Below are positions 1 through 52,509 of a stretch of DNA of 52,509 nucleotides, piece by piece. The notes beneath the pieces are model-generated. The model was given only the letters and a program-made list of their open reading frames with translations. It searched no databases and was not told the DNA's origin. Location: positions 1 to 52,509 of the IMG/VR virus record IMGVR_UViG_3300009124_000019. One strand, 5' to 3'. Position numbers and translations under genes: made by a program. Position 1 is the first letter of the stretch. Every line of letters begins with the position of its first letter. This DNA comes from a virus.

Positions 1-3000
1 TGCCCTCTGCCAGATCACCAGTGTCCTGATTGCTCAGGTCAAGGTTTGCACCAACTTGGAGTGCGATACGAGTATCAGCAAGTCCATTTACTTGAGCGTC
101 AGTGCGTTGAGTGAAGGAGAAGACGCCAGTAGAAGCGTTGTAACCGAGATCACCACTAGCACTGAATGCACCACGAGCGCGGGCATTAGTAAAGAAGATG
201 TTGGTTGATCCCTCTGTGAGGTTATCAGTGTTGATATCCGACTGAGTAACAGAAATAGTCCCGCTACCGTCATGCTGAATGCCAGTACCATAAGTGAAAG
301 CATTTCTAGTCCTCGCCTGAGTAAAGAATATATTGGTGGATCCCTCAGTCAGATTGTCAGTGTTGATCTCACTGAAGTCAACAGCAAGAGACAGCAGGTT
401 ACCTGCATCATTATACGTTGCCGAAATACCTGTGCCGCCATCAACCAGTGCAGCAACACGATCATCAACTCTCTCATCAGTGAAATAGAGGTTGCTGGTG
501 CCTTCTGTCAGAGCATCGGTATCATGGTTAGCGATACTACTAACCTCTGACTGGAAGAATGACAAGGTACCAGTAACATTCAAGTTACCTTGGACTTCAA
601 AGTTGGTGGTTGATCGGAAGTTAGCAACCGTCAGTCTGTTGTCAGAAGGATTGTATGTAAGGTTTGCAGAGTCAGTGCGGATCTCAGTGAATCCGTTGTT
701 GGAGGAAACGAATGCAGGGAAGTAAGTCAGGTTAGAAGTTGCTGTCTCAGTAACATCAACCAGATTTGACTTATCTGCAGTACCTGTCAGGTCACCAGTT
801 ACATCACCAGTGATCTGTCCAGTAACACCCAACGTGCCACCCATGGTGGTGTTGTTGGTGACTGCCAGAGTGCCCAGAGTAGAGGTGCCTGTGATCTCTG
901 CATTACCAGAAGTGGAGTGCAGGGTGATCTTGTCAGTGCCACCACCATTCTGCAACTTGAGGGTCTTAGAAGCACCACGGAGGACCATGCTGTCCTTAAA
1001 CAGTGAGGTGCTATCAACCGTCAGAGTGCCATCCAGCTGCTGATTACCATCAACATTCAGATCAGAATCAAAGTCAACATTCTGTGTAACTTGCAGAGTA
1101 TCATCAATGATTGTCCTGCCTGCAACGTCTAGCGTGCCAGCAATGTCAGTGTTACCAGTTGCACCAGAAACAATAAACTTGTTAGTGTTGACGATAATCG
1201 ATCCACCAACGTTGACGTTAGAAGTCGTGTTGATGGTAACAATGTTGGCAGTGGTAGCAGCAACTGTGGCAGAGGTGATTGTACCGTCTGCAGTGATGTT
1301 ACCTGTAGCACCGAAGAAGGTGATGGTTTCATTCTGGTCAGGTCCGATGAATACATTCGCACCGAAGAAGGAATCTTCGTAGACTGCCGCGCCACCATTA
1401 GGCACCATGATTGCACAGTTGCCAGTAAGACGAGTTGCGGTCTCATTCTTAGTGAATTCAACGCGACCACGGAATTCCTGGTTACCTTTCTGGACAACGT
1501 TACCATCTACCTCAAAGTTACCATAGACCTTGAAGTCTTCTCCGACTACAAAATCTTTAGCAATCGTCGCACCACCAGCAACTCTCAGAGCACCAGAGGC
1601 AGAGAAGCTAGATCCAGTGGATGCGTTAGTAGTATCAGTGATACTAACAATATCACCCAGTGTGGATGTGCCAGAGACATCAGCGTTACCGTTGATATCA
1701 ACGTTATCATTGATGGTTGTCAGACCTTCGATCTGAGTTGTGCCAGCAATGAAGGTGTTACCGTTGTCAGTGTCAACGGTGAATCTGTCAACCAGAGAAG
1801 ATCTGATTACAAAGTTTTCGTTAGTAGCATCAATGAGTAGAGTGTCATTGATAGTTGTTTGGTCAGATACAACCAAAGTGCCACTGACTGTAGCATTGTC
1901 ATCAATGATAACTGTGCCGCCATTAGAATCCAGAGTCAGGTTACCTGCTACTGTACTAATTTCAGAAGCACCATCAACACCAATCTTAACGTTGTCTGCT
2001 GTAATGTCAGTAGAGGTGATTGCCTGGTTAAAGGTAATAGGACCGTTAACGGTGTGAGTATCGGTAGAACCATCACCGATTGTATTGTTTCCTCTCAGTT
2101 GTGCTGCACCAGTGACAACAAAGTCAGAAGAAACTTGGACGTTGTTAGTAGATGAGTCAAGGACTAGCGATCCGCCGTTGGCGTAGATTCCTCTGCTTCC
2201 TCCCGTTGCACCACTACCAAGGCGGATGTCGTTGGCGTAGAGTCCCGATACGGCGGTAACAAGTTGGTTGGCTTGTACAGTACCCGTAATAACATGCGTG
2301 TCCGCTGCATCATCGCCAATAGTCGTGTTGCCATCGACTGTGAGCGTGCCATCAATCTGTGTATTGCCATCAACATTGAGGTTACCGTCTACATCAGCAT
2401 TATCTGTGATATTGACAGTGCCGCCAGCGGAGTCAAGGATGAGGTTACCAGACAGAGTGCCGATCTCGTTAGCAGCATCAGTGCCAATTTTCAGGTCACG
2501 AATGTTTGCTCGTGCTGCACCAGTCAGTGCCTGGTTAAACTGGACTGTGCCGTTGACTGTATGAGAGTCAGAGGACTGGTTACCAATGGCAGCATTGCCA
2601 TTGACAGTAAATGTACCATTAGCAAATGTATTGCCAGTCTGTGCGTCTACAGTAAATGTAGAGGCAACTGCGAAGTCATCTGTGACATCCAGAGTGCCTG
2701 TGATGTCAACATTACCACCGAAACTACCATTGTCGGTAACAAATAGATCATCTCCCACATAAAGATCGAGACCGATACCAGCGCCACCACCAACGATAAA
2801 AGTACCAGAAGCAGAGTTGGTTGCATTAGTAGTATCAAATAGTTTAATAGATCCAGCGTCAAGACCTGATCTTGATCCGTTGAATGCTTCACTGCTATTG
2901 GTTGCATTATGATAGAGAGCATAACGCGAAGCGGAATTGTCCCAACCAAAGAAACCAACTCTGGCAGTGGAATCATAATATCTAAACTCAACACCACGGT

Positions 3001-6000
3001 CCTTAGCATCATTGCTAGTAGGAGCAGTGTCACCACCCAAGGTGATGATAGGATCGTCTAATGTGACAACGGTGGAGTTGACTGTGGTAGTAACACCATT
3101 AACAGTCAAGTTACCTTCGATAGTTGCATTTGTATTAACAAGCAGACTACCATCAACAGTTACATCATCAGTGAATGTAGTGACAGCGTTGACTGTAAAG
3201 ACATCAGTATTTGCATCACCGATTGTGGTCAGAGGACCATTGATCGTAAACTGCTCGTTAAATGTAGCGTAACCATGGACCAGGATAGCACCATCAGTAG
3301 CGTTACCCTGTCCAACACGACCAATGGTTGTGAAACCAGACTCACCAAGAATACTGAATTCAACCGTATCGTTAGTGTTGACCTTACCAACGTAGAAGTC
3401 ATCGCCAACATGCAGGTCTTGGACAATACCAACACCACCAGCAACTCTCAGTTGAGCATCAGCATCGTCTGCGAAGGATGCGTTGTGTGCTGTGCCACCA
3501 CCCATATAGGTGCGATACAGGACATCAACGTTATTGAGCAGAGAAGGACGTGTGCGAGCAACACCAGCATCTTTGACGACCAGACGGTCTGCCAGATAGA
3601 TGTCACCACCAACACGGAGATCCTTATCCATGTTGACGCCGCCAGCGAAGGTGGCATTGCCATTTGAGCTCAAAGTGATGTCTGAGTCAGTCGTAGCAAT
3701 AACGATATTGTTAGTGCGCTCAAACGTATTGAAACCACCAATGTTGAGACTACCCTCAATATCAGTGTTGCCATTTGTAGATTCTATACGGAATTTCTGG
3801 TCAATACCATTAGTAATAGTAAGGTACTTCCCAGTTACATCCATCAAGAAGTCATTGTGGAAGACCACATCGTCATCCACATCCAGGGTTGCATTGAATG
3901 TGACATCACTATCAACGTTAAGAGTTGAATCGAAGTCAACACCTTGGACTACATGCAGTGTCCCTTGGACATCAGTATTACCATTGTCAGTATCAACAGT
4001 AAACTTATTAACCGATCCAGCAGTGCGGATAATAAATTCTTTATTGTCAGCAGTGACGATGAGATTATCTGTAATCTCAGTTTCAAGTTGGATGTCTACT
4101 GTACCTTCAATAACTGTGTTACCAGTTGCACTCTCGATAGTAAACTTGTCAGTGGTATTGTTTCTAACAGCGAAGTTGGCATCAATGTCAACAGTGCCGT
4201 CAATCTCAACGTTACCATTCAGGTGAGTCGTGCCACCGACGTTAAGATTCTCAGAAATACCTGTGCCACCAGTCACCACCAAGGTGCCAGTTGTAGGTGT
4301 CTTCCAAGTAGAAGAAGTGTTTGTGGTTAGTCTGAGGTTACCAGCAATGATAGGAGCGTCAGTGCCAGAGAAAACTTCATTAGAGTTAGTCGCGTTGTAG
4401 AGGAAGCGATAGCCGCCAGTGTCAGACCAAATGTTAGAGTCCGCATAATCTTCGTCCCAACCATAGAATCCGAATCGCTCTTGACTATCATAATACCTAA
4501 ACTCGATACCACGATCTTTGTTATCATCTGCAACAAGTGTATCCTCACCACCCAGAGTGATGATTGGATCTTGTACAGTCATGACAACTGAGTTGACAGT
4601 AGTCGTCACACCATCAACCTGCAGGTCACCACGGATCTGCACAAGACCCGTCGCTGCATCATCATCACCTGGATCAAGCACCATCGTAGCATCACGAGTG
4701 CTCAAAACATTGTATTGGAATCTGTAGTCCTCTACGTTAACAAAGTATGCAGCGTCAGTACTGGAGATTGTGATCTCATTGTCAGCAGTGATATTGATAT
4801 TTGCAGTGCCACCAGCATTAGTGTTGTTGGCAGTGACATTCATATTACGGTCTTCTGCCTCATTTACTTCGAGGTGGAAGTCTACATTCCCAGAGGTCCG
4901 TTTAATGAACTGGTTGGTTTTTGTAACGTCAAGAGTAATATTACCAGAGATGGTAGTATCGAGGTTAATGTCAATAAGACCAGTGAAGCTCGATCCCCAG
5001 TCTGCACTACCGTTACCGTTAGGGTCGTCAGCAGCAACAGAAGGATAGGAATTACCCTGATCCAGAATCCCAGGCTGAAAAGGATACTCAGCAGTATCGT
5101 AACCAGTGACACGGAATACGCTACCTCCTGTCCTGTTATTAATATTAACGTGGTTAATGGCGGTAATGCCATGATAAGCATTATCAGTCGTCCTTTCGGG
5201 GTCAAGCTCAAAAGTCTCCGTTGCGTTTTGATCGGTAAACATGAGACGACCCAACGATTGCAGTTGGGAATTCTCAATCGCATTTTCAGCGATTGTGACG
5301 TGACCATTTGCGTCTACGTCAAAGTCTTCCTGGTCGAAACTCGCAATACCCTTTTGCTCGACTCCATCAGTACCCAGGTCTCTCCATCCACCCTGATCGT
5401 CTGAATCGCCCTGTTGGGTGTTGTGTGAAGGTTCGCCGAGTCCTGCGGGGATATCCCGAATAGCAGCCTGATATGTTCTGCCATTAGATGCAATAATCTT
5501 GCTGAATCTAGGATACGCAGTAGAGTTATCGTAAACGGTGAAAGATGTGCCATCCTTTGCCCCCTGAGTCGCTGTTGCGATTGGTGAGGTATTAGCATAG
5601 ATGAGACGACCATATCTGTCAACTTGAAGGTTGACGGTATTAACTGTCTCTGCGCCAGTTGTAGCACTGATCAAAGGATTGACCAGAGGATCCATCGCGG
5701 AGATTGGGTTGTACTTACCAACCACAACTGTGGTATCTGCTAGATCAAGGAATGGATTAGATGTCTGTGCATTACCATTCTGGACAATAATACGACCACT
5801 ACCACCAGTGATGGTCCTAGAAACAATCGTGCCTTCTGCTTGACGAGAAAGCATACCGAAGGTGGTCATGTTTGCCAGTGATGACAGGTCACTGTCCAAT
5901 GGTTGTGCGTCAGCAATACCGAAGTCGGTCAGTGTTGTTGGGTTGTCTGCATCAATAATACGACCACGGGAGTCAACCGTAATACGAGTATAGGTGCCAG

Positions 6001-6415
6001 TTGCTGCTAGATCATTCTCATCGTAGTGGGGAAGTGCCACCACATAATTCAATTCAGCAGTAATGGTGAGGTTTGAGGATCCATCAAAAGTACCTGCACC
6101 AGACATGTCACCACCAAGGGCGATCTGTCGTGCGTTGGCAAGTCTAGTTGCCGTAGCAGAGTTACCTACAAGTGATCCAGTAATGGCACCTGCTTCAAAG
6201 TTACCGTCAGCATCTCTTTTAACAAGAGTGTTAGCAGTATTTGATTCGGTCTCAATGGGTCTCTCATATCGAAGAGAGTTCCATGCAGTAACACCATCAC
6301 CGATCTTGATACGCGAAGTATCAATTTCGATACCCAATTCGCCCTGAGCGAGGATCGGGTTGACGTTTGCCCACTGCTGAGCACCGTCACGTCTAAGTTG
6401 AATTCTATTTGCCAT
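1..6415 (-). CDS. Long tail-fibre-like protein, N-terminal 2138 codons (cut by left edge)
   Basis: A reading frame starts with ATG at 6415-6413 (MANRIQLRRDGAQQW) and appears open to the window edge; I checked the frame near 5330, 3050 and 2-100. The N-terminus (residues 1-50, with NPILAQGELGIEID and KIGDGVTAWNSL) is the fibre-head type seen in many phage tail fibres (Mtd-N-like). Two copies of a DPIITLGG...KDRG.EFRYYDS module lie near residues 615-650 and 1120-1160. At least six (K/R)F.v...GNT.i.GT motifs follow a beta-rich fibre pattern. Near the edge, LTEG..N.(Y/F)FT..R repeats occur at about residues 1970-2090. It probably acts outside the virion in host recognition. It is separated from the rest by a terminator and has its own late promoter at 6465-6472. 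The C-terminus, where the receptor-binding tip would be, is not in the window. Homology to a particular fibre gene cannot be decided here. Confidence 0.9.
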   Translation of the reverse strand, partial: MANRIQLRRDGAQQWANVNPILAQGELGIEIDTSRIKIGDGVTAWNSLRYERPIETESNTANTLVKRDADGNFEAGAITGSLVGNSATATRLANARQIALGGDMSGAGTFDGSSNLTITAELNYVVALPHYDENDLAATGTYTRITVDSRGRIIDADNPTTLTDFGIADAQPLDSDLSSLANMTTFGMLSRQAEGTIVSRTITGGSGRIIVQNGNAQTSNPFLDLADTTVVVGKYNPISAMDPLVNPLISATTGAETVNTVNLQVDRYGRLIYANTSPIATATQGAKDGTSFTVYDNSTAYPRFSKIIASNGRTYQAAIRDIPAGLGEPSHNTQQGDSDDQGGWRDLGTDGVEQKGIASFDQEDFDVDANGHVTIAENAIENSQLQSLGRLMFTDQNATETFELDPERTTDNAYHGITAINHVNINNRTGGSVFRVTGYDTAEYPFQPGILDQGNSYPSVAADDPNGNGSADWGSSFTGLIDINLDTTISGNITLDVTKTNQFIKRTSGNVDFHLEVNEAEDRNMNVTANNTNAGGTANINITADNEITISSTDAAYFVNVEDYRFQYNVLSTRDATMVLDPGDDDAATGLVQIRGDLQVDGVTTTVNSVVMTVQDPIITLGGEDTLVADDNKDRGIEFRYYDSQERFGFYGWDEDYADSNIWSDTGGYRFLYNATNSNEVFSGTDAPIIAGNLRLTTNTSSTWKTPTTGTLVVTGGTGISENLNVGGTTHLNGNVEIDGTVDIDANFAVRNNTTDKFTIESATGNTVIEGTVDIQLETEITDNLIVTADNKEFIIRTAGSVNKFTVDTDNGNTDVQGTLHVVQGVDFDSTLNVDSDVTFNATLDVDDDVVFHNDFLMDVTGKYLTITNGIDQKFRIESTNGNTDIEGSLNIGGFNTFERTNNIVIATTDSDITLSSNGNATFAGGVNMDKDLRVGGDIYLADRLVVKDAGVARTRPSLLNNVDVLYRTYMGGGTAHNASFADDADAQLRVAGGVGIVQDLHVGDDFYVGKVNTNDTVEFSILGESGFTTIGRVGQGNATDGAILVHGYATFNEQFTINGPLTTIGDANTDVFTVNAVTTFTDDVTVDGSLLVNTNATIEGNLTVNGVTTTVNSTVVTLDDPIITLGGDTAPTSNDAKDRGVEFRYYDSTARVGFFGWDNSASRYALYHNATNSSEAFNGSRSGLDAGSIKLFDTTNATNSASGTFIVGGGAGIGLDLYVGDDLFVTDNGSFGGNVDITGTLDVTDDFAVASTFTVDAQTGNTFANGTFTVNGNAAIGNQSSDSHTVNGTVQFNQALTGAARANIRDLKIGTDAANEIGTLSGNLILDSAGGTVNITDNADVDGNLNVDGNTQIDGTLTVDGNTTIGDDAADTHVITGTVQANQLVTAVSGLYANDIRLGSGATGGSRGIYANGGSLVLDSSTNNVQVSSDFVVTGAAQLRGNNTIGDGSTDTHTVNGPITFNQAITSTDITADNVKIGVDGASEISTVAGNLTLDSNGGTVIIDDNATVSGTLVVSDQTTINDTLLIDATNENFVIRSSLVDRFTVDTDNGNTFIAGTTQIEGLTTINDNVDINGNADVSGTSTLGDIVSITDTTNASTGSSFSASGALRVAGGATIAKDFVVGEDFKVYGNFEVDGNVVQKGNQEFRGRVEFTKNETATRLTGNCAIMVPNGGAAVYEDSFFGANVFIGPDQNETITFFGATGNITADGTITSATVAATTANIVTINTTSNVNVGGSIIVNTNKFIVSGATGNTDIAGTLDVAGRTIIDDTLQVTQNVDFDSDLNVDGNQQLDGTLTVDSTSLFKDSMVLRGASKTLKLQNGGGTDKITLHSTSGNAEITGTSTLGTLAVTNNTTMGGTLGVTGQITGDVTGDLTGTADKSNLVDVTETATSNLTYFPAFVSSNNGFTEIRTDSANLTYNPSDNRLTVANFRSTTNFEVQGNLNVTGTLSFFQSEVSSIANHDTDALTEGTSNLYFTDERVDDRVAALVDGGTGISATYNDAGNLLSLAVDFSEINTDNLTEGSTNIFFTQARTRNAFTYGTGIQHDGSGTISVTQSDINTDNLTEGSTNIFFTNARARGAFSASGDLGYNASTGVFSFTQRTDAQVNGLADTRIALQVGANLDLSNQDTGDLAEG

Positions 6416-6464
6416 TGCTTAAAAACGATCCTAGCAGTACGGACGAAATACAGTCTTTCTGACT

Positions 6465-6472
6465 TATTTATG
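6465..6472 (-). promoter_or_regulatory. T4-type late promoter (CATAAATA) for the tail-fibre gene
   Basis: The minus strand reads CATAAATA, close to the T4 late consensus TATAAATA, 50 bp upstream of the fibre ATG. It begins immediately after the T-tract of the terminator at 6473-6498, so the fibre gene starts a new late transcription unit. Confidence 0.75.
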
Positions 6473-6498
6473 CGTAATAAAAAACCCCCTTGCGGGGG
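6473..6498 (-). terminator. Rho-independent terminator
   Basis: On the minus strand a CCCCC/GGGGG stem with loop GCAA is followed by TTTTTTATTA. It lies 7 bp past the stop codon of the 69-aa gene and ends the upstream transcription unit just before the fibre promoter. Confidence 0.9.
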
Positions 6499-6504
6499 TA
6501 GGGG

Positions 6505-6714
6505 TCATTCTGCTTCTGCTTCTTCAGAAGTCTCTTCTTCTGGTGCAAGATACTCCAGAGTTTCAATAGCACCAAGAAGTTTAAGTGCTGTTGCTTCATT
6601 ATCTTTAATTTTCTTACCAAGCTCATTATTCTCTTTGAGCAGAGATTGGTAACGGGTGCGGAATTGCTCAAGCAGTTCTTCTTGAGTTGCGGTTTCAGTC
6701 ACTTCAGCTGGCAT
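6505..6714 (-). CDS. Small acidic coiled-coil protein (69 aa), unknown function
   Basis: It starts MPAEVTETATQEELLEQF and has a heptad-like helix through residues 10-55 (LLKENNELGKKIKDNEATAL), then an acidic tail rich in Glu (EEETSEEAEAE). The start is supported by GGAG seven bases upstream of the ATG. The gene overlaps the 3' end of the 91-aa gene by 11 bp, which suggests translational coupling. It is the last gene before the terminator. A chaperone or assembly role for the adjacent large structural protein or fibre is possible from context only; no motif fixes the function. Confidence 0.8.
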   Translation of the reverse strand: MPAEVTETATQEELLEQFRTRYQSLLKENNELGKKIKDNEATALKLLGAIETLEYLAPEEETSEEAEAE

Positions 6715-6979
6715 TGTTGTCTCCTTTTAATAATGATTTAAGTAGGTCTTTGATTTCACCGATGTCCGATTTTAACTCAGATACCTCATCTTGTAAAGTA
6801 TCGAATTTCTCAGCTTTCTTTTGACGGCGTTGGTATGCCGCCATGTACTCGTCATATTCATCCACGTTGCAATTCACTATAGCATTTGAATAAGGATCAC
6901 GATACCATCCATCTCTCCCCTTAACGGGGATGAGATCTTTATGGAATTTACCGTCTGATTCTGGGCTTGACATACTCAC
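6704..6979 (-). CDS. Small conserved-type protein with C-terminal coiled coil (91 aa)
   Basis: Residues 20-55 contain a compact aromatic segment (GRDGWYRDPYSNAIVNC, then DEYDEYMAAYQRR). It is followed by a leucine-heptad helix (FDTLQDEVSELKSDIGEI and LLKSLL). I recall similar short proteins from cyanophage structural regions, but I cannot confirm this without a search. No strong Shine-Dalgarno is visible before the ATG. The gene follows the 2,455-aa structural gene by 35 bp and overlaps the 69-aa gene downstream; both may form a small unit from the promoter candidate at 6991-7018 or be read through from upstream. Function is unknown. Confidence 0.8.
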   Translation of the reverse strand: MSMSSPESDGKFHKDLIPVKGRDGWYRDPYSNAIVNCNVDEYDEYMAAYQRRQKKAEKFDTLQDEVSELKSDIGEIKDLLKSLLKGDNNAS

Positions 6980-6990
6980 TAATTATAATT

Positions 6991-7018
6991 ATAATAACCG
7001 TGTAGGGGTTGAAATCAA
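6991..7018 (-). promoter_or_regulatory. Candidate sigma70-type promoter for the two small coiled-coil genes
   Basis: The minus strand shows TTGATT, a 16-bp spacer and TATTAT in an AT-rich stretch just before the 91-aa gene. The -35 box overlaps the end of the 2,455-aa gene. It is weaker than the promoters near 51.15 and 52.03 kb and may be chance in AT-rich DNA. Confidence 0.35.
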
Positions 7019-10000
7019 GTAGCTAGAGCTATTGCTCTAAGGTCAGCAATGAGTGGTACTCTTGCTTGGTTTCTGGACTTCATAACAATCTTCACTTGGA
7101 AGGCGTTAAAGTTAAGTCCCCTTGCTTCATATGTATAATCCTTCCAGAGGTATTCTTCTGTAGGGGTTGTATCATATGCTTCACCCAAGTTTTGATTGGA
7201 AGTGGGAAGACCCATTTGTGTCCAACCAATAGTATTAGGATCAGTAGCATCACCAACCTTGAATGCCTTGTAGTAGATACGAAGCTCGGTAGCAGGGTGA
7301 CGGGTGACTTGGAAGTCAATCTTCAGTGAGCGTGCTTCTCTACCCAGGCGAGCGAGACGTGTGATATACACAGCATCGTTTTGATCACCGTATGGATTCA
7401 GAGACACGTCCTGAGTGCGGTCAATCTGAGACTGTTGTCCATAGACTGAAGCACCACCTGGCCAATCATTGATACGGTTTGTAGTCGTAATCAGTGATGT
7501 ACGGTCAAGGTCAATACAGGGTGAGAGGGTGGGTTTATCAGATGCTAACTGGATTGCCATAGTCAGTGACTTGTTACCATCCAGTTTATTCTCTTCATTG
7601 ATCTTAGAGCAGACCATTTGAGGAGAGGTAAACTGATTCACCTCATTCAACACAACATCCACAAAAGTGCCGTTGTTAATGAAGGAGTTTTGGTCTCTAG
7701 GAGATGATGCACCTTCACCACCACCGTCACTAACAGAAGTAGAGGTAGTAGTATTTACACGAGCAGTAATGTCAGTATCTGGCAGCACCATCGTCGAAAT
7801 GGTAGGAGTCAGAGTTTCAAACTGCACATTCTGAGATGCAAGACATTTTGTGCCACCACCACGAATACCGTTGGTAGCAACGTGCTCAACCTGAAGCATA
7901 TAAGTATCAATCCAAGGACACTCAAGGCTTTGATGCACTTTGTTGATCTCTGTCAGAGGAATACCATCAAGGTTATAGCATTCAACAATAGCGCCAGCAG
8001 GGTGAGAAATATCTGCAGTGCCGTCAGCACCACGACCGCTAGCTGCAACAGTCAAGACTTGACCGTTAGTAGAAATACCAGAGTACTTGATAATCTCAAC
8101 ACTATTAGACTGACTTGGTAGTCCAGTAAGTGGTCTCAAAGATCTGATCAACAGATAACCAGGATTGAGGTTACCAATTTGCGATCCGCCAATAATCTGG
8201 TGGAAGGAAGATGCATCCTGGACCTGAATTGAAGTTGCACCTGCAGAGAGCGAAGTGGTCAACGTTGTAGAAGGTACTTCGGACTTCACATTGGTGATTT
8301 CAACATTATTACTACGTTGGTGCATACCATGATTTCTGTGGTAAATAAGGATCTCCTTATCATCACTTGGGAAACTAGGTGCCTGTGTAGGATAGATGTT
8401 GTAAGTATCACCTGAATATGTGATCGAAGTGATAGTTGCAGATGTGCCACCAGGCTCTGACAGAGTATCAGCAGCATCGTATGCTTTACTGATATAGTTA
8501 AGTGTCAGTGTCTGAGTGCCTGTGTTGTATTCGGTAACAATACCAGTTGCTGCAGATCCAGATCCACTAACTTCATCACCAACTTCAAATGTGCCGTTGA
8601 AGATTGCAGAAAGGACAATAGTAGCAACTGACTGAGATGATGCGATTCCTTGGAATGCATTACCGTTAGCATCGAGGAAACCAGCGGACCAGTTACCTTC
8701 GATATCTGTAATTGTAATCTCCTCAGGATCCTTAGTAGCATCAAATGCTTGGACGGTGCCACTTGCACCAGAAGGATTCTGAATAATTCTCGCACCAACA
8801 GTAAACTCATTGTTTGTGCCAACAGGCAGCTGCAGAGTTTGCTTGGGTTTGATGGTTTGAATTGGATTCTCAATCAATGTGTGAATACCACCATTACCTC
8901 TCCCAAGGGTGCCATTGTTAAACAGCGCAGTGCCAAGGGATTGAGTAAACTGAGCACGATACATGGTAAACTTCAAGTCTTCATACTGGTCAGCAGTCCA
9001 GGTAGAAGCGTTTTGTGACTTGAAGAGCACACCAGCATATGGTTGCTCAGAGATCGTCCTTGTGCCAGAGACATCGATGTCACCCATTCTGGAGATCCAG
9101 ACATTGTACTCGTTAGAGTCGGACAGAAGCACGAAGCAATATTCAATCGAAGACTTGATATAAACAGGAGATCTGAAGGTGAAACGAGTAGGAATACTTG
9201 CGTTTTCAGACAACTCAACAATGTCAGGATCGATAGTGGTATCAGAGAAGGGAAGAATATCCTTAGTGGGATAACCATTCTCCATGGTCCTGATCTGAAT
9301 AGAGATAGGAATGTTAGCGTCCTTAGTCCTGAAGAAGACATCAACACCAGTCAGATATACACCACCTTCCTCATCAACAATGAAGGATTGTGCAAGAGGG
9401 TCATACCAACCAATTTGACGCTCCTCAGTCCTGGTTGTAATAACAGTCCTTTCGTCATTAACTGTGTCACGGACGATCTCTGCGTTACGGACTGCCAGGA
9501 TATTCTCTCTAACAGTGCGAAGTGTGCCACTTGCAGAGTAACTGGTATCTGCCGAAGAATCGACATTACCAGGAGTCTTATCATTAGTTGGAGATGTTGT
9601 AACTCTAACTGTCCGTGTGCCAGTTGCCCAACGTGGGTTGGAATCATTCTTAGGAGAAGGAATGAATAGAGTGCCTTGCAGGTTACCGATGTTATCGGAA
9701 AGCAGACGACGATCTCTAACAACAGCACGAGCACCAGAGGTCTGACCAATTAGTACTTCACCAACGTTAACGTTACCGAAGAAATCAGGACTTACAGTCT
9801 CAGCAAGAGATTGAATATCAATATTCAGATAAGAGGTTTGTGATGCATAAGAAGCAGCAAGTTGTGCTTCACCCTGACCGTAGGGGTCAGTCTTATATCC
9901 ATCATCAGGTGCTGCAACTTTCAGTTGACAACCAGAAGTTTCACCAATTACAGTTTCACCAACAACGAATGGAGTTTCATTAGTGTTTGGATCTTGGGTT

Positions 10001-13000
10001 GAGGACTTAGTAAGCTCAATAACCTTAGGTGTGATGTAGTTAGTAACATTAACGCCATCGAAGAATAAATACATTCTTGTGCGAGGCTTGAGACGGTCGA
10101 TGTTGAAACTGATGTTTCTAGATCTAATCCAGGGGATTGCTGTTTGTGACAGAATCGTATCACCCAAAGACTTTCTATCAATCTTGGGAGTAACGCGAGT
10201 TCTCACACCTTGACGTGCCTGGTTATTAACAACACGGTAGGTGCGTCTCTCGTGGATAAACAGAGGTTGACGACCTTGCCCGTGACCCAATCTACCAAGT
10301 CTACGACCACCAGAAGCGAAACTACCAGATCTGTTAGAGAATCTAGAAGTAGACTGCAACGATTCGCCAGTCCAGTTAGTCTGCCAACCACCCCATTGGA
10401 GAGGAGCAAAACCATTCTGGTCAATCTGAAGGTCTCTAGCAACAGCAGAGAAGTCACCTTCAACGTTTTCAACACGAGCAGGAAGACGCTCGATATCAAT
10501 CCAGTCGTCAGATGCAGGTGTCAGGTCAATACGACCAATGAATGTAAACACGTTGAATGGGTTAACATTCTCAGTCCTAGATGCATAGGGTTGTGTGATA
10601 ATTGCCAGATCTTCATAAGGCAGCATCACCATATTGCCAGAAGTCCTTACAACATTGTTAGAACCTGACAGGTTGAATTCCAAAGGCACATTAGTAGTGA
10701 AGTGCGAAGGACGGAGGTGACCCTCTTTGAAGTCCATGGAGCACTTATAGTCAATGTTGAGCACGTCACCAACAGTGTGGTCGGTGAAGTCATCCACAAC
10801 ATAACCATTCTTCAGACGGTCGAAACCGTTGTCATCGTATGTCTTAGTGTTGTCTGCTTGTACTTCCAGCAGAGACAGAGAAGTATAGTATTCAACGTGA
10901 GCGAGTCTGGACTCCAGATCGCCAATATCCTTCATGGTATAGCGACGGATAATCTCAGGATAAACCAAGATATCACGCTCAACGTCATAGACATAAGGAC
11001 GCATCTCGATACTAGCGAGAAGCATTGCATTCTCAACCTTATCGGGATATGGTAGATCCTCGGAGGAAACACCTTGGACAACCTTAAGTTTGTTGTCGTG
11101 TGTTAGATACAACTTGTCTGCTCTAGGCAGATAGAAGCAATAGTCTGCTCTAAATTCCGTGTTGACTTTAGGCACATCGAAGATGGTAGATCCACCTTGA
11201 CCACCAGAGGTGTCAAACTGTCTAGCACCAAAATCAAGAGAAGCACAATTCACAAAGAAAGGTGCAGTGACGGTGCCATTACCAGATGCCAATTCTCCGA
11301 TAGCAGGACGGAAGTCAACCTGATCTCTCAGATAGTTAATAGATCCATCCAGTTTGTACTTAGGAATCTCCTTATAAAGGATACCAGTGTAGGATTGTGA
11401 GGAGAAGTAGTCACCTGAAGACTCGTGTAGGAAGTAATCAAAAACGACCAGGAGTTTACGAATAGGAGGTGTAAACCCAGGAAGACGAGACATCTTACAC
11501 ACATCATAGAAGTGCGACTTCTGACCAGACTCCAACTCAAACTGAGTTGTGATGACTTTAGATCCCTGAGAAACAGATCCGTCTGAGTCATCAATAATTG
11601 CTGTAAGGGGAATGTTGTCATCATCAACACCATCAATAATCTCACCAGGGAGGAATGGTGTTTCGTTGAGTGCAACAAAGTACAGTCTCAGTGTGCTGTT
11701 AATAAACTGGATAACTCGTCCACGAGCACCAGAAGTCCTACCTACAACAACTGATCCATTATCAAAGAATGTAGATTCTGAAAGTACCAAGTATGGAGAC
11801 TCAGCATCTAGATCATCTTCAGACTCATACACAGCATGAATCTTATAGACATCATTCAGTGCGAATGAAATCTCTTCGTCTTCAATACGGGTGCCATACA
11901 GGTTACCATATGCCAAACCATACTTTTGCTGGTCATTGTTATTACGAGTCCTTACGACTTTCAATGCACGCATCTTAGCGGCAGTCTTAATCTTTCTGGT
12001 AACCACATTCTTAGAAACCAGAGCAGTCAGTTTGACAGTAGTAACACCAGTCAGGTTAGAAATAGTAATCGACTGTGCATCAGCACCGAAAGTAACTGTC
12101 AGTGTGCCTGCTTCATTCAAGGCATCAATATCGAGGTTATCACCAACGCTATATGCAGATCCAGACTCAGCAACAATCGTCAAGACATAGTTTTCGTTGT
12201 CCAGAGTTGCAAACTGCTCCGACTCAGGCAGAGACACAGTAACACCACCAGACACAACGGTCTTATTGGCGAATGTCCTATAGACGAAGAAGGATTCATC
12301 AGAGATCGACTTCATCGATGTGCGAGGTGCGTCAATAGACAACTCACCATTCTGATAGTCTTTCTGGAAGATGAAAGGACGCATCCTTACCATCTCAGCA
12401 TACTCACCGTCTGATACTGTGCCCTTAGTCAGAGTAGTATCAATCTCAGCATGTTGAGTAAGATAATCGAAGATAGTACTTGAGGTGCCTGTTGCTGCAT
12501 TACCAGGTTGAGTGGCAATTGCACTTTGCTGGACTCTCTTAATTCTGAGAGTATTATTACCTTGAAGATCACTGTTAGTAGTAGTGACCACATCACCAGG
12601 ACGAAGGTCTTGTGCAAACTTGGTGCGGAAACCTTCGAGTCTTTGGTTGGTTGCAGAATCAACAGTAACAGTAGAAGACTCAATAGCAAACAAGTCATTG
12701 AGCAACCAGTTTGCTGCAAATGTTACCTGACTACTGCTATTTCTACCCAGGCAACGGCGGACATCGGACAGGTTATAAGAGTGTGCTGCTTCCAGTGTGC
12801 CGATAACACGACCATCTCTCTCAACAACTTCACCGTTAATAAAGACACCAGATACCTGCTCAATCAAACAGTATGTGCCAGTGCCAGCATCTGCAACGAA
12901 ACCACGAGCACCAGAAGTCCTACCTCTAAGTACATCACCAACAATAACTGAGTTATTTCCTGCTGCGAAGTTGATGGCAGTAAACATCTGTGGGTCAAAA

Positions 13001-14382
13001 AACCACATGTCATACTGATTACTAGTATCAAGTTGGATCTGTGCAACGCGAGCACGACCGATCATGTTACCAACAACAGAATTGGAAGTGCCGATATTCC
13101 AATCGTCATACAATTCGATAACTTGATATGCATCGGTCACACCTTCACCAGTCAGGTTTGCCCAACCGTACATATCATAGACCTTGACAAAGTTGCCAAG
13201 TCTGAAGTGCATGATGCCGTTTTCTACACAAGTAAAGTCTCTTGGTTTGGGGGAGTCAATAAACTGAGGCACCAGGAATTCAGTCCTGTAACCCTTAACA
13301 TATGCTCTACCAGGAGAAACTTCCAGTGAATACAGATCATCTGTTGGAGTATTGCCTTGTGCAGTTGTCTGTCCTGGACGATATACCCCATTATTGAAAC
13401 CATCGTCGAGGTTTTCTCTTGCTTTAATTGTAAATGTATCTACAACATAGTCGCCAGATTCTTCATAGGTGCGACGTGCAAGAGACTTCTCCAACTCGGA
13501 GTATGCAGTTGCGTTGACAAACTGCTCAACCTTACTATTATTGATACGAAGCAATTCAATGAAGTTTTTATCCGTTGAATCATTGATTGCTTTCTTGACC
13601 AGAGAGGTCTTAATTCTAAATCTGTGACCACCAGGTGCTGAATAGTTTGATGTGCCAGCAGCGTTATCATTCAGTGATGGATCGTCTTCTGGAGTAACAA
13701 TAGATTCGCTAACTTCCAGACCAACCCTATAAGAGGGGTTATTGCTATATTGCTCAAGGATCAGGTTTGCTGATTGGACATCAACAAAGTGACCTCTAAT
13801 AAAGTACACACCATTGTTAATGTATGCAGCAGATGCCACAGCAGTTGCATCAACAGGAAGTAACTGTCCAAATGGAGACCCAATTTCGATCAGTGTTGTG
13901 CCGAAAGTAATTTCATTTTCAGCAAGCAACTGCTCATTAGGTTGGAAACCTTTAATGGTGGTATCGGAGACTGTATCGCCAGACTCAATGTACTTAACGT
14001 ATAGAGTGACGTAACCACGCTCAGATTCTGCAGAAGAGATTGAGAAGAGGACCTTTGCCTTAATACCTGTAGTGATACCCTCAATAATCTGACCGTGCAG
14101 TTGCTCTCTATATGTTTCAACATCAACACCTAGGAAAGATTGTTGAAGGATGATTGCCTGTACATTGAGATCGTAACCGACCTGACCAGGGATGACCATC
14201 GCACCTTCTTTGAAGAAGTGCTGACCGATGGATTCAATCTGATTTTGCAGAATCGATTGGAGAGTCGTTAATTCACGAGCCTGAATAGGATACCCAGGTC
14301 TGAAAAGTACTCGGTAGAAATTCTTGTCCTTATCGAAGTCGTCGAAATAAGGAGAAATGTTTAGATTGGTATTCTGGGGCAT
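7015..14382 (-). CDS. Large DUF4815-type virion structural protein (2455 aa)
   Basis: The N-terminus (about residues 1-150, with RPGYPIQARELTTLQSILQN and FFKEGAMVIPGQ) matches the DUF4815 type found in cyanophage structural proteins. The body contains several GE.v.G.TSGA repeats near residues 490, 880, 1470 and 1540, a motif seen across cyanophage virion proteins. The Arg-rich stretch around 1395-1440 is followed by a core with FNIDRLKPRTRMYLFFDG. The C-terminal 200 residues (TRLARLGREARSLKIDF; LRIYYKAFKVGD) are also typical of this family as I know it. It starts 3 bp after gp8 and has no late promoter of its own, so it is probably read from the gp8 promoter. Its position after gp8 matches that of T4 gp9-gp11, so it may attach or connect fibres to the baseplate; that is inference. 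It is long for the family, suggesting inserted repeats. Confidence 0.9.
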   Translation of the reverse strand: MPQNTNLNISPYFDDFDKDKNFYRVLFRPGYPIQARELTTLQSILQNQIESIGQHFFKEGAMVIPGQVGYDLNVQAIILQQSFLGVDVETYREQLHGQIIEGITTGIKAKVLFSISSAESERGYVTLYVKYIESGDTVSDTTIKGFQPNEQLLAENEITFGTTLIEIGSPFGQLLPVDATAVASAAYINNGVYFIRGHFVDVQSANLILEQYSNNPSYRVGLEVSESIVTPEDDPSLNDNAAGTSNYSAPGGHRFRIKTSLVKKAINDSTDKNFIELLRINNSKVEQFVNATAYSELEKSLARRTYEESGDYVVDTFTIKARENLDDGFNNGVYRPGQTTAQGNTPTDDLYSLEVSPGRAYVKGYRTEFLVPQFIDSPKPRDFTCVENGIMHFRLGNFVKVYDMYGWANLTGEGVTDAYQVIELYDDWNIGTSNSVVGNMIGRARVAQIQLDTSNQYDMWFFDPQMFTAINFAAGNNSVIVGDVLRGRTSGARGFVADAGTGTYCLIEQVSGVFINGEVVERDGRVIGTLEAAHSYNLSDVRRCLGRNSSSQVTFAANWLLNDLFAIESSTVTVDSATNQRLEGFRTKFAQDLRPGDVVTTTNSDLQGNNTLRIKRVQQSAIATQPGNAATGTSSTIFDYLTQHAEIDTTLTKGTVSDGEYAEMVRMRPFIFQKDYQNGELSIDAPRTSMKSISDESFFVYRTFANKTVVSGGVTVSLPESEQFATLDNENYVLTIVAESGSAYSVGDNLDIDALNEAGTLTVTFGADAQSITISNLTGVTTVKLTALVSKNVVTRKIKTAAKMRALKVVRTRNNNDQQKYGLAYGNLYGTRIEDEEISFALNDVYKIHAVYESEDDLDAESPYLVLSESTFFDNGSVVVGRTSGARGRVIQFINSTLRLYFVALNETPFLPGEIIDGVDDDNIPLTAIIDDSDGSVSQGSKVITTQFELESGQKSHFYDVCKMSRLPGFTPPIRKLLVVFDYFLHESSGDYFSSQSYTGILYKEIPKYKLDGSINYLRDQVDFRPAIGELASGNGTVTAPFFVNCASLDFGARQFDTSGGQGGSTIFDVPKVNTEFRADYCFYLPRADKLYLTHDNKLKVVQGVSSEDLPYPDKVENAMLLASIEMRPYVYDVERDILVYPEIIRRYTMKDIGDLESRLAHVEYYTSLSLLEVQADNTKTYDDNGFDRLKNGYVVDDFTDHTVGDVLNIDYKCSMDFKEGHLRPSHFTTNVPLEFNLSGSNNVVRTSGNMVMLPYEDLAIITQPYASRTENVNPFNVFTFIGRIDLTPASDDWIDIERLPARVENVEGDFSAVARDLQIDQNGFAPLQWGGWQTNWTGESLQSTSRFSNRSGSFASGGRRLGRLGHGQGRQPLFIHERRTYRVVNNQARQGVRTRVTPKIDRKSLGDTILSQTAIPWIRSRNISFNIDRLKPRTRMYLFFDGVNVTNYITPKVIELTKSSTQDPNTNETPFVVGETVIGETSGCQLKVAAPDDGYKTDPYGQGEAQLAASYASQTSYLNIDIQSLAETVSPDFFGNVNVGEVLIGQTSGARAVVRDRRLLSDNIGNLQGTLFIPSPKNDSNPRWATGTRTVRVTTSPTNDKTPGNVDSSADTSYSASGTLRTVRENILAVRNAEIVRDTVNDERTVITTRTEERQIGWYDPLAQSFIVDEEGGVYLTGVDVFFRTKDANIPISIQIRTMENGYPTKDILPFSDTTIDPDIVELSENASIPTRFTFRSPVYIKSSIEYCFVLLSDSNEYNVWISRMGDIDVSGTRTISEQPYAGVLFKSQNASTWTADQYEDLKFTMYRAQFTQSLGTALFNNGTLGRGNGGIHTLIENPIQTIKPKQTLQLPVGTNNEFTVGARIIQNPSGASGTVQAFDATKDPEEITITDIEGNWSAGFLDANGNAFQGIASSQSVATIVLSAIFNGTFEVGDEVSGSGSAATGIVTEYNTGTQTLTLNYISKAYDAADTLSEPGGTSATITSITYSGDTYNIYPTQAPSFPSDDKEILIYHRNHGMHQRSNNVEITNVKSEVPSTTLTTSLSAGATSIQVQDASSFHQIIGGSQIGNLNPGYLLIRSLRPLTGLPSQSNSVEIIKYSGISTNGQVLTVAASGRGADGTADISHPAGAIVECYNLDGIPLTEINKVHQSLECPWIDTYMLQVEHVATNGIRGGGTKCLASQNVQFETLTPTISTMVLPDTDITARVNTTTSTSVSDGGGEGASSPRDQNSFINNGTFVDVVLNEVNQFTSPQMVCSKINEENKLDGNKSLTMAIQLASDKPTLSPCIDLDRTSLITTTNRINDWPGGASVYGQQSQIDRTQDVSLNPYGDQNDAVYITRLARLGREARSLKIDFQVTRHPATELRIYYKAFKVGDATDPNTIGWTQMGLPTSNQNLGEAYDTTPTEEYLWKDYTYEARGLNFNAFQVKIVMKSRNQARVPLIADLRAIALAT

Positions 14383-14385
14383 CGT

Positions 14386-15921
14386 TTAGAACTCTACTAC
14401 GATCTTAATGTCTTCGATTTGGTCACCAGCACGAGTGATCGCGCCTCTATTATCTATGTAGATAACTTCTCCCGAGTTGGGTTGGACTTCTGGTCTTGCA
14501 TATCCATTTGTGAAGGACATACCCAAGTCATACTCAGTGTTATTGATAACACGAGTTGATGTGCCAGAAATGATTGGGAAGTTAATGTCGGGGTCTGCAG
14601 ATGCACCAGAGGTTGCACCTACAACGGGGTTACCACCCTCAAACTCAATCAAACTACCAGTGAATTCAGGGAAGATACCGTCAACTCTATTCTGGTAATA
14701 CTTGAGCACCTTAGTGGTGCTATTCCAAGAGATTACACGTCCACGAGCAGTCACTTGCTGACCACCAATTGTGCGAGACTGTGTAATGATCTCGTCGGTT
14801 TGGAAGTTACCTGTAAACGTAGGAGCAAAGATAACTGCCTTAGTAGCAGACAACGTAAGGTCTGCTGCCAATTCTGTTGTGCCGAATTTGTATGGGTTAA
14901 TCACTAGACCAATACGACGGTAGTCGTTATCGGTTGGGAAGTCACCACTACCCTCAGCGTAGGTAAACTTGGTGTTGATCATCACTCGGAAACCACCCAT
15001 CTCAGTGGTAGGCTCAGCACCATGACCAATTACAGGAGGAATGACAACCTCTACGGTGCCACCTGTGCCTGTGCCTGCTCCGATACCGTTGACTTCATCG
15101 ATGATGACTTTTCCGAAGGTGTATCCCGATCCGCCTGAGGTAACAGTAGCATTAACGATGCGCCCACCATCAACAACAAGCGAAACACGCCCGCCAGTGC
15201 CATCACCTTTAATGGGGACATTTTCATAAGTGCCATTGTTATAACCAGCTCCAGAAGATGAAATAATAACAGTATCAATCTCACCACCGATTGCATCGGA
15301 CACCACAGCAGTGTCACTCAGCACAGGCATGTACTCGTTGGAGAAGAATTTCAGGACGAGACCCACAGGGATCGTATACATATACTTCCAACGATAACCG
15401 TCAGCAGTGGTAATAATAGAAGTTGAAGTACCCGTAGGCTCAACAGTAGAAGGCTTACCGTTAGGATCACTAGGGGATGTCCCGTTATAGATGCACTTAT
15501 AGACTTGATACGATGAGTTAACAACGTAAAAGTCTGCATCATAAAGTTTGGTAGCACCAGAAGACGCGGTTTTAGTTGCGCTATAGTCATGACGATACAT
15601 ATCGTAAACATAACCCAAGCCACCAGTGGTTTGCTCAGGAGGAGTCCAGTCAATACGTCTAATAACTTGAATGGTGTCATTCGCCAACACTCGTTTCATT
15701 GATATCATGTCGGCAAAGTCATCCGAAAATTCCTGGAAGGAATCAACGGGATCAGGCGCTGCATTTTCATTGTCCCAAGGTTGTGGACGACCGATGAAAA
15801 CATACAGTCGATCACGATCACTACCAGCATCAACGTCAGACTGTGCAGGGTCGGGACCTTGCAGAGACTTAATAAGTCGGTTGGCAGTGAAAATTCTAAA
15901 TTGGTCGGTTAGTAGCGCCAT
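14386..15921 (-). CDS. 8: Baseplate wedge subunit gp8
   Basis: The N-terminal 190 residues match the cyanophage gp8 pattern: MALLTDQFRIFTANRLIKSL, then RDRLYVFIGRPQPWDNE, DWTPPEQTTGGLGYVYDMYR, YVVNSSYQVYKCIYNG and DGYRWKYMYTIP. gp8 forms part of the baseplate wedge with gp7, gp10 and gp6 in T4. At 511 aa it is longer than T4 gp8 (334 aa). The extra length includes GxGY-type repeats at about residues 215-285 (SSSGAGYNNG; TSGGSGYTFG) shared with neighbouring proteins. The C-terminus returns to a gp8-like end (RPEVQPNSGEVIYIDNR). A late promoter lies 25 bp upstream of the ATG. The downstream 2,455-aa gene starts 3 bp after its stop. Confidence 0.92.
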   Translation of the reverse strand: MALLTDQFRIFTANRLIKSLQGPDPAQSDVDAGSDRDRLYVFIGRPQPWDNENAAPDPVDSFQEFSDDFADMISMKRVLANDTIQVIRRIDWTPPEQTTGGLGYVYDMYRHDYSATKTASSGATKLYDADFYVVNSSYQVYKCIYNGTSPSDPNGKPSTVEPTGTSTSIITTADGYRWKYMYTIPVGLVLKFFSNEYMPVLSDTAVVSDAIGGEIDTVIISSSGAGYNNGTYENVPIKGDGTGGRVSLVVDGGRIVNATVTSGGSGYTFGKVIIDEVNGIGAGTGTGGTVEVVIPPVIGHGAEPTTEMGGFRVMINTKFTYAEGSGDFPTDNDYRRIGLVINPYKFGTTELAADLTLSATKAVIFAPTFTGNFQTDEIITQSRTIGGQQVTARGRVISWNSTTKVLKYYQNRVDGIFPEFTGSLIEFEGGNPVVGATSGASADPDINFPIISGTSTRVINNTEYDLGMSFTNGYARPEVQPNSGEVIYIDNRGAITRAGDQIEDIKIVVEF

Positions 15922-15945
15922 TTTAAGCCAATTCTTTTATAGATT

Positions 15946-15953
15946 TATTTATG
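15946..15953 (-). promoter_or_regulatory. T4-type late promoter (CATAAATA) for gp8
   Basis: The minus strand reads CATAAATA between the stop of the 628-aa gene and the gp8 ATG, 25 bp upstream of the start. It probably drives gp8 and the co-directional 2,455-aa gene. Confidence 0.75.
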
Positions 15954-15960
15954 AGGATTA

Positions 15961-17847
15961 TTACTCCCCTTCATTACGAAGGAAGTTGTTGTATGCAACA
16001 GAGATAATAGTTGCTTCTCCACCACTGGTTTGACCCTGCAGAGTCTCTCCAACTGTGAATAGGAAGTTGGGATCATTACTGGTAATATCTTTTACCGATA
16101 ATGTATACTGTCCTTCCTTAGGACCAGTAACTCTAGATACAGTTGTTGCTCCAACTCCAGAAGTTTGACCTGTCAACACTTCTTCTCCACCTGCACCAGG
16201 CACACTGAAGAATACTGCATTGTTATAGGTAATAACGATATCAGCAGTTGCAACGTGTGCATCGCCGTCTCCAAGAGCACCTGCGGACTGTACAGTAGCA
16301 ACCAGTTGGTTTAGACTACCATCATAGATCTGATCACCGATTTGGAAGAGAGTAGTATTGGTGCCACCAAGTGTCTCCTCAATACCAAATTTAGATGATG
16401 AAATACCACCATCCAAATTGACTTGGTTTTCAAACTCAGTCCCAGCATTGAGAAGGTCTGGAATACCATCGCCATATTGAGTGTCACCATTTTCATCCAG
16501 ATATTCTTCATCATCATCTTCAAACTTTCTATTCTGAATGATGCTGAAAGGTAAGGTGAATGCAACGATATCGTCACCTTCAGATTCGACTAATGTATGT
16601 GGTGCAACACCAGTAGCAGAAGATCCAGATGTACCTGCAAAGAATGCAATGATTTGAGACTTCTCACCAGATCTACCACCATCGATGAATGCCAATTCAT
16701 CAACTTGGAATGTCAGATACAGTGCTCTCTCAACAGGATCCCAGTCATAAACAATAGCGACTCGGTTGCTAGCATTTTCAACAACTCTTCTTACCTTATC
16801 GGTAACGGAAAACTGATAGTTTGTAAGACCTGTAGAGGAATCATCTTGAAGTGTATCGAGGATGACCTTCTGATCAAATCTAAAGTTAACACCTCTATCA
16901 CATCCAGTAAAAGAATTCGCAGTCTTTCCTGTATATCTGACAATCTCTCTGCCGAGAAGGACCTTACCTGATCCAGGATATGGTGTAGTTGATTCAACAT
17001 AAATTGTCTCATCACCACTTCCAACGTTGGCGAGAATACCTGAGAGGTTGTAAAGTACTGAGTTGAGAGACTGACGATTTCTTGCAGTCCTAATTAGGTT
17101 AGTGTCTCTAGTAAAAATAACCTGAGGGTCATTGACATAACCACTACCAGGAGTTAGGAGATCAATCGTAGTGATAGATCCAAGGTTAATAAATGCTTCT
17201 GCTGTAGCACCAGATCCACCGCCACCGATGATTTGAATCAGAGGAGGATCTTCAAAGAATTCACCAGAGTTGGTTAGGGTAATACTGGTAACTTGTCCAA
17301 ACGGATTAACACCAGCAACACCAGTAGCACCATCACCGCCACCACCACTAATGATGATGTTGACATCTTCTTCGGTATAATTTTTACCAAATTGCTCAAT
17401 AGCAAGACCAGTTACAAGACCAGTGATTGGGACCAACTCAGATCCAGATCCACCACCACCTTTAATCTCCGCTTCAGCATCAAAGTAATCATCACCAAAT
17501 TGCGTCATCTGGAGGAAATCAACAGCACCAGTGCCATCATTCTTTAGGAAGATCTTAGCGTCTGCTGGTGCTGAGCTACCATCATCTGTAATTTCTAATC
17601 GGAGAGGATCATACCCCTCACCTGGATCAAGTACTTCTACTGCAGTGATCTCACCAAGATCGCCTTCGATGACTGCTCTAAGGACTGCCTCTCTAATAGG
17701 TGTGCCACAATTGCCAACACGAAGTCTAGGTGGATCATTGGGGTCATACCCAGATCCAGGATTTGTGACATATACTTCCCTTACACCAAAGATACTATTG
17801 AAGAGGGGAAATATCTGAGCACCACTACCAGGGACTGTTCTTACCAT
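15961..17847 (-). CDS. GxGY-repeat virion structural protein (628 aa)
   Basis: Residues 20-260 consist of several GxGY/GGGGxGA units (YVTNPGSGYDPNDPPRL; VLDPGEGYDPL; IIGGGGSGATAEAFINLG; LLTPGSGYVNDPQVIF), a beta-rich repeat common in cyanophage structural proteins. Residues 290-335 carry a module (TIYVESTTPYPGSGKVLLG, then TGCDRGVNF) like one in the giant gp7 near residue 840. The C-terminus has two GE.l.GqTSG units. The ATG overlaps the stop of the 495-aa gene (TAATG), so it is probably translationally coupled to it. No enzymatic motif is seen. It is likely a baseplate or fibre component, and the exact role is unknown. Confidence 0.85.
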   Translation of the reverse strand: MVRTVPGSGAQIFPLFNSIFGVREVYVTNPGSGYDPNDPPRLRVGNCGTPIREAVLRAVIEGDLGEITAVEVLDPGEGYDPLRLEITDDGSSAPADAKIFLKNDGTGAVDFLQMTQFGDDYFDAEAEIKGGGGSGSELVPITGLVTGLAIEQFGKNYTEEDVNIIISGGGGDGATGVAGVNPFGQVTSITLTNSGEFFEDPPLIQIIGGGGSGATAEAFINLGSITTIDLLTPGSGYVNDPQVIFTRDTNLIRTARNRQSLNSVLYNLSGILANVGSGDETIYVESTTPYPGSGKVLLGREIVRYTGKTANSFTGCDRGVNFRFDQKVILDTLQDDSSTGLTNYQFSVTDKVRRVVENASNRVAIVYDWDPVERALYLTFQVDELAFIDGGRSGEKSQIIAFFAGTSGSSATGVAPHTLVESEGDDIVAFTLPFSIIQNRKFEDDDEEYLDENGDTQYGDGIPDLLNAGTEFENQVNLDGGISSSKFGIEETLGGTNTTLFQIGDQIYDGSLNQLVATVQSAGALGDGDAHVATADIVITYNNAVFFSVPGAGGEEVLTGQTSGVGATTVSRVTGPKEGQYTLSVKDITSNDPNFLFTVGETLQGQTSGGEATIISVAYNNFLRNEGE

Positions 17848-19334
17848 TAGACAACTACGAGATTACCAACCATGCCAGAGTGAATTGTGCATTGATACAC
17901 ATATGTTGTGCCTGCTGCAAGAGACATAGGCACAGTCCAATATTGGACACCTTCTTGTGATCCAGTCACACCAGCGGTTACGGCAGATCCACCACTTGTC
18001 TGTCTCAGAGCAAATGGGTGACCACCACCAGTAGTATTATTAAACCTATATGTGAAACCACGATAAACGTAGATCGTTGGGTTTCCACTTCCACTCCATC
18101 CATTGTTGTTGAAGTTATATCCAGAGACTGTGTTTCCAGAGATCTCAAAACCAACAGCAGCAGATGCAACCGCTTCAATTTCACCGCTTGTATTAGTGAT
18201 GAAACTCTGATTCTCTGACAGAGACTGACCAGAAGCAAGATATAATTCAGCAGCAACACTAAGTGTGCTACCAGAAACAGATGTAGTAATACCGTTTCCA
18301 CCAGCAATAGTTGCCGATGCTTCAGTAGATCCAGCAACTATTGATCCACTGTCTCCGTTGATTGCACCAAAGATATTCTGGTCAGCGTTGGGAGAATCGT
18401 TGGTAACTGTTAGATTAGTACCAGAAATAGCAGTGGAGATCCCAGCACCGCCAACAATATTGATAGTAGAAGAAGCACTACTAGCCGTCGATGATCCCGA
18501 ATCAGATCCGATAGTAGAGAAGAGATTTTGGTCAGGATCACCTAATGCCCCCGTCATGTTGATGGTTACAGTATCGCCAGAAATAGCAGTAGCGATATTT
18601 GTGCCACCAGCGATAGTCAAGACATCAGTAGCAGCAGATGCTGTAGTCTGACCACTGTCGGCATTGATAGTTTCAAACAAGTTTTGAGTGGTGCCACCAC
18701 CACCGCCACCTTCATTTAGATCATTAGCAGGTTCCCATGCTGAATTGGTAGCATTCCACTTAAGTACTTGACCTTCGGAAGGACCACCACCAGCTGTCAT
18801 GTCAACATCGGTTAAGTCACCAACAGAAGACCCAGTATCGATAAGTTGTGTCCATGCTCCATTATGGGCAAAGTAACCATGATTTTCAGCATGTACATGA
18901 GCAAACATTCCATGATGGGTAGATGCATCGGGAAGATCACCTATAGCATCGAAGTGATTTGAATACTTTAATTTGCCATCTGTGCCATCAATATATGTAA
19001 GAGGACTACCAGTGCCCCCACCCCAGAATCTAATGTTGCCACTACCATTTGGTTGGATAGTAATATCACCATTTGATTCTGAGACAATCTTGAATGTTGA
19101 GACATTCAAATCTGCACTCAGAGTGTCAAAGTGTGCCTCAGTAAACTGAGTGCCAGACCATTTAAGCACCTGACCAGAAGCTGGAGTGCCTACATTCACC
19201 AACAGATTGGTATCATTACCAAGAGAGGTGTAGATCTCGTCAATGACACTATTGAGTTTAATTGCACCGTCCCTGAGACTATCTCCAGTCCCGTCATTTG
19301 CTGACGATCCAATATTAAGATTTTGCTTTGCCAT
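17847..19334 (-). CDS. Fibre-like virion protein with C-terminal cupredoxin-like domain (495 aa)
   Basis: The N-terminus (MAKQNLNIGSSANDGTGDSL, then KLNSVIDEIYTSLG) is the head sequence common to cyanophage fibre-like proteins. Three repeats of about 45-50 aa follow at residues 214-364, each starting QN(L/I)F..I..DSG and containing I.GG.(N/A)I.T..SG. The last 100 residues look like a cupredoxin: GGGHPFALR with H439, and YQCTIHSGMVGNLVVV with C482, H485 and M488. The order His...Cys-x2-His-x2-Met is that of type I copper sites, with the Cys-His-Met spacing of amicyanin. Related YxCxxHSGM endings occur in other cyanophage structural proteins, but copper binding has not been shown to my knowledge. 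A late promoter lies 22 bp upstream. Its stop overlaps the next start. Confidence 0.85.
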   Translation of the reverse strand: MAKQNLNIGSSANDGTGDSLRDGAIKLNSVIDEIYTSLGNDTNLLVNVGTPASGQVLKWSGTQFTEAHFDTLSADLNVSTFKIVSESNGDITIQPNGSGNIRFWGGGTGSPLTYIDGTDGKLKYSNHFDAIGDLPDASTHHGMFAHVHAENHGYFAHNGAWTQLIDTGSSVGDLTDVDMTAGGGPSEGQVLKWNATNSAWEPANDLNEGGGGGGTTQNLFETINADSGQTTASAATDVLTIAGGTNIATAISGDTVTINMTGALGDPDQNLFSTIGSDSGSSTASSASSTINIVGGAGISTAISGTNLTVTNDSPNADQNIFGAINGDSGSIVAGSTEASATIAGGNGITTSVSGSTLSVAAELYLASGQSLSENQSFITNTSGEIEAVASAAVGFEISGNTVSGYNFNNNGWSGSGNPTIYVYRGFTYRFNNTTGGGHPFALRQTSGGSAVTAGVTGSQEGVQYWTVPMSLAAGTTYVYQCTIHSGMVGNLVVV

Positions 19335-19355
19335 GGTGGGGGATTTTCTACAGTT

Positions 19356-19363
19356 TTATTTAG
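19356..19363 (-). promoter_or_regulatory. Late promoter variant (CTAAATAA) for the 495-aa gene
   Basis: The minus strand reads CTAAATAA 22 bp upstream of the ATG. Its TAA is the stop codon of the 530-aa gene (19360-19362), so promoter and stop codon share bases. Confidence 0.55.
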
Positions 19364-20952
19364 GTGCCATCGAAGGTTTGTGCCGTCGAATCCATTGTAC
19401 TAGATGTGCTATCAAATCTATTCTGAAGACTTCCACCACCGCCAGATCCTGCCACAGTCAATGTAACTGGGTTGGAATCGAGTGGGGAGTTTGATGCTCT
19501 TCTATCTAAAGGCACACCCAAAGGTCCGATCAGACGGACTCGATACTTATAACCAGTCATGTAAGCAAGACCAGTTACTTGATATTCATTAGATGTAGCG
19601 CCAGTGATAGCAGCAAACGCGAAACCTCCATCAGTAGATCTGTACCATTGATATCCAATGGGTCCGTTTTCTGGAGAGATCTCTGCTTGAATAGTAAAGG
19701 TTGCAGTTTCTCCAACATTGATAGTTGCATTTTGTGGTTGCAACGTAATCTGTATTGTTGGAAGAGGGGGTGCTTCTCCACCACCACCACCTGGATCGGG
19801 AGGTGTTACTGTTGATGTGGTAAACGTAGTGTCGATAGTTTCTCTAGTTGTCAATCCCATGATGTATGGGAATGTAGGAGCATCTACATTCTCAGGATCA
19901 ACTGTCATAAAGTATGCATATGTCCCATTAGGATACTCTGGGGTTACACAAAATCTACCATTATGATAGTCAAGGTCCCCAGACCCCTCAATGTATTCCC
20001 AGTCCTGTATGAGGGACCCTGGAGGGGGATTCTGTAAGGTATTACCATATGCAGGTCTACCATCGACCTCAGTGGATTTAGTGCTATATGAGCTTTGCAT
20101 TGTGACAATGCCACTCAGATTATCCCAAGGAGTTGTATACCCATAAGGTCCATAGATTGGGAATCCATCAAATGCAACACCAACCATTTTGGAATGTCCA
20201 TCAGGATGTCTGATGTTGTTTCCATTATATTGTGTAGTGCCATAATAATCATTGTATGCTGCCATGACAGAATTCGTCTTCCAGCAATCTAGGAAGTGTG
20301 AATCATGTACATGGTATACACCCGTTTGCTCTGGGTGACCACCACAAACATCATCGCCAAAATCTACTGGAGATCCCTCAAAGTGTGCATTCCAACTGAA
20401 TCCTGATGGTGGGTTACCACCAGCACCAGCACTTGGATTAAAAATTGCAACACCATTTGATGCAACACCAATATTGCCAAGAGGAGTTAAACCTCTACCA
20501 TTTCGTTGATCGTAATACTCATATGTGCCAGTCGTTAGAGATTCTTGATCTCTCATAATCAAATCAAGACGATCATCTGTTGCTAACCAACACTCATCTT
20601 CAACAGATGTAAAGGTAGTACCTTTATAGAGAAACATTCTCTTGATACCATCACTAAAGACAAACAGAAGACGATCTCCTACTTTAATCTCATCGTTAAA
20701 CAGAGTATTGTCTGCATTGGAGATGTCAATAGACCTAATAAAACCGTCCTGATTCCAGGTATTAGTATCAAACGTCCTAGAGATACCAAACGTCCCACCA
20801 CGATAATAGAAGTCGTGATCGAAGTCCTGCTCCTGGACTGTATTTGGATTGTTGGAGTTTGGAAACGTACCATACCCCACAGGGTCTGGCAGTCCATCTG
20901 CCGACACCGTGAGGATTTTGGTAGCGTCGTTATAACTGGCGGTTGCAGTCAT
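19360..20952 (-). CDS. YHYH-domain protein with C-terminal Ig-like domain (530 aa)
   Basis: Residues about 200-355 form a YHYH-type domain: GGHPEQTGVYHVHDSHFLDC, then MVGVAFDGFPIYGPYGY, and further on DLDYHNGRFCVTPEYPNGTY with YFMTVDPE. Around residue 400 a poly-Gly/Pro linker (PPDPGGGGGEAPPLP) leads into an Ig-like domain of about 100 residues (QPQNATINVGETATFTIQAE; GYQWYRSTDG; YKYRVRL). The first 190 residues contain beta-rich sequence with no firm match. The protein probably sits in the baseplate or fibre network, as YHYH proteins are frequent in cyanophage virions; the biochemical role of YHYH is not known to me. It shares both modules with the giant gp7 just upstream. A late-promoter-like box is only 11 bp from the ATG. 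Confidence 0.88.
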   Translation of the reverse strand: MTATASYNDATKILTVSADGLPDPVGYGTFPNSNNPNTVQEQDFDHDFYYRGGTFGISRTFDTNTWNQDGFIRSIDISNADNTLFNDEIKVGDRLLFVFSDGIKRMFLYKGTTFTSVEDECWLATDDRLDLIMRDQESLTTGTYEYYDQRNGRGLTPLGNIGVASNGVAIFNPSAGAGGNPPSGFSWNAHFEGSPVDFGDDVCGGHPEQTGVYHVHDSHFLDCWKTNSVMAAYNDYYGTTQYNGNNIRHPDGHSKMVGVAFDGFPIYGPYGYTTPWDNLSGIVTMQSSYSTKSTEVDGRPAYGNTLQNPPPGSLIQDWEYIEGSGDLDYHNGRFCVTPEYPNGTYAYFMTVDPENVDAPTFPYIMGLTTRETIDTTFTTSTVTPPDPGGGGGEAPPLPTIQITLQPQNATINVGETATFTIQAEISPENGPIGYQWYRSTDGGFAFAAITGATSNEYQVTGLAYMTGYKYRVRLIGPLGVPLDRRASNSPLDSNPVTLTVAGSGGGGSLQNRFDSTSSTMDSTAQTFDGT

Positions 20953-20962
20953 CTTTTTACTT

Positions 20963-20970
20963 TTATTTAG
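20963..20970 (-). promoter_or_regulatory. Possible late promoter (CTAAATAA) overlapping the gp7 stop codon
   Basis: The minus strand reads CTAAATAA, using the TAA stop of the giant gp7, 11 bp upstream of the 530-aa ATG. If the start site is the usual 6-7 bp downstream, the leader would be only about 4 nt. It may therefore be a leaderless start or a chance match. Confidence 0.4.
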
Positions 20971-23900
20971 TTGTCGTCGAAGATCATTGTTGGATTAAAT
21001 CCAACGAGGACAGTTGCACCAGTCTGGACCGACAGGATTGCCGACAGTGAGTAGACAGGTGTCGCACCCGCTGCCGTGATAGCAACGCGATATTCATCGC
21101 CATCGTCAGATTGAGCAGCGTTATTAGTAGAGTATGTTGCCTGGTTAGCACCAATGATGTTGGACCAGGTTTGAGTGCCATACTCCTTCTTCTGCCACTG
21201 GTAGTTGAGAGTCTGACCGTTATTCACGTTGCCAACCACTGTGAATGCAGCATTCTGCCCCTGGTTGACCGTCACGTTGACAGGATCTTGAGTGATTGCA
21301 ATTGTGCCAGCAACAATGCCGCTACCACCGCCACCACCTTGATTTTCAGGTGCGAAGATATCAAGACCACCGTTAATTGGCGTGCCTTCAGGTGCCACAT
21401 AGTCATCAGGGACCACAGACTCAACATCCACAACAGGAGTCTTGTAATCTGTGCCAGGAGTCTTCACATCAATGCGTGTGATACCCATCAGTGCCTTGAT
21501 ACGAGCGTCAAATCCAGTAGAGGAGATAACGTCAACGTTGGGGCGAGAGGTATAACCATCACCAGGATTGGTGAGGATTGCACTTGTCAATTGACCCTTA
21601 GTCACTTCAGAGATTGCTGCAGCATTACGACCCTTAACGGATCCAGTATATTCAAAGGTGATTAGTGAGTTGGAAGATTCAATCAGAGCAACGTCACGAG
21701 CGAATTCTTCACCATCAATCTCAAGTCTGTCACCCGATTCCACAGGAGGCACAACGGTTGCAGCGATCACGTCAGTGTCAGATCCAATATAAGAGAATCC
21801 AACGAAGGTTGATCCTGCGCGAGGTACTTCAGCGAAGATGACACGAGAACCAACGATCTCATATGCAACGCCAGGTTCCTGAATGATACCGTTGAGTGAA
21901 ACAATGATGTTGTTTTCTGGGCGAATCACGTTAGAAGAAACACCTTCAGTCAGTGTCAGTGAGTAGAAGAGACCGTCACGCTTGAGGTTGAAGGACGAGC
22001 GCAAGGAGTCAAACTCGAAGCTGATATCGTCCATCTGACGGAGTTTACCAACATAGTAACCAACGAATTCAGATCCAATCTCAGGAGGCTCAGAGAAGTT
22101 AATCTTGTCAGAGAATGCAACGTAGGAGTTGTTACCGCCAGGAGGTTGCAGGATACCGTTGACGAAGATGAGCATGTGACCAGCGGGATCTGGGAAGTAT
22201 GCTTCACCATTGCTAATCGTGAGATCAAACTGTGTCTGCTCACCATCGAAACCACGGAAGTAGCGATCAACGCGACCTTCAAGCGTGCGTGCAGAAGAAA
22301 CTGCACCACCCCATCCGTAGTCGGAGATAACGGACATGTTATCAACAAAGTCACCAACTGCATTTTCAACCCAGACAGTTGCTGTGATACCTTGCTGCTC
22401 GATAGCAGCCACGCGCCCGTAGGATGTATATCCAACATCCAAGTAACTAACAACGTTAGCGTAGATTGTTGGGAAGTTAGATCCAATATCCAGTTTACCG
22501 ATGTTGTTATTTGGATTACTAACAGCAGTAATCCCTTCACCCGTGCCCACGGGGATGAGGTTTGCAATAAACAGACGATGAATTCCGAAGTTAGGATCTG
22601 CAGGATCTGCGTTGAGTCCGTTAATGTACTGTGTAACCGTGGCACGGAAACCAGGATCTTTCAGTGTAGTGCCCTGCAGGAGGACAATCTCATCGCCCAC
22701 TCGGAATGTGTCAGAGATGCCTGTATCAATGATTGTAGTGCCCAATTCCAACTGATAGACGTTGGTGCCATGGATGTACTGATTCAGTTGCAGTTGTGTG
22801 CCTGAGATACCCTTAATATCAAGGATATAGTCAGTAACGCTACCGTAGATAACATCACCAGTATTCCAAGCGTTAGTAATCGTTTCAACATCAATTGTGA
22901 TACGACCACCACTGTTACCAGTCAGAGATCCAGACTTATTCTGATAGTCATAGGCGAATGCCTCAACTGAAGAATCCTTATCAAACAACCAGTCACCCTG
23001 AGCAAAATCACCAGCACCAATGTTAATTAGCATTCTGTCACTGGAAGCAGTAACCACAGCAGTAGCGCCAGTAATAGCACCTTCAAGTGTATCTCCAACA
23101 GAGATAGTACCTTGCTCATCAATAAGATTCAGGAAAGTGATTCCATCGTTATCTGTTTCAGTTGATTGGAGTAGAATGCCCTTATTGGTATTAGATCCTG
23201 AGACAAAGATCTCTTCTCCATTCTGGAAGTTGCCATAAACTCCCAAGACAGATGAGACATTGTTGACTTCATAACGTGTGAAGAGGCGATGGATTTCTGC
23301 ATCATTTCTATCAATTCTACCAACCTCAGAGTAAGACTCTGATGTAGATCCGAAGATAACGTCAGCAGGATTGAAACCACCTTGAATAGGTGTCTGAGAA
23401 GGATCGCTAGGATACGAAATTGTATTTCTAGAAATACCACTTCTTCTAGTGATTGCGAAGATTTGTGCTCCAGTATTCGCAGTATCAATGGTAACTTCTC
23501 TGAATCTACCATCATGGATATAATGAGCACCAATTTCAAACCACTGTGCAGTTGCAGTAATCACATACCAGTAAGTCTGCTTAGCGAAACCTGCCAAAGA
23601 AGTCTGAGATGCAGGGATATATTGCAGAATGTCACCACGGCGGAAGCTGTTGGTGCGGTTAATTCTAACTCTGTATTCTGCACGATCAAATCCAGTATCA
23701 ATCAGAGGCGTAAGTACAACCAGTGCGGGGTCTGTGTTGTAATCAACACCCATTTCATATTGGGTGCTAAGATTCTGGACATCACTGGAAGCGATAAACG
23801 TAACACTACCCTCAGTTGGGAATTGAGAAGTTTCTAATGAGTATTCAACGTTATTCAGTGAAGAATCAATAATGAATTCAGATGCTTCTCTATTGTAATC

Positions 23901-26900
23901 TAAACGATATGGGAGAGTATATGTGGTGTAATTTGCCCAAGCAGGATCAGTAGTCAACATATACAGAGCACTCTTTGTGTATTCTCTAATACGAGTGGTT
24001 GCATAAATCAGATGAGATCTCAACACATCTTGGAATGCGATGAAGTTGCCTTCCCCGTCAAACCATGTTTGAATCAACTTGAATGCACCAGCATTGCCAC
24101 CAGTTACCATGTCGTAACGAATTGCCTTAGTAATATCCAGGCAGAAGTCAACTGTCATGTTGGTGGCACCATAATATGACACCGTTGAATCATATGCTCT
24201 CGTTGCAATTGCGTTATCATTAAACAACAGCATGTTGGCAATTTGCTTATCGCCATATGTGCCACCACCCAAAGTGGTAGTCATTAGATCAAAGAGAGTA
24301 TCTAGAGTCGAGAATACAACAGCACAAGTACCTGCTTGGTATTCGGTGTTTGTATAAACATCCTGTCTAGTAGTCCTAACAATACTGGAGAGTGCATTGC
24401 TATTGTTATTCGCAGCCTCTTCAATTGTGCTAATCACAATATCCATGAGCGTATCGATAGACGATGCGACATTGGGGCAAGTGAAATTCCAAGTACCTTC
24501 GCCGTCTAGACCACCATTGCTGTAATCATATTGAGTATTAAGATCTCTCCAAACAGTGTCAGGAGTGTACTTAACAGGCCAAATGATAGGAAGATCTGCT
24601 ATCTGATTGTTAACGTTACTAGGAGTGCTAATAGCATCAGTGATCACTTGCATCAGATCATCGATTTCTTGCTCAACATCAACGGTCTCATTATTGGTAT
24701 AAGCGGGATCGACCAGACGACCTCTGTAGTAATCCATGGTAGAGGTTGTATATCCCCATGCTGCGGTAGTTTCACCAGAGCAAACGTTTACTGCCGCCCC
24801 AGCGAAAGTGCCATCATCACCACCAGACCAAAGACCAGTGCCTTCACCCAGACCAGTATTTGTTGCTCCAGGAGTTACACCTTCAGCAATGAATTCACCA
24901 TCAATCCACCAGCGGACACGACCAGGACCAGTAGCAGCATTACCACCAACTCTGATTTCCCAAACGATTTCGTGCTCATTGCCATCGAAATATGCACTCA
25001 GAGTAGAGATGGGCACATCCACCAGTGCAAGACCAGTATCGGTGTAAGACGTAGTGCCACCAGCATAAGAAGTGCCACCATCACCTGCACGGAATCTCCA
25101 ATAAGTGCCGCTATCTCTAATACCAAACCAAGATCCATAACCGCTATCACCGCCTTCCCAGAGGAGTCCATCAGCAGGTGTGCCATTAGGAAGAATAGTG
25201 GTGCAACGTCCAACAAAGTCCTCACCAGTCGTCATGCCATTGGACGATGGGTTGGCATTGTTAATATCAACTGTGTTGTTTGTAAACGAGCGGGTAATAA
25301 TATTATTGAAGTTTGCCAGATCGATACCGTTTGTTTGGTCGGAAGGACGCAGTTGGTTAGTGGGTTTCTTAGTTGCATCGAAGAATCTTTGAGCAACGCC
25401 ATAACCAGCATTATCGGTAATGATCTGATCCTTCAATGCACGCTTCGCGAGGTCGCGTGCTCTATTCAGAATCCAATTGGTCTCAGTAGCTTGAGATGTG
25501 ACGTGCTGCAGATTACCACTGTAATTCACATAGAATTCAGCAGCGTACTGCATCCAGTTGTTACCACCATACTTCAAGTTGAAGACAAGGGATCTCAGGA
25601 TATCCGTAACATCATGGACACAATTGATATTGCCGCCAGGGATAGTTAAACCTGGATATTGGACAATGCCGTCATATACTGCTTGCTCAGCAATATAACG
25701 AATGTTACCGTCAATTGCATCTGCTGTATCTTTGTAAAGAGCAATACGAGGATTTTGCTCATATGATTGGACTGGTGAGATACCAGGATCATTACCCTCG
25801 ATATAATCTCTACCAAAACCATTACGCATGGTCAGGGTCAACAAATCTCTAACGATCTTATAGACAGTTACAGATGCTTCCCACTCAGACTCAATATGTC
25901 TTAGAGAATTGTTTTCTGGCTCAATGTACAACTCTGCAGCATCCCAAATCCTTTCATTGCAGTTATAGATCATGTCATGCATGATAGCGTCAATGATGCC
26001 TATAACGTCATCAACACAATTTTGAGATCCGCCAGGAATTTCAAAAGTAGCATACTTAGACATGTCATTCATAATCTCAACTGCTTCTCTAGCAATGAGC
26101 TGTTTATTATTTCTAATCGCTTCATATGCGTTATAGAAATAATTCCAATTACTTACTTGATCCTGTGGCCAACCTTCAGTATCAACAGTAATAGTATCGT
26201 CACGATATGCAGATCTAGTTGTATAGAGAGGAGCGTAGTAATCTCCATTTTGTGTCCAAGCAGGAGCACCCAAATCTGCAGAAACTTCACCAGGAGAAAG
26301 CAGCATGTTGTTTGCTGCCTTTTGGCAAAGGAATTTTGTAAATTCAAATGCATCCAGCATTGGATTCAATTCATGCTCAACATGCAGAATGTTATTTTGA
26401 GAATCCAAATATTGATCAATGATTGCCTCGGTGTTATAAGTACCACCAGTGCAGAGATCGCCAATGATTGCAGGAATAATGTGATCCTTGATATCACTCT
26501 CACAACCTGCTTGACCAGTGCCAGGGAATACCAACATTTCGGTATCGGTGCCACCCAAGTTAATCGTATATTTCGTCTTAATGTATTCTGCAGTCTCTTC
26601 TGCAATGTAAGCGCGGTTTTTCCAAATAAGGACACCAGCATCTTTGTTGCCATTAGGTGTTGGTGCAAGTACTTGGAGCAATTCATCACCAAGAGATTGA
26701 ATTTCATCAAGGATTGTTTGAGATGCAGGACTGGAGAAGTTGTTGGGGATTCTCAGTCTCTGGGTATAAATTCCAGACAAATCTGTGCTGGTTGTTGTGA
26801 TAACATCCTTAACGATTGTGAATGCCTCATCCCAGGTATACAGAGTTTGGAGAATCTCGTTACCAACGTGCTTCAGTTTGCCTGATGCCTCAAGGTAAGT

Positions 26901-29900
26901 ACGAGCGGTATACAGTGTATGGTAGTTACCACCTTCTCTAAGGTCTTTGACCAGTGCAGAGATGATGTAATCTTTCGTATCTCTAATACAGTAGTTGGTG
27001 CCACCGTAAGAATTAGTAGCAGGATCATCACCAGGCATGGTGAAGTCGGGGAATTGTAACTTCATTCTTCCGACTGCTTCTTCAGCAATCCATGCATCAT
27101 TCAGATCGATAATATCAGCACATGCGCGTGCTTCTGCCCTTCCAAGGTCAACATCCTTAATGATTGCAAACTTGTCAGTGTAATTGACTTCCTTAATCGC
27201 TGCTGCTGAAGATTTCTGACCAGTAAAGGTTGCATAAACTTCAGTGGTAGACAAGATAAAGGGTGCCTCACCATCAAGACCAAAGACGATCTGATCATCT
27301 GTATAGTCGATCTGAGTAGGAGGTGTAAAGGCGGTATTGAAGTCTGCTTCACCCTTCTTGACAACAACGTTATCCATAACACCAGCAAACTGGTTAGCAG
27401 CGTTGAAGTCAGCACCAACATAAAGACCTGCATAAGGATAGTCATTGGTATCAACATAGTTACTACCAATCTGAGCACCATCCAGATAGACCTGAGTCAC
27501 ACCTTGAGATCTAACAACCGCAATGTGATACCAAGTTGTATCGGACAAAGTGCCACCACTAATCAATTGGGTAGTGCCGTTGTAAAGTTGGACTGCACCA
27601 GCAGAGGAGACTACAACTCTCAGACCAGCATCTACGACACGACGCATATCAAACAGATGTTGAGTTGTGCCAACAGCATCTAAGTACACCCATCCTTGAA
27701 TAGTAAATTCTTCAGTGCCAAAGGCAAAATCATAACTTTCAGGTGCTACCAGATAACCATTAGATGGGAATTTAACTGCTTTACTACCAGACAATTCTGC
27801 CTTCTTAGTGACGACAGTCTGAGTAACGTTGTTTTGGTTTGCCAGTCTAGAGTTAGTCAGATACTCACCAATCTGGAAACTACCTGTAATAACTTCAGCA
27901 AAGATCCACTTAAGACCAGCATTTGCACCAATGGCATCGAAGATTGCACCAGAGGTAACGCCTGTGATTTGATCACCAGTGATGAAGAGACCCGAAGACT
28001 TATCCTTATAACCCAGTTTCGTTGTGCGGATTGTCTCACCGTCAACAAATGTACCATCACTGACAGATGCCAGAGCATTGACATTAGCAAGGTTGCCAGC
28101 AGCAATCGCTACAGTAGGAATATCAGTAAGAGTAGCAATATAAGACTGGACATCAGCACAATTGGTGATCAGTTGATTGCTACCACTTGAGTAGTTGGCA
28201 TCATAGGTATGACCAGGAGCAGTGCCACCATAGGAAGCAGGATCATAGATGATGTCTAGATCCTTACCATACAGCAGGTTGTTGATTGCTCTATATGCCA
28301 GGTCACGGATCTTCTCGAAGACAGTGATTGACTCAGCAGTTTCACCAACCAGACCATTGGTCAGGGGAGCACCAGAATTATCAAAGTATGACTTAGTAAA
28401 TTCAACAATATTGAAGTTACCACCTTGTGCAACATCATTTGCAATAGCATCGATAAAGAAACCAGCATCACGACGACACTTGATCTGACCAGGAGAATAA
28501 GTACCTAGTTGCTCATCAGGCAACTCAGTCAGGTTGGAGATGGTCAGTGCTTCATCAACAATCTCCCAGAGGGTAGTGATTGCTGCTTGGACATCAGAGC
28601 AACCATCAGGATCAGTATTATCGACATTACTACCAGGTGTGCCATAATCATCGTTAGGTGATTGGTCAGCAGTAATAGTCAGATCTTGATATGCAGTATA
28701 AGTAGTGCCTGCATCGGGACCATACTGTGCGACATAGGTGCCACTCAGGTTATTTGTGATAGCGGACAGCATATAGTCCTTAACTTTCTCGTATGCAAAA
28801 CGAGTTTCAAGAGTCTCGCCATCGACATAAACCAGTTGACCATTTGCATCAAAATACTGTTGGGTAAACTTACGAATGTAAACGTTACCACCACGATAGA
28901 TATCAGCACCCATGGACTCCATGAAGATTTCCATGTCACGCTTACACTTAGCGGGATTGGGATCAGTGAAGAGGGGATACTGAGTCTTCATGTCATCGTA
29001 TGCCTTAGCAGCGATGTACTCTCTATTCAACTGGATGAAGCGATGTGCGTCAGCAAATCTACTCCACTCATTAGTCTGGATATCTCCAGGATAGTAGAAG
29101 TCAGGATGCTGCACAACAATTTCTGCATCACCCCAATCAATCAGCAACTGCTTATTATCTTTGATGCGATTGGAAGCATCATAGAATCTATTACCAGCAG
29201 TGCCATGATAAGTAGAAACTGCATTACCATAATTGACTCTCTTATTGAGGATTTGATCACCCTTGCTGAAGTTACCATTTGCAAGTTGGGTATATTCAAC
29301 TTCAGTGCTTCTAACTCTCTCAAAATCAAGGAAGTCTGCGTTAATTCTATTGCTAGAATCATTCAGTACGGTTGGAGTGATTGAAGACTTGGATATATCA
29401 TCCAGGATGACGTTGGGGTTAGTGATACTAACTTCACGCTCAAACAGCAAACCGTAGAATGTAGATCCAGGGTTAATGATCAATTCATCAACCAGATCAC
29501 CAGTTGCAGGATCCTGATAAGGTGCAATAAAGGTAATTTGACCCGCAATCTTAGAAGACGCTGAGTAAATAAACTCATTAAGTTTCAGATTAAAGATACC
29601 AGTCTCAAACCGAGCAGTACCTGAAGTCTTACTAAGGACAACCGTGTCACTAATAACACCTTGATCATCGATGTTGGTCTCTTCAATAAGTGCAGTGTCG
29701 CCATTCAAGTTAGTGATTGATTCACCAAACTCAAAGATAGTTGGGGTATTGAGTTGCTCAACAGAGAAGATCAAACCAGAGAATAGAGTGCCACGAGTAA
29801 TCTCTTCATTCAGATTAAATGTACCACCAACCAAGTTGATAACATCAATATGAGTCGTGCCAGAGTCGATAACAGTAGCAACAACGTCGCTATCTGCACC

Positions 29901-32900
29901 TTGGACTTGCTGACCTAATGTTGGGAAGATACCAAAGTTTGCAGGACCTGCCTGACCAGAATATAAAGTAATTCTGTAAATTGGTGTAGGTGTAACACGA
30001 ATTTCTCTATAGTTGACTCTAGAAGCAGGTTTAGGTGGCTCGCTAAACACAATATTGCCACCAACAATCTGATAAGAAACGCCAGGTGCCTGAATCACAC
30101 CGTTGATGGTAATCATCAACTGATTCTGTTGGACGATAGTTTGCTCATTTTCAACGGTAAGTGGGAATTGCTTATCAATACCGTTAAATCGAGGTGAGAT
30201 ATCATCAAGTTTCTTCACGATAGAGGTCAAGATTTCCTCAGAGGAAGTCAGACGCTTTTTACGGAAAAGTACTTCAGTGTTGTTGTAATCGGTGTAGATT
30301 GGTTGTGCAGCACCAAAAGATGTGATTTGGTTGACGTTGGAGTAGTTATTGATGTTAACTTCCTTCGTAAACTCAGTGCCAACCTTTCTGCCAGAGATAT
30401 CCTTACCACCACTCAATTGCAACTGTCCAAACATGTTGAAACCAGCAGGGTGGTTGTTTTCCAACAATTGAGTCTTCCATTCCGTAATAGGAATTTCAGA
30501 CTTAACCACATAGGAGTAATTCTGATAGAAGTAGGAATCTTGCAGTTTTTGGACAATCTCGGAAGGTTTACCAACGTCATCGGTAAACTTACCAGGAGTC
30601 TTAGTCAGAGATCCGATATTGAGCACACCACGAGCAATACTCAGGTTATCGATAATACCAGACGCTTTAGAGATACTTCCACTAACCTGCTCACCTTGCT
30701 TCCAATCACCTTCGTAATCAACGATCTTAAGAATCTTAGGACCGATCTGCCAACCAGTATTTGTAGAAACGATACCAGTTGCAGTTGCTTGCTCCACACT
30801 TGGTCCTTGGAAGACTTCTTCACCAGCAAGGAAGCGAGATGTTGCAACAACTGCCTCAGCAGCACCACCAAACACTTCAGTAAGAAGTACTTGACGACCA
30901 CTACCTTGAGTCAAGAATGTGATGTAATCACCTGCTTGTGCTGCTTGTAAAGTCAGTGCAAAACGCAATTGGTCAGATTCCAGTGAGTTTTGGTTACCTG
31001 CAATCGCATAATAGACCTGACCACCAACCAGAGAGGTCAAACCTGCACTAGATGGTTTAGGCAATTCGCCAAGTGTAGTACCTACATTATCTGCTCGGAA
31101 TGTAACCTCTGCACCAGTCGTAATGCCGTGAGGGAAGTTAAACTGCAGATAGTTGAGGTCAAGGTTGACAACGTAGTTAAACTCAGACTTCAGGGTGACT
31201 GTAGGCTCGGATGAGTATCCAGCACCAGGATTCTTAATCAGAATCTCACTAAGTCGGTTGTTTTTGACAACAGCAACTGCATCAGCACCAGATCCACCAC
31301 CACCTTCAATAACAACTGCAGGAGTCGAAGTATAACCGCTACCAGGATTAGTAATCTTGATTTCAGTAAGAATCGAAGTATTGAAGAGTTGGAGGTTGAC
31401 TGGGAAAGTAATTTCGGGTTTCAGAGTGTAATCGTGTGAATATCCGAAACCAAACTCATTATTCTTCAGTCTCTTGATCTTACCGATGTTTCTACCTGTC
31501 AAGAAGACTGATGCACCACTACCTTCACTAGGAATGACGACTTGGACAGCACCACCAGATCCAGCAAGTGTTGGTCCAAGAATACCAGGAATAGCGTCAA
31601 CATCAATGCTAGCAAAGGTATATCCTTTACCAGGATCACTTACTGATACGTCTCCAAGGGCACCAGACCCAGTTTCTTCATCTAAGAGTACTGTGAGGAT
31701 TGCTTTACCACCTTCACCGTCTCCATCGATAGGCACATCATAATAGATGCCAGGAGCGTATTCTGTGCCACCATCAACGATGAGAATCTTCTCAATTTGA
31801 CGGAAGGATGCAATATCAGAGATGATAGGCAGTTTCTTATAGAATCCACCAGGAGAAACCAACTGAATGCTGTTAATAGGACCAACTGCTCTTGTGGAAG
31901 TCGTAGAGTAGAAGGAATATGCATTTCCTTGATCATCGGATCCAATTTCAGCGTTTGCACGCTCAGGTTCTCTATTAAGTGGGAATTTGAATTCAGTATC
32001 ACTTACGATCTCAGAAATATTGAATCTACCTGCATATGGAGTAGAGATAACGTCAATAAACGAAGAATCGCCTACAGGAGAGTTAGATCCAATTCTAGAT
32101 GGGTCGAAGTAGTAAGAGATGTTAGTGACATCTCCCAATACCAGGAATTTGACAAATGGTGCTGCATTACCTGTAGCATCAATACCAGGAGTGCCTTCTC
32201 TAACAATATTATTGAAGGAATACTCCAATTTGTACTGATTGTCCTGAGAGAATGACAAATAGTAACCAAAGTTAGAAACATCAGATACATCGAAGTTGTA
32301 CTGGTGATTTCTAGTAAACAGAAGAGTAGGATGCTTAGCGTAGATGTTTACATTATTGATAGCATTCTGTGAGAATGCAGGATCGGAGACTGCTGTCGAT
32401 CTGATCTTAAATGTAAACTCTCTAGACCCAATAACCTTATCAACGAAGAATGATCCATTATATTGATCACCTTGGAATCCTTCAGTGAAGATAATATCAT
32501 TTTCGTTATAGAAGTGCTGACTATTGGAAGTACAATACACCAGATCAGTCCTACTCTGGGAAGATCTGATTATATCTTTTTCAAGACGTGCTGTAACACG
32601 AATCTTCTTAACCGATGCCAGACCAGAGATCCCAACAGACTTTTCATCTTCTGCCAAGCTAATATAATCTCCAGTAACGCTGATAACGTCATTGGGAATG
32701 AAAGAAGATCCAGGATGTGTCTCAAGAATCTGAATTTGATAGTTATCGCCCAGATTGAAAGGCATCAAACGAGAGTAGAGACTAATTGACTCACGAGTCT
32801 CGATGAATGTCCAGGTAACGTGACCGTCAGATGCATCTCCAGTGGTATGAGTTGGATGTGTTGTACCTGCAACACCACCTCCACCAACTGCAACTTCATA

Positions 32901-35900
32901 CACGTTAAGTTTCCACCATACACGCTGACCAGCAGCATATAGAATGCCAGGAGTGTGCTCAGGCATGTCAAGACCAATATATTGAGGTCTTGGATAAGGA
33001 TGCTCTGTCAGATCAATGGTAAACTTACCAGCATCGTCAATAAACGACCAGTTGATAACACCATCACTCACCACACCTGCATTATGTGTGGGGGGAATTG
33101 CACCAGATGTACCAGCACCTTGTGCTTCATAGATACGCTTGTTATTATAAACGCGATCTCCAGCATTGTATGCTACAGAAGCTTCCCAAGGATTCTCTTC
33201 TTCTTCGCTTTGGAAGTATTCTCCCAGAATCTGGTTAACATCGCCAGCAGTAGTCCTGAATCTATCAGTGCTGTTGAATGTGCCAAAGATCTTACCAACT
33301 TTATAAGTTGTGCCAAGACCAGGCTCCAACAGAGTCCCTGCAGGACATTCGACAATTGTGCCAAAAGCAGTTGTAGTGCCTACAGCATTAAATTGCTGAA
33401 GAATAGTGTACTTCGTCAGTTTGACGGGTTGAGTGAATACAATCTCTTGGACGTTATCAACCTTATTATAAAGTGCGTCACGGAGATAGAATTTGGGCAC
33501 CACGTCTGCTTCCAGAAGCACTCGTTGACCACGAGGTGATGGAATGGTGGAAGTCTTAGATGCATACTGGAAATATGCAGATGTTGTGGCAACAGTGCCA
33601 GGAATCAACTGTGCCTGTGTCTGAGACATGTCCAGAATTTGCAGACCACCAGGACCTTCTTCCCACGCTTGCATTGCTGGAATAATTACTGTATTCCAAA
33701 TGATATCAGTTGTAATCTCAGTAAATGTGAGATTATTATTCTTGGTGAGACCAGTAAAGGTGTATGCTGCTCTCTGAGTATGCACTCTGTCAAACTTAAC
33801 AATAAATGAGTCAGAGTTTGAAGTGGTTACTGGGATATATGCACTTGGAATTGAATAAGAGTTTTCATAAGGTGCAATATCATCAACAACGATATCATCG
33901 ATGTTGCCACGGAAAGAATTGGCAGTAGTAGGAGTACTTTGAGGACCACCAATGGTAATATCATCTAATGCAACGTCCGTCGTGCTTTGGAATTGTGCTT
34001 GGACGTTTCCATTGATGAAGACTTCATATCTGTAAAGACCAAGGGACTCTTGACGCTTCTGGAATGTCACATGGACCCATGTTGCACTAGCAAATGCAGT
34101 CCAGTTAGTTGTAGTTGTTGAAGATGCAACCTGAGATCCATTCAGGTAGATTTTTACCTTCTCATAGTCAGGAGATGTTGCATCACCATCAATATCCATA
34201 CGGATACTGTTAGTATTGGTGCTATCAGTAACATCAAAGAATGTAGGTTGATGATTAGTGCCATATACAGTAGTATTCATCGACATCCATGCTCTAATAC
34301 TCCAAGAAGTAGGAGTAAGACCTAAATCGGTAATAGAGATAGGTGCAACGTCCTGAATCTTCAGAGATCCAGATCCAAACTTATAAACAGCAGGGTCATA
34401 CAGGGTCTCATTGATATCAAAGTACTGATATGTGCCCAACTCTTGCTTAGTTGTATCTTCTTGCAAGTTTGCCGAGTTGTCAAAGCGTAGAGAGATGATT
34501 TGATCGCACTGTTGACGATTGGCAAGGATATGGCAGTCACCAGAGTTATCAACTGTATGATTTGCTGCCTGGAAACCAATATTTCCAGGATCATCAACTT
34601 TAGTCTGCTTTAGAAGAGTGCCATCATACTTAAGATATGAAATAACTGAATATCTTTGATTCTCACTCTCGATGATATCAGTTACCAGATTATAGTTGCC
34701 AAATACGTCTACACTGATGTTTGCATGGTTAATAGACAGGAAGTCGCCAGAAACACTAATAGTTTTTGCCCATTCCCACTCAGTATTTGCAGATGCTCTG
34801 AGGAATTTGTTGATTTGTACTTTATCATTCTTAGCAAGTGCCGAATTGAAGATATCCCACACTAGAATGATTGCACCATACTCATCCATGGTAAATCTTG
34901 GATTTTCGACTCGTCCACCAATAGTAGGCATTTGACGAATCCAATCCATCTCAATATTTGCACCATCATAGATAAATTCACCAAAGATGCAGTCATCATT
35001 CTCTTCGTTGACACCAACAAAGAAGAATCTGTCATCAGAGATCCACATGATCTGCTGCATTTTTTCAGATCCATCTTCAGATGCAACCTTACGCTTCTCT
35101 ACAAGGTCTCCATCAATACCACACTGGATAATCCACATATCTTGAGGATCTGGAGAGTTGGTATCGGTATAACCACAGAGATAGATACGCTTATCTTGAT
35201 CCAGTGCAATAGAAGTTACATAGTCTCTTCTAGTACTACCAGAGATACCTGCAATAGACTTCTGCCAGAGCAGAATGCCGTCAGGGGAGTTGGCATTATT
35301 GAAACCAGACTCGTAAAGTCCCAACCAGACATCTGGGTTGTAGACTGCGTTGTCAGGATCAAATGTTTGGCCAGTAACATAAATTCGGTCGTTTTCTAAT
35401 GACTCATCAATAGCCATTCTAAGGAATTCGGCACGCTTCTGATTAGGATTGGTAGGAATAAGAGTCCTTTCCCAAATCAGTTGTCCAAGGTCATCAAACT
35501 TGGCGAGGAATCCCATTCTATCTTCATCAACTTCCTCGATGCTTCCACAAATATAGGTATAGCGATCTGAAGTAGATTTGATGTCATAGACAGTAACTGT
35601 ACCAGTCGCCTCAACATATTCAGACAACCAATAACGGGTCTTCTTAAATTGCTGAGGATGGGAAACACGAATTTGAGGAGGATTCTCAGGATCATAAGCA
35701 TTACCAGAGTTAATGATATTAACTTTATTAACTTGACCAGTATTTTCAAGTACAATCTCCAGAAGACCATCTTGTCCTGAAGTAGTAATCAACTCAAAGG
35801 TAGGAGGAATATCTTCGTTATAACCAATACCAACTTGAGTGACATTAACTCTTTCGACACCAGAGACAACTTTTACTTTATAGTTTTTGTTGGTGTTATC

Positions 35901-38900
35901 GACAACAGGAGTGGAGTTGACAATGATTTCGTCTTGCTGACGAAGGTCATGTACTGCATCAGTAACAATCACACCATAAGGGCGATCACCAATGATCTCT
36001 TTACTGTAAGATTGGATGTTTTGACCCTTAACAGACTCAATCTGTGCAGATGCACCGAAACCACCAGTATCAGCATCATCGAAGAATACAATGTCATTGA
36101 CCTGGTAAGACTTACCTGGGTTTTCAATAACGAAACCGTCAATCTGAGCATCTTCAAACTGAGTAGTTGTCTCAACTTCGATATCAACTCTAGACTCCTT
36201 AGAAACTTGAGGGAAGTAGTCATAGATCTGCAGAGTTGCCTCTTCGGACATCTCAAGGATCTCTTGTTGCTCATTAGCATCAATCAGACCATCATTATTA
36301 CTATCTTGGATTTCAAAGATAATGGGATATCCTTCGATCTCAGTCGTCAGGACATCGGACTCTTGGTTGGGTTGACGGTCAATATCAATATCGACGTTAA
36401 CGTATGGATCCCTGAATCTTACAACGTTAGATGGGATATTCTCTTGAGTTGCACCCTGAGCAAAATTCCAATTGTCAGGAAGAGAGTTAAATTGAGGTCC
36501 AATAATGTATGGGAATTCTGCAACACCCGCTTCAGATGCATCAATAGTAATAAAGTATGCATATGTGCCGTCAGGGAAATCTGGAGTCTTACAGAAACGC
36601 CCATTGTAGTTATCTAAATCACCAGACTGGAAGTCATAGGTATAGTCATCAATAAATGTACCTGGTGCATAGTCATCAATTGTGGGACCATCAATACGAG
36701 CAGGGTTTGGATTAGTTGCTGCATCAAAAACAACGTTGTCCTTTAACTTATAGGATGTACGTAGTCTTCTGATACCACTGTTTTGGTCAGTTGGGTCAAT
36801 GTAACCATAGGGACCATAAATGGGGTTACCATCAAACGCCCAACCCAAAATAGGAGAGTGCTCAAAGTTAGATGCAACTTCTTGGAATTGCTGTGTAACA
36901 GGATTTAGGAAGACGTTATCGCCAACCACATAACGAAGCTCTTTAGGATCGCTAACGTGAGCATATTCACCACCAAACTGGTTATTCAGACCAGTAAAGA
37001 CGTATCCTCTTGCAAAATCAAATTTATTTTGGAGGTCATACTGGAGATTTTTATTCCACTCAAAGACTTCGGGGGAGAATGTTGCAAACTCACCAACAGA
37101 TTGCAGTCTGACTGTAGTTTGACCTTGAGTATATCCAATACCTCTGTTTGTAATCGTAATACTAAGTACACGACCTTTATCTTCACCGATAGTGCCAATG
37201 GTTGCCTTTGCAATTGCACCGAAACCATCACCATTGATAATAACTTCTGGTGCAGTAGTGTAACCCCTACCAGAGTTAATAATAGCAATAGAAACAATAC
37301 GACCATTGATCACAATAGGTTGTGCCAGAGCACCTTCGCCAGAGTTGACTCTAACTGCGGGCAATGAAGTATATCCAGTGCCATTAGATACCAGTGAAAC
37401 GCTTTGAATAGGACCACGGACACTTGCAGTTGCCTCAGCACCTGTGCCACCACCACCAGTAATAGAAACGCTAGGTTGTGAAGTATATCCTGTGCCTGGT
37501 TGCTCAACCAGAATTCTGGTGACGCGACCACCAGTTACGACAGCTTGTGCAGTTGCTCCAATACCACCACCGCCAACGATGGAGACCAGAGGAGATTCGG
37601 TATATCCGCTACCTTCAGCAGTAACTTCAAATCCACTCAAACTGCCGTTGACAACAACTTCACCGACAGCACCTGTGCCACCGCCACCAGTAATTTCAAG
37701 AGTGGGCTTGCTACCTGCATCATAGTCTTGACCTTTATTGGTAACAGTAATACCAGTCAGAGGACCAAATCTAACAAACTCTCTAGACTTGTATGCCCAA
37801 ATAGACACACCATTCACCCAAGATCCAATCGAGCTGTTTGCAGAGATATCTTGACGCTCAGAAATCGTTTGGACGAGTCTAGGGAAACGAAGTAGTTTAC
37901 GCTGGTTACCAGGAATCAGCGCCGAGCCAGTGAAAGGACCAATCTTATAATTGGGTAGACCAGAAGCAGCAACATAAACGTGATCATCGTTAAAGAAGGA
38001 GTTTTGAATGTTTGTAGTAAACTCACTTACAACTTTATTGATAGATGTGATGTCCGACTTGCCTCTATTCAGGTCAACCGACAACAGGATATTACCAGCA
38101 GGGATAATTTCTGTAGGGGTATTGATCTGATATGAGAATTGTAATTCGTCAATACGAGATGTGACAGTAAAGGTGCCGTTATAAACAACGGGGTTTGCAC
38201 CATAAATTGTCACCTGATCGGATACCAATAGACCATGAGGGTTATCGCAAACAACAGTTGCAGTCTGGTTGTTAACACCACCAGGAGTAACACTATTGAC
38301 TTGGATCAGTTTTTTAACATTGTACAACCAAGAAGTCAGTCTTTCATCTTCGGCAGTAGATCCCAGTTTAGCAACTTTTAGTTTGTCACCTTGCAGATAG
38401 TAAGACCCAGTGTCATCAAGGACAGTGGTGCCTGCTTCAGCAATACCAAGGACTCTGAGTTTACATTCGTTTGGCAGACCTCTATTCGCATAAACGAAAA
38501 TGTCTGAGAAAATTCTTGTGCCAGGATCCCAGTCTTCTACAAAACCATTCTTAGACCTGGTGCATTCAATAAACTGGTTAAGTGACTTCTCCTTATATTG
38601 TACTTGCTCCTCATCATTGATTATGATGGTGCCGTTTCTTTCTGGCCATCCAATCGTAGAGTCAACGGTAATAATCTGACCAGTTGTAGTCAAAGGCTCA
38701 ACTAGAGTCGTCTTGTAAGGAATAATAAAGTTGCCAGCAAGAGTTTCTTCAGAAATTGCCAATTCGTAGATAGTATCACTACCTTCGATAATTGTAATGA
38801 CGTTTTCAATCAGAGCACTTGCAGGTTTTACTGACAAGTCAACTTCATCAGCATATTGAGTCAACTGGGAGTCTTTAAGATCTAGAGGATCTCCAGAAAT

Positions 38901-41156
38901 CAATTCTGCACGCAGAATTGTGTCAACAACCCAATTAGCTGCCGATGGTGAGATGATTTCTTCACGGGGATAGTAAACATCCACCTGCTCACCAAACATG
39001 ATCTTAAACAGATACTGTGTGGCAAGTTTTGTACCTTTAGAGGTATAGAAATCGGTAATATTTTTAATTACCTGGACAGGGTTGATTGCAGTGTAATCTA
39101 AATTGATTCCAGGTAGATACTGTCTTCTAAACTTATCAAATACTTCTTTAACGAAAAGTGCGTCAATGTTAACTACCTTTGCACCACTAAAGTGATTGGA
39201 TTGTTGTAATTGTCCCTCTCCTGCATAAATTTCGTTATGCAGAGTGTCATATCCAACAGCACCAGACACACCTCTACTTACACCAAGGAATGCTGAAGGT
39301 GCATAACCTTCGCCACCTTCAATAATTTTATAACCAGTAACTTCGTTAAATCCTACAGTTACTGAAGATCTTGCTGCTTTTGGTGTAGCAATGAAAATTT
39401 TGGGAGGAAACTCACTAGAATATCCCTCACCAAAGTCGGTGATATTGATATCAGTGATTTCGCCGTTAAAGATAGTTGCAACTGCAGTTGCACCTGTGCC
39501 GCCAATAGCAACACCATATGGATCCTTTCTATCGTCAACGATATACACAGAAGGTGCATCAGTATAACCCTGACCACCTGTCAACATCTCAATGTTAGTG
39601 ACAGCACCAGATGCAACAGTTACATCAAGTACTTGAGCACCAATGGGGTCGATAATTCTTGCTCTAGGTGGGGTTGTATATCCTCTACCACGATTAGTGA
39701 CTTGGATTTCATATACCTGACCATTCTGATCAATACGAGCAACTGCTTGAGCATTGATACCATCATCACCAGCAGGATCGATATAAACTGTGGGTGGATT
39801 GGTATATCTGTTTCCAGGAGATGTTACAGCAATACTATCAACATTCAGACGACCTTCACTATCAATAGTGGGATCGCTGATAGTAGCACCACCAGGATTC
39901 AGGAATGTAATAGCAGGAATGAAGTCATATCCACTACCAGAGTCTTCAATAGTAATACTATCAATCTGTCCCGTCTCATCACTAACAGTTAGAGACAGAC
40001 TTGCTTGGGTGCCATTAGAATCGGAAGGACCAGCAACTTGAGGAATTGGTGGGTTGTAGGAGGTGTAACCTTGACCACCATCAATAAGTTGAATATTCTT
40101 AATACCACTTACCAGTGTCCTAGCAGTTGCACCGCTACCACGAGTACTACCAATAGTAACTCTAGGGGAGAAATCAAGACGATATCCATTACCACCAGTT
40201 TTGGGGATGATGCGATCAACACGTCCTTGATCATCTACAGATACAACACCACCAGCACCAGATCCAAATTGAGGAGCAATGTACTCAACAGATCTAACGT
40301 TGATTTGATCAGCAGCACCCAGAGGGAAGTTAAAAACAATTTGATCTTGGAATACAGTATACTCCTCATATGGTCGGAGGATCCTGCCATTCTTATTAAC
40401 GATCAGACCAATCTCTGATGTTGGGTTGTATGAAATAGTGCCTTGCTTCAGAGGATAATGTTTCTTACCCTGAAACTGCTCAAAAGGCACAGCATCCATA
40501 GTAAGGATGCCTTGATCTGCATAACCGATTAGATATTCAATCTCAGTGAAAGCAGAGTCATCTGCCCCTGTACGTTCTCTGGGTGGAGTATCAAAGCGAA
40601 TCTGATCCCCCTCTAGGAAATAATCTACATTGGGGACTAGGGTTTCATTGTATACTGTTACAATGAGGTGAAATACTGAAGGAGGTGCTACAGGAGTGCC
40701 TAGGAAACTCAGTGGGAAAGTAAGTCTTGTCCCATCAAATAATTGGAATGGATTCTCTAGTTGCTGTTTCTTTTTGTCAAACTGACTTGTAGAAATACCA
40801 GGAGTGATAATAGCATCAGGACCACGAGTAACCATCTCGTAGTACATGATTTCATTATCAATCATGATGGTGCCATCAGTAGGCTGGAAACCATCAATGT
40901 CTTCTACACGAATTGTATTGTCATAGATGCCGACATTTTCAAGCAGGTTAGTTTCACTTGAAAGCTCGATCGATTCATAATTATCTAAGTCAAGATAATT
41001 GAGAAGATTGTTTAGAATGTCAAAAGGACGACCAGTTTTTTCTTGAGATTTGTAGTACTCAAAAAGAAAGTCAACGAATTGACGATCTTCCATCCTAATA
41101 AACTCAGGAAGCTGATTCTCAACTCTATCTGATACGGCAATATTCTTTTTGTACAT
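20967..41156 (-). CDS. 7: Giant gp7-like baseplate wedge protein (6729 aa)
   Basis: The position between gp6 and gp8 is that of T4 gene 7. Residues 15-60 (LPEFIRMEDRQFVDFLFEYY) and about 690-735 (DFYTSKGTKLATQYLFKIMF) resemble the C-terminal part of T4 gp7 from memory (DFYSTKGIEASYKFLFKVLY). T4 gp7 has 1,032 aa, so this protein is about 6.5 times longer. Modules I can see: GxGY repeats (about 310-620, 1140-1350, 3090-3320, 6520-6580); YHYH-like domain lacking the His cluster (1430-1560); beta-propeller-like repeats (1840-2240); LamG-like domains (2255-2440 and 4456-4620); two carbohydrate-binding-like GDRVY.N segments (2650-2710, 2735-2792); seven Cys/GGN helical repeats (about 4065-5740); and an Ig-like domain at the end (6620-6716). 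The predicted mass is roughly 740 kDa. A late promoter sits 68 bp upstream. The assignment as gp7 is strong by position and moderate by sequence. Confidence 0.85.
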   Translation of the reverse strand: MYKKNIAVSDRVENQLPEFIRMEDRQFVDFLFEYYKSQEKTGRPFDILNNLLNYLDLDNYESIELSSETNLLENVGIYDNTIRVEDIDGFQPTDGTIMIDNEIMYYEMVTRGPDAIITPGISTSQFDKKKQQLENPFQLFDGTRLTFPLSFLGTPVAPPSVFHLIVTVYNETLVPNVDYFLEGDQIRFDTPPRERTGADDSAFTEIEYLIGYADQGILTMDAVPFEQFQGKKHYPLKQGTISYNPTSEIGLIVNKNGRILRPYEEYTVFQDQIVFNFPLGAADQINVRSVEYIAPQFGSGAGGVVSVDDQGRVDRIIPKTGGNGYRLDFSPRVTIGSTRGSGATARTLVSGIKNIQLIDGGQGYTSYNPPIPQVAGPSDSNGTQASLSLTVSDETGQIDSITIEDSGSGYDFIPAITFLNPGGATISDPTIDSEGRLNVDSIAVTSPGNRYTNPPTVYIDPAGDDGINAQAVARIDQNGQVYEIQVTNRGRGYTTPPRARIIDPIGAQVLDVTVASGAVTNIEMLTGGQGYTDAPSVYIVDDRKDPYGVAIGGTGATAVATIFNGEITDINITDFGEGYSSEFPPKIFIATPKAARSSVTVGFNEVTGYKIIEGGEGYAPSAFLGVSRGVSGAVGYDTLHNEIYAGEGQLQQSNHFSGAKVVNIDALFVKEVFDKFRRQYLPGINLDYTAINPVQVIKNITDFYTSKGTKLATQYLFKIMFGEQVDVYYPREEIISPSAANWVVDTILRAELISGDPLDLKDSQLTQYADEVDLSVKPASALIENVITIIEGSDTIYELAISEETLAGNFIIPYKTTLVEPLTTTGQIITVDSTIGWPERNGTIIINDEEQVQYKEKSLNQFIECTRSKNGFVEDWDPGTRIFSDIFVYANRGLPNECKLRVLGIAEAGTTVLDDTGSYYLQGDKLKVAKLGSTAEDERLTSWLYNVKKLIQVNSVTPGGVNNQTATVVCDNPHGLLVSDQVTIYGANPVVYNGTFTVTSRIDELQFSYQINTPTEIIPAGNILLSVDLNRGKSDITSINKVVSEFTTNIQNSFFNDDHVYVAASGLPNYKIGPFTGSALIPGNQRKLLRFPRLVQTISERQDISANSSIGSWVNGVSIWAYKSREFVRFGPLTGITVTNKGQDYDAGSKPTLEITGGGGTGAVGEVVVNGSLSGFEVTAEGSGYTESPLVSIVGGGGIGATAQAVVTGGRVTRILVEQPGTGYTSQPSVSITGGGGTGAEATASVRGPIQSVSLVSNGTGYTSLPAVRVNSGEGALAQPIVINGRIVSIAIINSGRGYTTAPEVIINGDGFGAIAKATIGTIGEDKGRVLSITITNRGIGYTQGQTTVRLQSVGEFATFSPEVFEWNKNLQYDLQNKFDFARGYVFTGLNNQFGGEYAHVSDPKELRYVVGDNVFLNPVTQQFQEVASNFEHSPILGWAFDGNPIYGPYGYIDPTDQNSGIRRLRTSYKLKDNVVFDAATNPNPARIDGPTIDDYAPGTFIDDYTYDFQSGDLDNYNGRFCKTPDFPDGTYAYFITIDASEAGVAEFPYIIGPQFNSLPDNWNFAQGATQENIPSNVVRFRDPYVNVDIDIDRQPNQESDVLTTEIEGYPIIFEIQDSNNDGLIDANEQQEILEMSEEATLQIYDYFPQVSKESRVDIEVETTTQFEDAQIDGFVIENPGKSYQVNDIVFFDDADTGGFGASAQIESVKGQNIQSYSKEIIGDRPYGVIVTDAVHDLRQQDEIIVNSTPVVDNTNKNYKVKVVSGVERVNVTQVGIGYNEDIPPTFELITTSGQDGLLEIVLENTGQVNKVNIINSGNAYDPENPPQIRVSHPQQFKKTRYWLSEYVEATGTVTVYDIKSTSDRYTYICGSIEEVDEDRMGFLAKFDDLGQLIWERTLIPTNPNQKRAEFLRMAIDESLENDRIYVTGQTFDPDNAVYNPDVWLGLYESGFNNANSPDGILLWQKSIAGISGSTRRDYVTSIALDQDKRIYLCGYTDTNSPDPQDMWIIQCGIDGDLVEKRKVASEDGSEKMQQIMWISDDRFFFVGVNEENDDCIFGEFIYDGANIEMDWIRQMPTIGGRVENPRFTMDEYGAIILVWDIFNSALAKNDKVQINKFLRASANTEWEWAKTISVSGDFLSINHANISVDVFGNYNLVTDIIESENQRYSVISYLKYDGTLLKQTKVDDPGNIGFQAANHTVDNSGDCHILANRQQCDQIISLRFDNSANLQEDTTKQELGTYQYFDINETLYDPAVYKFGSGSLKIQDVAPISITDLGLTPTSWSIRAWMSMNTTVYGTNHQPTFFDVTDSTNTNSIRMDIDGDATSPDYEKVKIYLNGSQVASSTTTTNWTAFASATWVHVTFQKRQESLGLYRYEVFINGNVQAQFQSTTDVALDDITIGGPQSTPTTANSFRGNIDDIVVDDIAPYENSYSIPSAYIPVTTSNSDSFIVKFDRVHTQRAAYTFTGLTKNNNLTFTEITTDIIWNTVIIPAMQAWEEGPGGLQILDMSQTQAQLIPGTVATTSAYFQYASKTSTIPSPRGQRVLLEADVVPKFYLRDALYNKVDNVQEIVFTQPVKLTKYTILQQFNAVGTTTAFGTIVECPAGTLLEPGLGTTYKVGKIFGTFNSTDRFRTTAGDVNQILGEYFQSEEEENPWEASVAYNAGDRVYNNKRIYEAQGAGTSGAIPPTHNAGVVSDGVINWSFIDDAGKFTIDLTEHPYPRPQYIGLDMPEHTPGILYAAGQRVWWKLNVYEVAVGGGGVAGTTHPTHTTGDASDGHVTWTFIETRESISLYSRLMPFNLGDNYQIQILETHPGSSFIPNDVISVTGDYISLAEDEKSVGISGLASVKKIRVTARLEKDIIRSSQSRTDLVYCTSNSQHFYNENDIIFTEGFQGDQYNGSFFVDKVIGSREFTFKIRSTAVSDPAFSQNAINNVNIYAKHPTLLFTRNHQYNFDVSDVSNFGYYLSFSQDNQYKLEYSFNNIVREGTPGIDATGNAAPFVKFLVLGDVTNISYYFDPSRIGSNSPVGDSSFIDVISTPYAGRFNISEIVSDTEFKFPLNREPERANAEIGSDDQGNAYSFYSTTSTRAVGPINSIQLVSPGGFYKKLPIISDIASFRQIEKILIVDGGTEYAPGIYYDVPIDGDGEGGKAILTVLLDEETGSGALGDVSVSDPGKGYTFASIDVDAIPGILGPTLAGSGGAVQVVIPSEGSGASVFLTGRNIGKIKRLKNNEFGFGYSHDYTLKPEITFPVNLQLFNTSILTEIKITNPGSGYTSTPAVVIEGGGGSGADAVAVVKNNRLSEILIKNPGAGYSSEPTVTLKSEFNYVVNLDLNYLQFNFPHGITTGAEVTFRADNVGTTLGELPKPSSAGLTSLVGGQVYYAIAGNQNSLESDQLRFALTLQAAQAGDYITFLTQGSGRQVLLTEVFGGAAEAVVATSRFLAGEEVFQGPSVEQATATGIVSTNTGWQIGPKILKIVDYEGDWKQGEQVSGSISKASGIIDNLSIARGVLNIGSLTKTPGKFTDDVGKPSEIVQKLQDSYFYQNYSYVVKSEIPITEWKTQLLENNHPAGFNMFGQLQLSGGKDISGRKVGTEFTKEVNINNYSNVNQITSFGAAQPIYTDYNNTEVLFRKKRLTSSEEILTSIVKKLDDISPRFNGIDKQFPLTVENEQTIVQQNQLMITINGVIQAPGVSYQIVGGNIVFSEPPKPASRVNYREIRVTPTPIYRITLYSGQAGPANFGIFPTLGQQVQGADSDVVATVIDSGTTHIDVINLVGGTFNLNEEITRGTLFSGLIFSVEQLNTPTIFEFGESITNLNGDTALIEETNIDDQGVISDTVVLSKTSGTARFETGIFNLKLNEFIYSASSKIAGQITFIAPYQDPATGDLVDELIINPGSTFYGLLFEREVSITNPNVILDDISKSSITPTVLNDSSNRINADFLDFERVRSTEVEYTQLANGNFSKGDQILNKRVNYGNAVSTYHGTAGNRFYDASNRIKDNKQLLIDWGDAEIVVQHPDFYYPGDIQTNEWSRFADAHRFIQLNREYIAAKAYDDMKTQYPLFTDPNPAKCKRDMEIFMESMGADIYRGGNVYIRKFTQQYFDANGQLVYVDGETLETRFAYEKVKDYMLSAITNNLSGTYVAQYGPDAGTTYTAYQDLTITADQSPNDDYGTPGSNVDNTDPDGCSDVQAAITTLWEIVDEALTISNLTELPDEQLGTYSPGQIKCRRDAGFFIDAIANDVAQGGNFNIVEFTKSYFDNSGAPLTNGLVGETAESITVFEKIRDLAYRAINNLLYGKDLDIIYDPASYGGTAPGHTYDANYSSGSNQLITNCADVQSYIATLTDIPTVAIAAGNLANVNALASVSDGTFVDGETIRTTKLGYKDKSSGLFITGDQITGVTSGAIFDAIGANAGLKWIFAEVITGSFQIGEYLTNSRLANQNNVTQTVVTKKAELSGSKAVKFPSNGYLVAPESYDFAFGTEEFTIQGWVYLDAVGTTQHLFDMRRVVDAGLRVVVSSAGAVQLYNGTTQLISGGTLSDTTWYHIAVVRSQGVTQVYLDGAQIGSNYVDTNDYPYAGLYVGADFNAANQFAGVMDNVVVKKGEADFNTAFTPPTQIDYTDDQIVFGLDGEAPFILSTTEVYATFTGQKSSAAAIKEVNYTDKFAIIKDVDLGRAEARACADIIDLNDAWIAEEAVGRMKLQFPDFTMPGDDPATNSYGGTNYCIRDTKDYIISALVKDLREGGNYHTLYTARTYLEASGKLKHVGNEILQTLYTWDEAFTIVKDVITTTSTDLSGIYTQRLRIPNNFSSPASQTILDEIQSLGDELLQVLAPTPNGNKDAGVLIWKNRAYIAEETAEYIKTKYTINLGGTDTEMLVFPGTGQAGCESDIKDHIIPAIIGDLCTGGTYNTEAIIDQYLDSQNNILHVEHELNPMLDAFEFTKFLCQKAANNMLLSPGEVSADLGAPAWTQNGDYYAPLYTTRSAYRDDTITVDTEGWPQDQVSNWNYFYNAYEAIRNNKQLIAREAVEIMNDMSKYATFEIPGGSQNCVDDVIGIIDAIMHDMIYNCNERIWDAAELYIEPENNSLRHIESEWEASVTVYKIVRDLLTLTMRNGFGRDYIEGNDPGISPVQSYEQNPRIALYKDTADAIDGNIRYIAEQAVYDGIVQYPGLTIPGGNINCVHDVTDILRSLVFNLKYGGNNWMQYAAEFYVNYSGNLQHVTSQATETNWILNRARDLAKRALKDQIITDNAGYGVAQRFFDATKKPTNQLRPSDQTNGIDLANFNNIITRSFTNNTVDINNANPSSNGMTTGEDFVGRCTTILPNGTPADGLLWEGGDSGYGSWFGIRDSGTYWRFRAGDGGTSYAGGTTSYTDTGLALVDVPISTLSAYFDGNEHEIVWEIRVGGNAATGPGRVRWWIDGEFIAEGVTPGATNTGLGEGTGLWSGGDDGTFAGAAVNVCSGETTAAWGYTTSTMDYYRGRLVDPAYTNNETVDVEQEIDDLMQVITDAISTPSNVNNQIADLPIIWPVKYTPDTVWRDLNTQYDYSNGGLDGEGTWNFTCPNVASSIDTLMDIVISTIEEAANNNSNALSSIVRTTRQDVYTNTEYQAGTCAVVFSTLDTLFDLMTTTLGGGTYGDKQIANMLLFNDNAIATRAYDSTVSYYGATNMTVDFCLDITKAIRYDMVTGGNAGAFKLIQTWFDGEGNFIAFQDVLRSHLIYATTRIREYTKSALYMLTTDPAWANYTTYTLPYRLDYNREASEFIIDSSLNNVEYSLETSQFPTEGSVTFIASSDVQNLSTQYEMGVDYNTDPALVVLTPLIDTGFDRAEYRVRINRTNSFRRGDILQYIPASQTSLAGFAKQTYWYVITATAQWFEIGAHYIHDGRFREVTIDTANTGAQIFAITRRSGISRNTISYPSDPSQTPIQGGFNPADVIFGSTSESYSEVGRIDRNDAEIHRLFTRYEVNNVSSVLGVYGNFQNGEEIFVSGSNTNKGILLQSTETDNDGITFLNLIDEQGTISVGDTLEGAITGATAVVTASSDRMLINIGAGDFAQGDWLFDKDSSVEAFAYDYQNKSGSLTGNSGGRITIDVETITNAWNTGDVIYGSVTDYILDIKGISGTQLQLNQYIHGTNVYQLELGTTIIDTGISDTFRVGDEIVLLQGTTLKDPGFRATVTQYINGLNADPADPNFGIHRLFIANLIPVGTGEGITAVSNPNNNIGKLDIGSNFPTIYANVVSYLDVGYTSYGRVAAIEQQGITATVWVENAVGDFVDNMSVISDYGWGGAVSSARTLEGRVDRYFRGFDGEQTQFDLTISNGEAYFPDPAGHMLIFVNGILQPPGGNNSYVAFSDKINFSEPPEIGSEFVGYYVGKLRQMDDISFEFDSLRSSFNLKRDGLFYSLTLTEGVSSNVIRPENNIIVSLNGIIQEPGVAYEIVGSRVIFAEVPRAGSTFVGFSYIGSDTDVIAATVVPPVESGDRLEIDGEEFARDVALIESSNSLITFEYTGSVKGRNAAAISEVTKGQLTSAILTNPGDGYTSRPNVDVISSTGFDARIKALMGITRIDVKTPGTDYKTPVVDVESVVPDDYVAPEGTPINGGLDIFAPENQGGGGGSGIVAGTIAITQDPVNVTVNQGQNAAFTVVGNVNNGQTLNYQWQKKEYGTQTWSNIIGANQATYSTNNAAQSDDGDEYRVAITAAGATPVYSLSAILSVQTGATVLVGFNPTMIFDDN
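23940..28990 (-). repeat. Seven divergent Cys/GGN helical repeats inside giant gp7
   Basis: Seven units share the pattern C-x2-D...(I/M)..D(L/M)..GGN...(Y/F)..., followed by a helix. They lie near 28740-28990 (CKRDMEIFMESMGADIYRGG), 28265-28490, 26790-27000, 26290-26510, 25840-26024, 25440-25625 and 23960-24150. Two units have lost part of the GGN (CTGGT and YNCN). The DNA identity between units is low, so this is an old protein-level repeat rather than a recent tandem duplication. Confidence 0.75.
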
Positions 41157-41167
41157 CTACTCAGAAA

Positions 41168-43474
41168 TCAGAAACAGGACGTGGAAACAGGATAATCGAA
41201 GGGATCATCGGGGTAGTCAATGATATTTATCCCCGTTGTATTACCATAATTATACCCACCGAAGTTGTTGGGATCGAAGTTGGGGATTGAGATTTGGTCT
41301 CGGTTAATATCGATTGTATTGACCGAAGGATTAAAGATTGTAGGATCAACACCAGGAGGAATAATAAGAGATCCAGGATAGGGGAGCACCTGGATGGGGA
41401 CTCTTGTAGAGTCGTCTGGAGTGCCTACAATATTGATAGGACCAACACAAACTTCACCAGTGCTGTAATCAACACTACCAACATTTTCATTCAAGATAAC
41501 TTCGCTTTCATCTCTCTCAGTAACTAGCATCAGATTGCCTTGCCCGTCGTCTCTGATTTTTACGGGGACGTTAGCAGTTACTGCTGCGAGTGCAGTTGCG
41601 TTTGCTGCCAGCAAAGGACTTTGGACACCTGAAGTTGCATTAGTTGCACCAGTATTGCCACCTGTCGCCAATGCAAGATCTACCAGATTGTCAGTGTATC
41701 CATCAGCGTAGAATGTGCCAGATTTGACCACTGAGAAGGAAGGCTTACAACTGCCACCTCCGCCGCCAGGACCACCACCAGTGCCGTCATCATCACCAGT
41801 GCCACCACTAGGCTCGCAATACCCATTAACACACTCATAACCTTCAGGACAACTGCTGCTGTCTCCACAAGGGGTCTTACAAACACCATTGACACAAACT
41901 TGTCCAGGAGGGCAATTTCTATCTTCTGTGCAACGACCATCATTACCGCCACCGACAGGAGTAGTGCCTGAGTACTTACCAGGATCATGTAAAGGGTTGC
42001 CAAAGTCAATACACTGAGTAAAGACTTGTCCAAATGCAAATTCGTCTACATTTTGACCAATAGTGACCTGAGTAACACTACCTGCAATAGATGCATCGGT
42101 ATTGTCTACCATAGATCCATATTTGGATGTATCAAAACGACCACCAAAGCGATTATTTTGATTTGCCTTATTATATTGATCGACAGACTTAAGAATATCC
42201 GATCCTAACTGAGCACCAGACTTAGGAGTCGAATTTCCATCATAATATGCATAGGTTTTAGGAATAATATTGTAAATGGTGGGATCAATGACTTCAGGTT
42301 GCACTGATGCCACAACATAAGGTGCCAGATCCTGTTGAATTGCTTTTTTAGTAGTTGCATTCAACTTATTGCCCGTCTTAGGACGTACTGCAATAAAAAC
42401 CTTTCCATATACAGGAGGAGACAACTTCTCTCCACCATATGCAGTAACTGATGCTGCCTGAGGGAAGATTTCTGACACAATGTGCTCATAGTCAGCTTCA
42501 GTGACAGCACGGTTTTGTGTAGCGAATGCTCTAGGTGCCCGATACTTAATAGAGAGAGCATCTTCTCTACTTTCGCCCTGTTGGGCAGATTCCATCGTGG
42601 TAACTTTAATTCTATTAGGTGGAATGTTGCGTCCGTCACTATCAATGACTCTTCCAACAAATGCAAAGTCGCTAGCACCGTTAGCTTCCTCACCAACAGT
42701 GGAAACGTAAGAAATACGAATAAATTCACCGTCGATCAACTTACGTCCGATGACACCATCACCAAAAATGACTCTATATCTCAAATCATCAGTTTCTTCC
42801 AGATAATAGATACGAGATGTACCATCCAAGGCGGTTACATTCTTGGCAATGGTATATGTATCAATTTCTTCAGACTGTTGGTTTGGTGAAATGTCAACAT
42901 AGATCAAATCAGTGTCTACATTCTCATCTGGAATGATGAAGTCCTGCTTTTTCGTATAGTCAACGGTATATTCATAGGTAAGCAGGTTGCCCTGATACAT
43001 CACAAGGTTATCAAAGGTTGCAATGCCAGTAGAGGAGTCTACAGGGACCTGCACATCTCTAGTCACTGCAAAGGTAAATGAATCAGCAAATGTCGATGCT
43101 ACAAATACATCCCCTTTTTTTAGAGTTGCATATTCAGGATAGTTGACACCATTCAATGAAATAGGTACAGTCACATCAAGTGTCACACATGCCTTCGCTG
43201 ACTTAACTGAGCGAGGTGTGTAATTTAATTGCTTTGCAATACGGACAATATTGTCTCTGACTGTTGCAGTCTCTAGAAATGCTTCATTCAACGCCATGTT
43301 AGCGTTAAATGCCGTATAGTACGTATTGTATGCTAGAATGTCTAGCAAATAAGATGCAGCAGATCCTTCAAAATCGTAATCTGAAAATTCTTTACGAGTC
43401 CTGAGATAGGATCTAATAGATTCCTTGATTTCAAAGAAATCTAGAGATGTTAATTGTGAAGGAATTGCTGGCAT
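41168..43474 (-). CDS. 6: Baseplate wedge subunit gp6 (Baseplate_J type) with Cys-rich insert
   Basis: The N-terminus (SLDFFEIKESIRSYLRTRKE, then YDFEGSAASYLLDILAYNTY, NEAFLETATVRDNIVRIA) is the typical start of T4-like gp6. The central region (YRVIFGDGVIGRKL; SIKYRAPRAFATQNRAVTEADY) is the Baseplate_J core. gp6 forms the inner ring that joins wedges around the hub. Here it is 768 aa, against about 660 in T4. Residues about 514-577 are a cysteine-rich insert with two similar CPPGQVCVNGVCK / CPEGYECVNGYCE units, then a Gly/Asp linker; this is not part of gp6 in T4 as I know it. gp6 begins 1 bp after the gp25 stop and its end is 11 bp from gp7. The last 60 bp hold the late promoter for gp7. Confidence 0.93.
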   Translation of the reverse strand: MPAIPSQLTSLDFFEIKESIRSYLRTRKEFSDYDFEGSAASYLLDILAYNTYYTAFNANMALNEAFLETATVRDNIVRIAKQLNYTPRSVKSAKACVTLDVTVPISLNGVNYPEYATLKKGDVFVASTFADSFTFAVTRDVQVPVDSSTGIATFDNLVMYQGNLLTYEYTVDYTKKQDFIIPDENVDTDLIYVDISPNQQSEEIDTYTIAKNVTALDGTSRIYYLEETDDLRYRVIFGDGVIGRKLIDGEFIRISYVSTVGEEANGASDFAFVGRVIDSDGRNIPPNRIKVTTMESAQQGESREDALSIKYRAPRAFATQNRAVTEADYEHIVSEIFPQAASVTAYGGEKLSPPVYGKVFIAVRPKTGNKLNATTKKAIQQDLAPYVVASVQPEVIDPTIYNIIPKTYAYYDGNSTPKSGAQLGSDILKSVDQYNKANQNNRFGGRFDTSKYGSMVDNTDASIAGSVTQVTIGQNVDEFAFGQVFTQCIDFGNPLHDPGKYSGTTPVGGGNDGRCTEDRNCPPGQVCVNGVCKTPCGDSSSCPEGYECVNGYCEPSGGTGDDDGTGGGPGGGGGSCKPSFSVVKSGTFYADGYTDNLVDLALATGGNTGATNATSGVQSPLLAANATALAAVTANVPVKIRDDGQGNLMLVTERDESEVILNENVGSVDYSTGEVCVGPINIVGTPDDSTRVPIQVLPYPGSLIIPPGVDPTIFNPSVNTIDINRDQISIPNFDPNNFGGYNYGNTTGINIIDYPDDPFDYPVSTSCF
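41224..41231 (-). promoter_or_regulatory. T4-type late promoter (GATAAATA) for giant gp7
   Basis: The minus strand reads GATAAATA inside the 3' end of gp6, 68 bp upstream of the gp7 ATG. The same 68-bp distance occurs before gp25. Confidence 0.7.
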
Positions 43475-43475
43475 T

Positions 43476-43886
43476 TTAAGTCTTCTCTAGAAGGAACTCA
43501 ACTTCTTGCGTAATTGCTTGACCGACGATTTTATATTCCAAAGAGATTTGAATTTCATTCAAATCCGAATTATCAATCAAATCAATATTCTCAATTTCAA
43601 TACGAGTTTCTAGTCTTTCTAGAGTATTCTCAATTTCATTCTTAATTGCATCTTGGGTGAAAGGATCCCAATTTTCAAACAAAAGTTTTCTCACGCCAGA
43701 CCCCACGTCAGGTTGGAAAGGTCTTTCCTCAAACATTGTAAGTACTAAATTCCTTACAGACTGTTTGATTGCATTTTCATTCTTAACAGCACCAAAATCT
43801 TTAGTAAAGGGGTTTGACGCGAAAGAGATCGCAAGGTCCCTAAACTCTCTACTAACGTATTTTTCAGATCTAAATCTGTATGCCAT
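43476..43886 (-). CDS. 25: Baseplate wedge subunit gp25
   Basis: At 136 aa it fits T4 gp25 (132 aa). It carries the family motif RNLVLTMFEERPFQPDVGSG then VRKLLFENWDPFTQ (residues 46-80), found in gp25-like and GPW/gp25 phage proteins. gp25 sits in the inner wedge with gp6 and gp53 and is thought to nucleate sheath assembly. It is followed after 1 bp by gp6 and preceded by a 46-aa gene. A late promoter with GATAAATA lies 68 bp upstream of the ATG, inside the 46-aa gene. No deviation from the family is visible. Confidence 0.93.
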   Translation of the reverse strand: MAYRFRSEKYVSREFRDLAISFASNPFTKDFGAVKNENAIKQSVRNLVLTMFEERPFQPDVGSGVRKLLFENWDPFTQDAIKNEIENTLERLETRIEIENIDLIDNSDLNEIQISLEYKIVGQAITQEVEFLLEKT

Positions 43887-43898
43887 TGAAGTAACCTT

Positions 43899-44039
43899 TT
43901 ATTTTTGATCCTTAGGTGGATCATTCTGACGCTCACGCGCCGCCATGTTAAGGTATTTATCACTTTTAGGGTCGGTTATTAGCCGCATACCCGATTTGAT
44001 GAAATCCTTACTTTGGTCAGGTATTGGACTGTTAGCCAC
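43899..44039 (-). CDS. Small GTG-start protein (46 aa), unknown function
   Basis: The frame starts GTG at 44039-44037 and reads (M)ANSPIPDQSKDFIKSGMRL and then ITDPKSDKYLNMAARER, ending with a charged tail (NDPPKDQK). The GTG start is chosen because GGAGG lies seven bases upstream and a CATAAATA late promoter lies 25 bp upstream. No in-frame ATG comes before residue 18. It sits 12 bp before gp25 and is probably co-transcribed with gp25 and gp6. No motif is recognised; it is mostly helical and hydrophilic. I expect a small structural or assembly factor, from context only. Confidence 0.75.
   Translation of the reverse strand: MANSPIPDQSKDFIKSGMRLITDPKSDKYLNMAARERQNDPPKDQK
43954..43961 (-). promoter_or_regulatory. 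T4-type late promoter (GATAAATA) for gp25-gp6
   Basis: The minus strand reads GATAAATA within the 46-aa gene, 68 bp upstream of the gp25 ATG. It would allow gp25-gp6 expression independent of the upstream promoter at 44064. Confidence 0.6.
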
Positions 44040-44046
44040 GATGATT

Positions 44047-44051
44047 CCTCC
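44047..44051 (-). promoter_or_regulatory. Shine-Dalgarno GGAGG that supports the GTG start at 44039
   Basis: GGAGG on the minus strand with a 7-nt spacer to GTG. Many starts in this window have weak or no Shine-Dalgarno, so this one is distinctive and decides the start of the 46-aa gene. Confidence 0.8.
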
Positions 44052-44063
44052 ACATGGTAATTT

Positions 44064-44071
44064 TATTTATG
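44064..44071 (-). promoter_or_regulatory. T4-type late promoter (CATAAATA) for the 46-aa gene and gp25
   Basis: The minus strand reads CATAAATA 25 bp upstream of the GTG start. It overlaps the last codons and stop of the preceding 170-aa gene, the same arrangement seen before other structural genes. Confidence 0.75.
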
Positions 44072-44579
44072 GGCATTCCCAATGCTTGTTAGGACGCTCC
44101 CACCAGAAGTGTAAATCTTCCTTGGAATTGTCATAATAATGTGAAACAAAATCTGATTTGAATTTGCTTCCAACGTTTTCGTAGAGTGCTACTGAGTAAT
44201 AATTCTTATCAGTATACTTTTCCATGGATTTTGTGAGCCATGTATAGTTACCACCGCGAATTACACCTGCTTCAATTAGCACAAAATTCTCCCAGTCCAA
44301 AACCCAGTCAGCGTAATCAATCTCAAAGTTGATTCTGTAGGGTTTTTCGGATTCATCTGGGAAAGGTACATTTACTGCTTCAATATGAAAAATCTCACCA
44401 TCCATACTCAAAGCATGACTCAAATGCTGAGTCACAATACTGGAGTAGTCTGGTGAGACACAAAGAAAACAGGTTTTGTCAGGATGGATATCCAGATCCG
44501 CCATTTGCATCTGGTAGATCATCTTTTGTATTGCTGCCATCTCCTGATCCTGAGAGATGAATAGAATTTCCTTCTTCAT
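44067..44579 (-). CDS. Protein of unknown function (170 aa from the chosen start), possibly PRTase-like
   Basis: The frame reads MKKEILFISQDQEMAAIQKM from ATG at 44579; an ATG 36 bp upstream (MSIATSIRQ) would give 182 aa, and later ATGs (44540-44504) are also possible. No start has a good Shine-Dalgarno. The segment FVLIEAGVIRGGNYTWLTKS, preceded by acidic and aromatic residues, vaguely resembles the ribose-phosphate loop of phosphoribosyltransferases, and FLCVSPDYSSIV precedes it; I do not regard this as established. The first part overlaps the 82-aa gene by about 100 bp in a different frame. It lies between tail-tip and wedge genes, so a late role is possible, but nothing in the protein is clearly structural. 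Confidence 0.7.
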   Translation of the reverse strand: MKKEILFISQDQEMAAIQKMIYQMQMADLDIHPDKTCFLCVSPDYSSIVTQHLSHALSMDGEIFHIEAVNVPFPDESEKPYRINFEIDYADWVLDWENFVLIEAGVIRGGNYTWLTKSMEKYTDKNYYSVALYENVGSKFKSDFVSHYYDNSKEDLHFWWERPNKHWECP

Positions 44580-44727
44580 AACGATATGTTGGCGGATGGA
44601 AGTTGCAATACTCATTAAAGGTGATCTTCATCTCTTTGTGAGAGAGGTTGCAGTGGTCTGCTGCCTTAGGAAGATTCCATGTTGCAGACCAAAGCATTTC
44701 CATCGCTTTACGGGTTTCGGGTCTCAT
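44479..44727 (-). CDS. Small conserved-type protein (82 aa) with disordered tail
   Basis: Residues 1-50 form a compact helical segment (MRPETRKAMEMLWSATWNLP, then AADHCNLSHKEMKITFNEYC, HPPTY) that could be a small helix-turn-helix-like fold and resembles short proteins I recall from cyanophage late regions. Residues 52-82 are Gly/Ser/Asp-rich and probably disordered. The change in character coincides with the point (residue 50) where the downstream 170-aa gene begins in another frame. The ATG overlaps the stop of the 49-aa gene (ATGA), so it is translationally coupled. Function is unknown. Confidence 0.75.
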   Translation of the reverse strand: MRPETRKAMEMLWSATWNLPKAADHCNLSHKEMKITFNEYCNFHPPTYRYEEGNSIHLSGSGDGSNTKDDLPDANGGSGYPS

Positions 44728-44873
44728 CGACCCTGACCACGATAACGCTTCTTACTACCGTTTCTTGAGGTTGCGGAATATTTAGTATTCTTCGATGCCC
44801 CCTGTCTGGTGATCTTGGGTTTACCAGGCATAAAGTTGGTGCCTGAAATGCCGACTTTGCTTCGTGTTGCCAT
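44724..44873 (-). CDS. Small basic protein (49 aa)
   Basis: The frame reads MATRSKVGISGTNFMPGKPK and ends KKRYRGQGR. It is strongly basic, rich in Lys/Arg/Ser/Gly and probably unstructured. The start is supported by AAGGAG four bases upstream of the ATG, and the stop overlaps the next start (ATGA). It lies 18 bp after the PAAR-like gene. Basic Gly/Ser-rich proteins of this length occur next to tail genes in cyanophages; DNA or capsid binding would be a guess. Confidence 0.8.
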   Translation of the reverse strand: MATRSKVGISGTNFMPGKPKITRQGASKNTKYSATSRNGSKKRYRGQGR

Positions 44874-44891
44874 TTTGCTCCTTAAGGGACC

Positions 44892-45425
44892 TTAGGATGC
44901 TAGCACAGTTGGGGACCCATATGCAACCACTGAGGAGCATGGATATGAAAATCCAGGGAAACCCACTCCAAGAGGATCCAAGATACGAGCAACAGGGACT
45001 TTGAATGCATATGTTGTAAGTGTTGATGCTTGTACAACTCTTTCATGCCCCTTCCCACCTTGATCTTCTTTTGTCAACCGACTACACTCGATAGGTGTTG
45101 GTACTGGACACACGCTGTTACCACATGGGCACATATAAGTAATGATATTTGTACATGCTGAAATATGTGGTGAAAATGCATCACCATGAATCATAATCGG
45201 TGTACCATTCACAAGCACTGTCGCTCTTTTGACATTAACTGCCTGAAGGGGGATCAATGAAGTAGGTGGCCACCAACATGTAAAGTTTTTGATGTAAATC
45301 GAATATGGGATTGGTGGTGTTTTACATTTCTGCTCGGAATGGATTGTAGCAGGCAAACAAAGTCCATGTCCAGAGCAAGGCATACCATTCAATTGTGCTA
45401 CTGGTCTTAGAAATCCGTATGCCAT
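44892..45425 (-). CDS. PAAR-like tail-spike tip protein (177 aa)
   Basis: The N-terminal pattern MPCSGHGLCLPATIHSEQKC, followed at about residues 65-85 by RATVLVNGTPIMIHGDAFSP and HISACTN, matches PAAR-type proteins. These sharpen the membrane-puncturing spike and bind a metal through His/Cys residues (gp5.4 in T4). The protein has about a dozen Cys, including a CPCGNSVC cluster near residues 98-106 that could bind a metal. A second cyanophage-like tail (ARILDPLGVGFPGFS) ends the protein. Its ATG overlaps the stop of the 1,380-aa gene (TAATG), with GAGGA eight bases upstream. Its place just before the wedge genes supports a tip role. PAAR assignment is by motif layout, not by a literal Pro-Ala-Ala-Arg. 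Confidence 0.65.
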   Translation of the reverse strand: MAYGFLRPVAQLNGMPCSGHGLCLPATIHSEQKCKTPPIPYSIYIKNFTCWWPPTSLIPLQAVNVKRATVLVNGTPIMIHGDAFSPHISACTNIITYMCPCGNSVCPVPTPIECSRLTKEDQGGKGHERVVQASTLTTYAFKVPVARILDPLGVGFPGFSYPCSSVVAYGSPTVLAS

Positions 45426-48400
45426 TACAAGTCCTCATTGATTTTTGTTTGCCTGGTTTCATCAGGACGAGCAACATCACATTCGGTGAAGTATGGGTTG
45501 CCATAGTTGTCTATGGCATTACTTAGTGCCTGAATCGATCCTGTTAACCAATTCCTAACTCGCATAGTACCGTTAATAGGTCCTATATTCATAACTTTAT
45601 AGTTTTCTCCTTTTGGCTCATCGATCCTAGTGGGATCGATTGCAATAGATGCATCACTAACATATTCGAGACCAACACATGGAGGAATATTTACGCTTGG
45701 TTGAATGAGGAAACTCAGGAATCCTCCAAAGATAGGATTAGAAGCATTATTAGCGCAATCGTTGCAGAATGGATTATATACTCCTGTTGGTGCTTGGTGT
45801 GCTCCCTCAAAAGCAAATCCACCACCTGCTGCTGGTCCAGGTCCTGTGATCTCCCAGAAGCGTTTACCAGGGATTGGGTTGCCATTTACATCCCACCCAC
45901 AATAAACGTCCAGAGGGGCGTCTGAGGGCGCTCCTGAGGCACGTACATACTTGTCCCAGCAGTCATGGACAGGCACGTTGTTATTAGGACAATCAACTTG
46001 GAATGATGTCCATGGTCCACTATCACCTGAATCTGGATTATCTGTAGTAGTTGTACTAGTTGTGGATTCTCCAGTCGCTGGGTCTGTAGTAGTTGTAGTT
46101 TCTGTAGTTTGGTAAATCCAACTCCAAGTAGTTGATCCAGCATCAGGGGTGTGACTTGTCAAATTATCACATAACCAAAGACCAAACTGCTCACCTTCAC
46201 TATAACCCGATCGGTTATAGTCAAAGGTATTCTCTTCCAACCCGACTGGCACATAAATGATGTCATCTTCATCATTAGGATCACGATAACAGCGACCTTT
46301 ATACCCACCCCGTGAGCATCCCCATGTCCGATATCCAGAATTGCCTCCAGGAAGTTTTCTGGAAGGGGTCAATTTGGGTTTTTGAAAGGCACTTAAGAAA
46401 TCCATGAAGTCGTCACCCATAGATCCTGTAGTTCTACCCTCAACTTGGATGCCAACAACGAATTCTGCCTCTTGTACATCAGATGCACAGTACTTGTAAG
46501 GCAAATATCCGAAAGCACGCTCTTTTGTGAGCTTTCTACTCGCTTGAATCTCGTCCAAAATCGTAGATCCCGCCTCAGTAGTGCTCATATAAGCACAAGG
46601 CATGTCAAACCAGCGCCCAATACTGATAATATCGGGTTGACCCATCGAAATACACCTCTGTTTGTTGAATCCACCGTAAACATGCGATGTTGTTTCTTGA
46701 TATTGGTCAACTTGAGCCGCTGCTTTGTACAATTCAGGCATAATTTGCGCCTCATAGTCCCGAATTGGCTCATTGATCTTGGAAATTTCGCTAAAAAAGT
46801 CCTCTTTGGGCAATGCGTCGAGGATATTTCCTCTTCCAGTCACTTCTAAACAGTTTGGAGGGAGATCAAAGCACAATTTTGTCTCATTATTCTCATCAAC
46901 TTGCGCGATTCTGATGTAACTATCAGGTGCAAACGCTCTTTGGGGCTCTTTGATTGAGTCAATACCTAGTTTTGCGATCTGTGCCATATTCATACTGGCA
47001 AAACCTGCGGCACCATTGGCAGCAGACTCGTCAGAAAACGCATTTTCAAAGTTTCTACCGCCAGTATCAAACTCAGATGTGGTAAAAGTACCTGTTGCAT
47101 TGATACCAGACCCAAATTTGGGTGGTTGATAGGTGCCATACCGTGCCCCTTGCGCTGTAGGTTGGGTATATTGGAATGCATCTGAGATATTTTGAGAGGT
47201 TTTTACCAATTCTTCCTCACCTTTATCAGGTCCAGTGTATTCAATAAACTCTGGATCACTCACAAACACCTGTGGAGGTTGCTTTCTGGAGTATCCTGCA
47301 CCACCATCGATGATTCTAACCTCATCAATACCACCATTTGCATCAAATTTAGAGATCTCTAGCTTCGCAGTGCGGAGCTTAAACTTAGTTTCATCATGAT
47401 TGATGGGATAATCGACAGCACCACTGATAGCACCAGCTGCAATCTGCACATCTCGCGCTGGATCATCACCTGTATTGAGTGTTTCTGTGAATCCAATTGC
47501 CTCTTCTATAGAAGAATCCTCCTTAATGAGGTCTTCTAGGTGCTCAGTAACATCAGTTGCACTGAAATCCTCCATCACTCTGGGACAAACTACACTAATT
47601 TGTGCCTTTGGACGTGATGTACTACCGTCTGGAGCTCTTACTTCACTACCATCATGGTATCCACGACCATTATTGATGATCTCAACGTCATAAACTGCGC
47701 CTTCATCATCAACCAAAGCCTTGATTATCGCTGCATCGAGTGTGCGATTGGGGACAAGTGCTCTTGGAGAGAGCTCAACTTTGTAATATGACACCTTTTT
47801 GGGGAATTCATACACTCCAGCAAAGGCACATTTGTCGCCAATGCCTGGTCCAGAGAGTACTTTCATCCGAGCACCATCATCTGACTCGAATTCTTCCTCA
47901 TAATCGAAGTCACTTCCATCGCCCATGAGCTCCATCATGCCACATTTGAGCTCATCACCGAAGTAAAACACACTAACGATATCCCAACCGTTAATTTTCT
48001 CCCCTCTATTGAAGTCTCCGTCCCGTGTTAGGTAACGGAAAAGGATTCTAGGGGTCGTAGTATCGAATGTCCAGAAGGATTCGTTGATACCTTTGCTAGA
48101 TTTGTTGGTTAATTTGATCTTAGTCCGCGTAGTTTCCCAAGAATCGTCGCGAATTTGATAGAAATGCGAATAGTTATGGTAGTTTGCTTTGCAACATGGT
48201 GATTGCCTGGTCCCACCAGCACCACCACCCGATGTATCATCCGTAGTGCATGTCGTATTGGGGCAACATGGTTTGTCATTCAGTCGATATTGGATACCAA
48301 AGACTGGTCCATTGAATGGAGTACTCGTATCATAGAGATAATACAGGAATTGAGAATCATAAGAGTCTTCAAATCCAAGGAATTTTGGCACTGCTGCTTT

Positions 48401-49567
48401 GATAGACGCATTCAGTCCATACAACCATTCAAAGTTTGCTTGCTCATTGGCAATACTGACGCCACCTTCTGGCTCATGACCCCATGACGCAACATTAGGT
48501 GCTCCAGGATCCATCTCACCAAAGATATCATATTTTCGTAGTGCCTGGTTGAAACAAGGATTACCACCTCTGTTATAAACTCTCCAACTGAAAACACAGT
48601 CATAACCATCACCTGTCTGATAGTTATACCAAGCAGTCTTATCTACACACTGACCCGTGGGACCAATCTTAGCAACGTCTCTAATAACCTGCCTAGGGGC
48701 GTCACCAGGATTTGATCCAAATACCCAACACAAGATACCCTGATAATCATATTCTTCACCACGAGGATCCTTACAATCTGCAGGTCCATCACCACCACTG
48801 TTACCTGTCTCTAGGTTTACTTCATCCTCTGGTCTAATAGTATAGAAGTTATCAATGTCTATACCACTACTAGCATTCATGCTACCGTAGCGATAGTGAT
48901 AAAGAGGAAAGATATTATCTGCCTGCTCTGATCCTGCCCAGTCTAAGGCATCGTTGTAACTACCAAAGGCATATCCTAAGGTATAGCATTCATAGTACTT
49001 ACCTTGACCGCAACCAACATTACCACCATAGTCACTAGGATCTGAATTATCACCAAAGGTGAGCATACAGTCATCAGGCCAATATGAAAACCATACCTTT
49101 AATGGCTCTGCACCAGAGATATAGTTATTATCATCGTCTTGAGGACCTCTGTTGTGCAGAGTATGGAATACAGGTCCACCACTCCGTGGCTCTTTGTTGT
49201 ATCCATCTGCAACTTCTTTCCAGTTTTCATTCTCACACCCCATATCCCTATCAGTGATACTAGGGTTATTGGAATATCTGTGATCACGCTTCTCACCACG
49301 CAAGAAACGATACACAGGTCCCTTGGTAGCGCAACCTTCTACACAACCAGGATCTTGATCACCAATATAATGTACTTCGTCCTTGCCCAATGGCATACTA
49401 CCAGGACCACCAGACTCAAACGTAATGTAATAGTCTGTGCCAGTACCTAGATTATAATCACCATTTTCATACTTACTGGATGCTGGTCGCTCCCATTTTT
49501 TAGTAAACCCTGCACCACTCAATGGGTTGGGGAAACTTCTTGCTGTTTCAATGATGTACGCGACCAT
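45425..49567 (-). CDS. Cysteine-rich virion structural protein (1380 aa)
   Basis: No enzyme motif is recognised. Residues about 70-340 contain several units of the type VYRFLRGEKRDHRYSNN, LYHYRYGSM...DNFYTIRPEDE and YQGILCWVFGSNPGDAPRQV, which resemble the DUF5648-type repeat (lYRf...dHFYT...Gi.wyv). Residues 660-830 contain two GxGY units (EIINNGRGYHDGSEV; RIIDGGAGYSRKQPP). Near the end, Thr-rich TTETTTTTDPATGESTTST (about 1150-1170) is a linker. The protein has about 40 cysteines, very many for a virion protein. It lies between a coiled-coil gene and the PAAR-like gene, so it may be a spike or hub-associated protein; it is not recognisably gp5. A late promoter (CTAAATAA) is 25 bp upstream. 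Confidence 0.85.
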   Translation of the reverse strand: MVAYIIETARSFPNPLSGAGFTKKWERPASSKYENGDYNLGTGTDYYITFESGGPGSMPLGKDEVHYIGDQDPGCVEGCATKGPVYRFLRGEKRDHRYSNNPSITDRDMGCENENWKEVADGYNKEPRSGGPVFHTLHNRGPQDDDNNYISGAEPLKVWFSYWPDDCMLTFGDNSDPSDYGGNVGCGQGKYYECYTLGYAFGSYNDALDWAGSEQADNIFPLYHYRYGSMNASSGIDIDNFYTIRPEDEVNLETGNSGGDGPADCKDPRGEEYDYQGILCWVFGSNPGDAPRQVIRDVAKIGPTGQCVDKTAWYNYQTGDGYDCVFSWRVYNRGGNPCFNQALRKYDIFGEMDPGAPNVASWGHEPEGGVSIANEQANFEWLYGLNASIKAAVPKFLGFEDSYDSQFLYYLYDTSTPFNGPVFGIQYRLNDKPCCPNTTCTTDDTSGGGAGGTRQSPCCKANYHNYSHFYQIRDDSWETTRTKIKLTNKSSKGINESFWTFDTTTPRILFRYLTRDGDFNRGEKINGWDIVSVFYFGDELKCGMMELMGDGSDFDYEEEFESDDGARMKVLSGPGIGDKCAFAGVYEFPKKVSYYKVELSPRALVPNRTLDAAIIKALVDDEGAVYDVEIINNGRGYHDGSEVRAPDGSTSRPKAQISVVCPRVMEDFSATDVTEHLEDLIKEDSSIEEAIGFTETLNTGDDPARDVQIAAGAISGAVDYPINHDETKFKLRTAKLEISKFDANGGIDEVRIIDGGAGYSRKQPPQVFVSDPEFIEYTGPDKGEEELVKTSQNISDAFQYTQPTAQGARYGTYQPPKFGSGINATGTFTTSEFDTGGRNFENAFSDESAANGAAGFASMNMAQIAKLGIDSIKEPQRAFAPDSYIRIAQVDENNETKLCFDLPPNCLEVTGRGNILDALPKEDFFSEISKINEPIRDYEAQIMPELYKAAAQVDQYQETTSHVYGGFNKQRCISMGQPDIISIGRWFDMPCAYMSTTEAGSTILDEIQASRKLTKERAFGYLPYKYCASDVQEAEFVVGIQVEGRTTGSMGDDFMDFLSAFQKPKLTPSRKLPGGNSGYRTWGCSRGGYKGRCYRDPNDEDDIIYVPVGLEENTFDYNRSGYSEGEQFGLWLCDNLTSHTPDAGSTTWSWIYQTTETTTTTDPATGESTTSTTTTDNPDSGDSGPWTSFQVDCPNNNVPVHDCWDKYVRASGAPSDAPLDVYCGWDVNGNPIPGKRFWEITGPGPAAGGGFAFEGAHQAPTGVYNPFCNDCANNASNPIFGGFLSFLIQPSVNIPPCVGLEYVSDASIAIDPTRIDEPKGENYKVMNIGPINGTMRVRNWLTGSIQALSNAIDNYGNPYFTECDVARPDETRQTKINEDL

Positions 49568-49575
49568 TTACATGA

Positions 49576-49869
49576 TTAACTATCTTCCAGTTTATTTAGA
49601 CGGTCTTTCGTGCAATCACGCTCTCCCTCTAAAGTCCCAATACGATCGTAGATATTATCAAGTAACTCTTTGAGATTAGAGTAATGCTCTGTCTCTGGAA
49701 TCTTATACTTGATCATGTCAGGACCAGGAGGCGGAATTTTTTGCACTGCTTGCTCCAATCGTGTTACACGCTCGGTCAATTGTACAATTGCCTTACTTAA
49801 ATTCTCAAATCCCCAATTGACATATTCCTCCATGGAATTAAAACTTTGGGGTTGCTGATCTTCACTCAT
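49576..49869 (-). CDS. Coiled-coil protein (97 aa), unknown function
   Basis: Residues 15-45 (NWGFENLSKAIVQLTERVTR) and 60-97 (YSNLKELLDNIYDRIGTLEG) show heptad-type leucines separated by a Pro-rich hinge (KIPPPGPDMIKYKIPETEHY). Such a two-helix arrangement suits an oligomeric adaptor. It lies 8 bp before the 1,380-aa gene, and its 3' end contains that gene's late promoter. No strong Shine-Dalgarno is seen before its ATG. It may help assembly of the adjacent large protein, from context only. Confidence 0.8.
   Translation of the reverse strand: MSEDQQPQSFNSMEEYVNWGFENLSKAIVQLTERVTRLEQAVQKIPPPGPDMIKYKIPETEHYSNLKELLDNIYDRIGTLEGERDCTKDRLNKLEDS
49592..49599 (-). promoter_or_regulatory. Late promoter variant (CTAAATAA) for the 1380-aa gene
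   Basis: The minus strand reads CTAAATAA inside the 3' end of the 97-aa gene, 25 bp upstream of the ATG at 49567. The 25-bp spacing equals that of the gp8 and 46-aa promoters. Confidence 0.6.
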
Positions 49870-49901
49870 AGTTAAACGCCGTTTTTTGCTTCGCGATTTT
49901 T

Positions 49902-50066
49902 TTACGACTCTGCTTTTCTAAGAATTACAGCACCGTCGATATCCTCGGACCAATCTAACTCAGTCCCCTCTGCCCATCCCATCTCATCCAGTAACTCATC
50001 AGGGAGTGTGATAAAACATTCCCCATGCTCATCTACCTCTACATCAAGTACATACCTCTTACTCAT
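49902..50066 (-). CDS. AbrB/SpoVT-type small protein (54 aa)
   Basis: The start ATG at 50066 gives MSKRYVLDVEVDEHGECFIT, LPDELLDEMGWAEGTELDW and a short tail. The pattern (Y.L.V..D..G...I.LP.ELL.E.GW.EG..L.W) is the SpoVT/AbrB swapped-hairpin fold, which often binds DNA as a dimer. A frame upstream allows 133 aa, but the extra residues do not look like the family and start within the 342-bp gap. The palindromes in that gap would be natural targets if it is a regulator; this is inference. No Shine-Dalgarno is visible at the chosen start. Confidence 0.75.
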   Translation of the reverse strand: MSKRYVLDVEVDEHGECFITLPDELLDEMGWAEGTELDWSEDIDGAVILRKAES

Positions 50067-50214
50067 AACACTATTTCGGTCTACACGAGTATGTAGTGTT
50101 TTAAATACTTTGAAAGGATATAAGAGGGTTTGCCTAGAAACACTCATGACTCTCAGTATACCCGCCTTACAGGCGATCCTGAGCGTCTCTGAGAGGGTTA
50201 TGGCAATATATGAT

Positions 50215-50256
50215 AACTGCTCCCACGAGGTCGTTGTGTAAACCTGGGGAGCAGTT
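50215..50256. repeat. Inverted repeat, 10-bp arms, 22-bp loop
   Basis: AACTGCTCCC at 50215-50224 pairs perfectly with GGGAGCAGTT at 50247-50256. On the plus strand the right arm runs into TTTTG, on the minus strand into AT-rich sequence with no T-run. It could be a weak plus-strand terminator or an RNA structure in a minus-strand leader. Confidence 0.65.
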
Positions 50257-50313
50257 TTGTAACCTGGGAATTTTTTTTCAGAGGGGGGGACCCGAAGTTT
50301 CATTTGATTTCAG

Positions 50314-50327
50314 TCGAGATATCTCGA
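50314..50327. repeat. Perfect 14-bp palindrome (operator-like)
   Basis: TCGAGATATCTCGA is identical on both strands. It lies in the gap upstream of the AbrB-like gene, about 80 bp downstream of the 75-aa gene. It looks like a binding site for a dimeric regulator. Confidence 0.6.
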
Positions 50328-50408
50328 AGTCGATGTGATACTTTTGTAGGTTAGGGAAGTAGGCGTTTTTAATATACCCGCTTCGCGGTAACACATAACA
50401 CGCATGAA

Positions 50409-50636
50409 TTAACTGCTCTCAGTGTCACCTACCTCTACATCATAGCACATACCCTCAGCGATGAAATAATCACATAGTGGTTGATACTGTGTGAGGTAAT
50501 CATCTAGATCTAAGTCTATTAAACTCTGTGCTAGTTTGACTTGCTCATCTGGTGGTAAATGACCCTCATCATATAGATCTAAGAGTATTTCTAGTTGTTG
50601 TGGAATAGATGCAATCTTTGCTCCGTAGGATGTCAT
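50409..50636 (-). CDS. Small acidic protein (75 aa), unknown function
   Basis: The frame reads MTSYGAKIASIPQQLEILLD and DLDLDDYLTQYQPLCDYFIA. It is acidic and mostly helical, and probably globular. It starts four bases after GGAGG and overlaps the stop of the 55-aa gene (ATGA), so translation is coupled. It is the last gene of the small-gene chain before the 342-bp gap. No motif is recognised. Confidence 0.8.
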   Translation of the reverse strand: MTSYGAKIASIPQQLEILLDLYDEGHLPPDEQVKLAQSLIDLDLDDYLTQYQPLCDYFIAEGMCYDVEVGDTESS

Positions 50637-50800
50637 TGTGCCTCCGAATACTGTCGTGCATCATTGATTGCTTGCTCTCGTGATTTGAATGGACCATACT
50701 TAGGACAACCGTCATAATCGTATGCCCAAAAGTACTTCCTACCCTTGTCCCATAGTTTAACATCAACGGGAGGAGTGGTGGTGAGAGTGATAGTTTTCAT
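50633..50800 (-). CDS. Small protein (55 aa), unknown function
   Basis: The frame reads MKTITLTTTPPVDVKLWDKG, then FWAYDYDGCPKYGPFKSREQ and AINDARQYSEAQ. The KYGPFKSREQAINDA part is like a short sequence fold in many small phage proteins that place a beta-hairpin before a helix. GGAG lies seven bases upstream and the ATG overlaps the stop of the 37-aa gene (ATGA). It ends with an overlap onto the 75-aa gene. This is real by coupling and Shine-Dalgarno, although it is short; function is unknown. Confidence 0.75.
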   Translation of the reverse strand: MKTITLTTTPPVDVKLWDKGRKYFWAYDYDGCPKYGPFKSREQAINDARQYSEAQ

Positions 50801-50910
50801 TCGTAATCTCCAGAATAGGTGTCAGCGAGTGTTTCGGTAGTTAGGTCATCATACTCGGGGATATCATCCTCTAGCATGTCATCAATCCAATCATTGTCAA
50901 TCTCATTCAT
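50797..50910 (-). CDS. Very small acidic protein (37 aa), unknown function
   Basis: The frame reads MNEIDNDWIDDMLEDDIPEY, then DDLTTETLADTYSGDYE. It has about 13 Asp/Glu residues and only neutral rest, so it is strongly acidic. AGAGGAA lies nine bases before the ATG. Its start overlaps the stop of the 61-aa gene (TGATG) and its stop overlaps the next start, so it is one link in a coupled chain. Such acidic peptides in phage early regions may bind host proteins; I have no direct evidence. Confidence 0.65.
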   Translation of the reverse strand: MNEIDNDWIDDMLEDDIPEYDDLTTETLADTYSGDYE

Positions 50911-51095
50911 CAGTTAGATTCCTCTTGATTGTGATCACTACTCATGTTGCGTTGTTGATACTTACCTGTGGAAAAGTTGTCCTCATAGGTATCACTGTAG
51001 TCTCGCTTATTCTTGCCGAATTGCTGACGCTTCTCCCTAATGGATTTGGGTCGTCGTGAGTTATGCAAATCGTTGCGCTTATAGGTGCGTCCCAT
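50910..51095 (-). CDS. Small basic protein (61 aa), unknown function
   Basis: The frame reads MGRTYKRNDLHNSRRPKSIR and continues EKRQQFGKNKRDYSDTYEDN. It is rich in Arg/Lys/Asn/Gln, with no hydrophobic core, so it is probably disordered and might bind nucleic acid. It is first in the four-gene chain that ends at the 75-aa gene. The -10 of the sigma70-type promoter at 51139-51167 is 44 bp upstream of its ATG. No Shine-Dalgarno is visible. Function is unknown. Confidence 0.75.
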   Translation of the reverse strand: MGRTYKRNDLHNSRRPKSIREKRQQFGKNKRDYSDTYEDNFSTGKYQQRNMSSDHNQEESN

Positions 51096-51138
51096 TGTTA
51101 GTTAGATGATGGAAGTAGGGTGAGTTGATTACCTAGTA

Positions 51139-51167
51139 ATAATGCCACATTTTGGCACTATTGTCAA
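51139..51167 (-). promoter_or_regulatory. Sigma70-type promoter with an inverted repeat in the spacer
   Basis: The minus strand reads TTGACA, 17 bp, CATTAT, 44 bp upstream of the 61-aa ATG. TGCCA...TGGCA arms lie mostly within the spacer (51143-51157). It would be read by host RNA polymerase early in infection, and the arms could bind a repressor. Confidence 0.7.
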
Positions 51168-51248
51168 CTGGTCTGTGAGGGTTTGTGTAGTGTCCTGGGA
51201 GATGTTGTCAAAAAAATCCTCTTGTGCTACGGTCTAAGGTAACTATAA

Positions 51249-51271
51249 CTCCGTAGATATAATTCTCGGAG
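51249..51271. repeat. Short inverted repeat next to late promoter
   Basis: CTCCG (51249-51253) pairs with CGGAG (51267-51271) around a 13-nt AT-rich loop. It begins just downstream of the late box at 51275-51282 in the direction of transcription, so it could form a 5' hairpin in that transcript. Confidence 0.4.
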
Positions 51272-51274
51272 GTA

Positions 51275-51282
51275 TATTTATA
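51275..51282 (-). promoter_or_regulatory. Perfect T4 late promoter (TATAAATA) in front of the small-gene chain
   Basis: The minus strand reads TATAAATA, the exact T4 late consensus, about 180 bp upstream of the 61-aa ATG and downstream of the 2OG oxygenase. It may provide late expression of the same cassette that the sigma70-type promoter would express early. Confidence 0.6.
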
Positions 51283-51342
51283 AAGGCATTTTTAATCTCC
51301 CCAGGATATGCGGAAACTGTGGAAAAGGTTGTGGAAAAGTAT

Positions 51343-51987
51343 CTATTGTGGGACAAAGTTAGCAGTGAGGGTGATACGTTGATCATTAGGGTTAGTATCA
51401 TATCCATGGGTGATGTGTGATGGATAGATGATAATATCTCCTTCAGACATATCGAATGTACATTCAGTCATATTGTATGGGGTCATATCAGTGGAGCGAA
51501 GTTGAATGACGGGATAATGTGATGATTGTACGTTACGTCTAAATTTAACTGGCGAGTGTAATGTGTGATCGTAGTTAATAAGATAGGTGAGAGAGTAGAG
51601 GCAGTTTGAATGCTCATGAGGAGCATAGATTGCATCCTTGTTGTGTATCTCTAGGTATGAATCTTGAATAGCGAAAATTGCATCGTATTTAAGAGTATTG
51701 TCGTTTGTCCAGTTTACTGAATCAACGAGGAGTTTGTGAATAATAGGGAGATCATTAATGAGTTTATTGTTAGGACCAACTTGAGCAACGTTATGAGAGA
51801 TAGCGTTACGATCTGTTTTAAGTTGTAGATCTTCAGTTGACATCCATTCTAAGATTTGTTGTTTGAAATCATCATGATTTGGCACTGACACTTTAGAAAC
51901 AGCGGAAGGGAATAAACCATAATGCTCACGCTGAATTTTATCCTCTAGGGTGTCAGATAGTGATTGAGTGAAGATGTCTGATGACAT
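51343..51987 (-). CDS. 2OG-Fe(II) oxygenase-like protein (214 aa)
   Basis: Residues about 120-212 show the jelly-roll signature of the 2OG-Fe(II) oxygenase family common in cyanophages: YAPHEHSNCLYSLTYLINYD with the first histidines (H124 and H126), MSEGDIIIYPSHITHGYD with H194, and NDQRITLTANF with R204, expected to hold 2-oxoglutarate. The N-terminal 100 residues are helical. The enzyme would use Fe(II), 2-oxoglutarate and O2 to hydroxylate an unknown substrate. The 214-aa length fits this family. A strong promoter with TTGACA-N17-TATACT is 36 bp upstream of the ATG. No Shine-Dalgarno is evident. The substrate cannot be inferred. Confidence 0.8.
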   Translation of the reverse strand: MSSDIFTQSLSDTLEDKIQREHYGLFPSAVSKVSVPNHDDFKQQILEWMSTEDLQLKTDRNAISHNVAQVGPNNKLINDLPIIHKLLVDSVNWTNDNTLKYDAIFAIQDSYLEIHNKDAIYAPHEHSNCLYSLTYLINYDHTLHSPVKFRRNVQSSHYPVIQLRSTDMTPYNMTECTFDMSEGDIIIYPSHITHGYDTNPNDQRITLTANFVPQ

Positions 51988-52022
51988 GATGTAATTGCAG
52001 TGTGAATTATGTATGTTTGATC

Positions 52023-52051
52023 AGTATATCAGTTGATGAGTTTAATGTCAA
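52023..52051 (-). promoter_or_regulatory. Strong sigma70-type promoter (TTGACA-N17-TATACT, extended -10)
   Basis: TTGACA (52046-52051) and TATACT (52023-52028) are separated by 17 bp on the minus strand, with TGA before the -10. It starts 2 bp from... the -35 lies beside the stop of the 72-aa gene, and it drives the oxygenase gene. It is the best host-type promoter in the window. Confidence 0.85.
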
Positions 52052-52053
52052 TT

Positions 52054-52272
52054 TCATTGTGCGGGAATCAATAAGGGATATTTAACTGATGAAGATGAGG
52101 AGATCATTGATACATCAGGAATTGATCTATGCAATGGTGTGAAGAATATCCAAATGCTATCTTTGTAATTAGTAGTTTTAAGGAGATATACTTTATCAGA
52201 GCGAGTGAGTGCAAGTTTTTGCATTTTGCGATTGCGGTAAGTCTTACCGTCAGAGATGTAGAATGTTTTCAT
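52054..52272 (-). CDS. Small basic protein (72 aa), unknown function
   Basis: The frame reads MKTFYISDGKTYRNRKMQKL, then ALTRSDKVYLLKTTNYKDSI and a Ser-rich stretch (DVSMISSSSSVKYPL). It is basic with a beta-rich middle. It follows the partial right-edge ORF by 3 bp, and both begin or continue with the MKT pattern, so they may be in one transcript. Only a weak GAAGA lies before the ATG. Function is unknown and its coding status is moderately supported by the position in a tightly packed array. Confidence 0.6.
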   Translation of the reverse strand: MKTFYISDGKTYRNRKMQKLALTRSDKVYLLKTTNYKDSIWIFFTPLHRSIPDVSMISSSSSVKYPLLIPAQ

Positions 52273-52275
52273 TCT

Positions 52276-52509
52276 TCAATTAGAGAGAGATGTAATGATG
52301 GAAAGATTAGATTTAGACTGATAAGTCTTATCTAATTTTTGTGTGAGGATTCGGTTGATCTTTCGTGCTGATGCTTTAGTTGAGGGGAAGAGACTTTGTT
52401 TTGATAATTGTTGCTTAAATGTGGAATTGATGGAGGATTGTGTTTTCATGATTGAATTAATTGGTGACTGGGGTGATACGATAGCAGTGCTCTTTACTCC
52501 ATAATTTAT
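52276..52509 (-). CDS. Small protein cut by the right edge (last 77 residues seen)
   Basis: A frame ends at 52276-52278 and is open to the window edge. An internal ATG at 52449 would give 57 aa (MKTQSSINSTFKQQLSKQSL), but the preceding in-frame sequence (GVKSTAIVSPQSPINSI) looks like protein and has no stop, so the real start may lie outside. The visible part is Lys/Ser/Gln-rich (ASARKINRILTQKLDKTY) and probably basic and helical. There is no Shine-Dalgarno before the internal ATG. Function is unknown. Confidence 0.55.
   Translation of the reverse strand: MNYGVKSTAIVSPQSPINSIMKTQSSINSTFKQQLSKQSLFPSTKASARKINRILTQKLDKTYQSKSNLSIITSLSN

Follow-up and report, generated by a model that had tools for sequence, protein, structure and literature searches.

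A gp9/gp10-like protein within a baseplate gene cluster

We analysed IMG/VR virus record IMGVR_UViG_3300009124_000019 as one window of 52,509 nucleotides, in which the minus-strand open reading frame at positions 17,847 to 19,334 encodes a protein of 495 residues. Its residues 3-64 (19,143-19,328, minus strand) matched PF07880, the T4 gp9/gp10 family, with an E-value of 7.6e-11 and 42.8 bits against a cut-off of 25. The whole protein matched phrog_677 ('baseplate wedge tail fiber protein connector') with an E-value of 2e-137, and its cyanophage relatives are annotated as gp9 or T4 gp10-like. From the PF07880 domain and the baseplate genes around it we assign the protein to the T4 gp9/gp10-like baseplate and tail-fibre connectors. 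A previous reading of the sequence alone had called it fibre-like; it is better named a gp9/gp10-like baseplate wedge/tail-fibre connector protein.

The gene is preceded by a YHYH-domain virion protein and followed by a 628-residue baseplate-like protein and then, next but one, by a gp8 homologue (PF09215); gp6/gp25-like baseplate wedge genes and a PAAR protein lie further along the cluster. The adjoining YHYH protein (530 residues; 19,363-20,952, minus strand) matched PF14240 with an E-value of 1.8e-37, and for YHYH the function of a Zn-dependent tail hydrolase has been predicted (PMC7824862). Beside it, a single open reading frame of 6729 residues (20,967-41,156, minus strand) takes up 20 kb of the window and contains numerous GGG..Y repeats and a YHYH-like stretch (WAFDGNPIYGPYGY...YFITID); apparently it encodes a giant virion protein, like those of other cyanomyoviruses. 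The window also encodes a PAAR-motif tip protein (44,895-45,425, minus strand; phrog_281) and a 2OG-Fe(II) oxygenase (51,346-51,987, minus strand; phrog_81). Among phage isolates we found no close DNA relative. At the protein level the nearest isolate, the Prochlorococcus NATL2A phage Cyanophage P-TIM40, shares 66% identity with residues 1-263 of the connector and 84% identity with residues 24-100 of its C-terminal domain.

A full-length structural model of the connector was confident only at residues ~130-180 and 390-495. The gp9/gp10-like domain, a putative baseplate anchor, carries a predicted helix at residues 19-37, in a part of the model with low confidence. Three repeats of ~48 residues (residues ~215-363; 18,246-18,692, minus strand), with the pattern NLF/NIF..I..DSG...GG..I.T...G..L.I and paired strands in the low-confidence model, are the probable shaft between this anchor and the C-terminal head. 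The poor modelling outside the two confident regions probably reflects a shaft that needs trimers. One of these two regions contains an HVH stretch (residues 146-148; 18,891-18,899, minus strand) within the conserved sequence THHGMFAHVHxEGxGYFAHxGxW, which recalls the HxH iron motifs of tail fibres.

A C-terminal cupredoxin domain with four predicted copper ligands

The sequence-only reading had placed a cupredoxin-like domain with amicyanin-spaced ligands at 17,850-18,160, and had proposed structure prediction as a check. This range covers residues 392-495 and corresponds to the domain that we delimit at residues 390-495 (17,850-18,167, minus strand). An alignment of 65 divergent copies of the domain served as input for both an AlphaFold2 model and a sequence profile. 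The model was all-beta, with a mean pLDDT of 95 and a pTM of 0.86, and took the form of a cupredoxin. A Foldseek search of solved structures returned 23 matches at E<=0.001, to copper cupredoxins (rusticyanin, amicyanin, copper nitrite reductase and plastocyanin), led by rusticyanin (7e-5), amicyanin (2e-4) and the Hyphomicrobium copper nitrite reductase (4e-4). VIA-align superposed the model on the N-terminal cupredoxin domain of the Hyphomicrobium nitrite reductase (Z 10.2, 2.4 A over 93 residues) and on rusticyanin (Z 9.1); its fold list also includes the zinc-bound structure 4hcg. On the strength of the model and these matches, a cupredoxin fold for residues 390-495 is virtually certain.

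The translation placed all four proposed ligands where they had been read: H439 (18,018-18,020, minus strand) lies in TTGGGHPFALR, and C482 (17,889-17,891), H485 (17,880-17,882) and M488 (17,871-17,873, all minus strand) lie in YVYQCTIHSGM, in which CTIHSGM fits the C-x2-H-x2-M ligand loop of amicyanin. When the 65-copy profile was compared with the PDB, it matched amicyanin (1.3e-5), plastocyanin (1.4e-5) and also pseudoazurin, and H439, C482, H485 and M488 fell one-to-one on His53, Cys92, His95 and Met98, the residues that hold the copper in amicyanin. C482, the predicted thiolate ligand, is the sole cysteine of the protein, so an intramolecular disulfide is ruled out; 24 of 26 full-length homologues likewise have a lone cysteine. 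In a six-frame scan, C..H..M occurred in no other open reading frame of annotated size in the window, its two further matches lying in stop-rich frames of the plus strand. Profile alignment and family invariance both put His, Cys, His and an axial Met at the canonical positions of a type-1 site, and we consider it very likely that the domain carries a complete, amicyanin-type copper site.

The family model TIGR02657 (amicyanin) was matched by 42 of the 65 family members and PF00127 (plastocyanin/azurin), weakly, by 37 of the 65. The window's own domain scored 16.2 bits against PF00127, below the gathering score of 21.2, and 14.3 bits against TIGR02657, for which the cut-off is 110.2; a single-sequence search of the PDB was weak (2plt, E 0.4). 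The predicted site would work like that of amicyanin, but by the curated cut-off the domain is not an amicyanin. Amicyanin of Paracoccus (PDB 1aac/2gb2) has the same fold and the same short His...Cys-x2-His-x2-Met loop, with all four ligands aligning, but it serves methylamine dehydrogenase as a free electron carrier in the periplasm, whereas here the domain ends a baseplate protein of the virion. With the plastocyanin/azurin family it shares the fold and the ligand types, while the ligand loop of plastocyanin is longer (C-x2-H-x4-M). Rusticyanin and the cupredoxin domains of copper nitrite reductases, the best structural matches, belong to an enzymatic or electron-transfer context and show lower sequence similarity to the domain. 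Cyanophages also carry the plastocyanin gene petE, but as a separate, small, stand-alone auxiliary gene (PMC3037559), i.e. a metabolic gene and not part of a virion structural protein.

Distribution of the module and selection on its ligands

As the sequence-only reading had stated, similar ends occur in other cyanophage proteins, and the domain is in fact widespread in gp9-like proteins of marine cyanomyoviruses and is used in other virion proteins too. Among 50,697 phage records, tblastn matched 312 with the window's domain as query and 324 when another query was used. Every matched record is named for Synechococcus, Prochlorococcus, cyanophages or marine phages, with the sole exception of one named just 'Phage'. 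T4 gp9/gp10 share the N-terminal PF07880 domain, yet records of enterobacterial T4-like phages matched this N-terminal part only and were absent from the cupredoxin-domain matches. In gp9-like proteins the domain stands at the C-terminus, a protein of podovirus P-GSP1 has it at the N-terminus, and one genome can hold several copies (P-SSM5 and P-HM1 have four apiece). Its other phage carriers are further fibre and baseplate proteins, and a library of viral structures shows it in proteins that bear the annotation of proximal tail fibre. Cellular relatives came mainly from marine Flavobacteriaceae, other marine bacteria and large repeat-rich proteins of Prochlorococcus; we found none in plasmid records. 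At three loci in Prochlorococcus single-cell genomes, such repeat-rich large proteins carry a related domain (HPLAFYL...YYQCTNHGLMG), and phage and host surface proteins therefore share the module. This distribution, as read from sequence matches, describes a mobile virion module that also occurs in surface proteins of marine bacteria.

Mean pairwise identity in the 65-copy alignment was 41%, with a minimum of 18%, and only five columns were invariant: H439, Y480, C482, H485 and M488. The full ligand set reported for this one protein is kept in the family at large, since 280 of 288 distinct copies read H/C/H/M; four more read H/C/H/Q, with Gln at the position of M488. The axial ligand of stellacyanin is Gln. 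Such C-x2-H-x2-Q variants, with an axial Gln as in stellacyanin, were seen at three loci (e.g. YYWCHTHTNQG).

Several of our scans used Cys/His patterns and could have been biased toward the motif, although none of the patterns used in the three main viral scans included the first His. We also ran a motif-independent scan, with queries that ended before the motif and patterns taken from another part of the domain. C-x2-H-x2-M followed downstream in all 80 of the 80 loci recovered, in 24 tail variants in which the residues between the ligands varied. With the first 76 residues as query, tblastn recovered 297 records, compared with 312 for the whole domain. The ligand codons are mixed synonymously (CAT/CAC 159/122, TGT/TGC 165/116), and conservation therefore acts on the protein. 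Taken at the level of sequence, the conservation of the ligands is beyond chance and indicates strong selection on the site.

Where the site is lost, its ligands go together, which fits a single functional site. Synechococcus phage RB11-B has a second copy (PV261925.1, 203,664-203,927) with F in place of the first His, A of the Cys and V of the second His; with three of the four ligands gone (GGFPF...YYQASNVAGM), this copy is a natural apo variant. One flavobacterial copy reads T/S/N/Q at the ligand positions.

A proposed copper-stabilised head and its alternatives

In the explanation that we favour, the gp9/10 N-terminal domain would anchor a trimeric shaft to the baseplate, and the cupredoxin domain, judging from its C-terminal place in gp9-like proteins, would form the exposed distal head of that shaft. 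Each chain would take up one copper ion, probably after lysis, because free copper in the cytosol is kept negligible. The metal would mainly lock and stabilise a head that contacts the receptor or the fibre in sea water, rather than shuttle electrons. Bound iron or zinc has such a stabilising role in other tail fibres. Metal ions are known in exposed tail proteins, as in T4 gp37 with its HxH iron and in Alteromonas phage R22Y (PMC11705849), although the iron of these fibres is octahedral, held by His only and located on the trimer axis, whereas a type-1 copper in each chain is predicted here. That the domain binds copper in the mature virion is likely. Given copper, a mainly structural or adhesive role is the more probable one, because the loop between the ligands is variable in sequence, as a conserved docking patch would not be; in addition, the module recurs in many virion proteins and bacterial surface proteins that are unrelated to one another, which argues against a single electron-transfer partner. 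The explanation as a whole, a complete type-1 site on a baseplate head that binds copper mainly for stability, seems to us reasonably probable. A structural role alone leaves unexplained why a redox-type Cys/His/Met set was chosen over a redox-inert one.

It is unlikely that the His/Cys/His/Met set of this cupredoxin fold binds Zn or Fe, or is kept for folding, with copper not being the natural ligand. Cupredoxin-like domains do hold other metals in crystals, as in 4hcg, and a few copies such as that of RB11-B exist without the ligands. Yet such copies are rare, a Cys-His-His-Met set is classically one for copper, and a Met as fourth ligand with Gln as its main substitute points to copper.

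A redox-active copper is a rather doubtful proposition. The head would then exchange electrons with a partner on the host surface or in the periplasm, or would sense copper or the redox state, for example triggering a baseplate change or docking on a host redox protein. Several observations agree with such a role: the full type-1 set, axial Met included, is almost always kept, the closest solved relatives are electron carriers, and phage matches are essentially limited to marine cyanophage-type names. The hosts of these phages have an extensive copper and plastocyanin economy. Nevertheless, no partner is known, the sequence around the second ligand His is variable, the many unrelated carrier proteins tell against a single redox partner, and the baseplate offers no obvious electron path. 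The boldest form of this idea is just as doubtful: cyanophage virions would be copper metalloparticles, whose baseplate type-1 heads act as redox- or copper-responsive devices for host recognition or as an injection trigger. If true, this would be a kind of virion function without earlier description.

Very improbable, in our view, is a lure by which virion-borne copper engages metal-uptake receptors of the host. A buried type-1 copper would hardly be reachable for a receptor, and we know of no cyanobacterial outer-membrane receptor for such copper. The same protein does hold the HVH at residues 146-148, which would suit a lure. Phage-borne iron in HxH motifs and a Trojan horse hypothesis built on it have been published (PMC11705849).

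Finally, a chance match of a short motif in a generic beta-sandwich fibre domain, unrelated to cupredoxins, could account for the weak single-sequence matches (2plt, subthreshold PF00127), but it has practically no chance of being correct, being contradicted by the high-confidence model, by leading structural matches that are all cupredoxins, by profile matches to copper proteins and by invariance at exactly the ligand columns.

Cupredoxins are known as cellular electron carriers and copper enzymes. We found no report of a cupredoxin or plastocyanin-like domain in phage virions in the literature searched, a scope that left out subscription papers, preprints and automatic InterPro labels. The finding places a strongly selected copper-protein site in the machinery by which abundant ocean cyanophages attach, and suggests that many ocean viruses carry predicted copper-binding tips. 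It also supplies a testable function for a module that occurs in tail proteins at present labelled hypothetical. If copper is bound, blue absorbance would be an easy way to approach these otherwise unannotated proteins, virions would add to the copper ligands of sea water a class not counted until now, and the metal could influence how stable virions are or how they adsorb to Prochlorococcus and Synechococcus.
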